Source: Ottowia beijingensis (lineage in GTDB: Bacteria > Pseudomonadota > Gammaproteobacteria > Burkholderiales > Burkholderiaceae_C). Taken from it: a DNA stretch of 64,000 nt. The position numbers were made by a program, and so were the translations under genes. The first letter of the stretch is position 1, and every line of letters begins with the position of its first letter. The notes below the pieces were generated by a model. The model was not told the origin of the DNA. It searched no databases and worked only from the letters and a program-made list of their open reading frames with translations. Below, in pieces: positions 1 to 64,000 of this stretch. Where the stretch lies: positions 3,906,001 through 3,970,000 of the forward strand of contig NZ_JACCKX010000001.1 in assembly GCF_013423955.1 (NCBI RefSeq), given 5' to 3'.

Positions 1-292
1 CGCCTATCAGCTGGATCCACGACGCGAGCCACGTGCCCTTCGCGCTCCAGGCGCTTGAGAACCCCATCGAGACTCTGGCGGCTCACGACCAGATAGTCCG
101 CCAGGTCGGAAAACGACATTCCATCCTTCACCTGCTTACGCGACAAGGCTCCCAGCGTCGCCCACTGGACTGTGGTGATGCCAAGCTCCTTGACGGACTG
201 GCGATCCAAGGTGTTGCCAGCTTGGAACAGGCGAAAAACAATCGGTTGTGAACGGCGGAAACCGATTGATCGTAGTTTTCGTTATCAGACAT
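1..292 (-). CDS. MarR-family transcriptional regulator, N-terminal part (runs off window, apparent frameshift)
   Basis: Read leftward from an ATG at 292, this is the start of a MarR-type winged-helix regulator that continues beyond the left edge. The first 19 residues read MSDNENYDQSVSAVHNRLF. After a one-base shift the other frame continues RLFQAGNTLDRQ, then VQWATLGAL, and then VSRQSLDGVLKRLE and REGHVARVV, which look like the recognition helix and the wing base. The shift falls at a run of five A at 234-238 (T on the coding strand), where six would restore the frame. MarR proteins usually repress catabolic genes in response to a phenolic or CoA-type ligand. Its target here cannot be told. 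Family assignment is fairly sure; the frameshift is probably a sequence error. Confidence 0.6.
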
Positions 293-1119
293 GCGCAGGT
301 TAGTAGTCAGGGAGCTTCAAAGAGTTCAGAACCGAGCCATCAGGTAGCTGAACACCTCACGGGAACGACGGACAGGCGCCGTACCGCGATCCGCGAAAAC
401 GCGTCTTCCCTAAGCGCCGCGAGCATCGACAGCCATTTGTCCATCTTAGCGGCTTTGCGCAAGGATGTTGACATAAACCCCTTTGGATTGAAGGCCGGGC
501 CCAAATTGCCCGTCAGGTACTCGCCAAGAGATGGGGCACTCCTCATGTCGGCGCTTTACCGCAGTTGCCGCGGTCGCCCGGATCATCGGCGTCGCCAAGA
601 GTCGTTCAAGGAAGTCATCACCCCGCTGTCCGACAAGCTGACGCCCGCGGCCCGAAAGGAAAAGCGGCCTAGTCACACAAAGCCCATCACGGCGACGGAC
701 TTCGCGGCCGCTCGCGCAGTGTCTCGCGGCCTTGGCGCCCAGCAGTTCATCAGGGGAAACATGGCACCCCAAACAGGAGCCAGAGCCAAGGACACCCCGG
801 ATTCACATCTACATCCTTATATACCTTAACCACCCACATCTCTCACACCACAGTAAAAGCCCCAGGTTTTCCCTAGTTTTTATATCAAGTTATTGACGTA
901 TATTCTCGGCATCCAAAAGACTTCAAGAAGTTTCACGAGACAACGTATGGGATCCGGTATCTGCTTTCAAGGGCCGTCCACCCGGGCCGGCCCACTTCTT
1001 CCCGACAGCTTCGCACGACCGATTTAGCCACCCGGCGACGACCGAATGCGACCGAGGCCCTCGCCTCCCGCAACGCCTGACGCGCCGCTCTGCCCACCAT
1101 CAGCCCGAGAAGGACGCCC
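293..1119. other. gene-poor stretch without a recognisable gene
   Basis: About 0.8 kb between the MarR fragment and livG. The open frames here (for example 248-829 on + and 340-546 on -) have no domain I recognise, have no convincing ribosome binding site and overlap each other. The segment 840-930 is visibly richer in A and T than its surroundings, so it may hold the promoter of the transporter operon, but no clear -35/-10 pair stands out. It may be decayed coding sequence. Confidence 0.5.
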
Positions 1120-1880
1120 ATGGGATCCGACACCATCCTCGAGACCACCGATCTCACCAAGACGTTCAGTGGCTTCACTGCCGTGAACAAGGTCAACCTG
1201 CGCGTGCGCCGGGGTTCGATCCACGCCCTGATCGGCCCTAACGGCGCTGGCAAGACGACGGTGTTCAACTTGCTGACGAAGTTTCTGCCGGTGTCCAGCG
1301 GCACCATCCGCTACCGCGGCGACGACATCACCCACGAGACCCCCGCGAAAACTGCTCGCAGGGGCATCGTCCGGTCCTTCCAGATCTCGGCCACGTTCCC
1401 GCATCTCACCGTGTTGCAAAACGTGCGGGTTGCGCTTCAGCGCAGGCAAAGCGCGTCCTTCGAGTTCTGGCGCCATGAGAAAGCGTTGAGCGTGCATGAC
1501 GCCAGAGCCATGGAACTGCTCGAGTCGGTCGGCCTCGGTGGCCTGGCCGGCGTGAAGGCCGTGGAACTGCCCTACGGCCGCAAGCGCGCGCTCGAACTAG
1601 CCACCACCCTGGCCCTCGAGCCAGAGCTGATGCTCCTGGATGAACCGACCCAGGGCATGGGCCACGAGGACGTGGGACAGGTGGTGGGCCTCATCCAAAG
1701 GTCGCCGCCCACCGGACGATCCTGATGGTGGAACACAACCTGTCCGTGGTCTCCCAGTTGTGCGACACGATCACCGTGCTGCAGCGCGGCGCCATCCTCG
1801 CCGAAGGCGATTACCAGACTGTTTCGAACGACGCGCGTGTGCGAGAGGCCTATATGGGCGCCGAAGCGGAGGCAGCATGA
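1120..1880 (+). CDS. livG: ABC transporter ATP-binding protein, LivG type (apparent frameshift)
   Basis: First ATPase of a branched-chain-amino-acid-type (HAAT) importer; it hydrolyses ATP at the inner membrane to drive uptake. Visible motifs are Walker A GPNGAGKTT (about residue 40), the signature region ELPYGRKRALELA and Walker B LMLLDEPTQGMG. The first frame stops early after VVGLIQR. One base earlier in frame it continues as TILMVEHNLSVVSQLCDTI and ends at the TGA 1878-1880, giving about 253 residues, the usual LivG length. The lost base lies near 1700. The stop overlaps the livF start in an ATGA. In this family the ligand may be an aromatic or organic acid rather than an amino acid. Confidence 0.85.
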
Positions 1881-2581
1881 GCGACATCCTCCTTGAAGTA
1901 CGCGATCTGAACGCCTACTACGGCGAGTCCCACGTGTTGCATGGCGTTGACCTCGAAGTCCGCACGGGTGAACTCGTCACCCTGCTGGGCCGCAATGGTG
2001 CAGGCCGGACAAGCACCCTGAAGGCGATCATGAACCTCACCGACCGCAAGACCGGCGCGGTGCGATTCAAGGGCCAGGACATCGGCAAGCTCGAGCCCCA
2101 TGAGATCGCCCGGCGCGGCATCGGTTACTGCCCGGAAGAGCGAGGCATCTACGCCGGCCTGTCGACGGAGGAAAACCTGCTGCTGCCACCCGTGGTGCAG
2201 CCGGGCGGCATGAGCGTGGACGAAATCTACGCCATGTTCCCCAATCTCCACGAGCGCCGTCGCAGTCCCGGCACGCGCCTTTCCGGCGGAGAGCAGCAAA
2301 TGCTGGCCATGGCCCGCATCCTTCGCACCGGCGCCCGACTGCTGCTGCTCGACGAAATCACCGAAGGCCTCGCGCCGGTCATCGTGACCGCGCTGGGCAA
2401 AGCCATCCGCCAGCTCAAGGAGCGCGGCTACACGATCGTCCTCGTGGAGCAGAACTTCCGGTTCGCCGCACCGCTAGCCGATCGCCACTACGTCCTCGAG
2501 CACGGCCAGGTCGTTCTCACCATCGACCGGACCGAGCTTGCGGACCGCACCGATACCTTGCACGAACTGCTCGGTGTCTAA
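1877..2581 (+). CDS. livF: ABC transporter ATP-binding protein, LivF type
   Basis: Second ATPase of the importer, 234 residues, with its ATG overlapping the livG stop (ATGA), so translation is probably coupled. The signature LSGGEQQMLAMARIL and Walker B LLLLDEITEGLAP are intact. Walker A reads GRNGAGRTST, with arginine where the invariant lysine is expected. The frame is open throughout, so this is not one of the frameshifted genes. Family members with Arg here may still function in a heterodimer whose LivG partner keeps the lysine, as livG does. The TGxVxFxG and PEERGIY segments are typical of LivF. Confidence 0.88.
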   Translation: MSDILLEVRDLNAYYGESHVLHGVDLEVRTGELVTLLGRNGAGRTSTLKAIMNLTDRKTGAVRFKGQDIGKLEPHEIARRGIGYCPEERGIYAGLSTEENLLLPPVVQPGGMSVDEIYAMFPNLHERRRSPGTRLSGGEQQMLAMARILRTGARLLLLDEITEGLAPVIVTALGKAIRQLKERGYTIVLVEQNFRFAAPLADRHYVLEHGQVVLTIDRTELADRTDTLHELLGV

Positions 2582-2608
2582 CACCCCCACCCCACCCAGG
2601 AGACAGCC

Positions 2609-3819
2609 ATGAAATTCAAGGCGCTGGCGCTTTGCGCCGCCATTTCCACCTTGTTCGGAGCATCGGCGCACGCGCAGATCTCCGACAACGTCGTGCGCAT
2701 CGGCGTGCTGACCGACCTCTCCGGCACCTATTCCGACCTTGCAGGTCCTGGCTCGGTGGTCGCCACGCAGATGGCCATCGACGACTTCATCGCGAAGGAG
2801 AAGCCGAATTTCAAGATCGAGATGGTCACGGCGGACCACCAGAACAAGCCCGATATCGCTTCCAACAAGGCGCGCGAGTGGTTCGAGCGCGACAAGGTGG
2901 ACATCGCCTCCGAGCTGGTGACCACCTCCGTCGGCCTGGCGGTGCAGAAGATCGCGAAGGAAAAGAACAAGATCGCGCTGAACACTGCGACTGCGTCGAC
3001 CCGGGTCACCAACGAGGACTGCAACGACGTCACGATCCATTGGACCTACGACACCTACGCGCTGGCCAACGGCACGGCGCGTGCAATGGTGCAGAAGGGC
3101 GGGAAGAGCTGGTACTTCATCACTGCCGACTACGCGTTCGGGCATTCGCTCGAGAAAGACGCCTCCGACGTCATCAAAGCCAACGGCGGCACGGTCGTCG
3201 GGGCGGTGCGCCACCCATTCCCCGGCAATGACTTCTCGTCCTACTTGCTCCGCGCGCAGAGCTCTGGCGCGCAGGTGATCGGCCTGGCGAACGCCGGCAA
3301 CGACATGATCAACACCATCAAGCAGGCGGCCGAGTTCGGCATCTCGCAGAAGCAATCCCTGGCGGGCCTGCTGGTGTTCCTGTCCGACGTCCATTCGCTT
3401 GGCCTGAACTACACCCAGAACATGTACCTGACCGAGGGGTTCTACTGGGATCTCAACGATGAGACCCGCGCCTGGTCCAAGCGCTTCTTCGAGAAACGCA
3501 AGAGCATGCCCACGATGATCCATGCGGGCCAGTATTCCGCGATCACGCATTACCTGAAGGCCGTCAAGGCCGTCAACAGCGACGACACCCAGAAGGTGTT
3601 GGCGCAGATGCGCAAGACGCCGGTCAACGACTTCTTCGCCAAGAACGGGCAGATCCGCGAGGACGGCCGCATGGTGCACGACATGTACCTGTTCCAAGTC
3701 AAGAAGCCGTCCGAGTCCAAGGCCCCTGGGACTACTACCACGTCCGCGCGACGATTCCCGGTGCCGAGGCCTTCCAGCCGCTGTCCGCGTCGCGCTGCCC
3801 ACTGATCAAGAAGTCCTGA
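2609..3819 (+). CDS. ABC transporter substrate-binding protein, LivK/Peripla_BP_6 type (apparent frameshift)
   Basis: Periplasmic binding protein of the same importer. Residues 1-22 form a signal peptide ending in ASAHA. The mature part starts ISDNVVRIGVLTDLSGTYSD, the standard opening of type I periplasmic binding proteins for amides, aromatic acids and branched-chain amino acids. The frame from 2609 would end at 3805 with an arginine-rich tail. One base earlier it continues WDYYHVRATIPGAEAF and ends PLIKKS at 3819, which matches the family C-terminus. The missing base lies in or next to the C run 3723-3726. It lies between livF and livH, as expected. Ligand unknown. Confidence 0.85.
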
Positions 3820-3838
3820 AGTCCGGCCGGAGATCCCG

Positions 3839-4707
3839 ATGAGCACCCAAGCCCTCCTGAGCCAGCTGCTGCTGGGCCTGATCAATGGCTCGTTCTATGC
3901 CATCCTGAGTCTGGGCCTTGCGGTGATCTTCGGCCTGCTCAACATCATCAACTTCGCCCATGGCGCGCTCTACATGATCGGCGCGTTCTGCGCTTTGCTG
4001 GCCATGCAATGGTTTGGCATCGGCTACTGGGGGCGCTGATCATCGCCCCCGTCGTCGTGGGCGCGCTGGGGGTTCTTATCGAACGCCTGCTGCTGCGGCA
4101 TCTCCACCAGCTTGACCACCTCTACGGCCTGCTGGTGACCTTCGGACTCGCTTTGATGGCCGAGGGCTTCTTCCGCTGGGCCTTCGGCATCTCGGGGGCG
4201 CCCTATCCCATCCCTGCCGCGCTGCAAGGCGGCGTGGACATCGGCATCATGTACCTGCCCCTGTATCGTGCATGGGTCGTGGTCGCCTCCCTGATCGTCT
4301 GCTTCGCGACCTGGTACGTGATCGAGCGCACGCCCATTGGAGCACGGCTGCGCGCAGCCACCGAACGCCCTCGGCTGACGCAAGCGCTGGGAATCAACGT
4401 GCCCGTCATGGTGACCGCGACCTATGCGGTCGGCGTAGCGCTGGCGGCTTATGCCGGGGTGCTGGCGGCGCCCATCATGCAGGTCAACCCGGTGATGGGA
4501 TCGAACCTGATCATCGTGGTGTTCGCTGTCGTCGTGATCGGAGGCATGGGCTCGATCCTGGGCTCCATCGTCACCGGTCTGGGACTTGGTCTGCTCGAGG
4601 GCCTGACCAAGGTCTTCTATCCCGAGGCGTCGGCCATCGTCATCTTCGTCGTCATGGTCATGGTCCTGCTGGTACGTCCCGCCGGTCTCTTCGGCAAGAC
4701 GGCCTGA
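3839..4707 (+). CDS. livH: ABC transporter permease, LivH type (apparent frameshift)
   Basis: First inner-membrane permease of the importer, about 290 residues and very hydrophobic. The N-terminus MSTQALLSQLLLGLINGSFY followed by LSLGLAVIFGLLNIINFAHG is characteristic of LivH. The first frame stops at 4039 after GIGYWGR. The second frame carries ALIIAPVVVGALGVLIER and the loop RAATERPRLTQALGI that contacts the ATPase. They join if one G is restored to the run 4029-4033. The C-terminus VLLVRPAGLFGK is typical. It lies between the binding protein and livM. Confidence 0.85.
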
Positions 4708-4742
4708 GCGGCGCGTTCAACTCGAATCCAAGGAATCTCAGC

Positions 4743-5699
4743 ATGCGCGCGCGCTACATCCTCCTAATCCTGCTGGCCATCGCGGCCCCCTTCTTCATCT
4801 ACCCAACCTTCCTGATGAAGGTCCTGTGCTTCGCGCTGTTCGCCACGGCCTTCAACCTTTTGCTCGGCTTCGGGGGCCTGCTTTCCTTCGGTCACGCGGC
4901 CTTCTTCGGCGGCGCCGCGTACATCTGCGCGACGGTGGTCCAGCAATGGGGCCTGACGCCGGAACTGGGCATCCTGGCCGGTGCGCTGTACGCGCTGGTA
5001 CTGGGGGCGATATTCGGCTGGATCGCCGTGCGCCGCGCCGGCATCTACTTCGCCATGATCACGCTGGCGCTCTCGCAGCTGATCTTCTTCCTGGCCCTGC
5101 AACTGCCCTTCACGGGTGGCGAGGAAGGCATCCAGGGTGTGCCGCGCGGCCGCCTGTTCGGTGTCCTCGACCTCTCAGACAACCTTGCGATGTACTTTTT
5201 CGTGCTCGCCGTCTGCGCAGCAGGCTTCTGGCTCATCCATCGAACCATCCACTCGCCCTTCGGACATGCGCTGACCGCGATTCGTGAAAACGAGCCCCGT
5301 GCGATCTCTCTCGGCTACGACGTGTCACGCTACAAGCTGCTGGCATTCATCCTCTCGGCGACGATGGCCGGCGTCGCCGGCGCGCTCAAGTCGCTGGTCT
5401 TCCAACTCGCGACACTGACGGACGTGCACTGGCACATGTCGGGCCAAGTGGTCCTGATGACGATCGTCGGAGGCCTAGGAACGATCTTGGGCCCTGCCGT
5501 GGGCGCGCTGACCATCGTCTCGCTGGAGAACCAACTCGCCGACCGCGTCGGCTCCTGGGTCACCGTGATCATGGGCGCAATCTTCGTGCTGTGCGTCATG
5601 CTGTTCCGCCGCGGGATAGTGGGCGAATTCAATGCGTGGCGCGAAACCCGACGCCGACGCTCCGCGCGAGGATCCTCCGGCCCGACCGACGCGCCCTGA
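4743..5699 (+). CDS. livM: ABC transporter permease, LivM type
   Basis: Second permease of the importer, 318 residues, intact. It has the LivM hallmarks FNLLLGFGGLLSFGHAAFFG (about residues 38-57), the ATPase-contact loop AIRENEPRAISLGYDV, and the closing segment GGLGTILGPAVGA before the last helices. I chose the ATG at 4743 because the family starts with a short charged stretch before the first helix; the longer upstream frame overlaps livH. With 1120-4707 it completes a five-gene importer in the order livG-livF-binding protein-livH-livM. No dedicated regulator is visible other than the distant MarR fragment. Confidence 0.88.
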   Translation: MRARYILLILLAIAAPFFIYPTFLMKVLCFALFATAFNLLLGFGGLLSFGHAAFFGGAAYICATVVQQWGLTPELGILAGALYALVLGAIFGWIAVRRAGIYFAMITLALSQLIFFLALQLPFTGGEEGIQGVPRGRLFGVLDLSDNLAMYFFVLAVCAAGFWLIHRTIHSPFGHALTAIRENEPRAISLGYDVSRYKLLAFILSATMAGVAGALKSLVFQLATLTDVHWHMSGQVVLMTIVGGLGTILGPAVGALTIVSLENQLADRVGSWVTVIMGAIFVLCVMLFRRGIVGEFNAWRETRRRRSARGSSGPTDAP

Positions 5700-5834
5700 T
5701 TGCCTGCCTAGCATCCCGCTCTGACCAGATTCCCCCGCACTCCGCGTCGGCACCGTGCTCAGTGAACTCATTCAGAGCATGCCGGCGCCGCGATCCACCC
5801 GAGACATCGGGCCCTAGCTAACCAGTGCCCGCAT

Positions 5835-6700
5835 ATGCCCATTGATCCCGTCCGCCTGAAGAATTGGCCCTTCCAAGAGGTCGTGCATGCCTACTCGGCG
5901 CGCGACACCATTCTTTACGCGCTGTCTGTCGGCCTCGGCGCCGACCCCACGGACCCCATCAACTCCGGTACGTGTACGGAGAGGCACTTCAGGTGCTGCC
6001 GACAATGTCCCTGGTGCTGGGCGACTCCGCACTGTGGTTCCACGACCCCGAGTTCGGCCTCGACTGGTCCCGCGTGCTGTACGGTGAGGTCAGCATCGAG
6101 CTCCATGCGGCGCTGCCCAGTCAAGGGGTGGTGATCGGCCGAACGACGATCGACGACGTGATCGACAGAGGGATCAACAAGGGCGCCTTGATCTATACAT
6201 CCCGCACGGTGACCGACCAATCGAGTGGACAACGGCTTTGCACAGTGCGCTCTACCTACGTCTGCAGGTCCGAGGGAGGATTCGGCGGCCCCGCTGCCAC
6301 GGCTCGGCCTCTGCACGCACTCCCCGCGCGACACCCTGATGCCAGCTGCGAGCTCCCAACTCTGCCGCAGGCTGCACTGCTCTACCGCCTGAATGGGGAC
6401 TCCAACCCACTGCACGCTGATCCTGTCGTGGCACAAGGCGCAGGATTCGAGCGGCCCATTCTGCATGGCCTATGCACGGTCAGCGTTGCCGGCCATGCCC
6501 TCCTCAAGACACTGTGCCACTATGACTCTGCGCGTGTTCGCAGCCTGCGCGCGCGCTTCTCCAAGCCGGTTTATCCCGGCGAAACACTCTGCACCGACAT
6601 TTGGAGGGAGGCACAAGGGCTGGCGGGCTTCCGGTGCCGGGTGATCGAGCGCGGCATCGTCGTGCTCGACAACGGGTTGCTCGAGTACGAAGAAGCCTGA
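5835..6700 (+). CDS. MaoC-family dehydratase / (R)-specific enoyl-CoA hydratase (apparent frameshift)
   Basis: About 288 residues with a double hot-dog layout as in the hydratase-2 domain of multifunctional beta-oxidation enzymes. The N-terminal half opens MPIDPVRLKNWPFQEV with YSARDTILYALSVGLG. The C-terminal half carries the hydratase-2 motif LLYRLNGDSNPLHADP, with the catalytic Asp and His, then FERPILHGLCT. The halves are in different frames, and adding one C to 5954-5957 joins them as DPHQLRYVYGE. It would hydrate trans-2-enoyl-CoA to a 3-hydroxyacyl-CoA, which fits the beta-oxidation genes further right. It follows livM on the same strand after 135 bp and may share its transcript. Confidence 0.8.
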
Positions 6701-6790
6701 TGCGTCAGCCGCTGGGACTGGCCATCCCAGACCGTTGGCCATTCTCCTGCGCTGAGCGCCGCGTCCTTCAGCTTCGGCAAGCTCTTCTCG

Positions 6791-6847
6791 GATGCCTCGG
6801 GATGCCTCGGGATGCCTCGGGATGCCTCGGGATGCCTCGGGATGCCT
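6791..6847. repeat. 10-bp tandem repeat, about 5.7 copies
   Basis: Five exact head-to-tail copies of GATGCCTCGG (6791-6840) are followed by a partial copy, in the gap between the MaoC gene and the convergent ChaC-like gene. A period of 10 bp is about one helical turn. It is too short and regular for a CRISPR array and has no spacers. Confidence 0.95.
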
Positions 6848-6923
6848 ACAGGGTATTCCTGGGCAGACACCGGGCTCGCAGCAAAGGGGTGCAGAGGGTC
6901 AAACACACTTTGGATGCGCCGAT

Positions 6924-7579
6924 CTAGCGTGATTGGCTCTGCAAGCCGCCTGCAATGGCTTTGATGTACTCATCCTCAAGGCCAAGCTCGATCAGCGCTT
7001 GGTGAAGTGCAAGAACATAGTCGGCGTTCGAGCCAAAGCGGCCTGCCGCCTTGGCAACCAATCGGGTAACCGTTTCCACAGATACATCCGTTTCATGCTG
7101 TGGGTGAGCAGGGTTACCCACGAAGGCCAGGGCCTCGACACTATCGCCACTAGCAAGCACAACGGGAACCCAGCTCGGCAAGTAGGCGCCCCCGGCCATC
7201 TCGCGCAGCCATAGGAGCCGCATTTCGGTGTCGACAACTTCTGGGCGGATGCGCAAGGCAACCCCTGTACTTGTCCACCTGCTTCCAAAGCCAGCACACG
7301 GCCTGGGTGCTCTAGCGTGCCGCGGCCTGAGATCGAGCGCACGCTGAAGCTGCGATGCCATCCGTCGAGCACAGCCGGTGATTTGTCCGCCAGCTCCAGC
7401 ATTGGATTCCACATCAACGAGCCGTAGGCGAACACCCAGATCATGTCGGATGGCCTGCCTTCAAGCGCTTGCGCCAGGGAACGATTGACATCTTCCTCAG
7501 ACCAGGAAAAGTCTGCCGGCAACGCCAAGCGGGCCAGATAGCTTCCGTCGAGAAGGTGCTCGCGTGTCAAGATGTTCAT
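6924..7579 (-). CDS. chaC: ChaC-family gamma-glutamylcyclotransferase-like protein (apparent frameshift)
   Basis: About 218 residues. Residues 40-60 contain WVFAYGSLMWNP, the nucleotide-binding-like YGSLMW motif of ChaC/GGCT enzymes, which cleave glutathione or gamma-glutamyl peptides to 5-oxoproline in the cytoplasm. The frame from 7579 carries the N-terminal half up to LALEAGG. The frame ending at 6924 carries VALRIRPEVVDTEMRLLWLR and ALAFVGNP, the usual C-terminal half. Restoring one base in the C run 7262-7265 joins them. It is convergent with the MaoC gene and upstream of nothing on its own strand, so it looks monocistronic. Confidence 0.8.
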
Positions 7580-7620
7580 CGGCGAAAAGGTTACCTCATG
7601 TGGTTGGACACGGGCGGCGC

Positions 7621-9294
7621 CTACATCCCGGCGTAGTTCGGCCCGCCGCCGCCCTCCGGGGTGACCCAGACGATGTTCTGCGTCGGGTCCTTGATGTCGC
7701 AGGTCTTGCAGTGCACGCAGTTCTGCGCGTTGATCTGCAGGCGCTCGCTGTTGTCGTCGTTCGTCACGAACTCGTAGACGCCGGCCGGGCAGTAGCGGCT
7801 CTCGGGCCCGGCGAACTTCGCGAGGTTGACCTGCACCGGCACCGCCGCATTCTTCAGCGTCAGGTGGGCCGGCTGATTTTCCTCGTGGTTGGTGTTGCTG
7901 ATGAACACCGACGACAGCCTGTCGAAGCTCAGCCTGCCGTCGGGCTTGGGGTAGCTGATCGGCGAGAACTCACTCGCCGGACGCAGCGCGTTGTGGTCGG
8001 CCTTGTGGTTGTGCAGCGTCCATGGCGGGCTCTTGACGCCCAGCTTGGGCAGCAGCCACTGCTCAATGCCGGTCATCAACTGGCCGGTGGTCTTGCCCTT
8101 TTTGAACCAGAGCTTGAAGTTGCGGGTCTGCTGAAGCTCTTCGTTCAGCCAGCTCTTTTCGAAGGCTTCCGGATAGGCCGTCAGCTCGTCCTGCGCGCGG
8201 CCAGCCTCCAGCGCAGGGGCCAGCGCCTCGGCGGCCAGCATGCCGCTCTTGATGGCGGCATGGCTGCCCTTGATGCGGGCCGCGTTCAAATAGCCGGCAT
8301 CGCAGCCGACCAGGCAGCCACCAGGGAAGACCGTTTTGGGCAGGGCCTGCGGCGTGCCGTTGTTGATGGCGCGGGCGCCGTAGCCGATGCGCTTGCCGCC
8401 TTCGATGTGGGCGGCGATGGCCGGGTGGGTCTTCCAGCGCTGCATTTCCTCGAAGGGGCTGATGTAGGGGTTGGCGTAGTCCAACCCGATGACGAAACCC
8501 ATCGTGACCCGGCTGCCCTCGAGGTGGTAGAGGAAGCCGCCACCGAAGGTGTCGCTCTCCATCGGCCAGCCGGCCGTGTGCACGACCTTGCCGGGCTGGG
8601 CATTGTCGGCGGGGACCTCCCACAGCTCCTTGATGCCGATGGCGAAGGTCTGCACGTCCTTGCCTTCGGTCAGCTTGTACTTGGCAAGCAACTGCTTACC
8701 GAGATGGCCGCGCGCGCCCTCGGCGAAGACGGTGTACTTGCCCAGCAGCTCCATGCCGAGCTGGAAGTGGTCGGTTGGTTCGCCGTCCTTGCCCAGTCCC
8801 ATGTTGCCGGTGGCCACGCCCTTCACGCGGCCCTGCTCATCGTAGAGCACCTCGGCGGCGGCGAAGCCCGGGAAGATCTCGACGCCCAGGCTCTCGGCCT
8901 GCTGGGCCATCCACTTGGTGACGTCGGACAGGCTGATGACGTAGCAGCCATGGTTGTGGAAGTTGCGCGGCACCAGCCAGTCGGGCGTGCGCGAGCTGCC
9001 CGTCGCGCTGAGGAAGAGCACGTCGTCGCCGGCGACGGGCTGACCCAGCGGGGCGCCCAGCTCCTTCCAGTTCGGGAACAGCTCCTCCATCGCGCGCGGG
9101 TCCATCACCGCGCCTGACAAAATGTGGGCGCCGGGCTCTGAGCCCTTCTCCAGCACAACGACACTGGCGTCGGGCTTGAGCTGCTTGAGCCGGATAGCGG
9201 TGGCGAGGCCCGCCGGGCCGCCGCCAACGACAACCACGTCGTACTCCATCGCTTCACGCGGGCCGTAGGTACTATGAATGTCCTCAGGGCTCAT
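7621..9294 (-). CDS. electron-transfer flavoprotein-ubiquinone oxidoreductase
   Basis: Intact, 557 residues, the usual length. The FAD-binding motif VVVVGGGPAGLATAIRLKQL lies near residue 20. The C-terminal 4Fe-4S domain shows YCPAGVYEF and NCVHCKTCDIKDP, holding the cluster cysteines. It takes electrons from reduced ETF, which is fed by acyl-CoA dehydrogenases, into the ubiquinone pool at the membrane. It is the last gene of the leftward run acyl-CoA dehydrogenase-FadB-like-thiolase-ETF-QO, about 105 bp after the thiolase, so it probably serves the dehydrogenase at 12676-13836. No etfAB genes are visible in the window. Confidence 0.93.
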   Translation of the reverse strand: MSPEDIHSTYGPREAMEYDVVVVGGGPAGLATAIRLKQLKPDASVVVLEKGSEPGAHILSGAVMDPRAMEELFPNWKELGAPLGQPVAGDDVLFLSATGSSRTPDWLVPRNFHNHGCYVISLSDVTKWMAQQAESLGVEIFPGFAAAEVLYDEQGRVKGVATGNMGLGKDGEPTDHFQLGMELLGKYTVFAEGARGHLGKQLLAKYKLTEGKDVQTFAIGIKELWEVPADNAQPGKVVHTAGWPMESDTFGGGFLYHLEGSRVTMGFVIGLDYANPYISPFEEMQRWKTHPAIAAHIEGGKRIGYGARAINNGTPQALPKTVFPGGCLVGCDAGYLNAARIKGSHAAIKSGMLAAEALAPALEAGRAQDELTAYPEAFEKSWLNEELQQTRNFKLWFKKGKTTGQLMTGIEQWLLPKLGVKSPPWTLHNHKADHNALRPASEFSPISYPKPDGRLSFDRLSSVFISNTNHEENQPAHLTLKNAAVPVQVNLAKFAGPESRYCPAGVYEFVTNDDNSERLQINAQNCVHCKTCDIKDPTQNIVWVTPEGGGGPNYAGM

Positions 9295-9399
9295 GGGTGG
9301 GTAGTCTCCATTGACTGTATTTCTGGCTATGCCACTGCTCCCCGTCCGGAAAAGCGGCCCACCGCGCCGGACAACGCGGTGATCGATTGGCTTGGAACG

Positions 9400-10606
<1,207 letters not shown>

Positions 10607-10619
10607 GATGATCTTTGAA

Positions 10620-12667
10620 TCAGGTTGAAAGCAGCGGGTCGAGGTCGCCCAGGGTGAAGCCGAAGCCGGCCTCCTCCGCGAGACGCTGGAGATCGTTCTC
10701 GAGCTGGTCGCGATCCTGCTGGCGCGCCCAGAACACCGGGCCGCCCTCCCAGCGAGGAAAGCCATAGCCTTGCACCAGCACTACGTCGATGTCGCTGGGG
10801 CGGGACGCCACTCCTTCGGCGAACAGCAAGGCGGCCTCGTTGACCATGGCGAGTAGAGCCCGGCGTTGGATCTCTTCAGGTGCGAGCCTGCGCCGGGTGA
10901 TGCCGCGCTGCGCGCTCGCCTGCTGGACCATATCGCGGACAGCCGCATCGGTGGTCTTCTCTTGCTTGCCGTCTACATAGGCGTAGTAGCCCGCACCTGT
11001 CTTGCGCCCCAGGCGCCCAGCCTCGCACAGCTGATCCAGAATGGACACGTAGCGTTCGCGCGAATCACGCGTCGCCGCCTGCGCCTTGCGCATGCGCCAG
11101 GCAATGTCGAGGCCGGAGAGATCGGCCACAGCGAACGGTCCCATCGCAAAGCCCAGCCCGGTCAGCGCGTTGTCCACATCCTCAGGCCAGGCTCCGTCCT
11201 CGAGCATGAACTCGCACTGGCGGCGGTAGGCGTTGTAGATGCGGTTGCCGATGAAGCCGAAGGCATTGCCGGTCAGCACGGGCATCTTTTTGAGGGTGGC
11301 ACCGAGCGCCATGCCGGTGGCCAGCACATCAGGGGCGGTCTTTGCGCCGCGCACCACCTCCAGCAGCTTCATCACGTTGGCCGGGCTGAAGAAATGCAGC
11401 CCCAGCACATCCTGTGGCCGCAAAGTGGCCGCAGCAATCGGGTCGATGTTGAGGTAGGAGGTGTTCGTCGCCAAGACGGCACCCCGCCGCGCATGGGCGT
11501 CGATCTTGCGAAAGACCTCCTGCTTGACGGCCATGTCTTCGAAGACCGCCTCGATCACCAGGTCGACCTGCTGCAGACGTTCCCATTCGAGGCTGGTCTG
11601 AAGGCGTGCCTCATTGGACGACGCGGCATCGGCCGAGAGCTTGCCTGCAGCGACGCGCTCACGGTAGTGGTCCGTGATGCGTTGCCGCCCTCGTTCCAGC
11701 GCAGCTCCGTCCTGCTCAAGCAACAGCACGGCCAAGCCCGCGTCGAGCGCCGAGATGGCGATGCCCGAGCCCATGGTGCCAGCCCCGATCACGGCAATGG
11801 AACGCACCTCGCGCGCAGGAGCTGAAACGCCTGCGGCAGCTTGGTGGCTTCCCGCTCGACCTTGAACTGGTATCGCAGCGCCTGGGCGGCAGTCGTGGGC
11901 ACAAGGGCCAGAAACAGTTCGCGCTCCTTCTGCAGGCCTGCGTCGAACGGCAGCGTCGACGCAGCCAGCGCGTCGAGCAGCGCGCCATAAGCCGGCTGCA
12001 GCTTCTGACGGGCGGTGAGCTTCGCCCGCTGCGCAGCCACCGTGGACTGCACCTCCGCAGCATCGAGTTCGCCATCCCGAGCCCGCGGATAGGGAGCGCC
12101 CTTTTCCGCGAGCGCCGTCGCGCGCGCAGCGGCTGCGCCAATGACATCGCCGGCCACCACGTCGTCGAAAAGGCCCGACGTGGCGAGTTGTCGAGCGCCC
12201 TGGGGCTGACCGCCGGACATCAGCGCATGGGCGGCGGCAATGCCTACGAGGCGAGGCAGCCGCTGCGTTGCGCCAGAGCCGGGGATCAGGCCCAGCGTGA
12301 TCTCGGGAAGCCCGATTCGGGCCTTTTCCTGTGCGATACGCCCATGGCAGCCCAGCGCCAGTTCCAAGCCACCGCCCAAGGCAACGCCGGAGATCGCGGC
12401 CACGACGGGCTTGCTGCTCGCCTCGAGACGGGCGATAACTGTGCGGAGGATGGGCTCCTGCAACTGGCGCGGCGTGCCGAACTCGGTTACGTCCGCACCG
12501 GCCGAGAATGCCTTCTCGCTACCGGTCAGCACAATGCCTCGCACGGCGGAGTCGGCCTCCGCGGCGTCGAGGTGCTGCACGATGCGTTCGCGCAATGCGT
12601 GGCCCAGACTGTTGACGGGCGGGTTGTCCAGGGCGATGACGGCGATGCCGTTGCGTATGTCGAGCAT
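10620..12667 (-). CDS. FadB/FadJ-type enoyl-CoA hydratase / 3-hydroxyacyl-CoA dehydrogenase (apparent frameshift)
   Basis: Bifunctional beta-oxidation enzyme of about 682 residues. Residues 1-190 form a crotonase domain with AFSAGADVTEFG and ISGVALGGGLELALGCHGRI, and the catalytic glutamates lie in the LPEITLGLIPGSGATQRL region. Residues about 290 onward form the NAD-binding dehydrogenase, with VIGAGTMGSGIA, LPQDVLGLHFFSPANVMKLLE-like sequence and GFIGNRIYNAYR. The halves fall in two frames that meet inside the linker LLRAREVRS; one base is missing near 11808-11816. I prefer one fused gene because the linker joins seamlessly and no start signal precedes the second half. ATG 12667 lies 8 bp after the dehydrogenase stop. 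Confidence 0.85.
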
Positions 12668-12675
12668 GGGCAACC

Positions 12676-13836
12676 TCACTCGGCCTTCATCAGCTGCTTG
12701 CCGATGACCAGTTGCTGGATCTGCGTGGTGCCTTCGTACAGGCGCAGCAGGCGCACGTCGCGGTAGAAGCGCTCGACCGGAAACTCGTTGATGTAGCCCG
12801 AGCCGCCGTGGATCTGCACGCCACGGTCGGCCACGCGGCCCACCATCTCGGTCGTGAACATCTTGGTGCACGAGGCGCGCATGCTCACTTCCGGATCGGT
12901 GACCCCAAAGGGCTTGGCGTCGTAGCGCTGGGCGGTTTCGCGCACCAACGCCCAGCCGGCCAGCAACTCGGCCTGGCTATCGGCCAGCATGGCCTGAACC
13001 AATTGGAAGTCGCCGATGCGCTGGCCGAACTGCTTGCGCTGCTGCGCGTAGGCCACACTCTCCCGCAGGATGCGCTGCGCCATGCCGCAGGCCAGCGCCG
13101 AGATGTGCAAGCGGCCACGGTCGAGCACCTTCATTGCCGTCTTGAAGCCCTTGCCTGCTTCGCCGCCGATGATGCTGGCGGCGGGAACTCGCACGTTATC
13201 GAGGTTGACGTCGCAGGTGCGCGTGCCTTTCTGTCCCATTTTCTTGTCGGACTTGCCAAGCGTCAGACCTGGCAGGCCGGCGGGGACGATGAAGGCCGAG
13301 ATGCCGCCCGCGCCCGAGCCGCCGGTGCGCGCCATCAGCGTGAAGGCACCTGCGCGCGGCGCATTGGTGATGAAGCGCTTGGTGCCGCTAATCAGGTAGT
13401 CGCTGCCGTCCGCCACGGCCTTGGTCTTCAGCGAGGCAGCATCCGACCCCGCATCGGGTTCCGTGAGCGCGAAGGAGATGATCAATTCGCCGCTGGCGAT
13501 GCGCGGCAGGTACTCGGCCTTCTGTTCGGGCGTGCCATCCATCAGGATGCCTTGCGAGCCGATGCCGATGTTCGTCCCCGCCACCGAGCGGAAAGCGAGC
13601 GCCGTCTGGCCGAGTTCATAGGCCACCTCGCACTCCTGTGCCATCGACAGGCCAACGCCGCCGTACTCCTCAGGAATCGAGATGCCGAACAGGCCAAGCT
13701 CTTTCATGTCGGCCACGATGTCGGCCGGTACTTCGTCGTGCTCTTCGAGATGGTTTTCGGCGGGCACCAGCCGCTCGCGGACAAAGCGTTGAACGCTGTC
13801 TTTCAGCAGTTGGAAGGTTTCTTGATCAAGCGCCAT
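12676..13836 (-). CDS. acyl-CoA dehydrogenase
   Basis: Intact, 386 residues, FAD-dependent. It desaturates acyl-CoA to trans-2-enoyl-CoA and passes electrons to ETF. Visible family signatures are FALTEPDAGSDAASLKTKA (about residues 120-140) and RDVRLLRLYEGTTQIQQL near the C-terminus. The catalytic base is expected in the C-terminal RFYRDVRLLRLYEGT region. A strong ribosome binding site AAAGGAG sits 7 bases before ATG 13836. It is the first gene of the leftward operon to ETF-QO and diverges from the LysR gene at 13940, the usual layout for LysR control. It could be a glutaryl- or medium-chain dehydrogenase; chain-length preference cannot be read from sequence. Confidence 0.92.
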   Translation of the reverse strand: MALDQETFQLLKDSVQRFVRERLVPAENHLEEHDEVPADIVADMKELGLFGISIPEEYGGVGLSMAQECEVAYELGQTALAFRSVAGTNIGIGSQGILMDGTPEQKAEYLPRIASGELIISFALTEPDAGSDAASLKTKAVADGSDYLISGTKRFITNAPRAGAFTLMARTGGSGAGGISAFIVPAGLPGLTLGKSDKKMGQKGTRTCDVNLDNVRVPAASIIGGEAGKGFKTAMKVLDRGRLHISALACGMAQRILRESVAYAQQRKQFGQRIGDFQLVQAMLADSQAELLAGWALVRETAQRYDAKPFGVTDPEVSMRASCTKMFTTEMVGRVADRGVQIHGGSGYINEFPVERFYRDVRLLRLYEGTTQIQQLVIGKQLMKAE

Positions 13837-13883
13837 GGGGAATCTCCTTTGAATGGGCAGGATTGTTTAATGATCGAATGAAC

Positions 13884-13917
13884 TTGACAATTAGAAAGAA
13901 AATGAACATTCTGTTCA
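13884..13917. promoter_or_regulatory. divergent control region with a 15-bp palindrome
   Basis: The 103-bp gap between the acyl-CoA dehydrogenase and lysR genes is A+T-rich. It holds a perfect palindrome, TGAACA-TTC-TGTTCA, at 13903-13917, and a TTGACA hexamer at 13884-13889 directed toward lysR with no good -10 at the standard distance. LysR regulators bind dyads with a T-N11-A core in such divergent gaps, so this is a candidate operator for the regulator at 13940. The palindrome is seen; its function is inferred. Confidence 0.55.
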
Positions 13918-13939
13918 AAAATTTCGACATATAGGATCC

Positions 13940-14839
13940 ATGGACGCCCACGCACTCACACTCTTCGTCGACATCGTGGAAGCGGGGAATCTCAGCCTGG
14001 CCGCGCGCAACATGAAGATGAGCCGGGCCAATATCAGTTATCACCTGACCCAGCTTGAAAGGTCGGTCGGGATGCAGCTGATGCGGCGCACGACGCGGCG
14101 CGTGGAGCTCACGGACATCGGCCAGCGCCTCTACCACCACGGGTGTGTCATTCGCAATGAAGTGCTCGCCGCCAAGGAGTCGGTGGCCGTGTTCGGTAAA
14201 GGCCTGCATGGCGCGGTTCGGCTCAGCTTGCCCACCGGATTCGGGCACATGGTGATGTCCAGTTGGCTGATCGAGTTCAAGCGCCTCTATCCCGACATCG
14301 ATCTCGATCTGCTGTTCGACAACCGCGTCGACGATCTCCTGCGCGACGAAGTGGACATCGCGGTGCGCGTCATGTCGGAGCCTCCGCAACAGATGGTGGC
14401 CATCGAGCTGGCCCAGGTGCGCTACGTCACCTGCGCATCGATCGACTACGCCCGCGGGCACGCGATGCCAGAGCGGCTGGAGGAACTCGGCAATGTTCCC
14501 CTGATCACGTCGGCTGTGGCAGGGCGCAACCTGAGAGTCTCGGCCTATCAAGAAGGTGAGGAACGGCGCGAACTCACGCTGCACCCCACCCTGGCATCGG
14601 AAAACTTCCAGTTCCTTCGCGAAGCCATCCTCGCCAGTCTGGGCGTCGGTCTCGTCCCCGACTATGTCGTCCGCCAGGATGTAGCCGAGGGACGCATGGT
14701 CACCGCTTTGTCCGATTGGCGCCTGAGCGTATTCGGTACCCGCATGTTCCTGCTTCGCATGCCCGGCGCCTATCAAACCGTTGCGACCCGCACGCTCATC
14801 GACTTTGTCGTCCAGAAGGCAAGGTCTTGGGCAACATAG
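13940..14839 (+). CDS. LysR-family transcriptional regulator
   Basis: Intact, 299 residues. The N-terminal helix-turn-helix reads AARNMKMSRANISYHLTQLE with RRTTRRVELTDIGQRLY, and a LysR substrate-binding domain follows (GAVRLSLPTGFGHMVMSSWL). It is transcribed away from the acyl-CoA dehydrogenase operon (7621-13836) and is its likely regulator. The coinducer is probably the acid or acyl-CoA that the operon degrades; this is inferred from gene order only. The ATG at 13940 follows the palindrome by 22 bp with GGATCC just upstream, a weak ribosome binding site. Confidence 0.9.
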   Translation: MDAHALTLFVDIVEAGNLSLAARNMKMSRANISYHLTQLERSVGMQLMRRTTRRVELTDIGQRLYHHGCVIRNEVLAAKESVAVFGKGLHGAVRLSLPTGFGHMVMSSWLIEFKRLYPDIDLDLLFDNRVDDLLRDEVDIAVRVMSEPPQQMVAIELAQVRYVTCASIDYARGHAMPERLEELGNVPLITSAVAGRNLRVSAYQEGEERRELTLHPTLASENFQFLREAILASLGVGLVPDYVVRQDVAEGRMVTALSDWRLSVFGTRMFLLRMPGAYQTVATRTLIDFVVQKARSWAT

Positions 14840-14916
14840 GGTTGCGCCGGAGTTCGCTCTAGACATCTCCAGTACCTTTGATCTGGACTGAACTGGCAAC
14901 CCGACAACGCCGCGTC

Positions 14917-15795
14917 TCAGTTGACCTGGCCGCTGCGCATCCAGCGCCCCATAGCCTGAGGGTCGGCAGAATCCACGTACTGCGAGACGCCCTTGAGCAG
15001 CCCCAGATCTAGTTGCGCGAGATCCGCCAGCTTCAACGCAAGGTGCAAGTCTTTGCTGACCACGTTGTAGATGGCGGTATAGGCCTCCTCCGAGCGCGCC
15101 CATGCGCGGTACTGCGCCCTGCCCGTTTGGGCATCGGCGGTGAGAAAATTCAGCCCAGTGCTCACGGCCAGGATCGGTGAGAGCCCCTCGAAGCTCACGC
15201 CATGCCGCTGCGCGAGCTCGATGGCCTCGGCGGTGAGGAACATGTTGGTCACGCACAGCATGTTGTTGATCACCTTGACCACCTCCGCCGCGCCCAGCGC
15301 GCCGCAATGGAAAATGCGTTCGCCCATGGCCTCCATCAGGGGCATGACGGCCTGCACGTCGGCGGCGTCGCCTCCCAACATGATGGTGAGCGTGCCCTGC
15401 TCTGCTCCCACAATGCCACCACTGATCGGCGCATCGATCAGGCGCGCACCGGCGGCTTCGATCGGGCCCTTCAGCGCCTGCAAGGTATCCGGCAAGGTAG
15501 TACTCATCATGCAGACAATGGGACGCTGCCCGGGCGCAATCGCCTGCACCAGGCCGCGCTCGCCCAACACGGCTTCCATGATCTGCGCATCATTGGCCAG
15601 GAGTACGACCACCGCATCCGCGCCTGCACAGGCAGCGACGTCAGTAGTGACCGTCGCACCCTCCTGAGCGAACGCCTCGAGCACGGCCTGGTTGCGATCG
15701 CAAACGATCAAATCGAAGCCGGCACGCCGGGCACAGCGGGCCATAGGCGCGCCCATATTGCCGACACCGATGAATGCTACGGTCTTGAGTTTCAT
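14917..15795 (-). CDS. NAD(P)-dependent oxidoreductase, 3-hydroxyisobutyrate dehydrogenase family
   Basis: 292 residues, intact. The Rossmann motif VAFIGVGNMGAPMARCARRA opens the protein. DAPISGGIVGAEQGTLTIMLGG and GAAEVVKVINNMLC are the substrate- and catalytic-lysine motifs of beta-hydroxyacid dehydrogenases (3-hydroxyisobutyrate, tartronate semialdehyde, 6-phosphogluconate-like). I chose ATG 15795 because AAGGAG stands 8 bases ahead; the ATG two codons earlier would overlap its own ribosome site. It is last in the leftward set GntP permease-enoyl-CoA hydratase-this gene. GntP with a tartronate-semialdehyde-type reductase would suit a sugar acid, but the hydratase suggests an acyl-CoA intermediate instead. 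Confidence 0.88.
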   Translation of the reverse strand: MKLKTVAFIGVGNMGAPMARCARRAGFDLIVCDRNQAVLEAFAQEGATVTTDVAACAGADAVVVLLANDAQIMEAVLGERGLVQAIAPGQRPIVCMMSTTLPDTLQALKGPIEAAGARLIDAPISGGIVGAEQGTLTIMLGGDAADVQAVMPLMEAMGERIFHCGALGAAEVVKVINNMLCVTNMFLTAEAIELAQRHGVSFEGLSPILAVSTGLNFLTADAQTGRAQYRAWARSEEAYTAIYNVVSKDLHLALKLADLAQLDLGLLKGVSQYVDSADPQAMGRWMRSGQVN

Positions 15796-15927
15796 GTGCA
15801 TGTCTCCTTCGCTGCGGCGGCTCAGGCGCACCCTTTCCCGTGGGCCGGGCCTGCCACGAAGGCGCCTGACGCCACCACGGCGTCATGATTTCTTGGGATC
15901 TGCCATTCGGGCACACGGCCCGAATGC

Positions 15928-16743
15928 TCAGACAGGGGTACGCTGCGAGAACTTCGGCGCGCGCTTCTCCAGCAAGGCGGCGAGACCCTCCTGCGCCTCG
16001 GGGCCGCCAAACCCCATGAACTCCAGTGCCAGCGAGGTGTCGAAGATCGGACCTGCCTGGCGCAACCAGTTGTTCAGCGCGTACTTGGTCCAGCGCAGCG
16101 CTGCGGGCGCGCCGTTCGCCAGCTTCTGCGCCACCTCCAGAGCCTTCTCCTGCAGGGCGTCGTCTTCGACGGAAAGAGACACCAGCCCCAGCGCCTCGGC
16201 CTGCTCGCCGTTCAGGGGTTCGCACAGCATCAGGTGGTACTTGGCCTTGGCCATGCCACACAGCAGCGGCCAAACGATGGCCGCGTGGTCGCCCGGCGCA
16301 ACGCCCAGCTTGGTGTGGCCGTCCACGATGCGCGCCGTCTTGGCCGCGATGGAAATATCGGCCAGTAGGGCTGCCACCAGACCCGCACCGACTGCCGGGC
16401 CATGGATGGCCGAGACGATGGGCTTCGAGCAGTTGATGATGTTGTAGACCAGGTCGCGCGACTCTCGCCACACCCTGGCACGCACGTTGAAATCGTCCGT
16501 CATCTCCTTGAGCATGGTGAAGTCGCCGCCCGCGGAGAAGGCGCGCCCTGCGCCGCGCAGCACGACAACACTGACGTCCGGGTCGGTATCGATTTCGCGC
16601 CAAACATCGGCAAGTTCGGCATGGCCGCGCGAATCGAGGGCGTTCATGCGCTCGGGCTTGTTCAAGGTCAGGCGCAGTACACCCTCCAGCGGACGATCGA
16701 ACTCGATGGCTTCATAGCCTTGATAACGGTTGCTCTGGGTCAT
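15928..16743 (-). CDS. enoyl-CoA hydratase/isomerase family protein
   Basis: 271 residues, intact crotonase fold. The oxyanion-hole segment AGRAFSAGGDFTML (about residue 65) and IHGPAVGAGLVAALLADISI (about residue 105) are clear. The usual catalytic Glu positions are only partly recognisable (DGHTKLGVAPGDHAA), so it could be an isomerase or hydrolase of the family rather than a hydratase. ATG 16743 is preferred over the upstream ATG 16800 because GGAG sits 6 bases before it and the upstream part overlaps the permease gene. It lies 25 bp after the GntP stop. Confidence 0.88.
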   Translation of the reverse strand: MTQSNRYQGYEAIEFDRPLEGVLRLTLNKPERMNALDSRGHAELADVWREIDTDPDVSVVVLRGAGRAFSAGGDFTMLKEMTDDFNVRARVWRESRDLVYNIINCSKPIVSAIHGPAVGAGLVAALLADISIAAKTARIVDGHTKLGVAPGDHAAIVWPLLCGMAKAKYHLMLCEPLNGEQAEALGLVSLSVEDDALQEKALEVAQKLANGAPAALRWTKYALNNWLRQAGPIFDTSLALEFMGFGGPEAQEGLAALLEKRAPKFSQRTPV

Positions 16744-16768
16744 GTTCAGCTCCAAGGTAGTGAGAGGG

Positions 16769-18159
16769 TCAGACGAGGCCGGTGAGATAGAAAACGGCAA
16801 TCACGAACAGGGCTGCCAAGGTCTTGATCAGCGTGATTGCAAAGATGTCCTTGTAGGCTTGCCGGTGCGTGAGCCCCGTAACCGCAAGCAAGGTGATGAC
16901 CGCGCCGTTGTGCGGCAAGGTGTCCATACCGCCGCTGGCCATGGCCACAACGCGGTGCAGCACCTCCATCGGAATATGGGCGGCGTTGGCCGCAGCGATC
17001 AGGTTCTCCGACATGGCCGCCAGCGCGATGCTCATGCCGCCCGACGCCGAGCCTGTAATGCCCGCCAGCGTGCTCACGGAGACTGCCGCATTCAGCAACG
17101 GGTCCGGCACGCTGTGCAGAGCGTCCCGGATGACCAGGAAGCCGGGCAGCGCGGCGATGACCCCGCCGAAGCCATATTCGGATGCGGTGTTCATGGATGC
17201 CAGCATCGCCCCGCCCACGGCAGCCTTGCTGCCCTCGGCAAAACGCTGCTTCACCGCAGAGAACGCAGTAGCCAACACGACAAGAATGCCCAGCAGCAGC
17301 GCTCCTTGCACCGCCCAGACTGCCGTCAAGCCGGCGATTTGGGTTTCCACGGGCTTGGCCAGCCCCGGAAGGCTGACGCTGTGGAGTGCGCCGTACCACT
17401 GGGGGATCGCTTTCGTCAGCCAGAAGTTACCGATCCCCACCACGAGCAGCGGGAGCACGGCCAACAGCGGCGATGGGAGCTGCTTCCCTGCCAGTTGCTG
17501 CGGCTCATTGGTGTGATCGGAACCATAGCCCTCGCCGTTCCTGGCCGCTACGCGGCGGCGCCACTCCAGATACGCCAGGCCAGTCACGGCCAGGAACAAG
17601 GCGCCCAGCACGCCAAGCACCGGTGCCGCCCATGAGGTGGTGTTGAAGAAGGTCGTCGGAATGATGTTTTGGATCTGCGGCGTGCCGGGCAACGAGTCCA
17701 TCGTGAACGAAAAGGCGCCCAGGGCAATCGCCCCGGGCATCAAGCGCTTGGGAATATTGCTTTGCCGATAGAGTTCAGCCGCAAACGGATACACCGCGAA
17801 CACGACGACGAACACCGATACGCCGCCATAGGTCAGCAGTGCGCAGACCGAGACGATGATGAGATTGGCTCTGGAGCGGCCAAAGTAGCGGATCGCGGTC
17901 GCCACAATCGATTCCGCGAACCCCGACAACTCGATCGCTTTGCCAAACACCGCCCCCAGCATGAAAACCGGGAAGTACAGTTTGAGAAAGCCCGCCATTT
18001 TCTCCATGAAGACGCCGGCGAATACCGGTGCGACGGCGGATGGCTCGAAAAAATAACGGCACCGAGTGCCGCAATCGGCGCCGCCAATATGACACTGTAG
18101 CCGCGGTATGCGGCGAGCATCAAAAATACCAGGGCGCACAGCACCACAACGAATGACAT
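16769..18159 (-). CDS. GntP-family permease (apparent frameshift)
   Basis: Inner-membrane transporter of about 463 residues with about twelve hydrophobic segments. SFTMDSLPGTPQIQNIIPTTFF and ASGGMDTLPHNGAVITLL are hallmark GntP/citrate-proton-symporter loops. The frame from ATG 18159 (GGAG 7 bases upstream) gives MSFVVVLCALVFLMLAAYRG. It stops matching after GAVIF and the next frame continues FEPSAVAPVFAGVFMEKM. One base is missing from the A run 18048-18053. The likely cargo is a carboxylate or hydroxyacid that the two following enzymes convert. It diverges from the LysR gene at 18341. Confidence 0.85.
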
Positions 18160-18315
18160 ATTTGTCTCCAATGCCTATTATTTCTACGGCTGCGGCAAAT
18201 AATTAGAAGCCGAGCGTGGCGTTAGTCGCCGAGCACCTACGAGCAAATATTCGCTGAAGGCTTTTAAATTATCTGGTGCACCATTGCTTCGCGAAAGAAA
18301 ACGATTGCACCCTTG

Positions 18316-18333
18316 TTGTGCACTGATGCACAA
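18316..18333. promoter_or_regulatory. LysR operator candidate, TTGTGCA-N4-TGCACAA
   Basis: Perfect 7-bp inverted repeat with a 4-bp spacer in the gap between the divergent GntP permease and LysR genes. It overlaps the alternative LysR start codon, which argues for the start at 18341. A second short palindrome, TGGTGCACCA, stands at 18274-18283 and shares the GTGCA core. A close copy of the main site lies in front of the CoA-transferase genes (19276). Confidence 0.6.
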
Positions 18334-18340
18334 TAAGCCT

Positions 18341-19246
18341 ATGAAACAGCTTCCGGAATGGAATGACCTAAGAGTCTTCTTGATGGTGGCCCGCCTGGGC
18401 ACGATTTCTTTGGCCGGAGAGAGGTTGGGTATCGAGCACTCCACGGTCTCGCGCCGCATCGACCGTCTGGAAGAGAAGCTGGGCGCGGTGTTGTTCGACC
18501 GTCGCCGCAGCGGCTACACGCTCACCGACGCCGGTCGAAGGCTGATTCCAAATGCCGAGAAGATGGAGGCTGCCCTGCTCGAAGCGGTTGAGCAGAGCCT
18601 GGGCCAGGCGGAAGTCATCGAAGGCACGGTGCGGGTGGGAACGCCCGAGGCCTTCGGCATCCACGTCCTCGCGCCCAGCTTGGCGCGGTTGCGTGATCAG
18701 CACCCTGGGCTGCACATCGAGTTGATGGCACAACCCCAGTTCCCCAGCCTCGTGACCCGGGAGGTCGAGATTCTGGTGACCCTGGAGCCCCCGGAAGCGG
18801 GTCGCTACAAGGTCGCAAGGCTGGCGCAGGTGGACTACTTCCTGTATTGCTCACCCGGCTACCGGACCTCGCACCCACCCATCCGGGAACTTGGTGACGT
18901 GGTCCACCAAGAGTTCGTGGACTACATCCACGACGGATCGGTCAGCGATCGCTACCGGATCCTGCAAGAGTTGACGCCCAACGCGCGTCGCAGCTTTTCT
19001 ACCACCAGCGTCCTGGCTCAACGCACAGCAGCGGCGGCGGGCCTGGGCCTTGTCCTGCTGACGCCGTATGTCGCGCGCCAGGGCAACGACCTTGTGTGCG
19101 TTTTTCCCGACCAGCCGCTGATGACGCGTGGCCTGTGGATTGCCGCGCCAGAAGATCTGCTGAAGATCAGGCGCTACCGCTTTGTCTGGGACCACATTCG
19201 CCAACTGATCGAGCAGCATCCGGATCTGTTCCGCCGCCCGAGCTGA
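18341..19246 (+). CDS. LysR-family transcriptional regulator
   Basis: 301 residues, intact. The helix-turn-helix region reads LGTISLAGERLGIEHSTVSR, followed by DRRRSGYTLTDAGRRL, then a LysR ligand domain. It resembles the subgroup that carries VARLGTIS and HSTVSRRI. It is divergent from the GntP-hydratase-dehydrogenase operon and upstream of the CoA-transferase genes, and the same TTGTGCA-N4-TGCA site precedes both, so it may control all three transcripts including its own. ATG 18341 has no strong ribosome site; ATG 18326 is possible but lies inside the palindrome. Confidence 0.9.
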   Translation: MKQLPEWNDLRVFLMVARLGTISLAGERLGIEHSTVSRRIDRLEEKLGAVLFDRRRSGYTLTDAGRRLIPNAEKMEAALLEAVEQSLGQAEVIEGTVRVGTPEAFGIHVLAPSLARLRDQHPGLHIELMAQPQFPSLVTREVEILVTLEPPEAGRYKVARLAQVDYFLYCSPGYRTSHPPIRELGDVVHQEFVDYIHDGSVSDRYRILQELTPNARRSFSTTSVLAQRTAAAAGLGLVLLTPYVARQGNDLVCVFPDQPLMTRGLWIAAPEDLLKIRRYRFVWDHIRQLIEQHPDLFRRPS

Positions 19247-19275
19247 TCGCAGAATGCGCAATCAAATTGTCATCG

Positions 19276-19293
19276 TTGTGCATAGGTGCACCC
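19276..19293. promoter_or_regulatory. second copy of the LysR operator candidate
   Basis: TTGTGCA-tagg-TGCACCC matches the perfect site at 18316-18333 in its left arm, its 4-bp spacer and the first four bases of the right arm. It stands about 110 bp upstream of the CoA-transferase start, where an activator site would be expected. A further GCAC follows within 15 bp. Confidence 0.5.
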
Positions 19294-19401
19294 TTATTTT
19301 GCACCCATAGCTGTTGCCGAATCGGCCGCTGCCTCGCTAGCATCAGCCTATTGAATGGCATTTCCTCGCCATTTGATTTGTCTTGAAAGGCTGATTCGGA
19401 A

Positions 19402-20104
19402 ATGAGAAAGATATATGGAGACTCGGCGGCCGCTTTAGGCGATGTGGTCAAAAGCGGCCAAACCATTGCCGTCGGGGGTTTTGGCTTGTGCGGAATTCCT
19501 CCGCTTTGATCGAAGCACTGCGCGACAGCGGCGTCAATGGGCTGACCTGCATCAGCAATAACGCCGGGGTCGATGATTTTGGACTGGGATTGCTGCTGCA
19601 AACCCGCCAGATCAAGCGCATGGTTTCTTCCTACGTGGGAGAAAACAAGGAATTCGAGCGGCAATACCTGAACGGGGAGTTGGAGCTTGAATTCAATCCG
19701 CAGGGCACGCTGGCCGAGCGGCTGCGCGCCGGCGGCGCGGGCATACCCGCCTTTTTCACGCGTACCGGCGTTGGCACGGTGGTAGCCGAGAACAAGGAAA
19801 CGCGCGAATTCGACGGGCAAACCTATGTCATGGAGCGTGCCTTGAGAGCGGATGTTTCCTGGTCAAGGCCAAGAAGGCGGACTCATCGGGCAATCTGGTG
19901 TTCTCCCGCACCGCGCGCAATTTCAATCCTGAAGTGGCCATGGCCGGGACTGTGACGATCGCCGAAGTGGAAGAGATCGTGGACTTGGGCCAACTGGACC
20001 CCGATGAGGTGCATCTTCCCGGCATCTTTGTGGATCGCATCGTCGTCGTTCCGAATCCCGAGAAGCGCATCGAGCGCAAGAGCTTCCGCACCCGCAACCT
20101 TTGA
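19402..20104 (+). CDS. 3-oxoacid CoA-transferase subunit A (two apparent frameshifts)
   Basis: Alpha subunit, about 234 residues, of a family I CoA-transferase that moves CoA from succinyl-CoA or acetyl-CoA to a free acid. The N-terminus [20 protein letters not shown] and [16 protein letters not shown] is typical of ScoA/AtoD/Pca[15 protein letters not shown] and the C-terminal [15 protein letters not shown] complete the fold. The gene is in three frames, with one base missing near 19501 and one T missing near 19851. The stop is 9 bp before subunit B. It probably activates the acid that the beta-oxidation operon degrades. Confidence 0.85.
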
Positions 20105-20113
20105 GAGATCGAC

Positions 20114-20752
20114 ATGGCTTGGACACACGAACAAATGGCGGCCCGCGCCGCCAAGGAACTCCACGACGGGGACTATGTGAACCTAGGGATCGGGCTGCCG
20201 ACCAAGGTGGTGGACCACGTGCCCGAGGGAATGGAAGTCTGGCTGCAATCGGAAAACGGCCTGATCGGCATCGGTCCGCCGCCTTTCGAAGACGAGATCG
20301 ATCCCGATCTGATCGATGCCGCCAAGCAGACCATCACCATGGCCCCTGGGGCTTCGATCTGCTCCTCCGCGATGTCTTTCGCCATGATCCGTGGCGGCCA
20401 CATGGATCTGACCATCCTCGGCGGCATGCAAGTCAGCGAACGCGGGGATCTGGCCAATTGGATGATTCCCGGCAAGATGGTCAAGGGCATGGGCGGGGCG
20501 ATGGATCTGGTGGGCGGCGCGCGCCGAGTGATCGTGTTGATGGAGCACGTCGCGCGCGACGGCGCGTTGAAGGTGCTGAAGGCGTGCTCGTTACCTCTGA
20601 CCGGCCAACGCGTGGTGAACCAGATCATCACAGACTTGGCAGTGTTCGACGTAACGGACGGCGGACTCGTGGTCAAGGAGCTTGCGCCCGGCGTCTCCCG
20701 CGATGATCTGCAAGCCAAGACCGAACCGCAACTGACGTTCGACTGCGCCTGA
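20114..20752 (+). CDS. 3-oxoacid CoA-transferase subunit B
   Basis: Beta subunit, 212 residues, intact. It contains YVNLGIGLPTKVVDHVPEG and the catalytic motif LQSENGLIG, in which the Glu forms the CoA-thioester intermediate. LTILGGMQVSERGDLANW and GKMVKGMGGAMDL are standard for ScoB/PcaJ/AtoA. It pairs with the alpha subunit immediately upstream. Succinyl-CoA:3-ketoacid, acetoacetate and 3-oxoadipate transferases share these motifs, so the acid cannot be named from sequence. Confidence 0.93.
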   Translation: MAWTHEQMAARAAKELHDGDYVNLGIGLPTKVVDHVPEGMEVWLQSENGLIGIGPPPFEDEIDPDLIDAAKQTITMAPGASICSSAMSFAMIRGGHMDLTILGGMQVSERGDLANWMIPGKMVKGMGGAMDLVGGARRVIVLMEHVARDGALKVLKACSLPLTGQRVVNQIITDLAVFDVTDGGLVVKELAPGVSRDDLQAKTEPQLTFDCA

Positions 20753-20962
20753 TGGACGGCGGGGCTTCGCCAGAGCTCGACGCACGATCGCCTCAGTGTC
20801 GACTGAGCGACTGTCGGCTTGGATTCAGAGGCAGTCGTCCGCCAGGAGGCCCCACCCTCAGGCACTGAGATAGGTTGTTAGTTCCATCAAGCTGACCGCT
20901 CTCTCTAGGTCCTCTGCGCCAGATTGGGCGGCTTCTTGTGCAAGCAAAGACGAGGACGCTTC

Positions 20963-21403
20963 ATGACCCACTCTGCCAACCCCAACTTCAGGCAAGATGT
21001 TGCTGCCAGCTTCGACAAGCAGAGGGCCATGCGCTTGATTCGGGCGACGTTGCCTGCTATCGAACAGGGCGCCACCGAGATCCATGTCCCACACTGGGAT
21101 GGCATCGAGCAGCAGCACGGATTTGTGCATGGCGGAGTGGTTGGGATGATTGCTGACGCGGCGGCTGGTTTCGCGGCGATGACGATGACTCCTGCAGGCG
21201 CTTCGGTCTTGACGGTTGAGTACAAGCTGAACTTCCTCGCCCCAGCGGACGGCGAGAAGCTCATTGCTCGCGGGCAGGTGGTTCGTCGGGGCAGAACGCT
21301 GATCGTTACGAAGGCCGAGGTATTCGTCGTCAAGAATGAAGCGGAAGCGTTGTGCGCGCTCATGCAGCAGACCATCATCGTCGTCCAAAAGACGGAGCGC
21401 TAG
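20963..21403 (+). CDS. PaaI-family (hot-dog) thioesterase
   Basis: 146 residues, intact. The motif QQHGFVHGGVVGMIADAAAG holds the HGG signature and the catalytic acidic residue of PaaI-like acyl-CoA thioesterases, and VEYKLNFLAPADGEKL is the second strand motif. It hydrolyses acyl-CoA esters in the cytoplasm and may rescue CoA from stalled intermediates of the neighbouring pathway. ATG 20963 follows GAGGA by 6 bases. It is 210 bp after the CoA-transferase and on the same strand; that gap shows nothing clear. Confidence 0.85.
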   Translation: MTHSANPNFRQDVAASFDKQRAMRLIRATLPAIEQGATEIHVPHWDGIEQQHGFVHGGVVGMIADAAAGFAAMTMTPAGASVLTVEYKLNFLAPADGEKLIARGQVVRRGRTLIVTKAEVFVVKNEAEALCALMQQTIIVVQKTER

Positions 21404-21584
21404 GAACGTTCGACCAACCCGTCCGACAAAGTGCGCCGGACATGGAGGCGATGGAAGAACACTCAGCCACGCCTTGCGCTTCGGCTAGCCGCATTGAGAA
21501 TTCACGACAACGGCCTTCCCCTTGGGCCGCACTGATGTGGATGCAGCCACGGCGCGCGTGAGGCACCGAGCGGCCACATTCGTT

Positions 21585-21780
21585 CACGCCAACAATTGCC
21601 GCAGCAGAAGCGCCGCACCGATGCCTACCGCCACCGTGGGTAGCGTCGGCAGTCACGCGGCTGCAAGGACCGTAGCGACCAAGGCGAGCAATTCGGAAAG
21701 CTCGCCGGCGACGAAGTGCGGCACGACGACGGCAACAGCACGCACCCGGGGTCGCCTCCATCGCCACCTTTGCTCGAGCC
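21585..21780 (-). pseudogene. possible AzlD-like membrane protein remnant, C-terminal part with internal stop
   Basis: On the minus strand one frame reads VPHFVAGELSELLALVATVL, then AAA, a TGA stop, and in the same frame LPTLPTVAVGIGAALLLRQL, ending in another stop at 21585-21587. The pattern of two hydrophobic helices with a short polar joint resembles the C-terminus of AzlD-type proteins (branched-chain amino acid export partner). No start or N-terminal part is present, and its upstream end abuts a fragment of an unrelated gene on the other strand. The resemblance is by eye only. Confidence 0.3.
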
Positions 21781-22060
21781 CCCAGTGTCCGGTTCCGAGA
21801 CCGAATTCGCTCGCGATATTGCGTACCAGATCGTAGGCAAGGACCGGGTCGTCGATCAGGGGCCTCTCATGCTCGGCAGCGAGGACTTCGCCTACATGCT
21901 GCAGGAAGTGCCTGGCTGCTACTTCTTCGTTGGGAACGGAGCGGGAGACGCGATGGGAGCCTGCGCCGTCCACAACCCGAAATATGACTTCAACGACACC
22001 CTCATCGGTGTGGGAGCCAGCTACTGGGTTGCCTTGACGAACCAGTTTCTCGTGCCCTGA
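21780..22060 (+). pseudogene. C-terminal fragment of an M20-family peptidase/amidohydrolase
   Basis: The frame ending at 22060 carries TEFARDIAYQIVGKDRVV, LGSEDFAYMLQEVPGCYFFV and CAVHNPKYDFNDTLIGVGA. These are the last 90 or so residues of hippurate/N-acyl-amino-acid amidohydrolases, including the metal-binding Glu-Asp and the closing His-Asn-Pro. The N-terminal three quarters, including the other metal ligands, are absent upstream, so this is a remnant and cannot be active. The whole stretch 21404-22172 otherwise holds no recognisable gene. Confidence 0.75.
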
Positions 22061-22172
22061 GCTTCGCGGCAATCGACCGAATCTGTGTAGCGCCCCGCAC
22101 GTACACATGGAGCGCGCACTGTGTTGCATAGACCTTCATCCCATTTGCGCTTGTTGACACCCGGAGACAACC

Positions 22173-23144
22173 ATGAATCCTCTCTCATTGCTCACCGCCC
22201 TCGCAGTATTCGCCGCCGCCGGATTGGGTAGCGCCAACGCGAGCGAGCCCTACCCCTCTCGGCCGATCACCATCGTGGTTCCATATCCCGCCGGCGGCAG
22301 TGACATCCAGGTTCGCAAGATCCAAACGGCACTGTCCGAGTCACTTGGCCAGCCCGTCATCGTTGAAAACAAGCCGGGCGCATCGGGTGCAATCGCTGCC
22401 GTGAGCGTCGCGCGCGCGAAGCCGGACGGGTACACCCTCCTGCACGCAAACAACGGCCTGCTCATCACTCCCATCGTGAACAAGCGCGCTGGCTACAACC
22501 TGCTCAAGGACTTCAAGCCAGTCAGCACCTTGACGACATCTCCCATGGTTCTTTTGGTGAAGTCGGACTTCCCCGCAAAGAACCTCGCTGACTTCCTGCA
22601 CTATGCCCGCGAACAACCCAACGGACTGCGCTACGCCTCGTCAGGCACTGCTTCACTCACTCATATTGAAACCGCGCGTCTTGGCGACGCCGCGCGAATC
22701 AAGCTGCAGCACATTCCTTACAAAGGTCAATCCAACGGTGCGCTCGCGTTGCGCACCGGCGAAGTCGACATCCTGCTGACGCCCCCTTCCGCCGACATGC
22801 TGAGCCTGGTGGAACAAGGAACATTGAGGGCTTTAGGTATCGCGAGCGCCAGCCCCGGCCACCCCATCGCTCCCAGCATTCCTACCATTCAGTCAGCCGT
22901 TCCCGGCTACGTCTCCGAGGCTTGGTTCGGTCTGCTGGCTCCCGCTGGCACGCCAGATGAAGTGATCGCCAAGCTGAATGCCGCACTGCGAAAGGTAATG
23001 ACGGATCCACAGGTTCGCAGCGGGATGCTTATCAGCGGGGCGGTCGCCCAAACCTCCACACCTGGCGAATTCCAGGCACTCATGAGCAGAGACGCGGCCC
23101 AGCTAAGCGAGGCCGTCGCCAAATACCGGATCGATACAGAGTAG
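22173..23144 (+). CDS. Bug-family tripartite tricarboxylate transporter substrate-binding protein
   Basis: Intact, 323 residues. A signal peptide covers about residues 1-24 (LGSANASEP). The hallmark YPSRPITIVVPYPAGGSDIQ opens the mature protein, and ENKPGASGAIAAVSVARAKPDGYTLL is the second family motif. Such periplasmic proteins bind carboxylates, often for a TctA/TctB membrane pair; neither is in the window, as is common for the expanded Bug set of Burkholderiales. The ligand is unknown. It lies on its own strand and transcript between a remnant and a convergent hydrolase. Confidence 0.92.
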   Translation: MNPLSLLTALAVFAAAGLGSANASEPYPSRPITIVVPYPAGGSDIQVRKIQTALSESLGQPVIVENKPGASGAIAAVSVARAKPDGYTLLHANNGLLITPIVNKRAGYNLLKDFKPVSTLTTSPMVLLVKSDFPAKNLADFLHYAREQPNGLRYASSGTASLTHIETARLGDAARIKLQHIPYKGQSNGALALRTGEVDILLTPPSADMLSLVEQGTLRALGIASASPGHPIAPSIPTIQSAVPGYVSEAWFGLLAPAGTPDEVIAKLNAALRKVMTDPQVRSGMLISGAVAQTSTPGEFQALMSRDAAQLSEAVAKYRIDTE

Positions 23145-23221
23145 AGGAAACTCGGCCCGCCTCCGCCTGATCGGGGGCTCTCTGCGGCAAACCTGCAGCC
23201 AGCCTGAGCCCTCCGGCGTTA

Positions 23222-24006
23222 TCAGTTCACGTCGCGCAAGAAATTCGCAATCGCCACGTTTACCGTGTCCCGCTGATCACGATGAGGGAGTGACCACAGT
23301 CAGCGATTTCCAGCAGCAGAGCGGCAGGCACAGCGCTCTGAACATCGCGAATCTGGGCCAGCGTGCCGTATCGATCCTGCTCACCTTGAATGCACAACAA
23401 GGGCGCTGTGATGGCGCCGAGTTCCTTGCGAATATCGAAGGCTCGGAAGGCAGGAGAAAGCCACACGTCGTTCCATTGCCAGAAGGCACTGTCCACGTCG
23501 TCATGATGACGTGCCAGGCGCTCGCGCAGCGAGCCGTGTTCGTATTCGTGTCGCGCTTCCTCGATGCCGCTGACCGAAATGTCTTCCACCATCACATGCG
23601 GTGCCAGTGCCACGCAGGCTGACACAGGGTGGTGTGCGGCATGGATGAGTGCAATGGTCCCGCCATCGGAGTGGCCCACCAGCACCGGTTGCCTGATACC
23701 TATGCGCTCAAGCAGAGCAGGCAACACCTGCAACGCTTCTCGATGCATGTAGTCGGGCCCAAGGCGCCCTGCGCCACGCACGTCCGGCACGGGGCTGGAG
23801 CCACCGTAGCCGCGCCGCGAATACACCACGCCTTCCCGCCCAGTCGCCGCGCAAAGGCTGGCCGGCCAATCGCCCCACTGAGCGATGGAACCCAACCCCT
23901 CATGCAAAAAGACAAGCGGTGCCCGATGATCAGAGGCAGGAGAATCGCCAATGCGCTCAACCTCTAAATGGTTTCCATTGATTTCGACAAGTTCCATAAC
24001 CAGCAT
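23222..24006 (-). CDS. alpha/beta-fold hydrolase (apparent frameshift near the end)
   Basis: About 262 residues. It has LVFLHEGLGSIAQWGDWP (oxyanion region), the nucleophile elbow VGHSDGGTIAL, the acid in LLCIQGEQDRYG and the catalytic His in DCGHSPHRD. The first frame ends after CGHSLIVISGTR. Restoring one base in the G run 23286-23288 gives HRDQRDTVNVAIANFLRDVN, a standard hydrolase C-terminus ending at 23222. This subgroup (HEGLGS) includes C-C bond and ester hydrolases of unknown substrate. ATG 23997 is an alternative start. Confidence 0.8.
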
Positions 24007-24208
24007 ACTAGTTGGAAATCAATATTCATGGCAGCGACTGTCAAGTCCTCTTTACGCCCCATCGATGCCGAATTCGATACACGCGGAAGCCGGCACAATG
24101 ACTCAATGCTGTGCCTCAGGTATATCGGCCCTACAGGGCATATGGACTGCAGCCAGGTATGCGGCGTGCCGCATAGTGATTACCCTCTGTCGACGCTGGA
24201 CCCAGCAG

Positions 24209-25027
24209 CTATAGCTCTAACGGGAGTTCTGCAGATCGGCGTGCCGCACCACGTACTGCTCGTCCAACCAACGATTTGAAGCCTTGCGCCTCAAGCAGGT
24301 TGACTGCGGCTTCGGTAGTTCCGTGCGGCGACGTCACTTGTCGCCGAAGCTCCTGGAGGGCGCGTCCTTGATCAGATGCCAATTGCGCGGCACCGAGAAT
24401 CGTCTGCCGAGTCAAGGTCTCCGCGACTTGAGACGGTAACCCCAATTCCTTTCCTGCCTCAACCATGGCCTCCATGAGCAAGTATGCATAGGCTGGCCCG
24501 CTCCCCGAGAGAGCAGTTACCGCATCGAACTGACATTCATCGCCCACCCAGATAGCCCGCCCCACCGAGGACATCAGGCTGTACGCGCACTCCTTCTGAG
24601 AAGGACTAACGGCGGCACTTGCGTACAACGCCGTCATCCCAAAGCCAACTGAAGCTGGGGTATTGGGCATACACCGGACTATCGCCCTTGCAGACGTTCG
24701 TGAAGAGTTGAGCCACGCCAGCAAGTTCAAAACAGGAATCCCTGCCATGATTGAGAGGATCAATGCATCGTCGGACAGATGCGGTGCAATTTCCCGGCAT
24801 GTAACCTGCGCCACTTGCGGCTTGACAGATAGGATCACCACGTCTGCGCCGGCAGCGCACTCCCCAGCGCTGGAGTGAACATCAACCCCGTAGCACGATT
24901 TCAGCAGCTCTCGCTGTTCAGGCCGCCGAGCGCTTGCTGATATGCGACCTCCATCAATACCCATGGCAACCATTCCGGCTATCAGGCTGGAAGCCATGTT
25001 TCCGGCACCAACGAAGGCAATTCTCAT
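24209..25027 (-). CDS. proC: pyrroline-5-carboxylate reductase
   Basis: 272 residues, intact. The NAD(P)-binding motif is IAFVGAGNMASSLIAGM. RCMPNTPASVGFGMTALYAS and the C-terminal ALSGSGPAYAYLLMEAM and VTSPHGTTEAAVNLLEAQG are the P5CR substrate-site motifs. It reduces pyrroline-5-carboxylate to proline. ATG 25027 has GGAG 6 bases upstream. It is third in the leftward group aminotransferase-cysteine desulfurase-proC, 20 bp after the desulfurase. An ornithine or acetylornithine aminotransferase makes glutamate semialdehyde, which cyclises to its substrate, so the pair may turn ornithine into proline. Confidence 0.9.
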   Translation of the reverse strand: MRIAFVGAGNMASSLIAGMVAMGIDGGRISASARRPEQRELLKSCYGVDVHSSAGECAAGADVVILSVKPQVAQVTCREIAPHLSDDALILSIMAGIPVLNLLAWLNSSRTSARAIVRCMPNTPASVGFGMTALYASAAVSPSQKECAYSLMSSVGRAIWVGDECQFDAVTALSGSGPAYAYLLMEAMVEAGKELGLPSQVAETLTRQTILGAAQLASDQGRALQELRRQVTSPHGTTEAAVNLLEAQGFKSLVGRAVRGAARRSAELPLEL

Positions 25028-25047
25028 AGCGCTCTCCACTCTCGGCC

Positions 25048-26264
25048 TCAATGCGCAGCCCATTGAATGGTGCTGAGGTCAATCCCGTCCTTGTACATGT
25101 CCCACAGCGGCGAAAGCTCGCGCAGCTTGGCGACGTGCTGCTTGATGACGGCCACCGCCGTATCAATCTCGTGCTCCTGAGTGAAGCGGCCAATGGTGAT
25201 CCGCAGGCTCGAGTGCGCCACCTCGTCGCTCAGGCCCAAAGCGCGCAACACATAGCTGGGCTCCAGGCTGGCTGAAGTGCACGCCGATCCGGACGAGACC
25301 GCAACGGCCTTGATGCCCATGAGCAACGATTCGCCCTCGACGTAATTGAACGATGCGTTGACCGAGTGCGGAACGGAATGCTCCAGGTTGCCGTTGATCG
25401 TGACCTGCTCGATCTCCTGCAAGCCACTCAGCAGCTTGCGCTGCAACATCCGAACGCGCTCGCGCTCCGTCCCCATCTCAAGGCCAGCGAGCCGGAATGC
25501 CTCGCCCATGCCGACGATCTGGTGCGTGGGCAAAGTGCCGGATCGCATGCCGCGCTCGTGGCCGCCGCCATGCATCTGCGCCTCGATGCGGATGCGCGGC
25601 TTGCGCCGGATGTAGAGCGCACCGATGCCCTTGGGGCCATAGGTCTTGTGCGACGCCAGGCTCATCAAATCCACGGGCAACGTCTTGAGGTCGATATCCA
25701 CCTTACCCGTGGCCTGGGCGGCATCGACGTGGAAGACGATGCCGCGCTCCCGGCAGATGGCGCCGATGGCCGGAATGTCCTGGATCACGCCGATCTCATT
25801 GTTCACGAGCATCACCGATGCCAGGATGGTGTCGGGGCGCAGTGCCGCCTTGAAGGTCTCGAGGTCAATCAAGCCGTCCGACTTCACGTCGAGATAAGTC
25901 ACATCAAAGCCCTGCCGCTCCAGTTCGCGCATGGTGTCGAGAACGGCTTTGTGCTCGGTCTTGACCGTAATGAGGTGCTTGCCCTTGCCCTGGTAGAAGT
26001 GGGCTGCGCCTTTGAGGGCGAGGTTGTCTGATTCGGTGGCGCCCGAAGTCCAGACTATTTCGCGCGGATCTGCGCCCACCAGCGCGGCGACGTGCGCACG
26101 GGCGCGCTCTACGGCCTTCTCGGCCTCCCAACCCCAGGCGTGGGTGTTGGATGCGGGATTGCCGTAGTGGTCCCGGAGCCACGGAATCATGGCATCGACG
26201 ACGCGCGGGTCTACCGGAGTCGTGGCGCTGTAGTCCATATAGATTGGGAGATGGGGGTCTGCAT
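25048..26264 (-). CDS. iscS: cysteine desulfurase, IscS type (apparent frameshift)
   Basis: PLP enzyme that takes sulfur from cysteine as an enzyme persulfide for Fe-S clusters, thiamine or tRNA thiolation. [20 protein letters not shown], the PLP lysine in [20 protein letters not shown] and the active Cys in [13 protein letters not shown] are intact, and the tail [20 protein letters not shown] is that of true IscS. ATG 26264 gives MQTP; one base missing from the G run 26253-26257 separates it from HLPIYMDYS. The result is 405 residues, the IscS length. No iscR, iscU or iscA adjoins. Instead it sits between an ArgD-like aminotransferase and proC, which is unusual. Confidence 0.87.
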
Positions 26265-26314
26265 ATCGGGTTCCTGGGTTGTCGGTATGGAAAGTGGGGA
26301 GTTCGGGGACAGGC

Positions 26315-27579
26315 TTAGCAAATCACCGCTTCGTGACTGAGCTCCTGGGCCAAGACCTCAAGGCGTGCGAGCCCTTCATCGATCTCGGGATAGCTAATGT
26401 TGAGGCTAGGTGCCAGCCGCATCACGTCCTGGCCTGCCTGCAGCACCATGACGCCGTGCGCCAGCGCTGCTTTGGCAACCTCTCTGGCCTTGCCACGCCA
26501 AGGCTCGGCAAGCACGCAGCCGATCAGCAGACCGATGCCGCGGACTTCCTCGAAAACGCCGTAGCGCTTACCGATCTGTCGCAGTCTGCTGACCAGGTAG
26601 TCATGGCGCTCCCGAACGCCGTAGAGCAATTCCGGCTGGCTGATCGCATGCAGCGCGGCCTCGCCCACCGCGCAGGCCAAGGGGTTGCCGCCAAATGTGG
26701 TTCCATGCGTGCCCTGCCCCAGGTGCTCGGCGAATTTGTCCATCGTCAGCATGGCCGACAGCGGAATGCCGCAGCCGATGGCCTTTGCGATAGTCATTAC
26801 ATCCGGCACCACGCCGAAGTGCTCATAGGCAAACAGGGTTCCCAGCCGCCCTACCCCCGTCTGCACTTCATCGAAGATGAGCAGCGCATTGTGGCGGTCG
26901 CACAGGGCACGGGCGCACGCGAGGTATTCCCGCGTGGCCGGAAGCACACCGCTTTCCCCTGGACGGGCTCCAGCACCACGGCGCAGGTGTTCTGCGACAC
27001 GGCATGCTCCAACGCGCCCAGGTCGTTGAACGGCACGTGCCGGATCCCTTCGATGGCCGGGCCGAAACCATTCGAGTACTTGGGCTGCCCGCCCACGCTG
27101 ACGGTGAACAGCGACCGGCCGTGAAAGCTGTTGTGCGCCGCGACGATTTCGTATTTCCGCGGCGACTGGTGCAAGCCATAGCGGCGCGCGAGCTTGAAGG
27201 CCGCTTCGTTCGCCTCCGCGCCAGAGTTCGCAAAGAACACCCGCTCCGCAAACGTCAACCGGATAAGCGCTCTGGCAAGGCGCAGCGTGGAATCCGATTT
27301 GTAGGTGTTGGAGATATGCCAGAGCCGATGGGCCTGGGCTGTCAGCGCCTCAATCAGCGCGGGATGGCAATGGCCCAGGGCATTGACGGCAATTCCACCC
27401 GACAGGTCGATGTACTCCTTGCCTGCGGCGTCCCAGACCGTCGCGCCCTGCGCTCGAACCGCCAGAACATCCAGCGGGGAATAAACGGGCACCATGACTT
27501 CGGTGTAGGCATCGGCAGTCTGCGGGGCCCGAAAAGGCGTCCCCATGCCAGGTGCCGGGTGGATGTGTGATTGACTCAT
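26315..27579 (-). CDS. class III aminotransferase, acetylornithine/ornithine type (apparent frameshift)
   Basis: About 422 residues, PLP-dependent. Visible are [38 protein letters not shown], the PLP-contact [15 protein letters not shown] and the catalytic lysine in [18 protein letters not shown]. It matches the ArgD/AstC/RocD group, which acts on acetylornithine, succinylornithine or ornithine. The two frames join at [18 protein letters not shown] if one base is restored near 26951-26953. It diverges from the MocR regulator and is followed by iscS and proC on the same strand, with 50 bp between it and iscS. Start 27579 chosen for the family N-terminus; 27606 is possible. Confidence 0.85.
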
Positions 27580-27628
27580 AGCGCATCTGCGGCGGGTGTG
27601 GATCATTCAGTGGGAGAACAATAAATCC

Positions 27629-27667
27629 ATACACTTTTATTTTGTATGCGTTAAAATAAAAGTGTAT
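27629..27667. promoter_or_regulatory. 15-bp inverted repeat, MocR operator candidate
   Basis: ATACACTTTTATTTT (27629-27643) is repeated exactly in inverse order at 27653-27667 with a 9-bp spacer. It lies in the A+T-rich gap between the divergent aminotransferase and MocR genes. MocR/GabR-type regulators bind long, widely spaced repeats in such gaps and control both directions. A TATTATAG just right of the repeat (27671-27678) could be the -10 of the regulator gene. Confidence 0.6.
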
Positions 27668-27742
27668 GTGTATTATAGTCACTAGCGTATGAAACATCGA
27701 CAAGCCCATGAACGCGGCATGGCCGTGAGCCAGGGAGCGGAC

Positions 27743-29126
27743 ATGCAACGGCGCCCCGCTTGGCTCAAGCCGCTCGTTGCAGGCAGCGGGCCAAGATACC
27801 TACAGATTGCCGATCTGATCGCGCATGCCGTGCGCAACGGGGAACTGAAGGCTGGCGATCAGGTGCCGCCGCAAAGATGGCTGGCTACCGAGCTCGGTGT
27901 TGACCTGACCACCGTGACGCGCGCCTATGCCGAAGCGCGAGTTCGAGGGCTGCTGGCTTCGTTCGGTGGACGGGGCTCCTTCATCGCGGAACCCTACGAT
28001 CCTTCACAGCGGGGCATGGTCGACCTGGCCATGAACATCCCGCCGCAGCCCGCCAATAGAGCCTTGGCTGACCACATCAAGGCGGGCATGTCCGAGGTAG
28101 TGACCCGGCACGATGCGGAATCTGTCAGCGGCTACCACCATCCAGTGCTTGAGCCGACAGCCTTGCAGGCGGCACGGACCTGGCTGGGCCCGATGCTGGA
28201 CGCCATGGGCCAAAGCCAAGTGCTGATGTGCGCCGGAACGCAAGGAGCCATCTTCAACCTGCTACAGGCGCACACCCGGCGCGGCGACGCCGTGCTGTGC
28301 GACCCATTGACCTATCCAGGCTTCCTACGGGCAGCAAGGGCGCTGGGCCTCAAAATCATCGGTGTGCCAGGCGACGCCTCCGGCATGCTTCCCGACGCGC
28401 TGGAGCGCAGTTGCCGGGACACGGGCGCGGGGCTGCTCTATCTGAATCCCACGATCCAGAATCCCACGGCCTCAACCATGCCCACTGCACGGCGCCAGGA
28501 CATCGCAGCAGTGCTGCGCAAGTCGAAGGTGACCTTGATCGAGGATGACCCGTATCGTCATTTGCTCAACGACGCACCTCTGCCTATCTCGGCGTGCACA
28601 TCAGGGGAGCGCTCGTACTACCTGGCTTCGCTGTCCAAATGCCTGTCACCGAGCCTGCGCGCAGCCTACGTAGTAGCGCCGTCCGGTCAGGCCACCACCA
28701 CTCTGCTGGAGAGCTTCGCCGCGACCAGCATGGGCTGCTCAGCACTGCTCGCCGGTCTGGTCCAGACCTGGATCGTGAACGGCACCGCCAAGTCGCTGCT
28801 GGGAGAAATCCAGCTCGAAGCCCGGTCGCGGCAGGCTCTGGCGCGCTCGATTCTGCCAGGGAGCATCCAGGCGCACCCGAGTGGCATTCATCTGTGGCTG
28901 CCCTTGCCGCCGCAATGGCGGCCAACTGCCTTCAGCCAAGCCCTGGAAGACATGGGTGTCCGCATCGCCGCAACGAATGCCTTCGGCGTAGAGGACGAGT
29001 TGCCCTCAGGCGTTCGCATCTCCGTCGGTGGAGCAAGAAGCCACGCCGAACTCCAGTGCTGCGCTGCAGAAGATCCAGACTCTGCTCGGGAAAAGTCAGA
29101 TCGCCAGCAGCCGCATGGTTGTCTAG
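27743..29126 (+). CDS. MocR-family (GntR-HTH plus aminotransferase-like) regulator (apparent frameshift near the end)
   Basis: About 460 residues. The N-terminal GntR winged helix shows YLQIADLIAHAVRNGELKAG and QRWLATELGVDLTTVTRAYA. From about residue 100 an aminotransferase fold I domain follows, with the PLP lysine expected in YYLASLSKCLSPSLRAAYV and the Asp in LIEDDPYRHLL. These proteins sense PLP or a PLP-amino acid adduct. The best ribosome site (GGGAG, 6 bases) precedes ATG 27743. Near 29055 one extra base shifts the frame; the family end HAELSAALQKIQTLLGKSQ ends at TAG 29124-29126. It probably controls the divergent aminotransferase-iscS-proC genes. Confidence 0.85.
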
Positions 29127-29157
29127 CGACAAGGCCGATCCCTATGTGCACCTGCAA

Positions 29158-30632
29158 TCAGGCGTCATGGTGCCGAAACGCGCAGCCAGACTCCATTGGC
29201 GCCGCTGCAGGCAGAATGGATTTCAGCTCGACGCCGCCGTGAGACCCGTGGGGCGAGCATGCCCTCTCACGAGGACGACCGCTAAGAAGTGGGGGTACCA
29301 CGGCCACATCACGGAGGCTTACGTGTCCAGATGAGCTGATCAAGCCACTTATTCTGCTGACTCCAGGCCCAGCACCGACATATACAGGGCTTGGGCCGTC
29401 ATGAATCCAGGACTCCACCATGTCTGCCCAGTCCTGCAGCATTCCTCGCCGTTGTTGCGCGTATTCAGCTTTGTTGTAGACCGCGCGGACGCCTTTTTGC
29501 TCATGCGCGAGACACTTCTCTATCCAGTCGGTGTTGTAACCTGCCTCATGTAGCAATGTGCTGGCCGTACGCCTGAGGTCGTGTACGGTAAAGGGATCAA
29601 TCCCCTCACCCCGCTTCTGGACCACATCTCTGCCGACCATCAGCACGCGATTCAACGCGCTGTTACTGATAGGGAAATCGCGTTCATGGCGTCCGGGAAG
29701 CAGATAGGAGCTCCCTGCGCAGCAAGCCTTGAGTGTCATCAGAATGCCCATCGCCTGCTGACTGAGATAGATGTTGTGTGGACGGCCTGCTTTCATACGC
29801 GCCTTCGGAATCGTCCATATGCCCGATTCGAAGTCAATCTCGTCCCATTTGGCCTGGATGAACTCACTTTTGCGCACCATCGTCAGCAGCAAGAACTTGA
29901 CGGCTAGGCGCAATGTCGGGGCAGAAGCGACCTCATCCAGAGCATTGAAGAACGTGTGGATCTCGGCTGGTGACAGCGCCCTGTCCCTCGCCCTGAAGGT
30001 CGCAATCGCGCTCGGACGGATTGCTTCTGCCGGGTTGGCAATTTTCAAACCTCTCGCCTGAATGAAACGATAGACCTGCAGCACGATCTCGCGGGCCAGC
30101 ACCGCAGACGCCGCCGCACCTCTCTCCTTGATCTTCTCGCATCTTGCCATCAGCCGGACGGGAGTAATTTCTTCCAACATCAAACGGCCAAACTCCGTCG
30201 CGAGATTCCGGTCGTAGACTGACTTACGCATTGCTCGAGTGGAGTCCGCCAGCCCTGCTTCGGCAAAGTACTTCTCTGCCCACTTACCGAACGTCAATGC
30301 CTCGCTGGCTTCGATCCGCTTCTCCACCTTCGATCGGGACGGACTCTCTCCTGCTCCAGGGATCGTCGCGCCCGTGTCAAAAGCAATCTCGCCTCCGCAA
30401 GCGACAACGGCATGCCGAAATGGAGTTGCTCCAATTCGCGCTGATGCTTGGCGCCCAGATCCGCGTCGTACTGGCCAATGACTAGCGTCTCGCGGCGCCC
30501 GTGAAGTCTGTAGTCGTAGCGAAAGCTTATGTTTCCCGAGCGCAAAACAGCGGCATATAGTCCCTGCTGATCAGCGATCTTGTAGACCTTGTTGGACGCT
30601 TTCAGCATCTTCAACTGCTTGTCAGTCAACAT
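29158..30632 (-). CDS. tyrosine recombinase, P4-type integrase 1 (apparent frameshift, odd C-terminus)
   Basis: Site-specific recombinase of a genomic island. The N-terminal DUF4102 arm-binding domain runs MLTDKQLKMLKASNKVYKIA to SLAEARLLLTRARRSLEQ. The rest, after one missing base at 30350-30351, holds FGKWAEKYFAEAGLADSTRA and the catalytic domain with Arg in LLTMVRKSEFIQ, HDLRRTASTLLHEAG and LAHEQKGVRAVYNKAEY. It closely resembles the second integrase at 30913. Past SWIHDGPSPV the sequence no longer matches its paralog and runs on about 80 residues toward the MocR stop, which may be a run-on after truncation. AAGGA stands 6 bases before ATG 30632. Confidence 0.87.
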
Positions 30633-30912
30633 CTCAGTCCTTCATCAGATGGAGAGGTAGCTCCATTTGACGAGGCCAACCGATGCCGTTCAAGCGTTGG
30701 GGAATGAGCGCCACCGACAACGGCGCTGTATCCGGCTGACTTTCCTATGGCACCAGATTTCGCTTTATGTCCTTGCTCCGCGTCGAGGTGTTCAACTGAG
30801 CAATCGCGGCGCAACGGGATCTGAACAATCGGGACGATGCGTGAGAAGGAGGCTCGCACCAACCTCCTCCCGCACGTTCCATGCTGCTTGCCGGCGCTCC
30901 GCAGCGTCCTGA

Positions 30913-32240
30913 TCACACGGCCTGGGCTGGCCCCAGCAGTTGAAACTCCTCCAAGCGCGTCTCCGGCGGCAAGCCCAGATTGATGGGCCGAACAGGACTG
31001 GGCCCATTCGCGATCCAGGTATCCACCATATCTGCCCACGACTGAAGCATCGCCCGTCGCTGCTCGGCATACTCCGCCTTGTTGTAAACCGCGCGCACGC
31101 CCCGTTGCTCGTGAGCAAGGCACTTTTCGATCCAGTCGCTGTTGTATCCCGCCTCATGCAGCAGGGTACTGGCGGTCCGCCTAAGGTCGTGCACCGTAAA
31201 CGGCTCGAACTCTTCACCACGAGCGACGATCACCTCGGTGCCAGCGACAACGAGCCGGTTCAAGGTTCCATTGCTCATCGGGAAATCCGACTCGTAGCGT
31301 CCAGGATGGAGGTAGGGGCTAGCACCGTAGCAGGTCTTGAAGGCCACCAGGATGTCGATGGCCTGCTGGCTGAGATAGACGTTGTGGGGTCGACTCGCCT
31401 TCATCCGCTCCTTGGGAATCGTCCATACGCCCGTTTCGAAATTGACTTCTTCCCACTTGGCCTGGGTGAACTCGCTCTTTCGCACCATCGTCAGCAACAT
31501 GAACTTGACTGCGAGGCGCAAGGTCGCAGCCGAAGAGACCTCCTCGAGCGCATTGAAGTACTTGTGGATCTCTTCAGGCGATAGGGCCCGATCCCTGACT
31601 TTGAAGGCAGCAATGGCGCTCGGACGAATTGCTTCCGCGGGGTTCTCGATCCTCAACCCTCTCGCCTGAATGAAACGGAAGATTTGCAGCACTATGTCTC
31701 GCGACTGGACGGCTGGCGCTGGTGCACCGCGTTCTTTGATTTTTCGCATCTCGCCATCAATCGTGATGGCGTGATCTCTTCCAACTTGAGGCGGCCGAAC
31801 TCGTTAGCTAGGTTGCGGTCGTAGACGGACTTGCGCATCGCACGGGTTGACTCTGCCAACTTGGCTTCAGCGAAGTACTTTTCGGCCCACCCGCCAAACG
31901 TCATCCCCTCATTGGCTTCCGCCCGCCTCTCCACTTTCGCACGAGACGGGCTCTCGCCCTGCTCAATGGTTCGCCGTGCATTCGCCAGAAGCAAACGCGC
32001 CTCGGCAAGCGACAAGAGCATGCCGTACTCGAGCGTCGCCATCTCACGCGGTTTCCTGGCCGCAAGCGCCGGATCGTACTGCCCGATCACCAGGGTTTCA
32101 CGGCGTCCATTGAGCCGATAGTCGTATCGAAAGCTGATGTTCCCCGTTCGCAGAACCGTTACGTATAACCCTTGCTGGTCGGCGACCTTGTAGACCTTGT
32201 CAGATGCCTTCAGCGCCCGTAACTGCTTGTCAGTAATCAT
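30913..32240 (-). CDS. tyrosine recombinase, P4-type integrase 2 (apparent frameshift)
   Basis: About 442 residues, the integrase nearest to guaA. The start MITDKQLRALKASDKVYKVA follows a perfect GGAGG ribosome site by 5 bases. DUF4102 occupies residues 1-100, the core-binding domain follows (FGGWAEKYFAEAKLAESTRA), then the catalytic residues in LLTMVRKSEFTQAKWEEV, VHDLRRTASTLLHEAG and LAHEQRGVRAVYNKAEY. One A is missing from the run 31740-31744 (+ strand T), which splits MARCEK from IKERG. It is collinear with integrase 1. P4-type integrases usually sit beside the att site they use; here that is the 3' end of guaA, 220 bp away. Confidence 0.9.
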
Positions 32241-32255
32241 CTTTTCCTCCAACGT

Positions 32256-32295
32256 GATACCGTCAGTTGATACCGTCAGACCAGATGACGGTATC
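32256..32295. repeat. iterated 10-bp sites GATACCGTCA between integrase and guaA
   Basis: GATACCGTCA occurs at 32256-32265 and 32269-32278, and inverted (TGACGGTATC) at 32286-32295. Looser relatives (ACCGTCACC, ACCGGT) follow up to about 32370. Short direct and inverted repeats beside an integrase gene commonly are arm-type integrase sites or excisionase sites of an attachment region. The gap 32241-32460 holds no gene. Confidence 0.65.
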
Positions 32296-32460
32296 AAGTT
32301 GGGTATTTGGAGGATCAGGTGACCGGTACCGTCACCCGTACCGACAAAGCGTCGGGCACCGGTGAAACGGCATGACACCGAGTGAGAAGCTAACCCCTTG
32401 TCAGAACTATGCTTCCCGGAAAAACCGGAACGCTATGGGAAGTCCTGAAACTGGAGAAAT

Positions 32461-34077
<1,617 letters not shown>

Positions 34078-34375
34078 GAGAGCAGCCGAGGGGCGCGCGG
34101 AGCGGATAGGGCGGTGTGCCGGAAAACCCTCTATTTTGGCCGATGCGGCCGCGCGCGGCACAAGCGCGCCGCCTCCGCAAGGCCAGCGCACGCCGCGGCC
34201 ACGGCTATGTTGCGAGGCAGACCAGTGCTTCGGGCACGCCGGGCGCTTCTCCTACTGCCGCAAGCGCCATGCACCGGTGCGGTGGGCGCGGCTGCGACCA
34301 CAAGATGGCGGTGTGTGGTCGCGCCTGACGGCGCGCTCCTCGCACTTCTCTTCCAACACATATCAGGAGTTCCCC

Positions 34376-34636
34376 ATGTCCAAACGCAACACGCTCGCCT
34401 TCACCGCCGCCCTGCTGATGGCCGGTGGTGCCTTTGCACAGGCCCCCGTCAACACCACCACCACGCCGCCCCAGCCCACCGCCACCGAGCAGGGCCAGCC
34501 CCGCCCCGGCCAGTTCAACCCCGCAGGCCCCGCAGGTGCGGCCAGCCAGCCCGCGCCGGCTGCAACCACCACGACCACTGCACCGGCCCCCGCACCCGCG
34601 CCGGCCCCGCGTGCCCCGCGCGCCGACCGCGGCTGA
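34376..34636 (+). CDS. small secreted proline/alanine/threonine-rich protein
   Basis: 86 residues with AGGAG 6 bases before ATG 34376. A signal peptide MSKRNTLAFTAALLMAGGAF ending in AQA is followed by a low-complexity region rich in Pro, Ala and Thr that ends with a basic tail (RAPRADRG). No domain is recognisable. A perfect terminator 25 bp downstream supports it as a real, short transcript. It is divergent from guaA. The function is unknown; it could be a periplasmic or surface-associated disordered peptide. Confidence 0.6.
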   Translation: MSKRNTLAFTAALLMAGGAFAQAPVNTTTTPPQPTATEQGQPRPGQFNPAGPAGAASQPAPAATTTTTAPAPAPAPAPRAPRADRG

Positions 34637-34660
34637 TCAGGCACACAGCCTCAACGTCAA

Positions 34661-34684
34661 AGCCCCGCCATGGCGGGGCTTTTT
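34661..34684. terminator. intrinsic terminator after the small secreted protein
   Basis: AGCCCCGCCATGGCGGGGCT is a perfect 20-bp palindrome followed by T at 34681-34684. It ends the rightward transcript of the small secreted protein. The 260 bp from here to the IS element shows nothing recognisable. Confidence 0.85.
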
Positions 34685-34949
34685 CATGGGCGCAGCACTG
34701 TGGCGCGCGGGCGGTGCAAAGAAGGTGGAGCGTACCGTCAGCACATGGTGGTGAGGTGTGCGGGGTGCGGTGTGCCGGGTCAGGGGTGGCGGGCTGATGG
34801 GTCATCGTGTGGCGCTGCCCTTCGCGCCAATACGCTAGGCCCCAGTATGTTTTCAACCCCCTGGCGCCCACGCCGGGGTCTTGTGCTCGCCCGGTACGCT
34901 CCAGAAACATCAGGTTTGCAGGTTCACTAAGGGGGGACCTCTCAAATTA

Positions 34950-35695
34950 GGGTCTTAGGAAGCAAACGCTATCAAAGCGGATTGTTTCTGAGCAAGGATA
35001 GCAATGCTTGGTAGAGGTTCTGATTTCGATGATTGAAGCGAAACTCGGTCTCCTTCAAGTGCAGATAGAACGTCTTGCGCGGCACGCCATTGAACTGCGC
35101 CAGTCGCCGCTTGGCCAAGCTCCAGAAGCTCTCGATGCCATTGACATGCACCGAGCCACGTGCGAACTCATTGGCCCCGTGGCTGACCCGAAAGTGCTTG
35201 TCAAAGCCCACGTCCACCAGCCCGTCGTAGCCTCTCCAGCCATCAGTGTGAATGATGCTGGCAATGTCGGCCTTGCCCCGGATGATGGCCTGCAAGGTGC
35301 GTTTGGAGGCATCGGGCACGATCTCGGTGTAGACACAGTCGCCTCGCTTGAACAAACCAAAGACCACCGTCTTGCGGCCCGCGCCGCGGCCGCGCAAGCC
35401 GCGTACGCGCCGGGGACCGAAGTAGGACTCATCGGCTTCGAGCTCTCCGACAAAGGGCGAGCGCGCTTCACAGTGCTCGGCCATGCGAGCACGCATGCGC
35501 AGATAGATGCTGTTGACCGAACGCAGCGACAGCCCGCACAGTTGGGCGCAGTCGGTGGCCGTCAAATCCATGGCGAAGTAGCGCACGAGCTGGCGAAACT
35601 TCGCTTCACTGATCTTGGAACGCCTGAAGTACCTGTTTTCTGAATCACGATAGGAAGTTAGCTCACTTGGTAGAGAGGTTTGCTTCCTAAGACCC
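34950..35695 (-). mobile_element. IS1595-type insertion sequence with 18-bp terminal inverted repeats
   Basis: GGGTCTTAGGAAGCAAAC at 34950-34967 is repeated exactly in inverse at 35678-35695. Between them is one transposase gene on the minus strand. At about 750 bp this fits the small IS1016-like members of the IS1595 family. A target duplication could not be fixed by eye because the flanks (AAATTA on the left, TTATTTAA on the right) match only partly. Its right end is about 20 bp from a palindromic repeat copy. Confidence 0.85.
34972..35586 (-). CDS. IS1595-family transposase
   Basis: At least 204 residues with a DDE/DDN-type ISXO2 domain. GELEADESYFGPRRVRGLRG holds the first acidic residue, IHTDGWRGYDGLVDVGFDKH the second and VNGIESFWSLAKRRLAQFNG the last. 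The reading frame stays open upstream to near 35690 (QLVRYFAM, EAKFRQLV), so the true start may be a GTG such as the one at 35598 or lie still further upstream. The C-terminus ends just inside the left inverted repeat. Confidence 0.88.
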   Translation of the reverse strand: MRYFAMDLTATDCAQLCGLSLRSVNSIYLRMRARMAEHCEARSPFVGELEADESYFGPRRVRGLRGRGAGRKTVVFGLFKRGDCVYTEIVPDASKRTLQAIIRGKADIASIIHTDGWRGYDGLVDVGFDKHFRVSHGANEFARGSVHVNGIESFWSLAKRRLAQFNGVPRKTFYLHLKETEFRFNHRNQNLYQALLSLLRNNPL

Positions 35696-35712
35696 TTATT
35701 TAATGATTGAAA

Positions 35713-35757
35713 ACAGGCTTCAGCGCCCAGTCATCGGGCGCCAGCAGCTCTTTATTT
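35713..35757. repeat. dispersed palindromic repeat, copy A
   Basis: AGGCTTCAGCGCCC, a short loop, then GGGCGCCAGCAGCT followed by TTTATTTC. This matches the family frame GGC-T-CCAGCGC...GCGC-nnn-AGCTATC in reverse orientation. It lies in the gap between the IS and the DIP1984-family gene. Confidence 0.7.
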
Positions 35758-35833
35758 CATACTGCAACATGGCGCCAAATGGCTATCGCCTGTTCTGGCC
35801 GCTTGCAGGTGTGTGCGGGCGCCGTGGCGCGCT

Positions 35834-36286
35834 TCACAGCTCGGTGCGCCAGTTGGTCTCCTGCACCTGCACGTTCAACTCGCGGATCTTGCGGCTCAGG
35901 TCTTCCATCTGCTTCTGCGTGGCCGCCACGTCGATCTGCGGCACCCACTTGATCTCGCGCATGCTGTAGCGGTCGGCCTCCTTGTGCGTGGCCTCCACCG
36001 CGCTTTTCAGGATGCCGTGCTGCTGCATCAGCACGTCGCGCGCCGCCAGCACCTCGGTCAGCGGGCGGCCGTCGGGCAGTTTGGCGGCGGCGTTGGCGGC
36101 GTCGATCTTCAGCACCAGCGCCTGCTGCTCGGCAATCACGGCAAAGCATTCGGCGATCAGCTTGGCCACGTCCTCGCGCGGCGCATCACCCTCCTGCGCC
36201 AGCGCGTTCTGCGCAATGCGCTCGCGCAGCGAGAGGATTTTCTTCTTCTGATCGGCGCGGATCAGCAGGGCTTCGGCGAGTTTCAT
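35834..36286 (-). CDS. DIP1984-family protein (septicolysin-like annotation)
   Basis: 150 residues, predicted mostly helical and coiled coil. MKLAEALLIRADQKKKILSL, then QEGDAPREDVAKLIAE, DGRPLTEVLAARDVL, RYSMREIKWVPQIDVAA and KIRELNVQVQETNWRTEL follow the order seen in this family. Members are often labelled septicolysin, but I know of no firm biochemical role. It is 9 bp from the ccdB stop on the same strand, so it may share the ccdAB transcript. Confidence 0.75.
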   Translation of the reverse strand: MKLAEALLIRADQKKKILSLRERIAQNALAQEGDAPREDVAKLIAECFAVIAEQQALVLKIDAANAAAKLPDGRPLTEVLAARDVLMQQHGILKSAVEATHKEADRYSMREIKWVPQIDVAATQKQMEDLSRKIRELNVQVQETNWRTEL

Positions 36287-36295
36287 GATGAGGAG

Positions 36296-36613
36296 TCAAT
36301 AACCTTGAAACAGGAAATCCAGCGCAGCCAGGATGCGGTCTTGCTCATCCGCCATCGAGGCCACCGGCTGCTTCAACACGCGCTGTGGCACAGCGGCGAG
36401 CTTGGGCGTTTCCATCAGGCAAGCCGTGCCGTTGACATCGAGCGTCGGCATCAAGCGCTCGGGAATCTTGACCTCAGCAAACTGATCCGCACTGCGCAGG
36501 GGCACCACCACACGGCTGTCCAAGCCGCTCAGCAGATCGGTCTGAACATCCAGTAGAAAGGGCGTGGTACGAGCGTGCGGCCCTGGATTCGGGTACACGT
36601 CGAAGCGCGCCAT
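36296..36613 (-). CDS. ccdB: CcdB-family toxin
   Basis: 105 residues. MARFDVYPNPGPHARTTPFL, VVVPLRSADQF and DEQDRILAALDFLFQGY at the C-terminus are the CcdB pattern. CcdB poisons DNA gyrase through its C-terminal residues, which here read FLFQGY. The ATG overlaps the stop of ccdA (TGATG), as usual for coupled toxin-antitoxin genes. It may act to stabilise this chromosomal locus. Confidence 0.88.
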   Translation of the reverse strand: MARFDVYPNPGPHARTTPFLLDVQTDLLSGLDSRVVVPLRSADQFAEVKIPERLMPTLDVNGTACLMETPKLAAVPQRVLKQPVASMADEQDRILAALDFLFQGY

Positions 36614-36861
36614 CAGAACGTCCTGAACTCGGCCAACGGCAAGCCTTCGACTTCCAGCGTGGCGTTGTAGGCAGCCACGAAGTCGGCGTGTTCGTGCTGC
36701 CAGCGGCGCGCTTGCTCCTGCCGCACCACTTCGCGCAAATGGCGGTCACACACTTGCGACACGTTGATGCGCAAAGCCTTGGCCGCGTCGAGCACGTCGG
36801 CACTCAGGCTCAGGTTGGCAGAGCGCTTGGGCGAGGAGGAAACAACAGGTAGTGTAGACAT
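36613..36861 (-). CDS. ccdA: CcdA-family antitoxin
   Basis: 82 residues. SANLSLSADVLDAAKALRIN and VSQVCDRHLREVV form the ribbon-helix-helix DNA-binding part. The C-terminal WQHEHADFVAAYNATLEVEG with EGLPLAEFRTF is the toxin-binding tail, including the family ending LxxFR.F. It neutralises CcdB and represses its own promoter. Three evenly spaced TGCGCA sites directly upstream are the likely operator. Confidence 0.88.
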   Translation of the reverse strand: MSTLPVVSSSPKRSANLSLSADVLDAAKALRINVSQVCDRHLREVVRQEQARRWQHEHADFVAAYNATLEVEGLPLAEFRTF

Positions 36862-36867
36862 GGCGGG

Positions 36868-36901
36868 TGCGCAGAGAAAATGCGCATAGATTCATGCGCA
36901 T
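36868..36901. promoter_or_regulatory. triple TGCGCA operator of ccdAB
   Basis: TGCGCA starts at 36868, 36881 and 36895, so with 13-14 bp spacing; the last two are inside the perfect palindrome ATGCGCAT. The array lies 7-40 bp upstream of the ccdA start. Ribbon-helix-helix antitoxins bind such repeated short palindromes cooperatively. Confidence 0.65.
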
Positions 36902-36959
36902 AGTCTAGATGCAAACCGGGCAGTAGGCAACGGCGCATCCAAACGCCGCCGCCCGTGCG

Positions 36960-38428
<1,469 letters not shown>

Positions 38429-38616
38429 GGCTTGAGGCTCCAAAAGGCGGATTGTAAACAGGCTGTTTTGGGCCGCCCTTGCCGCGCGGCGGCTGGGCCG
38501 CCGGGCGCCGTGGGCGTGCATATCGCACGAATGAAGCGGCGCCGGTTGTCGGCTGCAGGCCACCGCGGGGCGTTTCAGGGTCTGACTGACACCGCACACC
38601 GCTACACTGCCTGCCC

Positions 38617-39158
38617 ATGAAACCTGCCCGCGCCCTGCTTTTCGCGCTGACCCTGGCCGCCACCATGGCCGCGCACGCCCAGTACCAGTGGATCGACAAG
38701 GACGGCCGCCGCGTGTTCAGCGACCGCCCGCCACCCGCCGACGTGCCGCAGAAGAACGTGCTGAAGCAGCCGCGCATGTCGAACGCGCCGCTGATCACCA
38801 CGGCACCGGCAGCGCCTGCCGCGGCCGCCAGCACCCCGCCGCGGGCGAGGCACCCAACGCCGCCACCCGCCCGGCGGCAGCCGCCAGCGCTGCGCCCGCC
38901 GGCGTCGACAAGGCGCTGGAAGAGAAGAAGAAGCAGGCCGAGGCCGCCGAAGCCGCCAAGAAGAAGGCCGAGCAGGAAAAGGTGGCCGCTGCCCGCGCCG
39001 AGAACTGCAAGCGCGCCATGAACGCCAAGGCCACGCTGGATTCGGGCATGCGCATGGCGCGCCTGAACGACAAGGGCGAGCGCGAAGTGCTGGACGACGC
39101 CCAGCGCGCGGCCGAGCTGAAGCGCGTCAACCAGATCATTGCGCAGGATTGCAAATAA
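38617..39158 (+). CDS. DUF4124 domain-containing periplasmic protein (apparent frameshift)
   Basis: About 180 residues. A signal peptide [20 protein letters not shown] ending in AQA is followed by [20 protein letters not shown], the DUF4124 motif. A Pro/Ala linker leads to a charged coiled coil ([20 protein letters not shown]) and a C-terminal [20 protein letters not shown] with a second Cys at QDCK. The signal part and the coiled coil are in different frames, joined if one C is added to 38834-38837. Its function is unknown. It is divergent from guaB and convergent with rnfH, with a terminator between. Confidence 0.8.
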
Positions 39159-39168
39159 GCATCCCATC

Positions 39169-39207
39169 GGGCTTCAGCGCCCGTCCATAAAGCGCCGACA
39201 GCTATCT
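39169..39207. repeat. dispersed palindromic repeat, copy B
   Basis: GGGCTTCAGCGCCC, loop, AGCGCCGACAGCTATC in reverse orientation, just after the DUF4124 stop and before the shared terminator. Confidence 0.75.
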
Positions 39208-39225
39208 AAACCATAGCATTGGCAC

Positions 39226-39252
39226 AAAAAACGCGCCACCCGGCGCGTTTTT
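39226..39252. terminator. bidirectional terminator between DUF4124 gene and rnfH
   Basis: A6, stem ACGCGCC, loop ACCC, stem GGCGCGT, T5. The A tract on one side and the T tract on the other let it serve both converging transcripts. Confidence 0.88.
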
Positions 39253-39271
39253 CATGGGGCCGCACGCCCGC

Positions 39272-39613
39272 TCAGTAGCCCGGCTTGGCACCCGGCCGCC
39301 GCCTGGCAAACAGGCCCGCCGCACGCGCACCCTGCTGGCCGAAGCGCTCGCGCCGCGCCAGCTTCGGGTCCACCCGCAGCGGGCGCCACACCTCCACCCG
39401 GTCGCGATCGCGCAGGGGCTGATCGGGCGGCGCCTTGCGGCCCCACACGCCCACGTGGCCGGGCTCGATGTTCATGTCGGGAAACCGCGCCAGCAACCCG
39501 CTGGCGGCCAGCGCCTGCTGCACCGTGCTGCCGGCAGGCAGCGTGACGGCCACCTCGTGCACTTCGCGCGGCGCCGGCGCGTAGGCAACGATGACGTTGA
39601 GCAGCGCAGTCAC
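39272..39613 (-). CDS. rnfH: RnfH-family ubiquitin-like protein
   Basis: 113 residues from a GTG start at 39613 that overlaps the ratA stop (GTGA). INV-type opening [20 protein letters not shown] with PAGSTVQQALAASGLL, EPGHVGVWGRKAPPDQPLRD and DRDRVEVWRPLRVDPKLARR are characteristic of RnfH, a beta-grasp protein of uncertain role found next to ratA in most proteobacteria. The tail after PKLARRERFGQQ is a longer basic extension than usual. The long upstream frame that includes it is an overlap with ratA, not a fusion. Confidence 0.88.
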   Translation of the reverse strand: MTALLNVIVAYAPAPREVHEVAVTLPAGSTVQQALAASGLLARFPDMNIEPGHVGVWGRKAPPDQPLRDRDRVEVWRPLRVDPKLARRERFGQQGARAAGLFARRRPGAKPGY

Positions 39614-40059
39614 GCCGCGGCGCTGCCGTACACCTGCTCGGCGCGCTGCACGAAGGCGTCGACGAAGCTGCTGGCGATCTTGTCGAACACCGGGCCGACC
39701 AGCGTGGCCAGCAGCTTGTTGGAGAAGCCGTAGTCCATCTTCAGGTCGATGCGGCAGGCGCGCTGGTCTTCGCCCACGGGGGTGAAGGTCCACACGCCCT
39801 CCAGTTTGGAGAACGGGCCCTTGACCAGGTGCAGGCGCACCTCGCGCCCCGGGATGTGCTCGTTGCGGGTGACGAAGGTCTGCTTTACGGCCTTGAAGGC
39901 GATGCCGACCTCGGCCGTCATGCCGTTGTCGGTGCGCTCCAGCACCTTGCCGTGGCTGCACCAGGGCAGAAATTCGGGGTAGCGCTCGACATCGATCACC
40001 AGGTCGAACATCTCCTGCGCGGTGTACCAGATGAGGACGGACTTGTGGACGGATTTCAT
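39610..40059 (-). CDS. ratA: RatA-family / START-like ubiquinone-binding protein
   Basis: 149 residues, intact. [40 protein letters not shown] and [17 protein letters not shown] match the Coq10/RatA START-like fold, which binds a hydrophobic ligand such as ubiquinone. The name RatA comes from a proposed ribosome-association toxin activity in E. coli; a Coq10-like role in respiration is the better supported view for the fold. It is paired with rnfH and divergent from smpB, the usual arrangement. Confidence 0.9.
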
Positions 40060-40153
40060 ACAATGCGCGTTTGCCCGCGATTCTAGGCGCCCTTCCCCAG
40101 GCGCCTGCCGCGCGAAGCTTGCAAAAGCGCCCGTGGCGCTTCATATGCCCCAG

Positions 40154-40636
40154 ATGGCCACCAAGAAAAAGCCCGCATCGTCCAGCCCGGTCATCGCCGA
40201 GAACAAGAAAGCCGCGTTCAACTACTTCTTCGAGGAGCGTTACGAGGCCGGCATGGTGCTGGAAGGCTGGGAGGTGAAGGCCCTGCGCGCCGGCAAGGCG
40301 CAGCTGACCGATGGCTACGTGGTGATCCGCAACGGCGAGCTGTTCGTCATCGGCTGCCAGATCAACCCGCTGGGCACGGCCAGCACCCACATCCGCCCCG
40401 ACGCCGTGCGCACCAAGAAGCTGCTGCTGCACGCCGAGGAGATCAAGCGCCTGATCGGCAAGGTGGAGCAGAAGGGCTACACGCTGGTGCCGCTGAAGCT
40501 GTACTGGAAGAACGGCCGCGTGAAGTGCGAGATCGCCCTGGCCAAGGGCAAGGCCACGCACGACAAGCGCGACACCATCAAGGAGCGCGAGGGCAAGCGC
40601 GAGGTGGAACGCGCCATGAAGCAGCGCCACCGCTGA
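40154..40636 (+). CDS. smpB: SsrA-binding protein
   Basis: 160 residues, the partner of tmRNA in rescue of stalled ribosomes. [40 protein letters not shown] and [20 protein letters not shown] are family motifs, and the basic tail [14 protein letters not shown] enters the decoding channel. The start is uncertain: ATG 40154 (MATKKKP) fits most homologs, ATG 40145 adds three residues, and neither has a good ribosome site. No ssrA gene is visible in the window. Confidence 0.95.
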
Positions 40637-40736
40637 CACGCCAGCGCGCGCGATGCGGCCTGTTGTCCGACAGGCCGATGCGGCGCGCGGGGACTACACT
40701 CTTGCGGTTGTCCACTTCGCCAAGAGGAGCCTTCGC

Positions 40737-41144
40737 ATGAACATCAAGACCCTGACCGCCGCCCTGGCCACCGCCGCCCTGCTGGCCGCCTGCGGCACCA
40801 CCAAGACCACGGCCCCGGCCGCCGGCGCCAAGCCCAGCACGCTGACGCAGGCCGCCGACGGCACGCTGATCGGCCCCGATGGCCGCACGCTGTACGTGTT
40901 CGCCAAGGACGTGGCCGGCAGCGGCAAATCCACCTGCGTCGACGCCTGCGCCGCCAACTGGCCGCCGCTGGGCGTGGCCGCCACCGCCGTGCCGCTGGGC
41001 GACTACACCATCATCACCCGCGCCGACGGCAGCAAGCAGTGGGCCTTCAAGGGCATGCCGCTGTACTACTACGCCAAGGACACCAAGTCCGGCGACCGCC
41101 TGGGCGATGGTGTGGGCGGCAACTGGAAGATCGCCAAGCCCTGA
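40737..41144 (+). CDS. COG4315-type lipoprotein
   Basis: 135 residues with AGGAG 7 bases upstream. The lipobox LLAAC (about residues 15-19) predicts acylation of the Cys and membrane anchoring. Two repeats of a short beta domain follow: GTLIGPDGRTLYVFAKD with CVDACAANWPPLGV, then YTIITRADGSKQWAFKGMPL with YYYAKDTKSGDRLGDGVGG. This is the secreted repeat of unknown function found in many bacterial lipoproteins. A strong terminator follows 37 bp downstream. Confidence 0.88.
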   Translation: MNIKTLTAALATAALLAACGTTKTTAPAAGAKPSTLTQAADGTLIGPDGRTLYVFAKDVAGSGKSTCVDACAANWPPLGVAATAVPLGDYTIITRADGSKQWAFKGMPLYYYAKDTKSGDRLGDGVGGNWKIAKP

Positions 41145-41180
41145 CTGAGTGCTGACGAGCGCCCTGCCCTGCGCTCAACG

Positions 41181-41208
41181 AAAAAGCCGTGGCGTGCCAC
41201 GGCTTTTT
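41181..41208. terminator. intrinsic terminator after the lipoprotein gene
   Basis: A5, stem GCCGTGGC, loop GT, stem GCCACGGC, T5. It is symmetrical and may work in both directions. Confidence 0.9.
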
Positions 41209-41240
41209 GATGACTCGAAAGAAAGCAGCTTGAAAAACCC

Positions 41241-41572
41241 TTGAACGCAGAAATCGCCAAGGCAGCGCGGAAGACGCGAAAAACATCGTCTGCCGGTCAT
41301 CAAGGAAGCTTGATTGTCAAGAAGTCTCCGATGGCGCGCGGACCTTGTCCGCTGTGTGGGAGCGGGCTTGCCCGCGATCAAGCGTTCGTCGCGGCGAGGC
41401 GCCTCATCGCGGGCAAGCCCGCTCCCACAACACTGCCAGGGACTTCTTGATGATCAAGCAAGAAAGATGGCCACCATCGCTTGTGAACGCTGAAGTGGCG
41501 CAGGGTTTTCAGCATCCTGTTCTGCGCCTATTGCGAAGTCTTGGCGTTCTTTTGCGTTCAAGAATTCAGCAT
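41241..41572. repeat. diverged copy of the ACGCAGA dispersed repeat, split by a REP pair
   Basis: The left part (GAACGCAGAAATCGCCAAGG, 41241-41290) and the right part (CTTTTGCGTTCAAG, about 41540-41565) are in inverse relation, like the fuller copies at 50676-50771 and 57628-57727. Between them sits the 24-bp REP-like pair at 41355-41429. No gene is recognisable from 41209 to 41697; the remaining features are copy C of the palindromic repeat and its flanks. Confidence 0.55.
41355..41429. repeat. REP-like inverted pair, 24-bp perfect arms
   Basis: Arms at 41355-41378 and 41406-41429 are exact inverse copies with a 27-bp spacer. The core GGGAGCGGGCTTGCCCGCGA is the sequence typical of Pseudomonas REP elements, which occur as such inverted pairs. 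Each arm also contains its own short palindrome (CGGGCTTGCCCG). Confidence 0.85.
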
Positions 41573-41608
41573 CAAGCAGGATAAAATCTATACTATTAGG
41601 GAGTATAT

Positions 41609-41650
41609 GATTTTAGCGCCCGTCAATAGGGCGCTGACGGATAGCATAGC
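41609..41650. repeat. dispersed palindromic repeat, copy C
   Basis: TTTTAGCGCCC, loop, GGGCGCTGACGGATAGCAT. More diverged than the others at the right end. It lies upstream of the converging hydrolase-like gene end. Confidence 0.6.
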
Positions 41651-41697
41651 GGGAGTATACGGCGGCGCCCCTGCGCCACATCGCACCCAAAGCGCGA

Positions 41698-42831
41698 TCA
41701 CAACCCCGCCAGCGGATGCCCCTTGGGCGCCCAGGGGCTGACGAAAAAGCGCGCCACCATCTCGGGCGTGATGTCTTCGATGCGCGCCGGGTTCCAGCGC
41801 GGCGCGTGGTCCTTGTCCACGGCCAGCGCGCGGATGCCTTCCACCGTCTCGCTGTCGGCGCCGGCGCGCTGGTGAAAGCAGTGGTACACCAGATCGCGCT
41901 CCATGCGCAGCTCGTCGGCCAGCGCCATGTGGCGCGCGCGGCGGATCTGTTCCAGCGTCACGTGCAGCATCAGCGGCGAACGTGTGCGCAGTTCTTCGGC
42001 CGTTTGGCGTGCCCATTCGGCGCTGGAGGCCTCCAGCGCGGCGATGATGGCCGGCATGCTGGGCAGGCTGAAATAGTGGTCGATCTGGGCGCGATCGCTG
42101 ATCTGATCTGCGCCGCCCGCTGCGAAATGTGCAGCAACCCAGCGCTGCACCGCCGCGCCGCTGTCCCAGGCCGTGTCGGCCAGGTGCTGCCAGAGGGCGG
42201 GCAGCTCGGCCGAGGCCACGCAGCCGTCGGCCAGCCGGGCTGGCACGGCCTCGTCTCCCTTCAGCACATGGCCCGTCAGCGCCAGCCATTCGCCCACGTG
42301 TCCCGGCGTGCGGCTGAGGAACCAGCCGCCGCCCACGTCGGGGAACAGGCCGATGCGCGTCTCAGGCATGGCCATCTTGGTGCGCTCGGTCACCACGCGC
42401 AGGCTGCCGCCTTGGCTCAGGCCCATGCCGCCGCCCATGACGATGCCGTCCATGAAGGCGATGTAGGGCTTGCCGTAGGTGTGGATCAGGTGGTTGAGCG
42501 CGTATTCCTCGGTGAAGAAGTCGCCCAGCGCCTCGTCAGCCGCGAGCGCCGCCTGGTGAAAGAAGCGGATGTCGCCCCCGGCACAGAAGGCGCCAAAGGG
42601 CGCGAAGCCCTCGCCCGCCTTGCCCATGCCGCGGATCGCCACGGCGTGGATGCCCGCGTCGTGCTGCCAGCCGCGCAGCGCGTCGGTCAGCAGTCGGATC
42701 ATCTGCAGCGACAGGGCGTTCAGCGCCTTGGGGCGGTTCAGCGTGATCAGGCCCAGGCCGCCGGGCGTGCGCTGGGTGATGACCAGCGGCGCGCTGGCAG
42801 GATCGGTGTTCGAAGGGTGGTTCTTCGTCAT
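41698..42831 (-). CDS. 3-hydroxyisobutyryl-CoA hydrolase-type crotonase
   Basis: 377 residues, intact, longer than hydratases as expected for this branch. GLGLITLNRPKALNALSLQM, AFCAGGDIRFFHQAAL and the long variant MDGIVMGGGMGLSQGGSLRV with PETRIGLFPDVGGGWFLSR are typical of HIBCH enzymes of valine breakdown, which release 3-hydroxyisobutyrate. Its start overlaps the end of the EamA transporter gene (ATGA). Substrate range in this branch varies, so 3-hydroxypropionyl-CoA is also possible. Confidence 0.88.
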   Translation of the reverse strand: MTKNHPSNTDPASAPLVITQRTPGGLGLITLNRPKALNALSLQMIRLLTDALRGWQHDAGIHAVAIRGMGKAGEGFAPFGAFCAGGDIRFFHQAALAADEALGDFFTEEYALNHLIHTYGKPYIAFMDGIVMGGGMGLSQGGSLRVVTERTKMAMPETRIGLFPDVGGGWFLSRTPGHVGEWLALTGHVLKGDEAVPARLADGCVASAELPALWQHLADTAWDSGAAVQRWVAAHFAAGGADQISDRAQIDHYFSLPSMPAIIAALEASSAEWARQTAEELRTRSPLMLHVTLEQIRRARHMALADELRMERDLVYHCFHQRAGADSETVEGIRALAVDKDHAPRWNPARIEDITPEMVARFFVSPWAPKGHPLAGL

Positions 42832-43880
42832 TCGCAGATCATATCAAAATGATAGCTTCCAGCGCCCACCTGTCGGGCGCTGGAGGCCAATTTGGCTTGT
42901 GAAAAGTCGCGCAGGCGACGCCGGCGCGCCCTAGGCCGGCCCGAGCGGTGCGACATCGCTCTCGTCCGCCGCTGGCGGCCCCGCCGCACCGCGCGCCAGC
43001 CCAGCAGCTCATTCGCCAGCAGCGCGCCAATGACCAGTGTGCCGCCCGCCAGCACCTCGGGCCGGGGCGCTTCGCCCACGATCAGCCACACCAGCGCGAT
43101 GCCGAACACGATCTCCAGCAAGCCCAGCAGCGCCACCTCGGCGGCCGGCAGCACGCGCGCGCACAGCACCGCCAGCACGCACGGAATCGCCAGCTGCGTG
43201 AAGCCCAGAAACGCCAGCCAGCCCAGGTCGCCCGCCGTGGCCTGGAACGGCCAGGCCAGCGGCAGCGTGACGGCGCTGGAGATCAGCGCGCCCAGCAGCA
43301 CCGCCGGCACCAGGTCAATCGGCTCGCCCTGCGCCTGGCTGCGCTGCACCACCGTCCAGTTCACCGCCGCGGCCATGGGCACGCCCAGCGCGACGATGGA
43401 GCCCAGCCACTGCGTCGCGCTTTTCGCATCGCCCGCCCCAAGACCGAGCTGCCCGACGAACATCCACGCCATGCCGAGGCCGCCCACCACGATGGCCGCC
43501 CAGGTGCGCGCCGGCAAGCGGTGGCCGGTCACCACGCGGGCGATCAGCGCCGTCAGCAGCGGGCCCAGCGCCATGGTGACGAGCACGCGCGCCACGCCGG
43601 TCATCGTCAGCGCCACCATAAAGGCGGTGAACATCACCGCCCAGCACACGCCCGACAGCCAGAATGTGCCGCGCCGCCACGGCAGCCGCGCGAACACGCC
43701 CGGCCCTTGCCACAGCGGCAGGATGACGAGCAGCGACAGCGCGTTGAAGGCGCTGCGCCAGAACGTCACCTCGAACCCCTGCGCCACCTGCAGCTGCCGC
43801 GTCACCACGCCGGCGGTGGACCACAGCAGCGTGGCCAGCACCATCATCCACGCGGCGCGGGCGTGAGACCAGGGCTTCAT
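42828..43880 (-). CDS. EamA/DMT-family transporter with repeat-derived tail
   Basis: 350 residues, ten hydrophobic segments in two EamA halves (AAWMMVLATLLWSTAGVVTR; GSIVALGVPMAAAVNWTVVQ), an inner-membrane metabolite exporter of unknown cargo. After GALLANELLGWRAVRRGRQR the sequence turns into a basic, non-helical tail of about 50 residues. Its last 20 or so (KLASSARQVGAGSYHF) are translated from palindromic repeat copy D. The original stop may have been lost, or a frame error lies near residue 300. The stop overlaps the next gene's start. Confidence 0.82.
   Translation of the reverse strand: MKPWSHARAAWMMVLATLLWSTAGVVTRQLQVAQGFEVTFWRSAFNALSLLVILPLWQGPGVFARLPWRRGTFWLSGVCWAVMFTAFMVALTMTGVARVLVTMALGPLLTALIARVVTGHRLPARTWAAIVVGGLGMAWMFVGQLGLGAGDAKSATQWLGSIVALGVPMAAAVNWTVVQRSQAQGEPIDLVPAVLLGALISSAVTLPLAWPFQATAGDLGWLAFLGFTQLAIPCVLAVLCARVLPAAEVALLGLLEIVFGIALVWLIVGEAPRPEVLAGGTLVIGALLANELLGWRAVRRGRQRRTRAMSHRSGRPRARRRRLRDFSQAKLASSARQVGAGSYHFDMICE
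42841..42892. repeat. dispersed palindromic repeat, copy D
   Basis: ATATCAAAATGATAGCTTCC, AGCGCCC, loop, GGGCGCTGGAGGCCAATTT. The best-preserved copy, in forward orientation, forming the 3' end of the EamA gene. Confidence 0.85.
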
Positions 43881-45170
43881 GGCGTCGCCTTACCCGCGCG
43901 CGTAGCCGCGTAGAACTCGTCGACGCGGTCGGCAAGTGGCTCTGCGTCGTACTGCCACCACCAGCCACCAACGCCGCGGCGCACTGACAATTCGATCGGC
44001 CCCGCGTGCTGCAGACTCGCCCAGAATTCGGGTATGGCAGTCGGATGAATGTCCGGCAAAGCACCCGCACCATCGAGCGCACGCAGTCGCGGCGGCTTTT
44101 CCGCCAGCGCCTCAAAGGACACGGTCTGCGCCGGCACCCGCCAGAAACCCATGCCAACCCCAGCTGCGGCCCAGCCAGCGCGGCGGCTACACCCAACAGC
44201 ACGCTGACGACCCCTTGGCCAGCGGAAATTCGCCAGGGCTGGCGCGCGCCTCGGTTTCGCGCGGCAGCTCCGGCCACAGCCAGAGCGCGGCTAGCAGTGC
44301 CGTGACGACACCGAGGACCACGTAATCCCGTTCGCTGGGCGCCACGAAAAAGTGCTGATATCGCGTGAAATACGCCAGCCATGCTGCCAGCGCCACCAGT
44401 GAAAAGAACCCGGCGATGGCAAGCCGCAGGCGTGGATAACTCAGAAGGTCCAGCCCGCCGACCTGACGCCCGCCCGTGACCTCGGGTAGCACGACGCCGC
44501 GTGCTGCCAAAGCCTGCGACAGAGGCAATGCCCGCAGGTTGTCGTTCAGCACCTGCCGGTTCTGCGGCAGCTGCCAGCGCACCAGGCCGAGCGTACGGTG
44601 CGGCTTGCGGGCGGGCGGCAGCGGCTCGTCCGTGAGGATCCAGCTCGCGGCGAGAAGCGCGCGCAGGCCGCTCGATCCCCAGCTCAGACGATAGGTACGC
44701 AGCGGATCAGCCCCGAAGGGCGCCCCCACCCAATGGAGCTGCACGCGACCTGCACGCACTCCATCAAGATCGAGCTGCCAGTCGAGCCAACGCGACAGAA
44801 TCGGCAGGCTGGATTGGTAACGAAGCCGTTTGCGGTCGAGCACCAGCCGGCCGCCCCAGCCCCGGAAAGCACCACCCACACGATGACGGGCATCAGCAGC
44901 AACTGTCCCGCCATGCCCAGCCAGCGGAGCGGCTCCTTGCGCCAGATGTCCAACAGCGCTGGCCACGCCGCCGGCCAGCCATCGGGGTGGCGCTGCGCCA
45001 CCGCCAACAGCACCACCACCGGGATCGCCAGCACCAGAACCAGCGTGGCCCATGGGATGGCCTTCACCAGCGGGCGCAACGCCGGCCGCGTATCCGTGAT
45101 TACGTTGCGGCGGCGGAATACCAGCGTGTCCGCGGACGTGGTCTGCGACTCGCCAAACGCAGGCGCCCGC

Positions 45171-45184
<14 letters not shown>
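43877..45184 (-). CDS. predicted membrane protein of unknown function (three apparent frameshifts)
   Basis: Four frame pieces line up into one protein of about 436 residues. The N-terminal part has helices IPWATLVLVLAIPVVVLLAV and LGMAGQLLLMPVIVWVVLSG. The middle part has a soluble stretch (LDWQLDLDGVRAGRVQLHWV). The last part has helices LAIAGFFSLVALAAWLAYFT and YVVLGVVTALLAALWLWPEL, then a tail VGGWWWQYDAEPLADRVDEF. One base is missing at each of about 44854-44857, 44211-44214 and 44145-44147. The first codon overlaps the typA end by 14 bp and the stop overlaps the EamA start. I do not recognise the family. It could be a real pseudogene, but the density of shifts resembles the rest of the window. 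Confidence 0.55.
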
Positions 45185-47000
<1,816 letters not shown>

Positions 47001-47028
47001 GGTGCTTGGTTCCGGAAAAATCAAAAAT

Positions 47029-49342
47029 TCATTGGGGCAGGGGCGCGACCACCAGGTGATCCGGCGGCTGGCCCCGGACGTGGCGCTCCCACGCCAGATC
47101 GAAGGCGCGCTCCAGGTGGCGCGCAAAGCGCTCGGCGTCGAACAGGGGCAAGGTCTGCCGCGTATCCATCAGTTGGCGCCGGATGGCCTGCAGCCGCTCG
47201 GGCGCGGCCGACAGCGACAGCGCCAGCGCGCGATAGGCCTGCGGGCTGTCGGCCACCAACTGCGGTAGCTCGCAGGCGTGCAACAGGCTGGCGGCAACCC
47301 GCGATGCAAAGGTGCTGCCAGCATGGGTGATCAGCGGCAAGCCGGCCCACAGCGCGTCGCTGGCGGTGGTGTGGGCGTTGCAGGGCCAGGTGTCCAGAAA
47401 CAGATCGGCTTGCGCATGCCGCGCCAGGTGCTGGGGCAATGGCGCGCGCTCGGCAAAGACCAGCCGCGCCGGGTCGACACCCTGCGCCGCTGCGGCGGCG
47501 CGCAGGTTGCGCTGGGCGTCGCCCTGCTCGGCCAGCAACCACAGCACGCTGCCCGGCCGCTCGCGCAGCAAATCCATCCAGAGCGCGAACACCTCGCGCG
47601 TGATCTTGTAGTTGTTGTTGAAGCAGCAGAACACGAAAGCGCCGTCCGGCAGGCCCAGCGCGGCGCGCGCCGGCACCTGCGGATCCATCATTCGCGTGCG
47701 GTCGTTGGCCTGATAGCTGACCGGCAGTTCGATGATTTTTTCGCTGTAGCCGTCGCGCGCCTCGGGTGGTACGACGATGCGGTCGGCCACCTGGTAATCG
47801 ATGGCGCCCGGCATGCCCAGCGTGCCGGGGTAGCCGATGTAGTGCATCTGGATCGGCGCCATCCGCTCGGCAAACAGGCGCGGGCGACTTTGGTGGGTGT
47901 AGCCCTTCAGGTCCACGGCGATGTGCAGGTCGAGCGCCCGCGCGCGCTCGATCACCTGCGGATCACCCTGCCGGCCAACGGCTTCGAAATGCTCGAATGC
48001 GGCCTGCACGCGCGCGCATGGGGTCAGGCGCATCCGTGCGGTAACGCCCCAGGCACAGCCCGAACACCTCGAAGCGCGAACGGTCGTGCCGCTCGAACAG
48101 GCCGGCCATCAGCACGCTGGTGGCGTGCTGGTGAAAGTCGCTCGAAAAATAGCCCACCCGCAGCCGCGCCGGGCGCGGCTTGCCCACGTGCACGCGCCAG
48201 CGGCCGGGCTCGGTAGGTGCCACGTGGGCAAAGCGCCGGGCGCAGTCCTGTTCGGTCACGGCGCGCAGCTCGGCGGCGCCCACCGGCAGGCTGAGCAGCC
48301 GCCAGGGCTGCAGGCCTTCGATGCGCCCCTGCTGCCACTGCGTGCGCAAGGCTTGCAAATGTCGATCCAGCGCGTCCCAGTCGCACTGCACGCTGTCGAG
48401 CGTCAGCAGGTTGTTCAAGGCGACGGTGTCGCCGGGGTCGCGCTGCAGCGCCTGTTCCAGCCACTGGCGGGCCTCGGGGTTTTGCCGGTCCGACACCAGC
48501 ACCACGCCCAGCGTCCGCGCGGCCGCCTGGCCGCCGCCCAGCTCGACCGCGCGCCGCGCCCATTGCGCCGCCTCGTCCGGGCGCTCCAGCCGCGCCAGCA
48601 CCTGCGCGGCGTTGCTCCAGGCGTCCACCAGGTTGGCATCGATTTGCACCGCACGTTGATAGCTCCGCAGCGCCTGAGCGTCGTCGGACAAACGGTGCCA
48701 GACCATGCCCAGCCCGTTCCAGCCAGCAGCCAGGCCCGGATAGCGGGCCACCACGGACTGCATGATCGCCAGCGCCTCGCCAAACCGGCCCAGCGCGCAC
48801 AAGGCCTGGGCCTGATTGCACAGTGGATCGGGGCGCTCGGGCGCCAGCTCACCAGCACGGCGAAACGCATCGAATGCGGCGCCGGCGTCGCCCTGGCGCA
48901 TCAGCAGGTTGCCACGATTGAAGTGGGCGGCAGCCTGCTGCGGATCGAGCGCCAGTGCACGCGCCAGGCTGTCCAGCCCGGCATCGACCTGGCCCAGATC
49001 GGCCTGGATGTTGGCCAGGTTGATCCACCCAGCCGCCTGCTGTGGATGGCGATCGACCCACTGTTGCTGACGCTGCAGCGCTTGTGGCAACTCTCCCAGG
49101 CGCTGGTGAGCCAGCGCCGCCAGCTGCAGCACGTCATCGGCGGGTTGCGACGCATCCAGTGAGGGCGCCAGCAGCGCCAGCACCTCGGCGCACGCCCCGG
49201 CCTGCCAGGCCCGCAGGACCTGCGCCCATTGCTCGGCCGGCGCCATGGCCGAAGAAGAAGGCGCGGTGCTCACCGGACTACCCTCCGTCCTGCGGGCTGC
49301 GGGTGCGAGCGCCTTCGGCGCGGCCGGTCGGCGCTCATGCAA
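47029..49342 (-). CDS. TPR protein with O-GlcNAc-transferase-like (GT41) domain (apparent frameshift)
   Basis: About 771 residues. Residues 40-300 are tandem tetratricopeptide repeats (for example [20 protein letters not shown] and [20 protein letters not shown]). The C-terminal half is a SPINDLY/OGT-like glycosyltransferase: [20 protein letters not shown], then [15 protein letters not shown] and [20 protein letters not shown], which hold the UDP-sugar site. The domain is split at a CG run, 48009-48017, where two bases missing (or one extra) shift the frame. In bacteria such proteins may glycosylate adhesins, flagellin or cytosolic proteins. Its start overlaps the truB end. Confidence 0.83.
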
Positions 49343-50285
49343 CCCCCAGCATCTGCTGCAACTCGACGGGCGAGAGCAGGCGCTGGGCGATCAGCTCGCC
49401 CGCGCGAACATGCGCGGTGCCCAGCAGCGCGCGCGGCCGCGCGCCGAACACGGCCACCTGCGCCGCATCGGGCCAGTCGCCACGCCGGCGCATGCCGGCC
49501 AGAAAGCGCCCGGCCTCCTCGCCTTCCAGGGTGATGGGTAAATGATCGGGCAGCAGGGCCTCGGGCGGCAGCAAGGCCGCCAGCCGCGCCGCGTCATCCA
49601 GCGCCTCCAGGGCTTGCAAGGTGATGCACTGGGCGGTGAGGAAGGGGCCGGTCGCGGTGCGGCGCAAGCGGCTCAGGTGCCCACCGCAGCCCAGCGCCTG
49701 GCCGATGTCTTCGCCCAACGTCCGGATGTAGGTGCCCTTGCTGCAGGAAACTTCAATATCGATAGCTACCAGCGCTTGCCCAGATTGCGCTGGAGCCATA
49801 TTCAGCTTATAAATTTGGACGGTGCGCGCCGCGCGCTCCACCTCGATGCCCTGGCGCGCGTATTCATACAGCGCCTTGCCGTCCTTCTTCAGCGCGCTGT
49901 GCATGGGCGGCACCTGGGTGATGCGGCCCAGAAAGCGCTGGCGCACCGCTTCGAGCTGTTCGGCGGTGATGGCGGGGACCGCGCGTTGCGCCAGCACCTC
50001 GCCTTCGGCATCGCCGGTGGTGGTGGTCACGCCCAGCTGGATCGTGGCCTCGTACGTCTTGTCGGCGTCCAGGTGCAGGCCGCTGAACTTGGTGGCCGCG
50101 CCAAAGCACAAGGGCAGCACGCCGGTGGCGAGCGGATCGAGCGTACCGGTGTGGCCGGCCTTTTCGGCACGCAGCAGCCACTTGGCCTTCTGCAGCGCCT
50201 GGTTGCTGGACAGGCCCAGCGGTTTGTCGAGCAGCAACACCCCATGCACCGGGCGCCGCTGCACCCGCGCACGAGGAGCAGCCAT
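49335..50285 (-). CDS. truB: tRNA pseudouridine(55) synthase with in-frame repeat insertion
   Basis: 316 residues. [20 protein letters not shown], the catalytic Asp in [20 protein letters not shown], and [15 protein letters not shown] are the TruB motifs, and it makes pseudouridine 55 of tRNA. Between the [11 protein letters not shown] strand and the CSKGTYIR motif there is an extra segment, [16 protein letters not shown], translated from palindromic repeat copy E (49757-49803). ATG 50285 overlaps the rbfA stop in TGATG; a GTG one codon earlier is possible. Last gene of the rimP-nusA-infB-rbfA-truB operon. Confidence 0.95.
49757..49803. repeat. dispersed palindromic repeat, copy E, inside truB
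   Basis: ATATCGATAGCTACC, AGCGC, loop, GCGCTGGAGCCATATT in forward orientation. The frame is kept through it, so it adds residues rather than breaking truB. Confidence 0.85.
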
Positions 50286-50661
50286 CACGATGCGTCGTCT
50301 TCCTTCGAGCGCGAGGCCACCGCCTTGGCGATCAGCGCGTTCATGTCGGCCGCGCGCTCGGTGGTGCGGTCGAAGATGAAGTGCAGCGTGGGCACAGTGT
50401 GGATGTGCAGGCGCTTGAACAGGCCGTTGCGCAGGTGGCCGGCGGCGTGGTTGAGCGCCTCCTCGGTCTCGGCCGGGTCACCCGTGAGCAGGCTGAAATA
50501 CACCTTGGCGTGCGCGTAATCGGGCGTCACCTCGACGGCGTTCAGCGTGACCATGCCGACGCGCGGGTCCTTCAGCTCGCGCGCGATCAATTCCGACAGA
50601 TCGCGCTGGATCTGGTCGGCGACGCGGTAGCCGCGGTTGGGGTGGAATGCTTCTTGGGCAT
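50285..50661 (-). CDS. rbfA: ribosome-binding factor A (apparent frameshift)
   Basis: About 125 residues; matures the 5' end of 16S rRNA in the small subunit. MPKKHSTP from ATG 50661 is in one frame, and [40 protein letters not shown] and [11 protein letters not shown] in the next, the standard RbfA order. One base is missing from the G run 50639-50642. The C-terminus [20 protein letters not shown] holds the family RxDxxxE-like helix. It is followed by truB with overlapping codons. Confidence 0.92.
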
Positions 50662-50675
50662 GAAGAGAATGACAA

Positions 50676-50771
50676 ATGCCGGACGCAGAAATTGCGCAGA
50701 AGGCGCAAGAGATTCAAAACAAAATTTTGCGTTCTCTGCGGAACCTCTGCGTCCTCTGCGTTCGGCTGTTC
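50676..50771. repeat. dispersed ACGCAGA repeat, copy between infB and rbfA
   Basis: GGACGCAGAAATTGCGCAGA on the left and TCTGCGTCCTCTGCGTTCGG on the right are inverse relatives with an A+T-rich middle (CAAAACAAAATTTTG). It fills the infB-rbfA gap. Sister copies at 57628-57727 and, diverged, at 41241-41572. Confidence 0.75.
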
Positions 50772-53597
50772 TTACAGCGTCCGCGCAATCTCCTTGATCT
50801 CGAAGATCTCCAACTGATCACCTTCCCTGATGTCGTTGTAGTTCTTGAGCTTGATACCACACTCGAAGCCTTCCTTGACTTCGCGGACGTCGTCCTTCAT
50901 GCGCTTGACCGATTCGATCTCGCCCGTGTAGATGACCACGTTGTCGCGCAGCAGGCGGAAGTGCGCATCGCGCCGCACCACGCCACTGGTGACGTAGGAG
51001 CCGGCCACGGTACCGATCTTCGAGGCCACGAACACGGTGCGGATCTCGGCCGTGCCGATGACTTCTTCCTTCTGCTCGGGCGCCAGCATGCCCGACATGG
51101 CGGTCTTCAGCTCGTCCACAGCGTCGTAGATGATGCTGTAGTAGCGGATGTCGATGTCGTTGCCCTCGGCCAGCTTGCGCGCACCGACGTCGGCACGCAC
51201 GTTGAAGCCGATGACCACCGCGTTGGAGGCGATCGCCAAGTTGATGTCGGACTCGCTGATGCCGCCGACGCCGGTGTACACCAGCTGCACCTTGACTTCG
51301 TCGGTCGACAGCTTGAGCAGCGACTGCGACAGCGCTTCCTGCGAACCCTGCACGTCGGCCTTGATGATGATGGGCAGGGTCTTGACCTCGCCCGCCGTCA
51401 TGTCGGCGAACATGTTCTCCAGCTTGGCGGCCTGCTGCTTGGCCAGCTTGGTGTTGCGGAACTTGCCGGCACGGTAGGTGGCGATCTCGCGCGCGCGGCG
51501 CTCGTCGGCCATCACCATGAAGTCGTCGCCGGCCTGCGGCACATCAGCCAGACCCTGGATCTCGACCGGGATCGAAGGACCGGCGGACTTGGCCTGACGG
51601 CCGTTCTCGTCCAGCATGGCGCGCACGCGACCGCTGGTCTGGCCGGCCAGCACCACGTCGCCCACTTTCAGCGTGCCGGACTGCACCAGCACGGTGGCGA
51701 CCGGGCCGCGGCCCTTGTCCAGACTGGCTTCGATCACGATACCCTTGGCGGCTGCCTCGACCGGCGCCTTCAGCTCCAGCACTTCGGCCTGCAGCAGCAC
51801 GTGCTCCAGCAGTTCGTCGATGCCCTGGCCGGTCTTGCTGGACACCGAAACAAACGGCGAATCGCCGCCGAATTCCTCGGGCACCACTTCTTCGCCCACC
51901 AGCTCGCCCTTGACCTTGTCGGGGTTGGCCTCGGGCTTGTCGGACTTGGTGATCGCCACCACGATCGGCACCTGCGCCGCCTTGGCGTGCTTGATGGCCT
52001 CGCGCGTCTGCGGCATCACGCCGTCGTCCGCAGCCACCACCAGGATGACGATGTCGGTGGCCTGCGCGCCACGGGCACGCATGGCGGTGAAGGCCTCGTG
52101 GCCCGGCGTGTCGAGGAACGAGACGACGCCGCGCGGCGTTTCGACGTGGTAGGCGCCGATGTGCTGCGTGATGCCGCCGGCCTCGCCCACCGCCACCTTG
52201 GCGCGGCGGATGTAATCCAGCAGCGAGGTTTTGCCGTGGTCGACGTGGCCCATGACGGTGACCACCGGCGGGCGCGGCAGCGCCTCGGCGGCGGCGGCCT
52301 GCACCTCGTCCTCGGTGAAGGCCTCGGGGTCGTCCAGCGCTGCCACCACGGCCGTGTGGCCCATTTCCTCGACCACGATCATGGCCGTGTCCTGGTCCAG
52401 CGGCTGGTTGATGGTGACCATCTGGCCCATCTTCATCAGCGCCTTGATGACCTCGGAGGCCTTGACCGCCATCTTGTGCGCCAGTTCGGCCACGGTGATG
52501 GTTTCGGGCACGTGCACCTCGATCACGCGCTGCTCGACCGGTGCGGCCGGTGCACTGCGTTCGTCGCGATCACGATCGCCACGGCGGCCGCGCGGGCCGC
52601 TGCGCCAGTTGCCGCGGCCCACGCCACCACTGGTGTCGCCACGGGTCGGGATGCCCTTCTTCTTGGCCGGATCGCCGGCCCAGCTGGACGACAGCTTGGC
52701 CGACTTGACCTCCTTGTTGGCGGTGGTCGTGGTCTTGGCGGCGGTGCCGGCCGGCTTGGTGAGCGTGCCCTTGGCACCGGCCTTGGCTTCGTCGGCCTTG
52801 CGGTCTTCCGGTTTCTTGGCGACCAGCACCTTGCGCGGCGCGCTCATCATGGCGCGGATGGCCTCGGCTTCGGCCAGGGCCTTGCGGCGGCTTTCCTCCT
52901 GCTCGCGGGCACGGACGGCCTCGTCCTCGGCCTCGGCGCTGGGGGCAGCGGCCACAGGGGCGGGTGCGGGGGCCGGCGCTGGTTCGGCGGCAGGGGCCGG
53001 CGCCGCGGCGGGCTCGGCCAGCGGCGCAGGCGCGGATGCGGCAGGAGCGGCCGCAGGCGCAGGTTCGGCCGCGGGTGCCGGCGCAGCGGCGGGCGCGTCG
53101 GCGGCAGCCGTGCGCTCGGCCGCCTGGCGCTCCTGCTCTTCGCGTTGGCGACGTTTTTCGGCGGCCTCCTCTTCCTGGCGGCGCATCAGCTCCTGCTGTC
53201 GGCGCGCCTCGTCGTCGCGGCGGGCCTGCTCGGCGGCGTCGATCACCGGCGCGGCAGGAGCCGGTGCCGGGGCCTCGACCGGCTCGGGCGCGGCCACCGG
53301 CTCGTCGTCGCGCTTGACGAAGGTGCGCTTCTTGCGCACCTCGACCTGGATGGTGCGGGCCTTGCCCGTGGCGTCAGCCTGCTTGATCTCGCTGGTGGTT
53401 TTCTTGGTCAGCGTGATCTTGCGGCGCGGCGCGGCGTCACCGCCCTGCAGGTAGTTCAGCAGCTTCTGCTTGTCGGCGTCGGTCAGCGCGTCGGACGCCG
53501 ATTGCTTGGGCACGCCGGCGGCCTGCAACTGCTCCATCAGGGTGTCAGCAGGGCGTTTGAGTTCGTTCGCGAATTCGGCAACGGTGATGTTCGTCAT
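50772..53597 (-). CDS. infB: translation initiation factor IF-2
   Basis: Intact, 941 residues. The N-terminal IF2_N domain ([20 protein letters not shown]) is followed by a long Lys/Glu/Ala/Pro-rich linker to about residue 350, then the second IF2_N ([20 protein letters not shown]-like). The G domain has [40 protein letters not shown] and a G4 motif reading TKSD instead of NKID. Domains II-IV end with [16 protein letters not shown]. It places initiator tRNA on the 30S subunit. The long rightward open frame opposite is an artefact of GC-rich codon use. Confidence 0.97.
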
Positions 53598-53620
53598 ATT
53601 CGGTGCTTGTCTCCATACCC

Positions 53621-55104
53621 TTACTCTTGATCGGCGAACCAGTGCTCGCGCGCCTTCATGATCAGGGCGCGGGCGTCCTCCTCGGACTGCCCGGTGATGT
53701 CGGTCAATTCGTCAATGGCCAGGTCGGCCAGGTCGTCGCGCGTCTGCACGCCGGCCTCGGCCAGCTTGGCGATCAGCTCGTGCGTCAGCCCTTCCAGGTC
53801 GCGCAGGTCCTGCGACACCGACTGCACGCTTTCCTCGCGCGCAATCTCCAGCGTCAGCAGCGCATCCTGGCGCGGGCGCGCAACTCGTTCACGGTGTCTT
53901 CGTCGAAGGCGTCGATGTCCAGCATCTCCTGGATCGGCACGTAGGCGACCTCTTCCAGGTTGGTGAAGCCTTCCTCGATCAGGATATCGGCGATTTCCTG
54001 GTCCACGTCCAGCTTTTCCATGAACAGCTGGCGCGTGGCGCCGGTTTCCTCGGCCTCCTTCTGGGCCGATTCATTGGCGTCCATGATGTTGATCTTCCAG
54101 CCCGTCAGCTCGGACGCCAGGCGCACGTTCTGGCCACCGCGGCCAATGGCGATGGCCAGGTTCTCCTCGTCCACCACCACGTCCATGGCGTGCTTCTCTT
54201 CATCCACCACGATGGACGACACGTTGGCCGGCGCCAGCGCGCCGATCACGAACTGCGCCGGGTCCTCGGACCACAGCACGATGTCGACGCGCTCACCGGC
54301 CAGTTCGTTGGTGACGGCGTTCACGCGCGTGCCGCGCACGCCGACGCAGGTGCCGATGGGGTCGACGCGCTTGTCATGGCTCAGCACGGCGATCTTGGCG
54401 CGGCTGCCGGGGTCGCGCGCGCAGCTCTTGATCTCCAGCAGGCCCTGCTCGATCTCGGGCACTTCCTGGCGGAACAACTCGATCATGAACTCGGGCGCCG
54501 AGCGCGACAGCAGGATCGGCGCGCCGCGCAGGGTCAGGTCGACCTCCATGATCATGGCGCGCACGCGGTCGCCGTTGCGCAGGTTTTCCTTCGGAATCAT
54601 CTCGCTGCGGCGCAGGCGGCCCTCGACCCGGCCGGACTCGACCAGGATGTCGCCCTTGTCCATTCGCTTGACGGTGCCGGTGAAGATCTTCTCGCCACGG
54701 CTCATGAAGTCGTTCAGCAGCATTTCGCGCTCGGCGTCGCGGATCTTCTGCAGGATCACCTGCTTGGCAGCCATGGCGCCGATGCGGCCGATGGGCACGG
54801 AGTCGACCGGCTCCTCGATGTACTCGTCGACCTCGATGTCCGGGATCTGCTCCTTGGCCTCGAACAGCAGGATTTCCTGGTCGGGCAGCTGCAGGCCCGC
54901 CTCGTCGGGCACCACGTGCCAGCGGCGGAAGGTCTCGTACTCGCCGCTGTCGCGATCGATCGCCACGCGCAGGTCGACCTCGCCCTCGTACAGCTTCTTG
55001 GCAGCCTGCGCCAGCGCCGCCTCGACGGCGCCGAACACCACGTCGCGCTCGACGTTCTTCTCGCGGGAAATCGCTTCGACCAGCATCAACAGTTCGCGAT
55101 TCAT
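53621..55104 (-). CDS. nusA: transcription termination/antitermination protein NusA (apparent frameshift near the end)
   Basis: About 494 residues. [20 protein letters not shown] starts the RNA polymerase-binding domain, followed by S1 ([20 protein letters not shown]), KH1 and KH2 ([40 protein letters not shown]) and two acidic C-terminal repeats. The main frame ends after NELRARARM. One base missing near 53866 separates it from [20 protein letters not shown] and [17 protein letters not shown], the second acidic repeat, ending [15 protein letters not shown]. Second gene of the rimP-nusA-infB operon, 23 bp from infB. Essential in most bacteria, so the shift is probably an error. Confidence 0.94.
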
Positions 55105-55166
55105 GATTTCTACCTGTTCCAAATGCTCTTAAAACGAAAGCGCCTGCCGCGCCTTCCATCTGTTAG

Positions 55167-55748
55167 TCAATCTTCTTTCGCCCCAGATGGGGCCGACTTG
55201 CGGCCTTTGAAGTCCACCACCGGCGCCAGTCGCGTCGACTGCAGCTCATCCAGCGAGAACGTCAGGGCCTGCTCGGGTGCGGGCGGGCGCTTGGCGCTCA
55301 CGCGCTGGCCCGGCTTGGCGGGGGCGGGCTCGTCGCGCCAGACGATCTGCCACTGCTCGCCCTCGGCCTTGTGCAAAGTGCCGCGGAATTTCTTGCGGTT
55401 GGCATGCACCTGGCCCGCCGCCGCCTGGCCGATGGGGGCCTTCAGCGCCACATCCACCAGCTCGCCCTCGAAGCGCTCGAAATCCAGCGCATGCCGCAGC
55501 GGACGATCAATGCCGGGCGACGAGACTTCGAGGCGCGCGTAATCGACGCCCTCCACCTCCAGCACGTATTGCAGCTGACGCGTGACGCGCTCGCAGTCCT
55601 CGACCGTGATCAGGCGATCGGCCAGATCGCCGGGTGACCAGGGAAAATCGATGGTGACGCGCAGCAATCCACCGGCGGAACGTTCAAGTTCCACCAACTC
55701 GAAGCCGAGGCCTCGCACGGTGTCTTCTGTCGTCTGCTGCAGCGTCAC
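55167..55748 (-). CDS. rimP: ribosome maturation factor RimP
   Basis: 193 residues from GTG 55748 (AGGA upstream). VTLQQTTEDTVRGLGFELVE, LERSAGGLLRVTIDFPW, VEDCERVTRQLQYVLEVEG and LEVSSPGIDRPLRHALDFER are the RimP motifs; it helps assemble the 30S subunit. The C-terminus has a longer, basic low-complexity end (GRKSAPSGAKED) than E. coli RimP. The frame stays open to 55976 but the upstream part is in the leader region and lacks similarity. First gene of the operon, 62 bp before nusA, preceded by a promoter and an attenuator-like hairpin. Confidence 0.93.
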   Translation of the reverse strand: MTLQQTTEDTVRGLGFELVELERSAGGLLRVTIDFPWSPGDLADRLITVEDCERVTRQLQYVLEVEGVDYARLEVSSPGIDRPLRHALDFERFEGELVDVALKAPIGQAAAGQVHANRKKFRGTLHKAEGEQWQIVWRDEPAPAKPGQRVSAKRPPAPEQALTFSLDELQSTRLAPVVDFKGRKSAPSGAKED

Positions 55749-55789
55749 GTTATCCTGATGGCTCGCGGCCCACCTGAAAATCGATGGGC

Positions 55790-55821
55790 AAAAAAATGGG
55801 CGGGTTGGAAGCCGCCCATTT
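55790..55821 (-). terminator. attenuator-like hairpin in the rimP-nusA-infB leader
   Basis: On the minus strand the stem AATGGGCGGC, loop TTCCAA, stem CCCGCCCATT is followed by T7, the form of an intrinsic terminator. It stands 42 bp before the rimP start and 20-50 bp after the predicted transcription start, so it would act on the leader. NusA acts on pausing and termination, which suggests autoregulation. Confidence 0.75.
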
Positions 55822-55842
55822 GGTCGTCGTCTAATCCATGGA

Positions 55843-55872
55843 ATTATAGTACGAAAAGCGCCGTGCTGACAA
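55843..55872 (-). promoter_or_regulatory. sigma-70 promoter of the rimP operon
   Basis: On the minus strand TTGTCA (55872-55867) and a perfect TATAAT (55848-55843) are 18 bp apart. Transcription would start near 55836 and run through the hairpin at 55790-55821 into rimP. Confidence 0.75.
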
Positions 55873-55933
55873 GGACCTACGTGCGCCAAGGCGCCTGAGG
55901 CGCCTGGCGGCCGGGCAGAATCGATTTCCAAGC

Positions 55934-55987
55934 CGTTTTGGGCTCCAGCGCCCGTGTGCATTGCGCCATCAGCCACATAAACGATAG
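55934..55987. repeat. dispersed palindromic repeat, copy F
   Basis: TTTTGGGCTCCAGCGCCC, loop, GCGCCATCAGCC, then AAACGATAGTT. It lies between the rimP promoter and the end of the downstream ABC gene, reverse orientation, right side diverged. Confidence 0.6.
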
Positions 55988-55992
55988 TTGAA

Positions 55993-57597
55993 TCAAGCCG
56001 CGGCCAGCAGCTTCTGCGTGTACGGGTGCTGCGCAGCCGTCAGCACCTGACCGGCAGGACCGGCTTCGACCACGGCGCCGTCCTTCAGCACGATGACCTC
56101 GTGCGCCATGGCGCGCACCACATCCACGTCGTGCGTGATGAGCAGGTAGCTCAAGCCCCGCTCCCGCTGGAACTTCTGCAGCAGCGCCAGCACCTGCTTC
56201 TGGATCGTCACGTCGAGCGCGCTGGTGGGTTCGTCCAGCACCAGCAGCTGCGGCTCGACGATGAGCGCCCGCGCCAAGGCGATGCGCTGGCGCTGCCCGC
56301 CGGAGAACTCATGCGGATAGCGCGCCAGCAGGTGGGGAACTGCGCCTCGGTCAGCCCCACCTCGGCCAGCGCCGAGCGCACGCGGGCAGCGCGCTCGGGC
56401 GCCGCCACCTCGGGCGCGTGCACCAGCAGGCCCTCCCCACGATCTCCTCCACGGTCAGGCGCGGCGACAGCGACGAGAACGGGTCCTGGAACACCACCTG
56501 CGCCACGCGGCGCAGCGGCTTGTCGGCCGCGGCCTTCAGCTGCCAGCGCTGGCCCGACACCAGCACGTCGCCCGTGACCTGCGTGCGCGCCAGCAGGCCC
56601 AGCGCGGCCTGCGCCAGCGTGGACTTGCCCGAACCCGATTCGCCGATCACGCCCAGCGTGCGGCCGGGTGCGATGGCGAAATCGGCGCCGTGCAGCGCCA
56701 CGAACTCGCCCTTTTGAACCAGCCGCGGATGCCGGGCAACGGCGTGGGGTAGACCACGCGCAGCCCCTGCGCCGCCAGCGCGGGCGTGGCGCCGGGCGCG
56801 TGCGGGCTTTCATCCACATCGCGCTCGGGCTTGCTGGCCATGAGCTTCTGCGTGTAGGGGTGCCGCGGTGCGTGGAAGATGTCGGCCGTGGCGCCCAGCT
56901 CCACCAACTGGCCGTGCTGCATCACCGCCACGCGGTCGGCAAAGCGGCGCACCAGGTTCAGGTCGTGCGTGATCAGCAGCACGGCCATGCCGTTGTCGCG
57001 TTGCAAGTCACCCAGCAGATCGAGAATCTGGCCGCGCAGGCTGACGTCGAGCGCGGTGGTCGGTTCGTCGGCCAGCAGCAGCTTGGGTTGGCAGGCCAGC
57101 GCCATGGCGATCATGGCGCGCTGGCGCTGACCGCCGCTCAACTGGTGCGGGTAGGCGCCGGCGCGGCGTTCGGGCTCGGGGATGCCCGTCTTTGCTAACA
57201 GTTCGATAGCTGCCTGCGCAGATTGGGCGGACGTCACCGCCCTTTTCAACCGAATGACCTCGGCAATCTGCTCGCCCACCGTCATCAGCGGGTTCAGGGC
57301 CGTCATCGGCTCCTGAAAAATCATGGCGATGTCGTCGCCACGCAGGCCGCGCAGCTCGCGCTCCGGCAGCGCCAGCAGGTCGCGTGTCTGCCGCCCGTCG
57401 TTGAACAGCGCCTGCCCGCTGATGCGCGCGCCGTGAAGCAGGCGCAGCAGCGCCAGCGCCGTCACCGTCTTGCCCGAGCCGGATTCGCCCACCAGCGCCA
57501 GCTTTTCGCCCGGCGCGATGGACAGCGAAACGCCCTCCACCACCGTCTTGGGGCCGAAGGCGACGTGCAGTTCTTGGACTTGAAGCAGATTCGACAT
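55993..57597 (-). CDS. yejF: duplicated ABC ATPase, YejF type, with in-frame repeat insertion (three apparent frameshifts)
   Basis: Two fused ATPase halves, about 535 residues, drive a peptide/opine-type importer. First half: Walker A VGESGSGKTVTALALL, signature HQLSGGQRQRAMIAMALA, Walker B LLLADEPTTALD. Second half: GVIGESGSGKSTLAQAALGL, FSGGQRQR and VLDEPTSALDVTIQKQVLAL. It is in four frames; one base is missing from each of the runs 56712-56715, 56435-56438 and 56334-56337. The first half carries TSAQSAQAAIELLAKTG, whose central residues come from repeat copy G. Downstream of its permease at 57755; an empty 157-bp gap holds an ACGCAGA repeat. Confidence 0.88.
57193..57230. repeat. dispersed palindromic repeat, copy G (shortened), inside the ABC ATPase gene
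   Basis: GTTCGATAGCTGCC, TGCGC, AGATTGGGCGGAC. The left arm matches the family; the right arm is shorter. Weaker than copies E and H but its translation shares A-Q-S and A-I with them. Confidence 0.45.
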
Positions 57598-57627
57598 CGG
57601 GTTCTAGCGCGGCTTGAACAGCCGGAC

Positions 57628-57727
57628 GCAGAGGACGCAGAGATTTCGCAGAAGACGCAAAAACTCCAAAGTGATCTTCGCCTTGCTTCTGCGCCCTCTG
57701 CGTGACTTCTGCGCCCTCTGCGTATGG
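57628..57727. repeat. dispersed ACGCAGA repeat, copy between yejF and yejE
   Basis: GGACGCAGAGGACGCAGAGA on the left, TTCTGCGCCCTCTGCG twice on the right, with an A+T-rich middle. Direct 10-bp periodicity (ACGCAGAGG) and an overall inverted layout. Same family as 50676-50771. Confidence 0.8.
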
Positions 57728-57754
57728 CTGTTGGGTTACTCGGTAGGACGGCGC

Positions 57755-58852
57755 TCATGCATCGGCCTTTCGCGGGTCCAGCGCATCGCGCAGCGCATCG
57801 CCCATGAAGGTCAGCAGCAGCAGCGTCAAGACCAGCACGCCGAAGGTGGACAGCGAAATCCACCATGCATCGATGTTGTTCTTGCCCTGGCTGAGCAGTT
57901 CGCCCAGGCTGGGCGTGCCCGGCGGCACGCCCAGGCCCAGGAAGTCGAGCGAGGTCAGCGCCAGCACGGCCGCGCTCATGCGGAACGGCAGGAAGGTGAC
58001 CACCGGCGTCATGCTGTTGGGCAGGATGTGGCGAAAAATGATCTGCCGGTTGGGCACGCCCAGCGCGCGCGCGGCCTTGACGTAATCAAGCTGGCGGTTG
58101 CGCAGGAACTCGGCGCGCACGTAGTCCGACAGCCCCATCCACCCGAACAGGCTGAGCAGCACCAGCAGCAGCCCGATGCTCGGCGCCAGGATGGCGCTGA
58201 AGATGATGAGCAGGTACAGCTCGGGCATCGAGCCCCACACCTCGATGAAGCGCTGGAAGGCCAGGTCCGTCTTGCCGCCGAAGAAGCCCTGCACCGCCCC
58301 CGCCGCCACGCCCAGGAGCACGCCCACCGTGGTCAGCGCCAGCGCGAACAGCACGCTGACGCGAAAGCCGTAGATCAGCTGCGCCAGCAGGTCCCGCCCG
58401 CGGTCGTCGGTGCCCAGCCAGTTGTCGCGGCTGGGCGCGCTGGGGTTGGGCTGCCTGGCGAAGTAGTTGATGGTCTTGCTGCCATAGGGGTTGGGCGGAT
58501 AAACAGCCCAGTTGCCGTCCTTTGAGAACCGATCGCGGATGAAGGGGTCGAGATAGTCGGTTTCCGTCTCGAAATCGCCGCCGAAGGTTTTCTCGGCATA
58601 TGTCTTGACGAGCGGAAAGTAGAACTGTCCCTCGTAGCGCACGACCAGCGGCTTGTCGTTGGAAAGGACCTCGGCCAGCAGGCTCAGCGCCACCAAGGTG
58701 CAGAAGATGACCAGACTCCAGAAGCCCAGCCGGTTGCGCTTGAAGCGCTGCCACGCACGGCGGCTCGGCGATGTGGACGACGGCAGCGGTGGCAGGGGCT
58801 GGGGCGCACCCGCGGGCGGACTGGGCGGCTCGGTTACCGCAAGTTCAGCCAT
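57755..58852 (-). CDS. yejE: ABC transporter permease, YejE type
   Basis: 365 residues, intact. A Pro-rich N-terminal end is followed by a helix and a periplasmic domain (FGGDFETETDYLDPFIRDRF), then NWLGTDDRGRDLLAQLIYGF, the DppC/YejE entry motif, five more helices and the ATPase-contact loop YVKAARALGVPNRQIIFRHI. It imports peptides or microcin-like compounds with YejF. ATG 58852 overlaps the end of vapC by 8 bp. The yejA and yejB genes that normally precede it are not in the window; vapBC stands in their place. Confidence 0.9.
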   Translation of the reverse strand: MAELAVTEPPSPPAGAPQPLPPLPSSTSPSRRAWQRFKRNRLGFWSLVIFCTLVALSLLAEVLSNDKPLVVRYEGQFYFPLVKTYAEKTFGGDFETETDYLDPFIRDRFSKDGNWAVYPPNPYGSKTINYFARQPNPSAPSRDNWLGTDDRGRDLLAQLIYGFRVSVLFALALTTVGVLLGVAAGAVQGFFGGKTDLAFQRFIEVWGSMPELYLLIIFSAILAPSIGLLLVLLSLFGWMGLSDYVRAEFLRNRQLDYVKAARALGVPNRQIIFRHILPNSMTPVVTFLPFRMSAAVLALTSLDFLGLGVPPGTPSLGELLSQGKNNIDAWWISLSTFGVLVLTLLLLTFMGDALRDALDPRKADA

Positions 58853-59273
58853 GGGCGCTCTCCAACAGCAGGTTCTGGAACGGCTGCTGGCTCTTGAACC
58901 GGTAGGCGCCGAAGTCGCGCGCATCGGTCGTCAGAATGCGGCCATGGCCCAGTTCTTCTGCCAGCAGCACCAGCGAGGCATCGGCCAGATCCATCGGCAG
59001 GCTGGCATAGCGCGCCATCAACTGCACCATACGCTCTGTGTGCGCCAGTGGCCAACTCCACACGGCGATGGCGCCGTCGGCCACCTCGCGCAACAGCGCC
59101 TGCGCGGCGTCGGTGCCAATCCAGCGGGTGAGCAGATGCGTGGCTTCGGTCAGCACCGGCCAGGTGGTGATCCAGCCTTCGGCCTGCGTATCCAGCGCGC
59201 TCACGGCGCGGCTGTGCCAAGCGTCGCGCCGGTCGATCAGCGCATAGAAGAAACCGGCATCGGCAATGATCAC
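58845..59273 (-). CDS. vapC: VapC-type PIN-domain toxin
   Basis: 142 residues. MIIADAGFFYALIDRRDAWH gives the first catalytic Asp, VLTEATHLLTRWIG the Glu and MDLADASLVLLAEELG with TTDARDF the remaining acidic residues of the PIN ribonuclease site. VapC toxins cleave tRNA or rRNA and are held inactive by VapB. The start overlaps the vapB end (ATGA). Overlap of its end with yejE suggests they share a transcript. Confidence 0.88.
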   Translation of the reverse strand: MIIADAGFFYALIDRRDAWHSRAVSALDTQAEGWITTWPVLTEATHLLTRWIGTDAAQALLREVADGAIAVWSWPLAHTERMVQLMARYASLPMDLADASLVLLAEELGHGRILTTDARDFGAYRFKSQQPFQNLLLESAHG

Positions 59274-59593
59274 GCGCCGCCCGCCGGTTGGCTGCGCTTG
59301 AAGGCTGCCTCGGGTTCGTGCACGGCGTGGGGCGCATCAATTGGCACGCCATGCTTGGCCGACCAGCCCTCGGCCAGCCGCGCTTTGTAGGTGCCGGCCA
59401 CGTCGCTGCGGCCGCTGTCGCCCTGGCCGATGAAGGCCGACAGATGCCTGAGCCCGCCGCGCCGGGCGCGCACCATGTCGTAGTAGTGCTGCACGCTGGT
59501 GCGCAGCACTTCGCTCACGCCCATGCCCGTCACTTCGGCCAGATATGTGACCTGCTGCTCGGCCTCGGCGTCGAATCGGGCGTTGACTCGCAT
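59270..59593 (-). CDS. vapB: ribbon-helix-helix antitoxin
   Basis: 107 residues. MRVNARFDAEAEQQVTYLAE and GMGVSEVLRTSVQHYYDMV are the N-terminal ribbon-helix-helix, which binds its own operator. The C-terminal region (GTYKARLAEGWSAKHG) would wrap the VapC toxin. AAGGAG lies 8 bases before ATG 59593, inside the edge of a 9-bp inverted repeat that is probably the operator, so binding would also mask the ribosome site. Confidence 0.8.
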   Translation of the reverse strand: MRVNARFDAEAEQQVTYLAEVTGMGVSEVLRTSVQHYYDMVRARRGGLRHLSAFIGQGDSGRSDVAGTYKARLAEGWSAKHGVPIDAPHAVHEPEAAFKRSQPAGGA

Positions 59594-59603
59594 GGCATCG
59601 TCT

Positions 59604-59628
59604 CCTTGTCATGCATTGTATGACAAGG
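59604..59628. promoter_or_regulatory. vapBC operator candidate, CCTTGTCAT-N7-ATGACAAGG
   Basis: Perfect 9-bp inverted repeat with 7-bp spacer, 10 bp upstream of the vapB start and overlapping its ribosome binding site. Confidence 0.7.
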
Positions 59629-59662
59629 CGTTGGCCAGCGTCAACGCGCATCGGCGCGGAAA

Positions 59663-60958
59663 TCAGAGCAGCTTCATCTTCCGCGCCGCCTCGGTCAGTT
59701 CGTCGCGGAACCTGGGATGCGCGATGCCGATCAGCGCGCGTGCGCGCTCCTTCGCCGTCTTGCCGCGCAGTTGTGCCACGCCGTGTTCGGTGACCACGTA
59801 GTTGACATCGTTCTTGCTGGTCGAAACGTGGGTGCCCGGGCTCAGCACCGGGGCAATGCGTGAGATGGTGTCGTCCTTGGCGGTGGACGGCAGCACGATG
59901 AACGACTTGCCGCCCCTGCTGCGGTTGGCCGCTCGCACGAAATCGCTCTGCCCGCCTGTGCCCGAATACGGCTTGAAGCCCTGGCTTTCCGAGCCACACT
60001 GCCCGAACAGATCGACCTGCATGCTGCCGTTGATCGAGATCAGGTTGTCGTTCTGCCCCGCCAGGTATGGGTCGTTGGTGAAATCCACCGGGTGCATCTC
60101 CAACCCCGGGTTGCGGTGCATGAAGTCATACAGCTTGCGCGAACCCAGTCCGAACGTGGCGATGATCCTGCCCGGCAGGTGGTTCTTGCGGCGGTTGGTC
60201 ACCGCGCCCGATTCCACCAGCGTCATGATGCCGTCGCCGATCATCTCGGTGTGCACGCCCAGATCCCGCTTGTCGGTGAGCTGCATCACCACCGCGTCCG
60301 GAATGCCGCCGTAGCCGATCTGCAGCGTGGCGCCGTCGTCGATCATGTCGGCCACGTATTTGCCAATGGTCTGCTGCACCGGGCCGATGGTGGGCAGGCC
60401 CACTTCGGTGATCGGCGTTTCGTCCTCCACCAGCGCCGCCACCTGCGACACGTGGATGTGGCACTGCCCGAAGGCGAACGGCACGTGCGGGTTCACCTCC
60501 AGCACCACGGCGCGCGCCTTGCTGATGGCGGCCATGGTGTAGTCGGGCCCCAGGCTGAGTGCAAAGTAGCCATGCTCGTCCATCGGCGAGGCCAGCGTGA
60601 ACACCACGTCGGCCGGCATCAGCCCGCGCTCGATGAGCTGCGGCATCTCCGAGAAGTACGAGGCCCGGTAATCCACCCAGCCCTCCTGCCCGCCCGCGCG
60701 CGAGGCACTGCCGAAGAAATACGCCGTGTGCCGCACATGCTGCACCGTGGCCGGGTCGAAGTAGCCGAACCTGCGCACCGGCAGAATCTGCGACACCTCC
60801 ACGCCCTTGAAGCGCGTGCGCTGCTCCGACAGCGCCGTCAGCAGCGCGGGCGGCTCGCCCACACCGGTGGGCACCACGATGGTGTCGCCGTCCTGCACAT
60901 GCCGCAGGGCATCGGCCGCGCTGCAGCGCCTGGCCTGGTATTGCGTCTTGAAAGTCAT
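59663..60958 (-). CDS. acetyl-CoA hydrolase/transferase family protein
   Basis: 431 residues, intact. DALRHVQDGDTIVVPTGVGE, FGYFDPATVQHVRHTAYFFG, SPMDEHGYFALSLGPDY and LQIGYGGIPDAVVMQLTDKR, with the catalytic Glu expected in the HTEMIGDGIM loop, mark the 4-hydroxybutyrate/acetate/succinyl-CoA transferase branch. It exchanges or hydrolyses short acyl-CoA in the cytoplasm. ATG 60958 gives MTFKTQYQARRCSAADAL; the upstream extension to 61078 lacks similarity. No operon partner; the 168 bp upstream show no clear promoter. Confidence 0.9.
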   Translation of the reverse strand: MTFKTQYQARRCSAADALRHVQDGDTIVVPTGVGEPPALLTALSEQRTRFKGVEVSQILPVRRFGYFDPATVQHVRHTAYFFGSASRAGGQEGWVDYRASYFSEMPQLIERGLMPADVVFTLASPMDEHGYFALSLGPDYTMAAISKARAVVLEVNPHVPFAFGQCHIHVSQVAALVEDETPITEVGLPTIGPVQQTIGKYVADMIDDGATLQIGYGGIPDAVVMQLTDKRDLGVHTEMIGDGIMTLVESGAVTNRRKNHLPGRIIATFGLGSRKLYDFMHRNPGLEMHPVDFTNDPYLAGQNDNLISINGSMQVDLFGQCGSESQGFKPYSGTGGQSDFVRAANRSRGGKSFIVLPSTAKDDTISRIAPVLSPGTHVSTSKNDVNYVVTEHGVAQLRGKTAKERARALIGIAHPRFRDELTEAARKMKLL

Positions 60959-61126
60959 GGGTCGTCCTTGGGGCGGCGGCAAGGACCGGTCCTCGCGCCG
61001 GCCAAAGTGTAGACAGGCAAGCGCTGGCGAAACGCCTTGCCCATGCGTTCGGCAGTGTGGCCACTTGTCCAGAATCAAGAAGCGGACGCATTGCTTCGGC
61101 CTGCGTTCCTGAGCCGCGCCCAGCCG

Positions 61127-62272
61127 CTATGGATCAAGGCATCGGGCCACCTCGGCGCCCAGCGCCAGACAACTTGTCAGCCCAGGCGACTCGATGCCGA
61201 ACAGGTTGACCAGCCCCGGCACGCCGTGCTCGCGCGGGCCCTGGATCATGAAGTCGGCGGCCGCTTCGCCCGGGCCGGTGAGCTTGGGGCGGATGCCGGC
61301 GTAGCCCGGCTGCAGCGCGCCGTCGGCCAGGCCGGGCCAGTAGCGGCGCACTTCGTCGTAGAAGCTGTCGGCGCGCGCCGCGTCGACGCGATAGTCGTCG
61401 CCCGCGTCCTGCCACTGAACGTCTGGCCCGAACTTGGCCTGGCCGCCCAGGTCGAGCGTGAGATGCACGCCCAGACTGGGCGAATCGCGCTCGACCACGG
61501 GGTAGATCAGGTGCGCGAACGGCGCACGGCCGCCGAGGGTGAAGTAGTTGCCCTTGGCCCAGTGCGTCGGCATTGGCGGGCGATGCTCGGGCGCCAGGCC
61601 CTGCGTTCGATGCGCCAGCGCGATGGCGCCCAGGCCGGCGGCGTTGACGACCTGACGGGCTTGCAGCACCAGTTCGTCACCGCTCTGGCCGGGGTCGGAA
61701 ACTCCTATATTGATAGCTGCTAGCGCCGGCCCTGACTGCGCTGCAAGCCAATTCACCTTGAATTCACCGCCAGCACGCCACCGGCGTTCTCCACGTCGCC
61801 CAGCAGCGACAGCATCAGGCCATGGCTGTCGACGATGCCGGTGGAAGGCGACAGCAGCGCGGCCTGGCAGCTGAGCTGCGGCTCCAGCGCATGCGCCTCG
61901 GCACGCGGGAGCCAGCGCAGGTCGGTCACGCCGTTGGCGACGGCGCGCGCCTCGATGGCGCGCAGTTCGCGCACCTGCGCATCGTTGCACGCCACGATGA
62001 GCTTGCCGCAGCGGCGGTGCCCGATGCCACGCTCGGTGCAGTAGTCGTACAGCATCCGCCGGCCCTGCACGCACAGCCCCGCTTTCAGGGATCCGGCCGG
62101 GTAATAGATGCCGGCGTGGATGACCTCGCTGTTGCGCGCGCTCGTCATGGTGCCGAAGGTGTGTTCAGCCTCCAGCACCATCACCTCGCGCCCAGCCAGG
62201 GCCAGCGCGCGCCACCGCCAGGCCCACCACGCCGGCGCCGATGACCACGGTATCGACCTGCTCGGCGCTCAT
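61127..62272 (-). CDS. FAD-dependent oxidoreductase, L-2-hydroxyglutarate oxidase-like (two apparent frameshifts, repeat insertion)
   Basis: About 381 residues, DAO fold. [20 protein letters not shown] begins the FAD site; [20 protein letters not shown] and [20 protein letters not shown] follow, then [16 protein letters not shown] and [19 protein letters not shown], as in LhgO and related oxidases. It is in three frames: a CG-run change near 62205-62212 and one base missing near 61766. Residues [16 protein letters not shown] in the substrate domain are translated from repeat copy H. The start overlaps the end of the HDAC-like gene (ATGA). Substrate uncertain. Confidence 0.82.
61703..61752. 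repeat. dispersed palindromic repeat, copy H, inside the FAD oxidase gene
   Basis: CCTATATTGATAGCTGCT, AGCGC, loop, GCGCTGCAAGCCAATTC in forward orientation. The reading frame passes through it. A short direct repeat GGTGAATT flanks its right end on the coding strand. Confidence 0.85.
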
Positions 62273-63303
62273 GTCTCGAACCCTTCCAGCACGCAAACGG
62301 CGTTCTCACCCAGGGCGGCCGCCGCGTAGCCGCCTTCCAGCACGAAGATGACCGGCAGGCCGAGCCGCCGCAGCCGCTGGCCAAGGCACGTGAAATCCGC
62401 TGCCTGCAGCTGGAAGGTGCTGATCGGGTCGCCCGCGAAGGTGTCCAGCCCCAGCGACACCACCAGCGCATCGGCCCGGTGCCGCGCCACACGCGCGCAG
62501 GCCGCTTCGAGCGCGGCGAACCACGTCGCCGCGCTGCTGCCGGCGGGCAGCGGCAGATTCAGGTTGCAGCCGGCGCCCTCGCCCGCCCCGGTTTCATCGG
62601 CGTGGCCCAGGTAGAACGGGTATTCGGTGCGCGGGTCGCCGTGGATGCTGACGAACAGCACATCGGCACGGTCGTAGAAGATGGCCTGGGTGCCATTGCC
62701 GTGGTGGTAGTCCACGTCCAGCACGGCCACGCGCGCCGCGCCGCCGTCGCGCAGCGCCTGCGCGGCCACGGCGGCGTTGTTCAGAAAGCAGTAGCCGCCC
62801 ATGAAGTCCGGCCCTGCGTGGTGGCCGGGCGGGCGCGTGGCGCAGAACGCGGCGCGCTCGCCACCCTGCAGCGCCTGCGCGGCGCTGGCTGCCGCATCGG
62901 CGGCCATCTTGGCTGCGGCCCAGGTGCCGGCCGACAAGGGACTGCCGTTGTCCATCGAATACAGGCCCAGGCGCGCGGTGAAGTTGGCCGGCTCCACATC
63001 GCTGCGCAGCGTGCGCACGGGCCACACGGAAGGAAACGGCTGCACGTCGGCATTGGCCGCACCCAGCGCCAGCCACTGGTCCCACGCGGTGCGCAGAAAG
63101 CAGAGGTAACGCGGCGTGTGGATGCGTTCGAGCTGCGGCGTACTGTCCACCTCGGGCATGCGCAGCGCATGGCCGCGCGCGCGCAAGGCCTGCTCGACAA
63201 AATCGGCCCGGGCCGGCCCTTCGAAGCAGGGCACGCGCTCGCCACGAAAGAACTCGAAGCGCGGCGCGTGCTGGCTTTGCCCGGGATTCAGGTAGGTCAG
63301 CAT
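62269..63303 (-). CDS. histone-deacetylase-family amidohydrolase, acetylpolyamine type
   Basis: 344 residues, intact. CATRPPGHHAGPDFMGGYCF holds the paired His of the charge relay, AVLDVDYHHGNGTQAIFYDR the zinc Asp and His, and SLGLDTFAGDPIST the second zinc Asp. It would deacetylate acetylpolyamines or related N-acetyl amines in the cytoplasm. It comes first in a two-gene leftward unit with the FAD oxidase, overlapping by four bases. A product amine handed to an oxidase is possible but not shown. Confidence 0.92.
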   Translation of the reverse strand: MLTYLNPGQSQHAPRFEFFRGERVPCFEGPARADFVEQALRARGHALRMPEVDSTPQLERIHTPRYLCFLRTAWDQWLALGAANADVQPFPSVWPVRTLRSDVEPANFTARLGLYSMDNGSPLSAGTWAAAKMAADAAASAAQALQGGERAAFCATRPPGHHAGPDFMGGYCFLNNAAVAAQALRDGGAARVAVLDVDYHHGNGTQAIFYDRADVLFVSIHGDPRTEYPFYLGHADETGAGEGAGCNLNLPLPAGSSAATWFAALEAACARVARHRADALVVSLGLDTFAGDPISTFQLQAADFTCLGQRLRRLGLPVIFVLEGGYAAAALGENAVCVLEGFET

Positions 63304-63473
63304 GGCGCGATTGTGGGGGATGCGGTGCGCGGTGCAAGGTGCGTCGGCCTGGTCTCACAGCAATGCCGTGCGCTGGCCGACGGGCTCAGCGTTCAGAGCA
63401 ACTTAAGTTCATGTTCCTAGACTTTCAGTCATCGCACCACACCGTGCGACAACCATCCCCAAGGAGTACCCCC

Positions 63474-63872
63474 ATGCACAAGTTCACCCCCGCACTCATC
63501 CTGGCACTGGCCGCCGGCACGTTCGCCGGCAGCAGCCTGGCGCTGACCAGCGCGGAATACAGCGCCGCGCGCGACCGCATCAACGCCGACTACAAAGCGG
63601 CCAAGGCCCAGTGCGACAAGCTGAAAGGCAACGCCGAGGACATCTGCGAGGAAGAAGCCAAGGGCAAGCGCAACATCGCGCGCGCCGAGCTGGAGCAACA
63701 GCGCGAGCCGAGCGACAAGAACGCCCGCGCGGTGGAACTGGCCAAGGCCAAGGCCACCTACGAAGTCGCCGAAGAACGCTGCGACGACCTGCGGGGCGAG
63801 GCCGAAGACCGCTGCGAACGCGAAGCGCGCGCTGCCTACGACGCCGCGGTGGAGCGCATTCGCGGCAAGTGA
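63474..63872 (+). CDS. small secreted charged protein
   Basis: 132 residues with AAGGAG 7-8 bases upstream. The signal peptide MHKFTPALILALAAGTFAGS ends near SLA, and the mature part is a charged helix pair in which CDKLKGNAEDICEEEAKG and CDDLRGEAEDRCEREARA repeat the same pattern 50 residues apart. The two C-x9-C pairs could form disulfides in the periplasm. I know the repeat pattern as recurring in Comamonadaceae secreted proteins, but no function. A terminator follows. Confidence 0.75.
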   Translation: MHKFTPALILALAAGTFAGSSLALTSAEYSAARDRINADYKAAKAQCDKLKGNAEDICEEEAKGKRNIARAELEQQREPSDKNARAVELAKAKATYEVAEERCDDLRGEAEDRCEREARAAYDAAVERIRGK

Positions 63873-63923
63873 TGCTCACCCGGGCGTTGGCGCCGTGGCG
63901 CCGGCGCCCCACCCGCCCCGGAG

Positions 63924-63947
63924 CCCGCCGCCACCGGCGGGTTTTTT
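63924..63947. terminator. intrinsic terminator after the small secreted protein
   Basis: Stem CCCGCCG, loop CCAC, stem CGGCGGG, then T6. Preceded by a 50-bp untranslated end. Confidence 0.88.
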
Positions 63948-64000
63948 CATGCCTTGGGCTGGCGCAGCACCGTGGCGCGGGGCGAGAAGCCGTGGTTCAG
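63947..64000 (-). CDS. possible C-terminal end of a leftward gene, partial
   Basis: The minus strand reads LNHGFSPRATVLRQPKA and stops at 63947-63949, just inside the terminator, which would therefore serve two converging transcripts. Too little is present to name it, and no domain can be seen. Position right after a terminator and open to the window edge are the only support. Confidence 0.35.
   Translation of the reverse strand: MNHGFSPRATVLRQPKA

Follow-up and report, generated by a model that had tools for sequence, protein, structure and literature searches.

The truB gene of Ottowia beijingensis contains, in frame and on its antisense strand, a complete copy of a 64-nt palindromic repeat that elsewhere in the genome lies mostly between genes, and DNA recognizable as the same repeat occupies the same truB site in several genera. 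We consider it likely that an old copy of a mobile palindromic repeat of the Comamonadaceae overwrote a permissive hairpin of TruB and was thereafter retained as protein. The evidence comes from the window, the 64,000-nt stretch of DNA analyzed here (positions 3,906,001 to 3,970,000 of contig NZ_JACCKX010000001.1), from a wider sample of the same genome, and from the orthologous genes of relatives.

A dispersed palindromic repeat

The unit of the repeat is 64 nt, with conservation dropping off beyond it. Its main palindrome (approximately CCAGCGCTTG-loop-CAAGCGCTGG) is flanked to one side by a small GCTAT/ATAGC stem and to the other by an AT-rich tail. Searches employed a covariance model of 64 positions, seeded with 25 copies from elsewhere in the genome, the truB copy being absent; 30 loci with a perfect core had provided 28 aligned copies at first, of which 25 were retained. 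Across the 4.29-Mb genome, the core ATAGCTNNNAGCGCTTG is found at 277 places (148 + 129) when up to one mismatch is allowed, and at least 150 model matches reach 45 bits, a level attained by all of the 150 candidates scored; these totals count a few copies repeatedly, because contigs C2, C3, and C4 appear to duplicate part of C1. Such redundancy is suggested by repeat copies with identical scores on those contigs and on C1 near 3.80–3.86 Mb, in an assembly of four contigs with about 89% completeness and 5% contamination. The core pattern read backwards, which served as a control, does not occur in the genome.

Genomic context was assigned in 864 kb of the ~4.3-Mb genome, sampled as the window and 40 further stretches, each of 20 kb; GC content in this sample is 68%. 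Classification took in copies scoring from about 31 bits upward: the first 464 kb gave 58 matches at E 0.01, of which five at 27.3–29.3 bits were left out to leave 53, and all 38 matches of the second sample were retained. Most of these 91 copies are intergenic (76), although coding calls cover ~80% of the sample; 12 lie inside uninterrupted coding frames and three overlap gene ends, as labeled by a home-made codon-usage scorer applied to stop-to-stop frames, with which an "inside" copy is open by definition, and a copy that disrupts a gene would be scored as intergenic or partial. Extrapolation from this sample gives an estimate of roughly 450 copies per genome, 60 of them within genes. The 91 copies range in GC content from 0.39 to 0.61 and show no replication-strand bias, with 25 plus and 24 minus at positive GC skew, and 25 plus and 17 minus at negative skew.

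Within the window, intergenic copies accompany the one in truB (Table 1). The intergenic copy at 42840 is also matched by the model on the opposite strand, at 42855–42883 (19.9 bits, E 0.041), because it has dyad symmetry. At 6790–6847, the window also holds 10-bp tandem units (GGATGCCTCG).

Table 1. truB and the copies of the 64-nt repeat in the window.
Feature	Position	Strand	Basis
truB, tRNA pseudouridine(55) synthase, 317 aa	49335-50288	minus	ORF list, Pfam PF01509, NCBIfam TIGR00431
Full 64-nt dispersed repeat copy, antisense to truB	49750-49813	+	covariance model positions 1-64, 50.1 bits; PWM 60.0
Conserved left half of repeat core, ATAGCTACCAGCGCTTG	49762-49778	+	pattern search
Left arm CCAGCGC of main palindrome	49769-49775	+	fold and sequence
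Right arm GCGCTGG of main palindrome	49787-49793	+	fold and sequence
Intergenic repeat copy	35700-35763	-	model, 33.0 bits
Intergenic repeat copy	39154-39217	-	model, 47.6 bits
Intergenic repeat copy	42840-42903	+	model, 53.4 bits
Intergenic repeat copy	61701-61764	+	model, 44.6 bits

Rfam, searched at gathering thresholds, gave no match in the window. The repeat model matched 17 of 60 sampled genomes of the family, the window's own included (E 1e-4, stricter filter), and, again under the stricter filter, none of 40 genomes sampled from other families of the order. Within these samples, the repeat is restricted to the window's own family, probably the Ottowia/Comamonadaceae group.

Tagged REP sequences associate with RAYT (Y1) transposases. 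The genome has three matches to Y1_Tnp (Y1 transposase), one of them with an internal stop, and no significant RAYT link emerged for the repeat: the three loci (9.7 kb) hold one copy, which is about chance, given an average spacing of 9.5 kb (~1 expected). Nor was any mobilizer, transposase, target duplication, or recent insertion identified for the repeat.

A full repeat copy in frame in truB

The truB product matches TIGR00431 at 248.1 bits (cut-off 151.45; E 6.7e-74), and the repeat spans its codons 159–180, short of one base at either end (the first of 159, the last of 180). An initial annotation of this DNA had described a 47-nt palindrome here, with the frame open across it. The covariance model recovers the copy end to end, albeit over 64 nt, and the truB reading frame does indeed run through it uninterrupted. 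The single exact occurrence of ATAGCTNNNAGCGCTTG in the window falls at this place (49762–49778, +), and GC content is 0.45 in the repeat segment versus 0.70 in the remainder of truB.

The same annotation took the segment to be an addition of about 15 residues, at a point where homologs would go straight on and most close relatives would show a gap. Neither expectation held. The TruB of E. coli is only 4 residues shorter than the window TruB over this region, and repeat-free loops in the genus are mostly 0–4 residues shorter, one 102-residue loop aside; a simple ~15-residue insertion in truB was rejected on these lengths.

The truB site across relatives

The site was compared in 167 rows, comprising the best 80 of 555 loci, the best 30 from the family, the best 30 from the order, 26 from the genus, and the window, with some genes represented twice. 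Two fragments (L196 and L198) were left out; the rows include L197, identical as a gene to L195, and L175, which is the window's own truB. From LYEYAR to GTYIR, the loop measures 50 residues in 100 rows, 46 in 50, and some other length in 17. Of the two observations that had been named as telling against a palindrome in truB, one was made and the other was not: as a rule, the loop is of much the same length in relatives, but its DNA matches the repeat, with a positive PWM score within ±6 nt of the site, in 53 of the 167 rows, a fraction that is not a prevalence because the 80-locus set was picked by likeness to the window TruB. One of the six query words for that set (VQIYKLNM) overlaps the repeat-coded part. 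All 53 positives lie on the same strand and in one register, and the best antisense score more than 40 nt off the site is −2.8 in any row. They are drawn from the best loci (33/80), the family (7/30), the genus (12/26), and the window itself; there are none among the 30 order rows, of which 29 represent other Burkholderiales families, where the loop has 46 residues in 25 of the 29. Named carriers include Ottowia spp., Rhodoferax bucti, Comamonas badia, Simplicispira lacusdiani, Extensimonas, and Xenophilus. Some genus rows share their TruB loop with named Ottowia records (L031 and L181, L037 and L180, L039 and L187), in keeping with Ottowia as the probable genus.

Within the genus, 13 of 25 truB genes are repeat-free, and their loops are of 50 (seven genes), 48 (one), 47 (two), 46 (two), and 102 (one) residues, against 50 in the window. 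Across all rows, repeat-free and repeat-bearing loops of 50 residues are equal in number, at 50 rows each. There is therefore no clean empty site in truB from which insertion can be read directly, and decay or replacement must be assumed.

A single-gene truB tree, midpoint-rooted and with the loop excluded, scatters the positives across the core Comamonadaceae, including the early-branching L112. The same region of the tree contains repeat-free 50-residue loops, for instance in Limnohabitans, Pseudacidovorax, and part of the window's genus, as well as 46-residue loops in some Variovorax and Ramlibacter, and PWM scores grade continuously from near-consensus to faint. We read this pattern as an early and presumably single entry, followed by decay and loss. 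Because recognizable repeat DNA stands at the same site in several genera, the truB insertion does not look recent; it is the most widely shared case seen among the in-gene repeats.

The repeat is nevertheless patchy, both on the tree and within the genus, as it might be if the truB hairpin were a hot spot that had received several independent hits by the same and other repeats, with losses between them. A gene of the same genus lends this some weight: the 102-residue loop of L195 (1940–2160; genome G142) contains in frame three different GC-rich palindromic units, recognized by eye, and has no match to the 64-nt repeat model. Since that loop holds different palindromes, the truB loop appears permissive, and another repeat seems to have hit the site. 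Against recurrent entry, however, stand the common strand of all 53 positives and their single register relative to the SKG motif, the continuous grading of their scores, and a codon-position pattern (described below) that suggests long residence. We regard recurrent entry as possible but somewhat doubtful, and favor early entry with subsequent decay.

Other features of the site deserve mention. Mean pairwise identity among 50-residue loops is 0.61 for repeat-bearing versus 0.48 for repeat-free rows (0.57 and 0.61 at third positions); homogenization toward the repeat could account for the higher identity, and common ancestry explains it equally well. Three loci have a second strong copy ~400–500 nt upstream of truB (L031 999–1062, L034 1044–1107, and L037 1046–1109), and the model search found no such extra copy in the window. 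The truB loops of L071, L088, and L097, from two Rhodoferax records and one uncultured betaproteobacterium, have a variant stem, AGCCCTT/AAGGGC, with matching changes in both arms, and perhaps represent a subfamily of the repeat.

Selection on the peptide or on the nucleic acid

An AlphaFold model based on 46 sequences (mean pLDDT 91.5, pTM 0.86) places strands at residues 155–166 and 175–182 with a turn between them, immediately before the KGTYIR motif, and the repeat is thus predicted to encode most of a beta-hairpin. Comparison by codon position indicates how this hairpin may have been maintained. The 41 distinct 50-residue truB copies have a pairwise identity of 0.61 at position 1, 0.68 at position 2, and 0.52 at position 3; for 69 intergenic copies taken in the truB frame, the values are 0.60, 0.56, and 0.61. 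The difference between positions 2 and 3 has a 95% bootstrap interval of 0.13 to 0.19 in truB and of −0.07 to −0.03 in intergenic copies, the relatedness of rows being ignored. Such a constraint suggests that it is the peptide that has been selected, and that the repeat has resided in truB for a long time.

A palindrome could alternatively be retained in truB for a role as an RNA or DNA hairpin, in mRNA stability, pausing, or protein binding, rather than as protein. The window copy alone folds well (−19.9 kcal/mol, z −3.3), but with its flanks it folds no better than shuffled sequences (z −0.16). Watson–Crick pairing is 0.46 in truB copies, 0.21–0.29 in slid controls, and 0.77 in intergenic copies; a level between the controls and the intergenic copies is as expected of a decaying palindrome, and descent alone would produce the excess over controls. 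Covariation in the stem is not clear among the 41 truB copies, where, of 410 cells, 226 are paired while column shuffles pair 214.5 ± 6.7, the observed count being equaled or exceeded in 30 of 500 shuffles, and where double-change pair types number 15 versus 14.6 in shuffles. With clear covariation missing, selection on the hairpin as nucleic acid is not supported, and the codon-position constraint favors the peptide. We therefore hold a nucleic acid role in truB to be improbable, and retention as protein to be the better account.

The repeat in other enzymes

Hosts were identified for seven of the 12 in-gene copies in the 864-kb sample: TruB, ProA, DapF, MoeA, an amidase, a FAA hydrolase family protein, and an ABC-F ATPase. 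Of the remainder, L245 had no family match, and L313, L317, L323, and L325 were left out of the host search. Six of the 12 copies, truB included, are read in one antisense frame, giving peptides like NxPPAxxxxQAQxAI; five are read in one sense frame, giving peptides like IAxxAxxAGAEGQFxLK; and one occupies a second antisense frame. That at least 11 of 12 should fall in the two main frames has P = 0.001, calculated from how often each frame is open in intergenic copies, with the pair of frames chosen after seeing the data.

Orthologs within the genus provide a comparison of filled and repeat-free sites. Searching 29 genomes per gene and counting only genes with a usable match, we found the repeat in frame in TruB (12/25), DapF (10/20), ProA (15/26), and MoeA (9/16), the rest being repeat-free at the same sites; presence was defined by an author-chosen PWM cut of 0, near which the TruB of G120 (−3.2) and the DapF of G124 (−9.8) are borderline. 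The DapF figure refers to 20 genes, four extra rows being second halves of counted genes; the ProA figure leaves out the fragment L302 and lower-scoring paralogs; and the MoeA figure comprises the 16 matches above the family cut-off. ProA offers the cleanest contrast: the distance between anchors is 52 residues in 14 of the 15 filled genes and 53 in the other, and 38–41 residues in eight of the 11 repeat-free genes, the others having 45, 47, and 50. In DapF and MoeA, filled genes are longer overall, with more scatter and some overlap with repeat-free genes. Measured against broad family profiles, the matched stretch of the window genome's protein is longer by ~19 residues in ProA and ~22 in MoeA, but by only 4 in TruB. 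The proA gene of the window genome is split over two frames, ~280 nt before its in-frame repeat (L240 239–1042; L301/L304, G000:C1:1699739–1701039), which may reflect a sequencing or assembly error, or a pseudogene.

The presence of the same repeat in frame at unrelated sites in DapF, ProA, and MoeA also bears on whether the truB segment could be an ordinary variable loop, in which AT-rich codons were chosen convergently within a tolerant hairpin and no repeat was involved. Loop lengths do vary, and residues 163–182 contain no invariant column in the alignment of 46 relatives. Yet the DNA matches from end to end, at 50 bits, a model made without truB copies, and the match exceeds what the peptide requires, since none of 2 × 20,000 recodings of the same 22 residues attains the observed PWM score of 60.0 (best 39.4 bits with synonymous recoding by host codon usage, and 58.9 bits with uniform codons). 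An ordinary loop is accordingly exceedingly improbable, and just as far-fetched is removal of the segment after transcription or its bypass in translation, which sits poorly with the codon-position constraint and a structurally sensible predicted hairpin.

Relation to known repeats

Ogata and colleagues, in 2000 and 2002, reportedly described Rickettsia palindromic elements (RPEs) in the protein genes of that genus. The initial annotation had likened the truB palindrome to these elements, and the likeness is borne out by 12 in-gene copies in 864 kb and by a dispersed palindrome that occurs in intergenic DNA as well as in frame within conserved protein-coding genes, here those of TruB, DapF, ProA, and MoeA. 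Compared by description, the differences are nonetheless considerable. RPEs are 105–146 bp long, rather than 64 nt, and belong to an obligate intracellular host (PMC2229807, PMC3733652), whereas the present host has a ~4.3-Mb genome with 68% GC in the sampled part. In truB, moreover, the net change in length is ~4 residues and the copy is common to several genera. Activity has been measured for one RPE enzyme, according to review text (PMC2229807/PMC3733652).

Other small repeats resemble the Ottowia repeat in part. ERIC/RU-1, RU-2, RU-3, and NEMIS/Correia are small non-autonomous repeats whose open frames are fused in frame to other genes (PMC2229807, PMC2759123), but they are ~100–200 bp long, occur in other taxa, and, in the case of RU-3, are fused mostly to hypothetical proteins (PMC2229807). 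Closer in taxonomy is BRE, a repeat of Bordetella and Comamonadaceae that is usually intergenic with some copies wholly within coding sequence (Hot et al. 2011; PMC3110155), as here. It is set apart by description: BRE measures 75–91 bp in Bordetella (about 90 bp at full length), has a mean GC content of 69%, reaches at most 29 copies per genome, and is sometimes tandem (PMC3110155), while the present repeat has 64 nt, GC 0.39–0.61, and 91 copies in 864 kb, or an estimated 450 per genome. REP sequences are likewise short palindromes of high copy number and mostly intergenic location, with GTAG or CGTC tags (PMC3733652); the 25-copy consensus has, by eye, neither tag beside the hairpin, and the RAYT link was not found for the 64-nt repeat. 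In the open-licence PMC literature, we found no description of this repeat, or of protein-coding palindromes in Comamonadaceae housekeeping genes. One candidate for a prior report of the core, PMC10501959, was rejected, as the core letters occur there only in a primer.

A proposed course of events

The observations can be assembled into a tentative history of the truB copy. A short, probably non-autonomous mobile palindromic repeat would have entered truB near the base of a Comamonadaceae-group clade, landing in the permissive beta-hairpin that immediately precedes the conserved KGTYIR motif. Entry in an open frame of the repeat would have supplied a mild peptide, with a Pro/Ala/Gln-rich turn and hydrophobic-alternating ends, presumably neutral for enzyme function. 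Because the net gain is ~4 residues while the repeat covers 21, the native hairpin would have been effectively overwritten, or else trimmed after insertion. Thereafter, the segment would have been translated within TruB, with protein-level selection maintaining a two-stranded hairpin while the repeat sequence decayed lineage by lineage. The same repeat would also have entered DapF, ProA, MoeA, and other genes, most copies settling between genes.

A bolder generalization is that the repeat constitutes a ready-made hairpin module, which overwrites hairpins or loops in core enzymes with little change in length and is then refined at the protein level as it loses its palindromic character. We think this unlikely to apply in general. 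Were it true, it would provide a family-wide route by which selfish DNA could replace native parts of TruB and several other enzymes.

Implications

In-frame palindromes in conserved enzymes have been described for Rickettsia (PMC2229807, PMC3733652) and, judging by a cited title, for Wolbachia. In those cases, the relaxed selection that comes with an intracellular life might be responsible. Here they occur in the conserved enzymes of a betaproteobacterial group with large genomes, and comparison of sequences suggests that, in the Comamonadaceae group, a family of palindromic repeats turned into coding sequence within several core enzymes. Filled and repeat-free orthologs of DapF, ProA, and MoeA exist side by side in one genus, and the record of TruB extends across genera. 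Together they form a comparative series, from near-consensus to faint, in which the conversion of selfish DNA to protein can be followed, and which is open to experiment because some of the carriers are named isolates.
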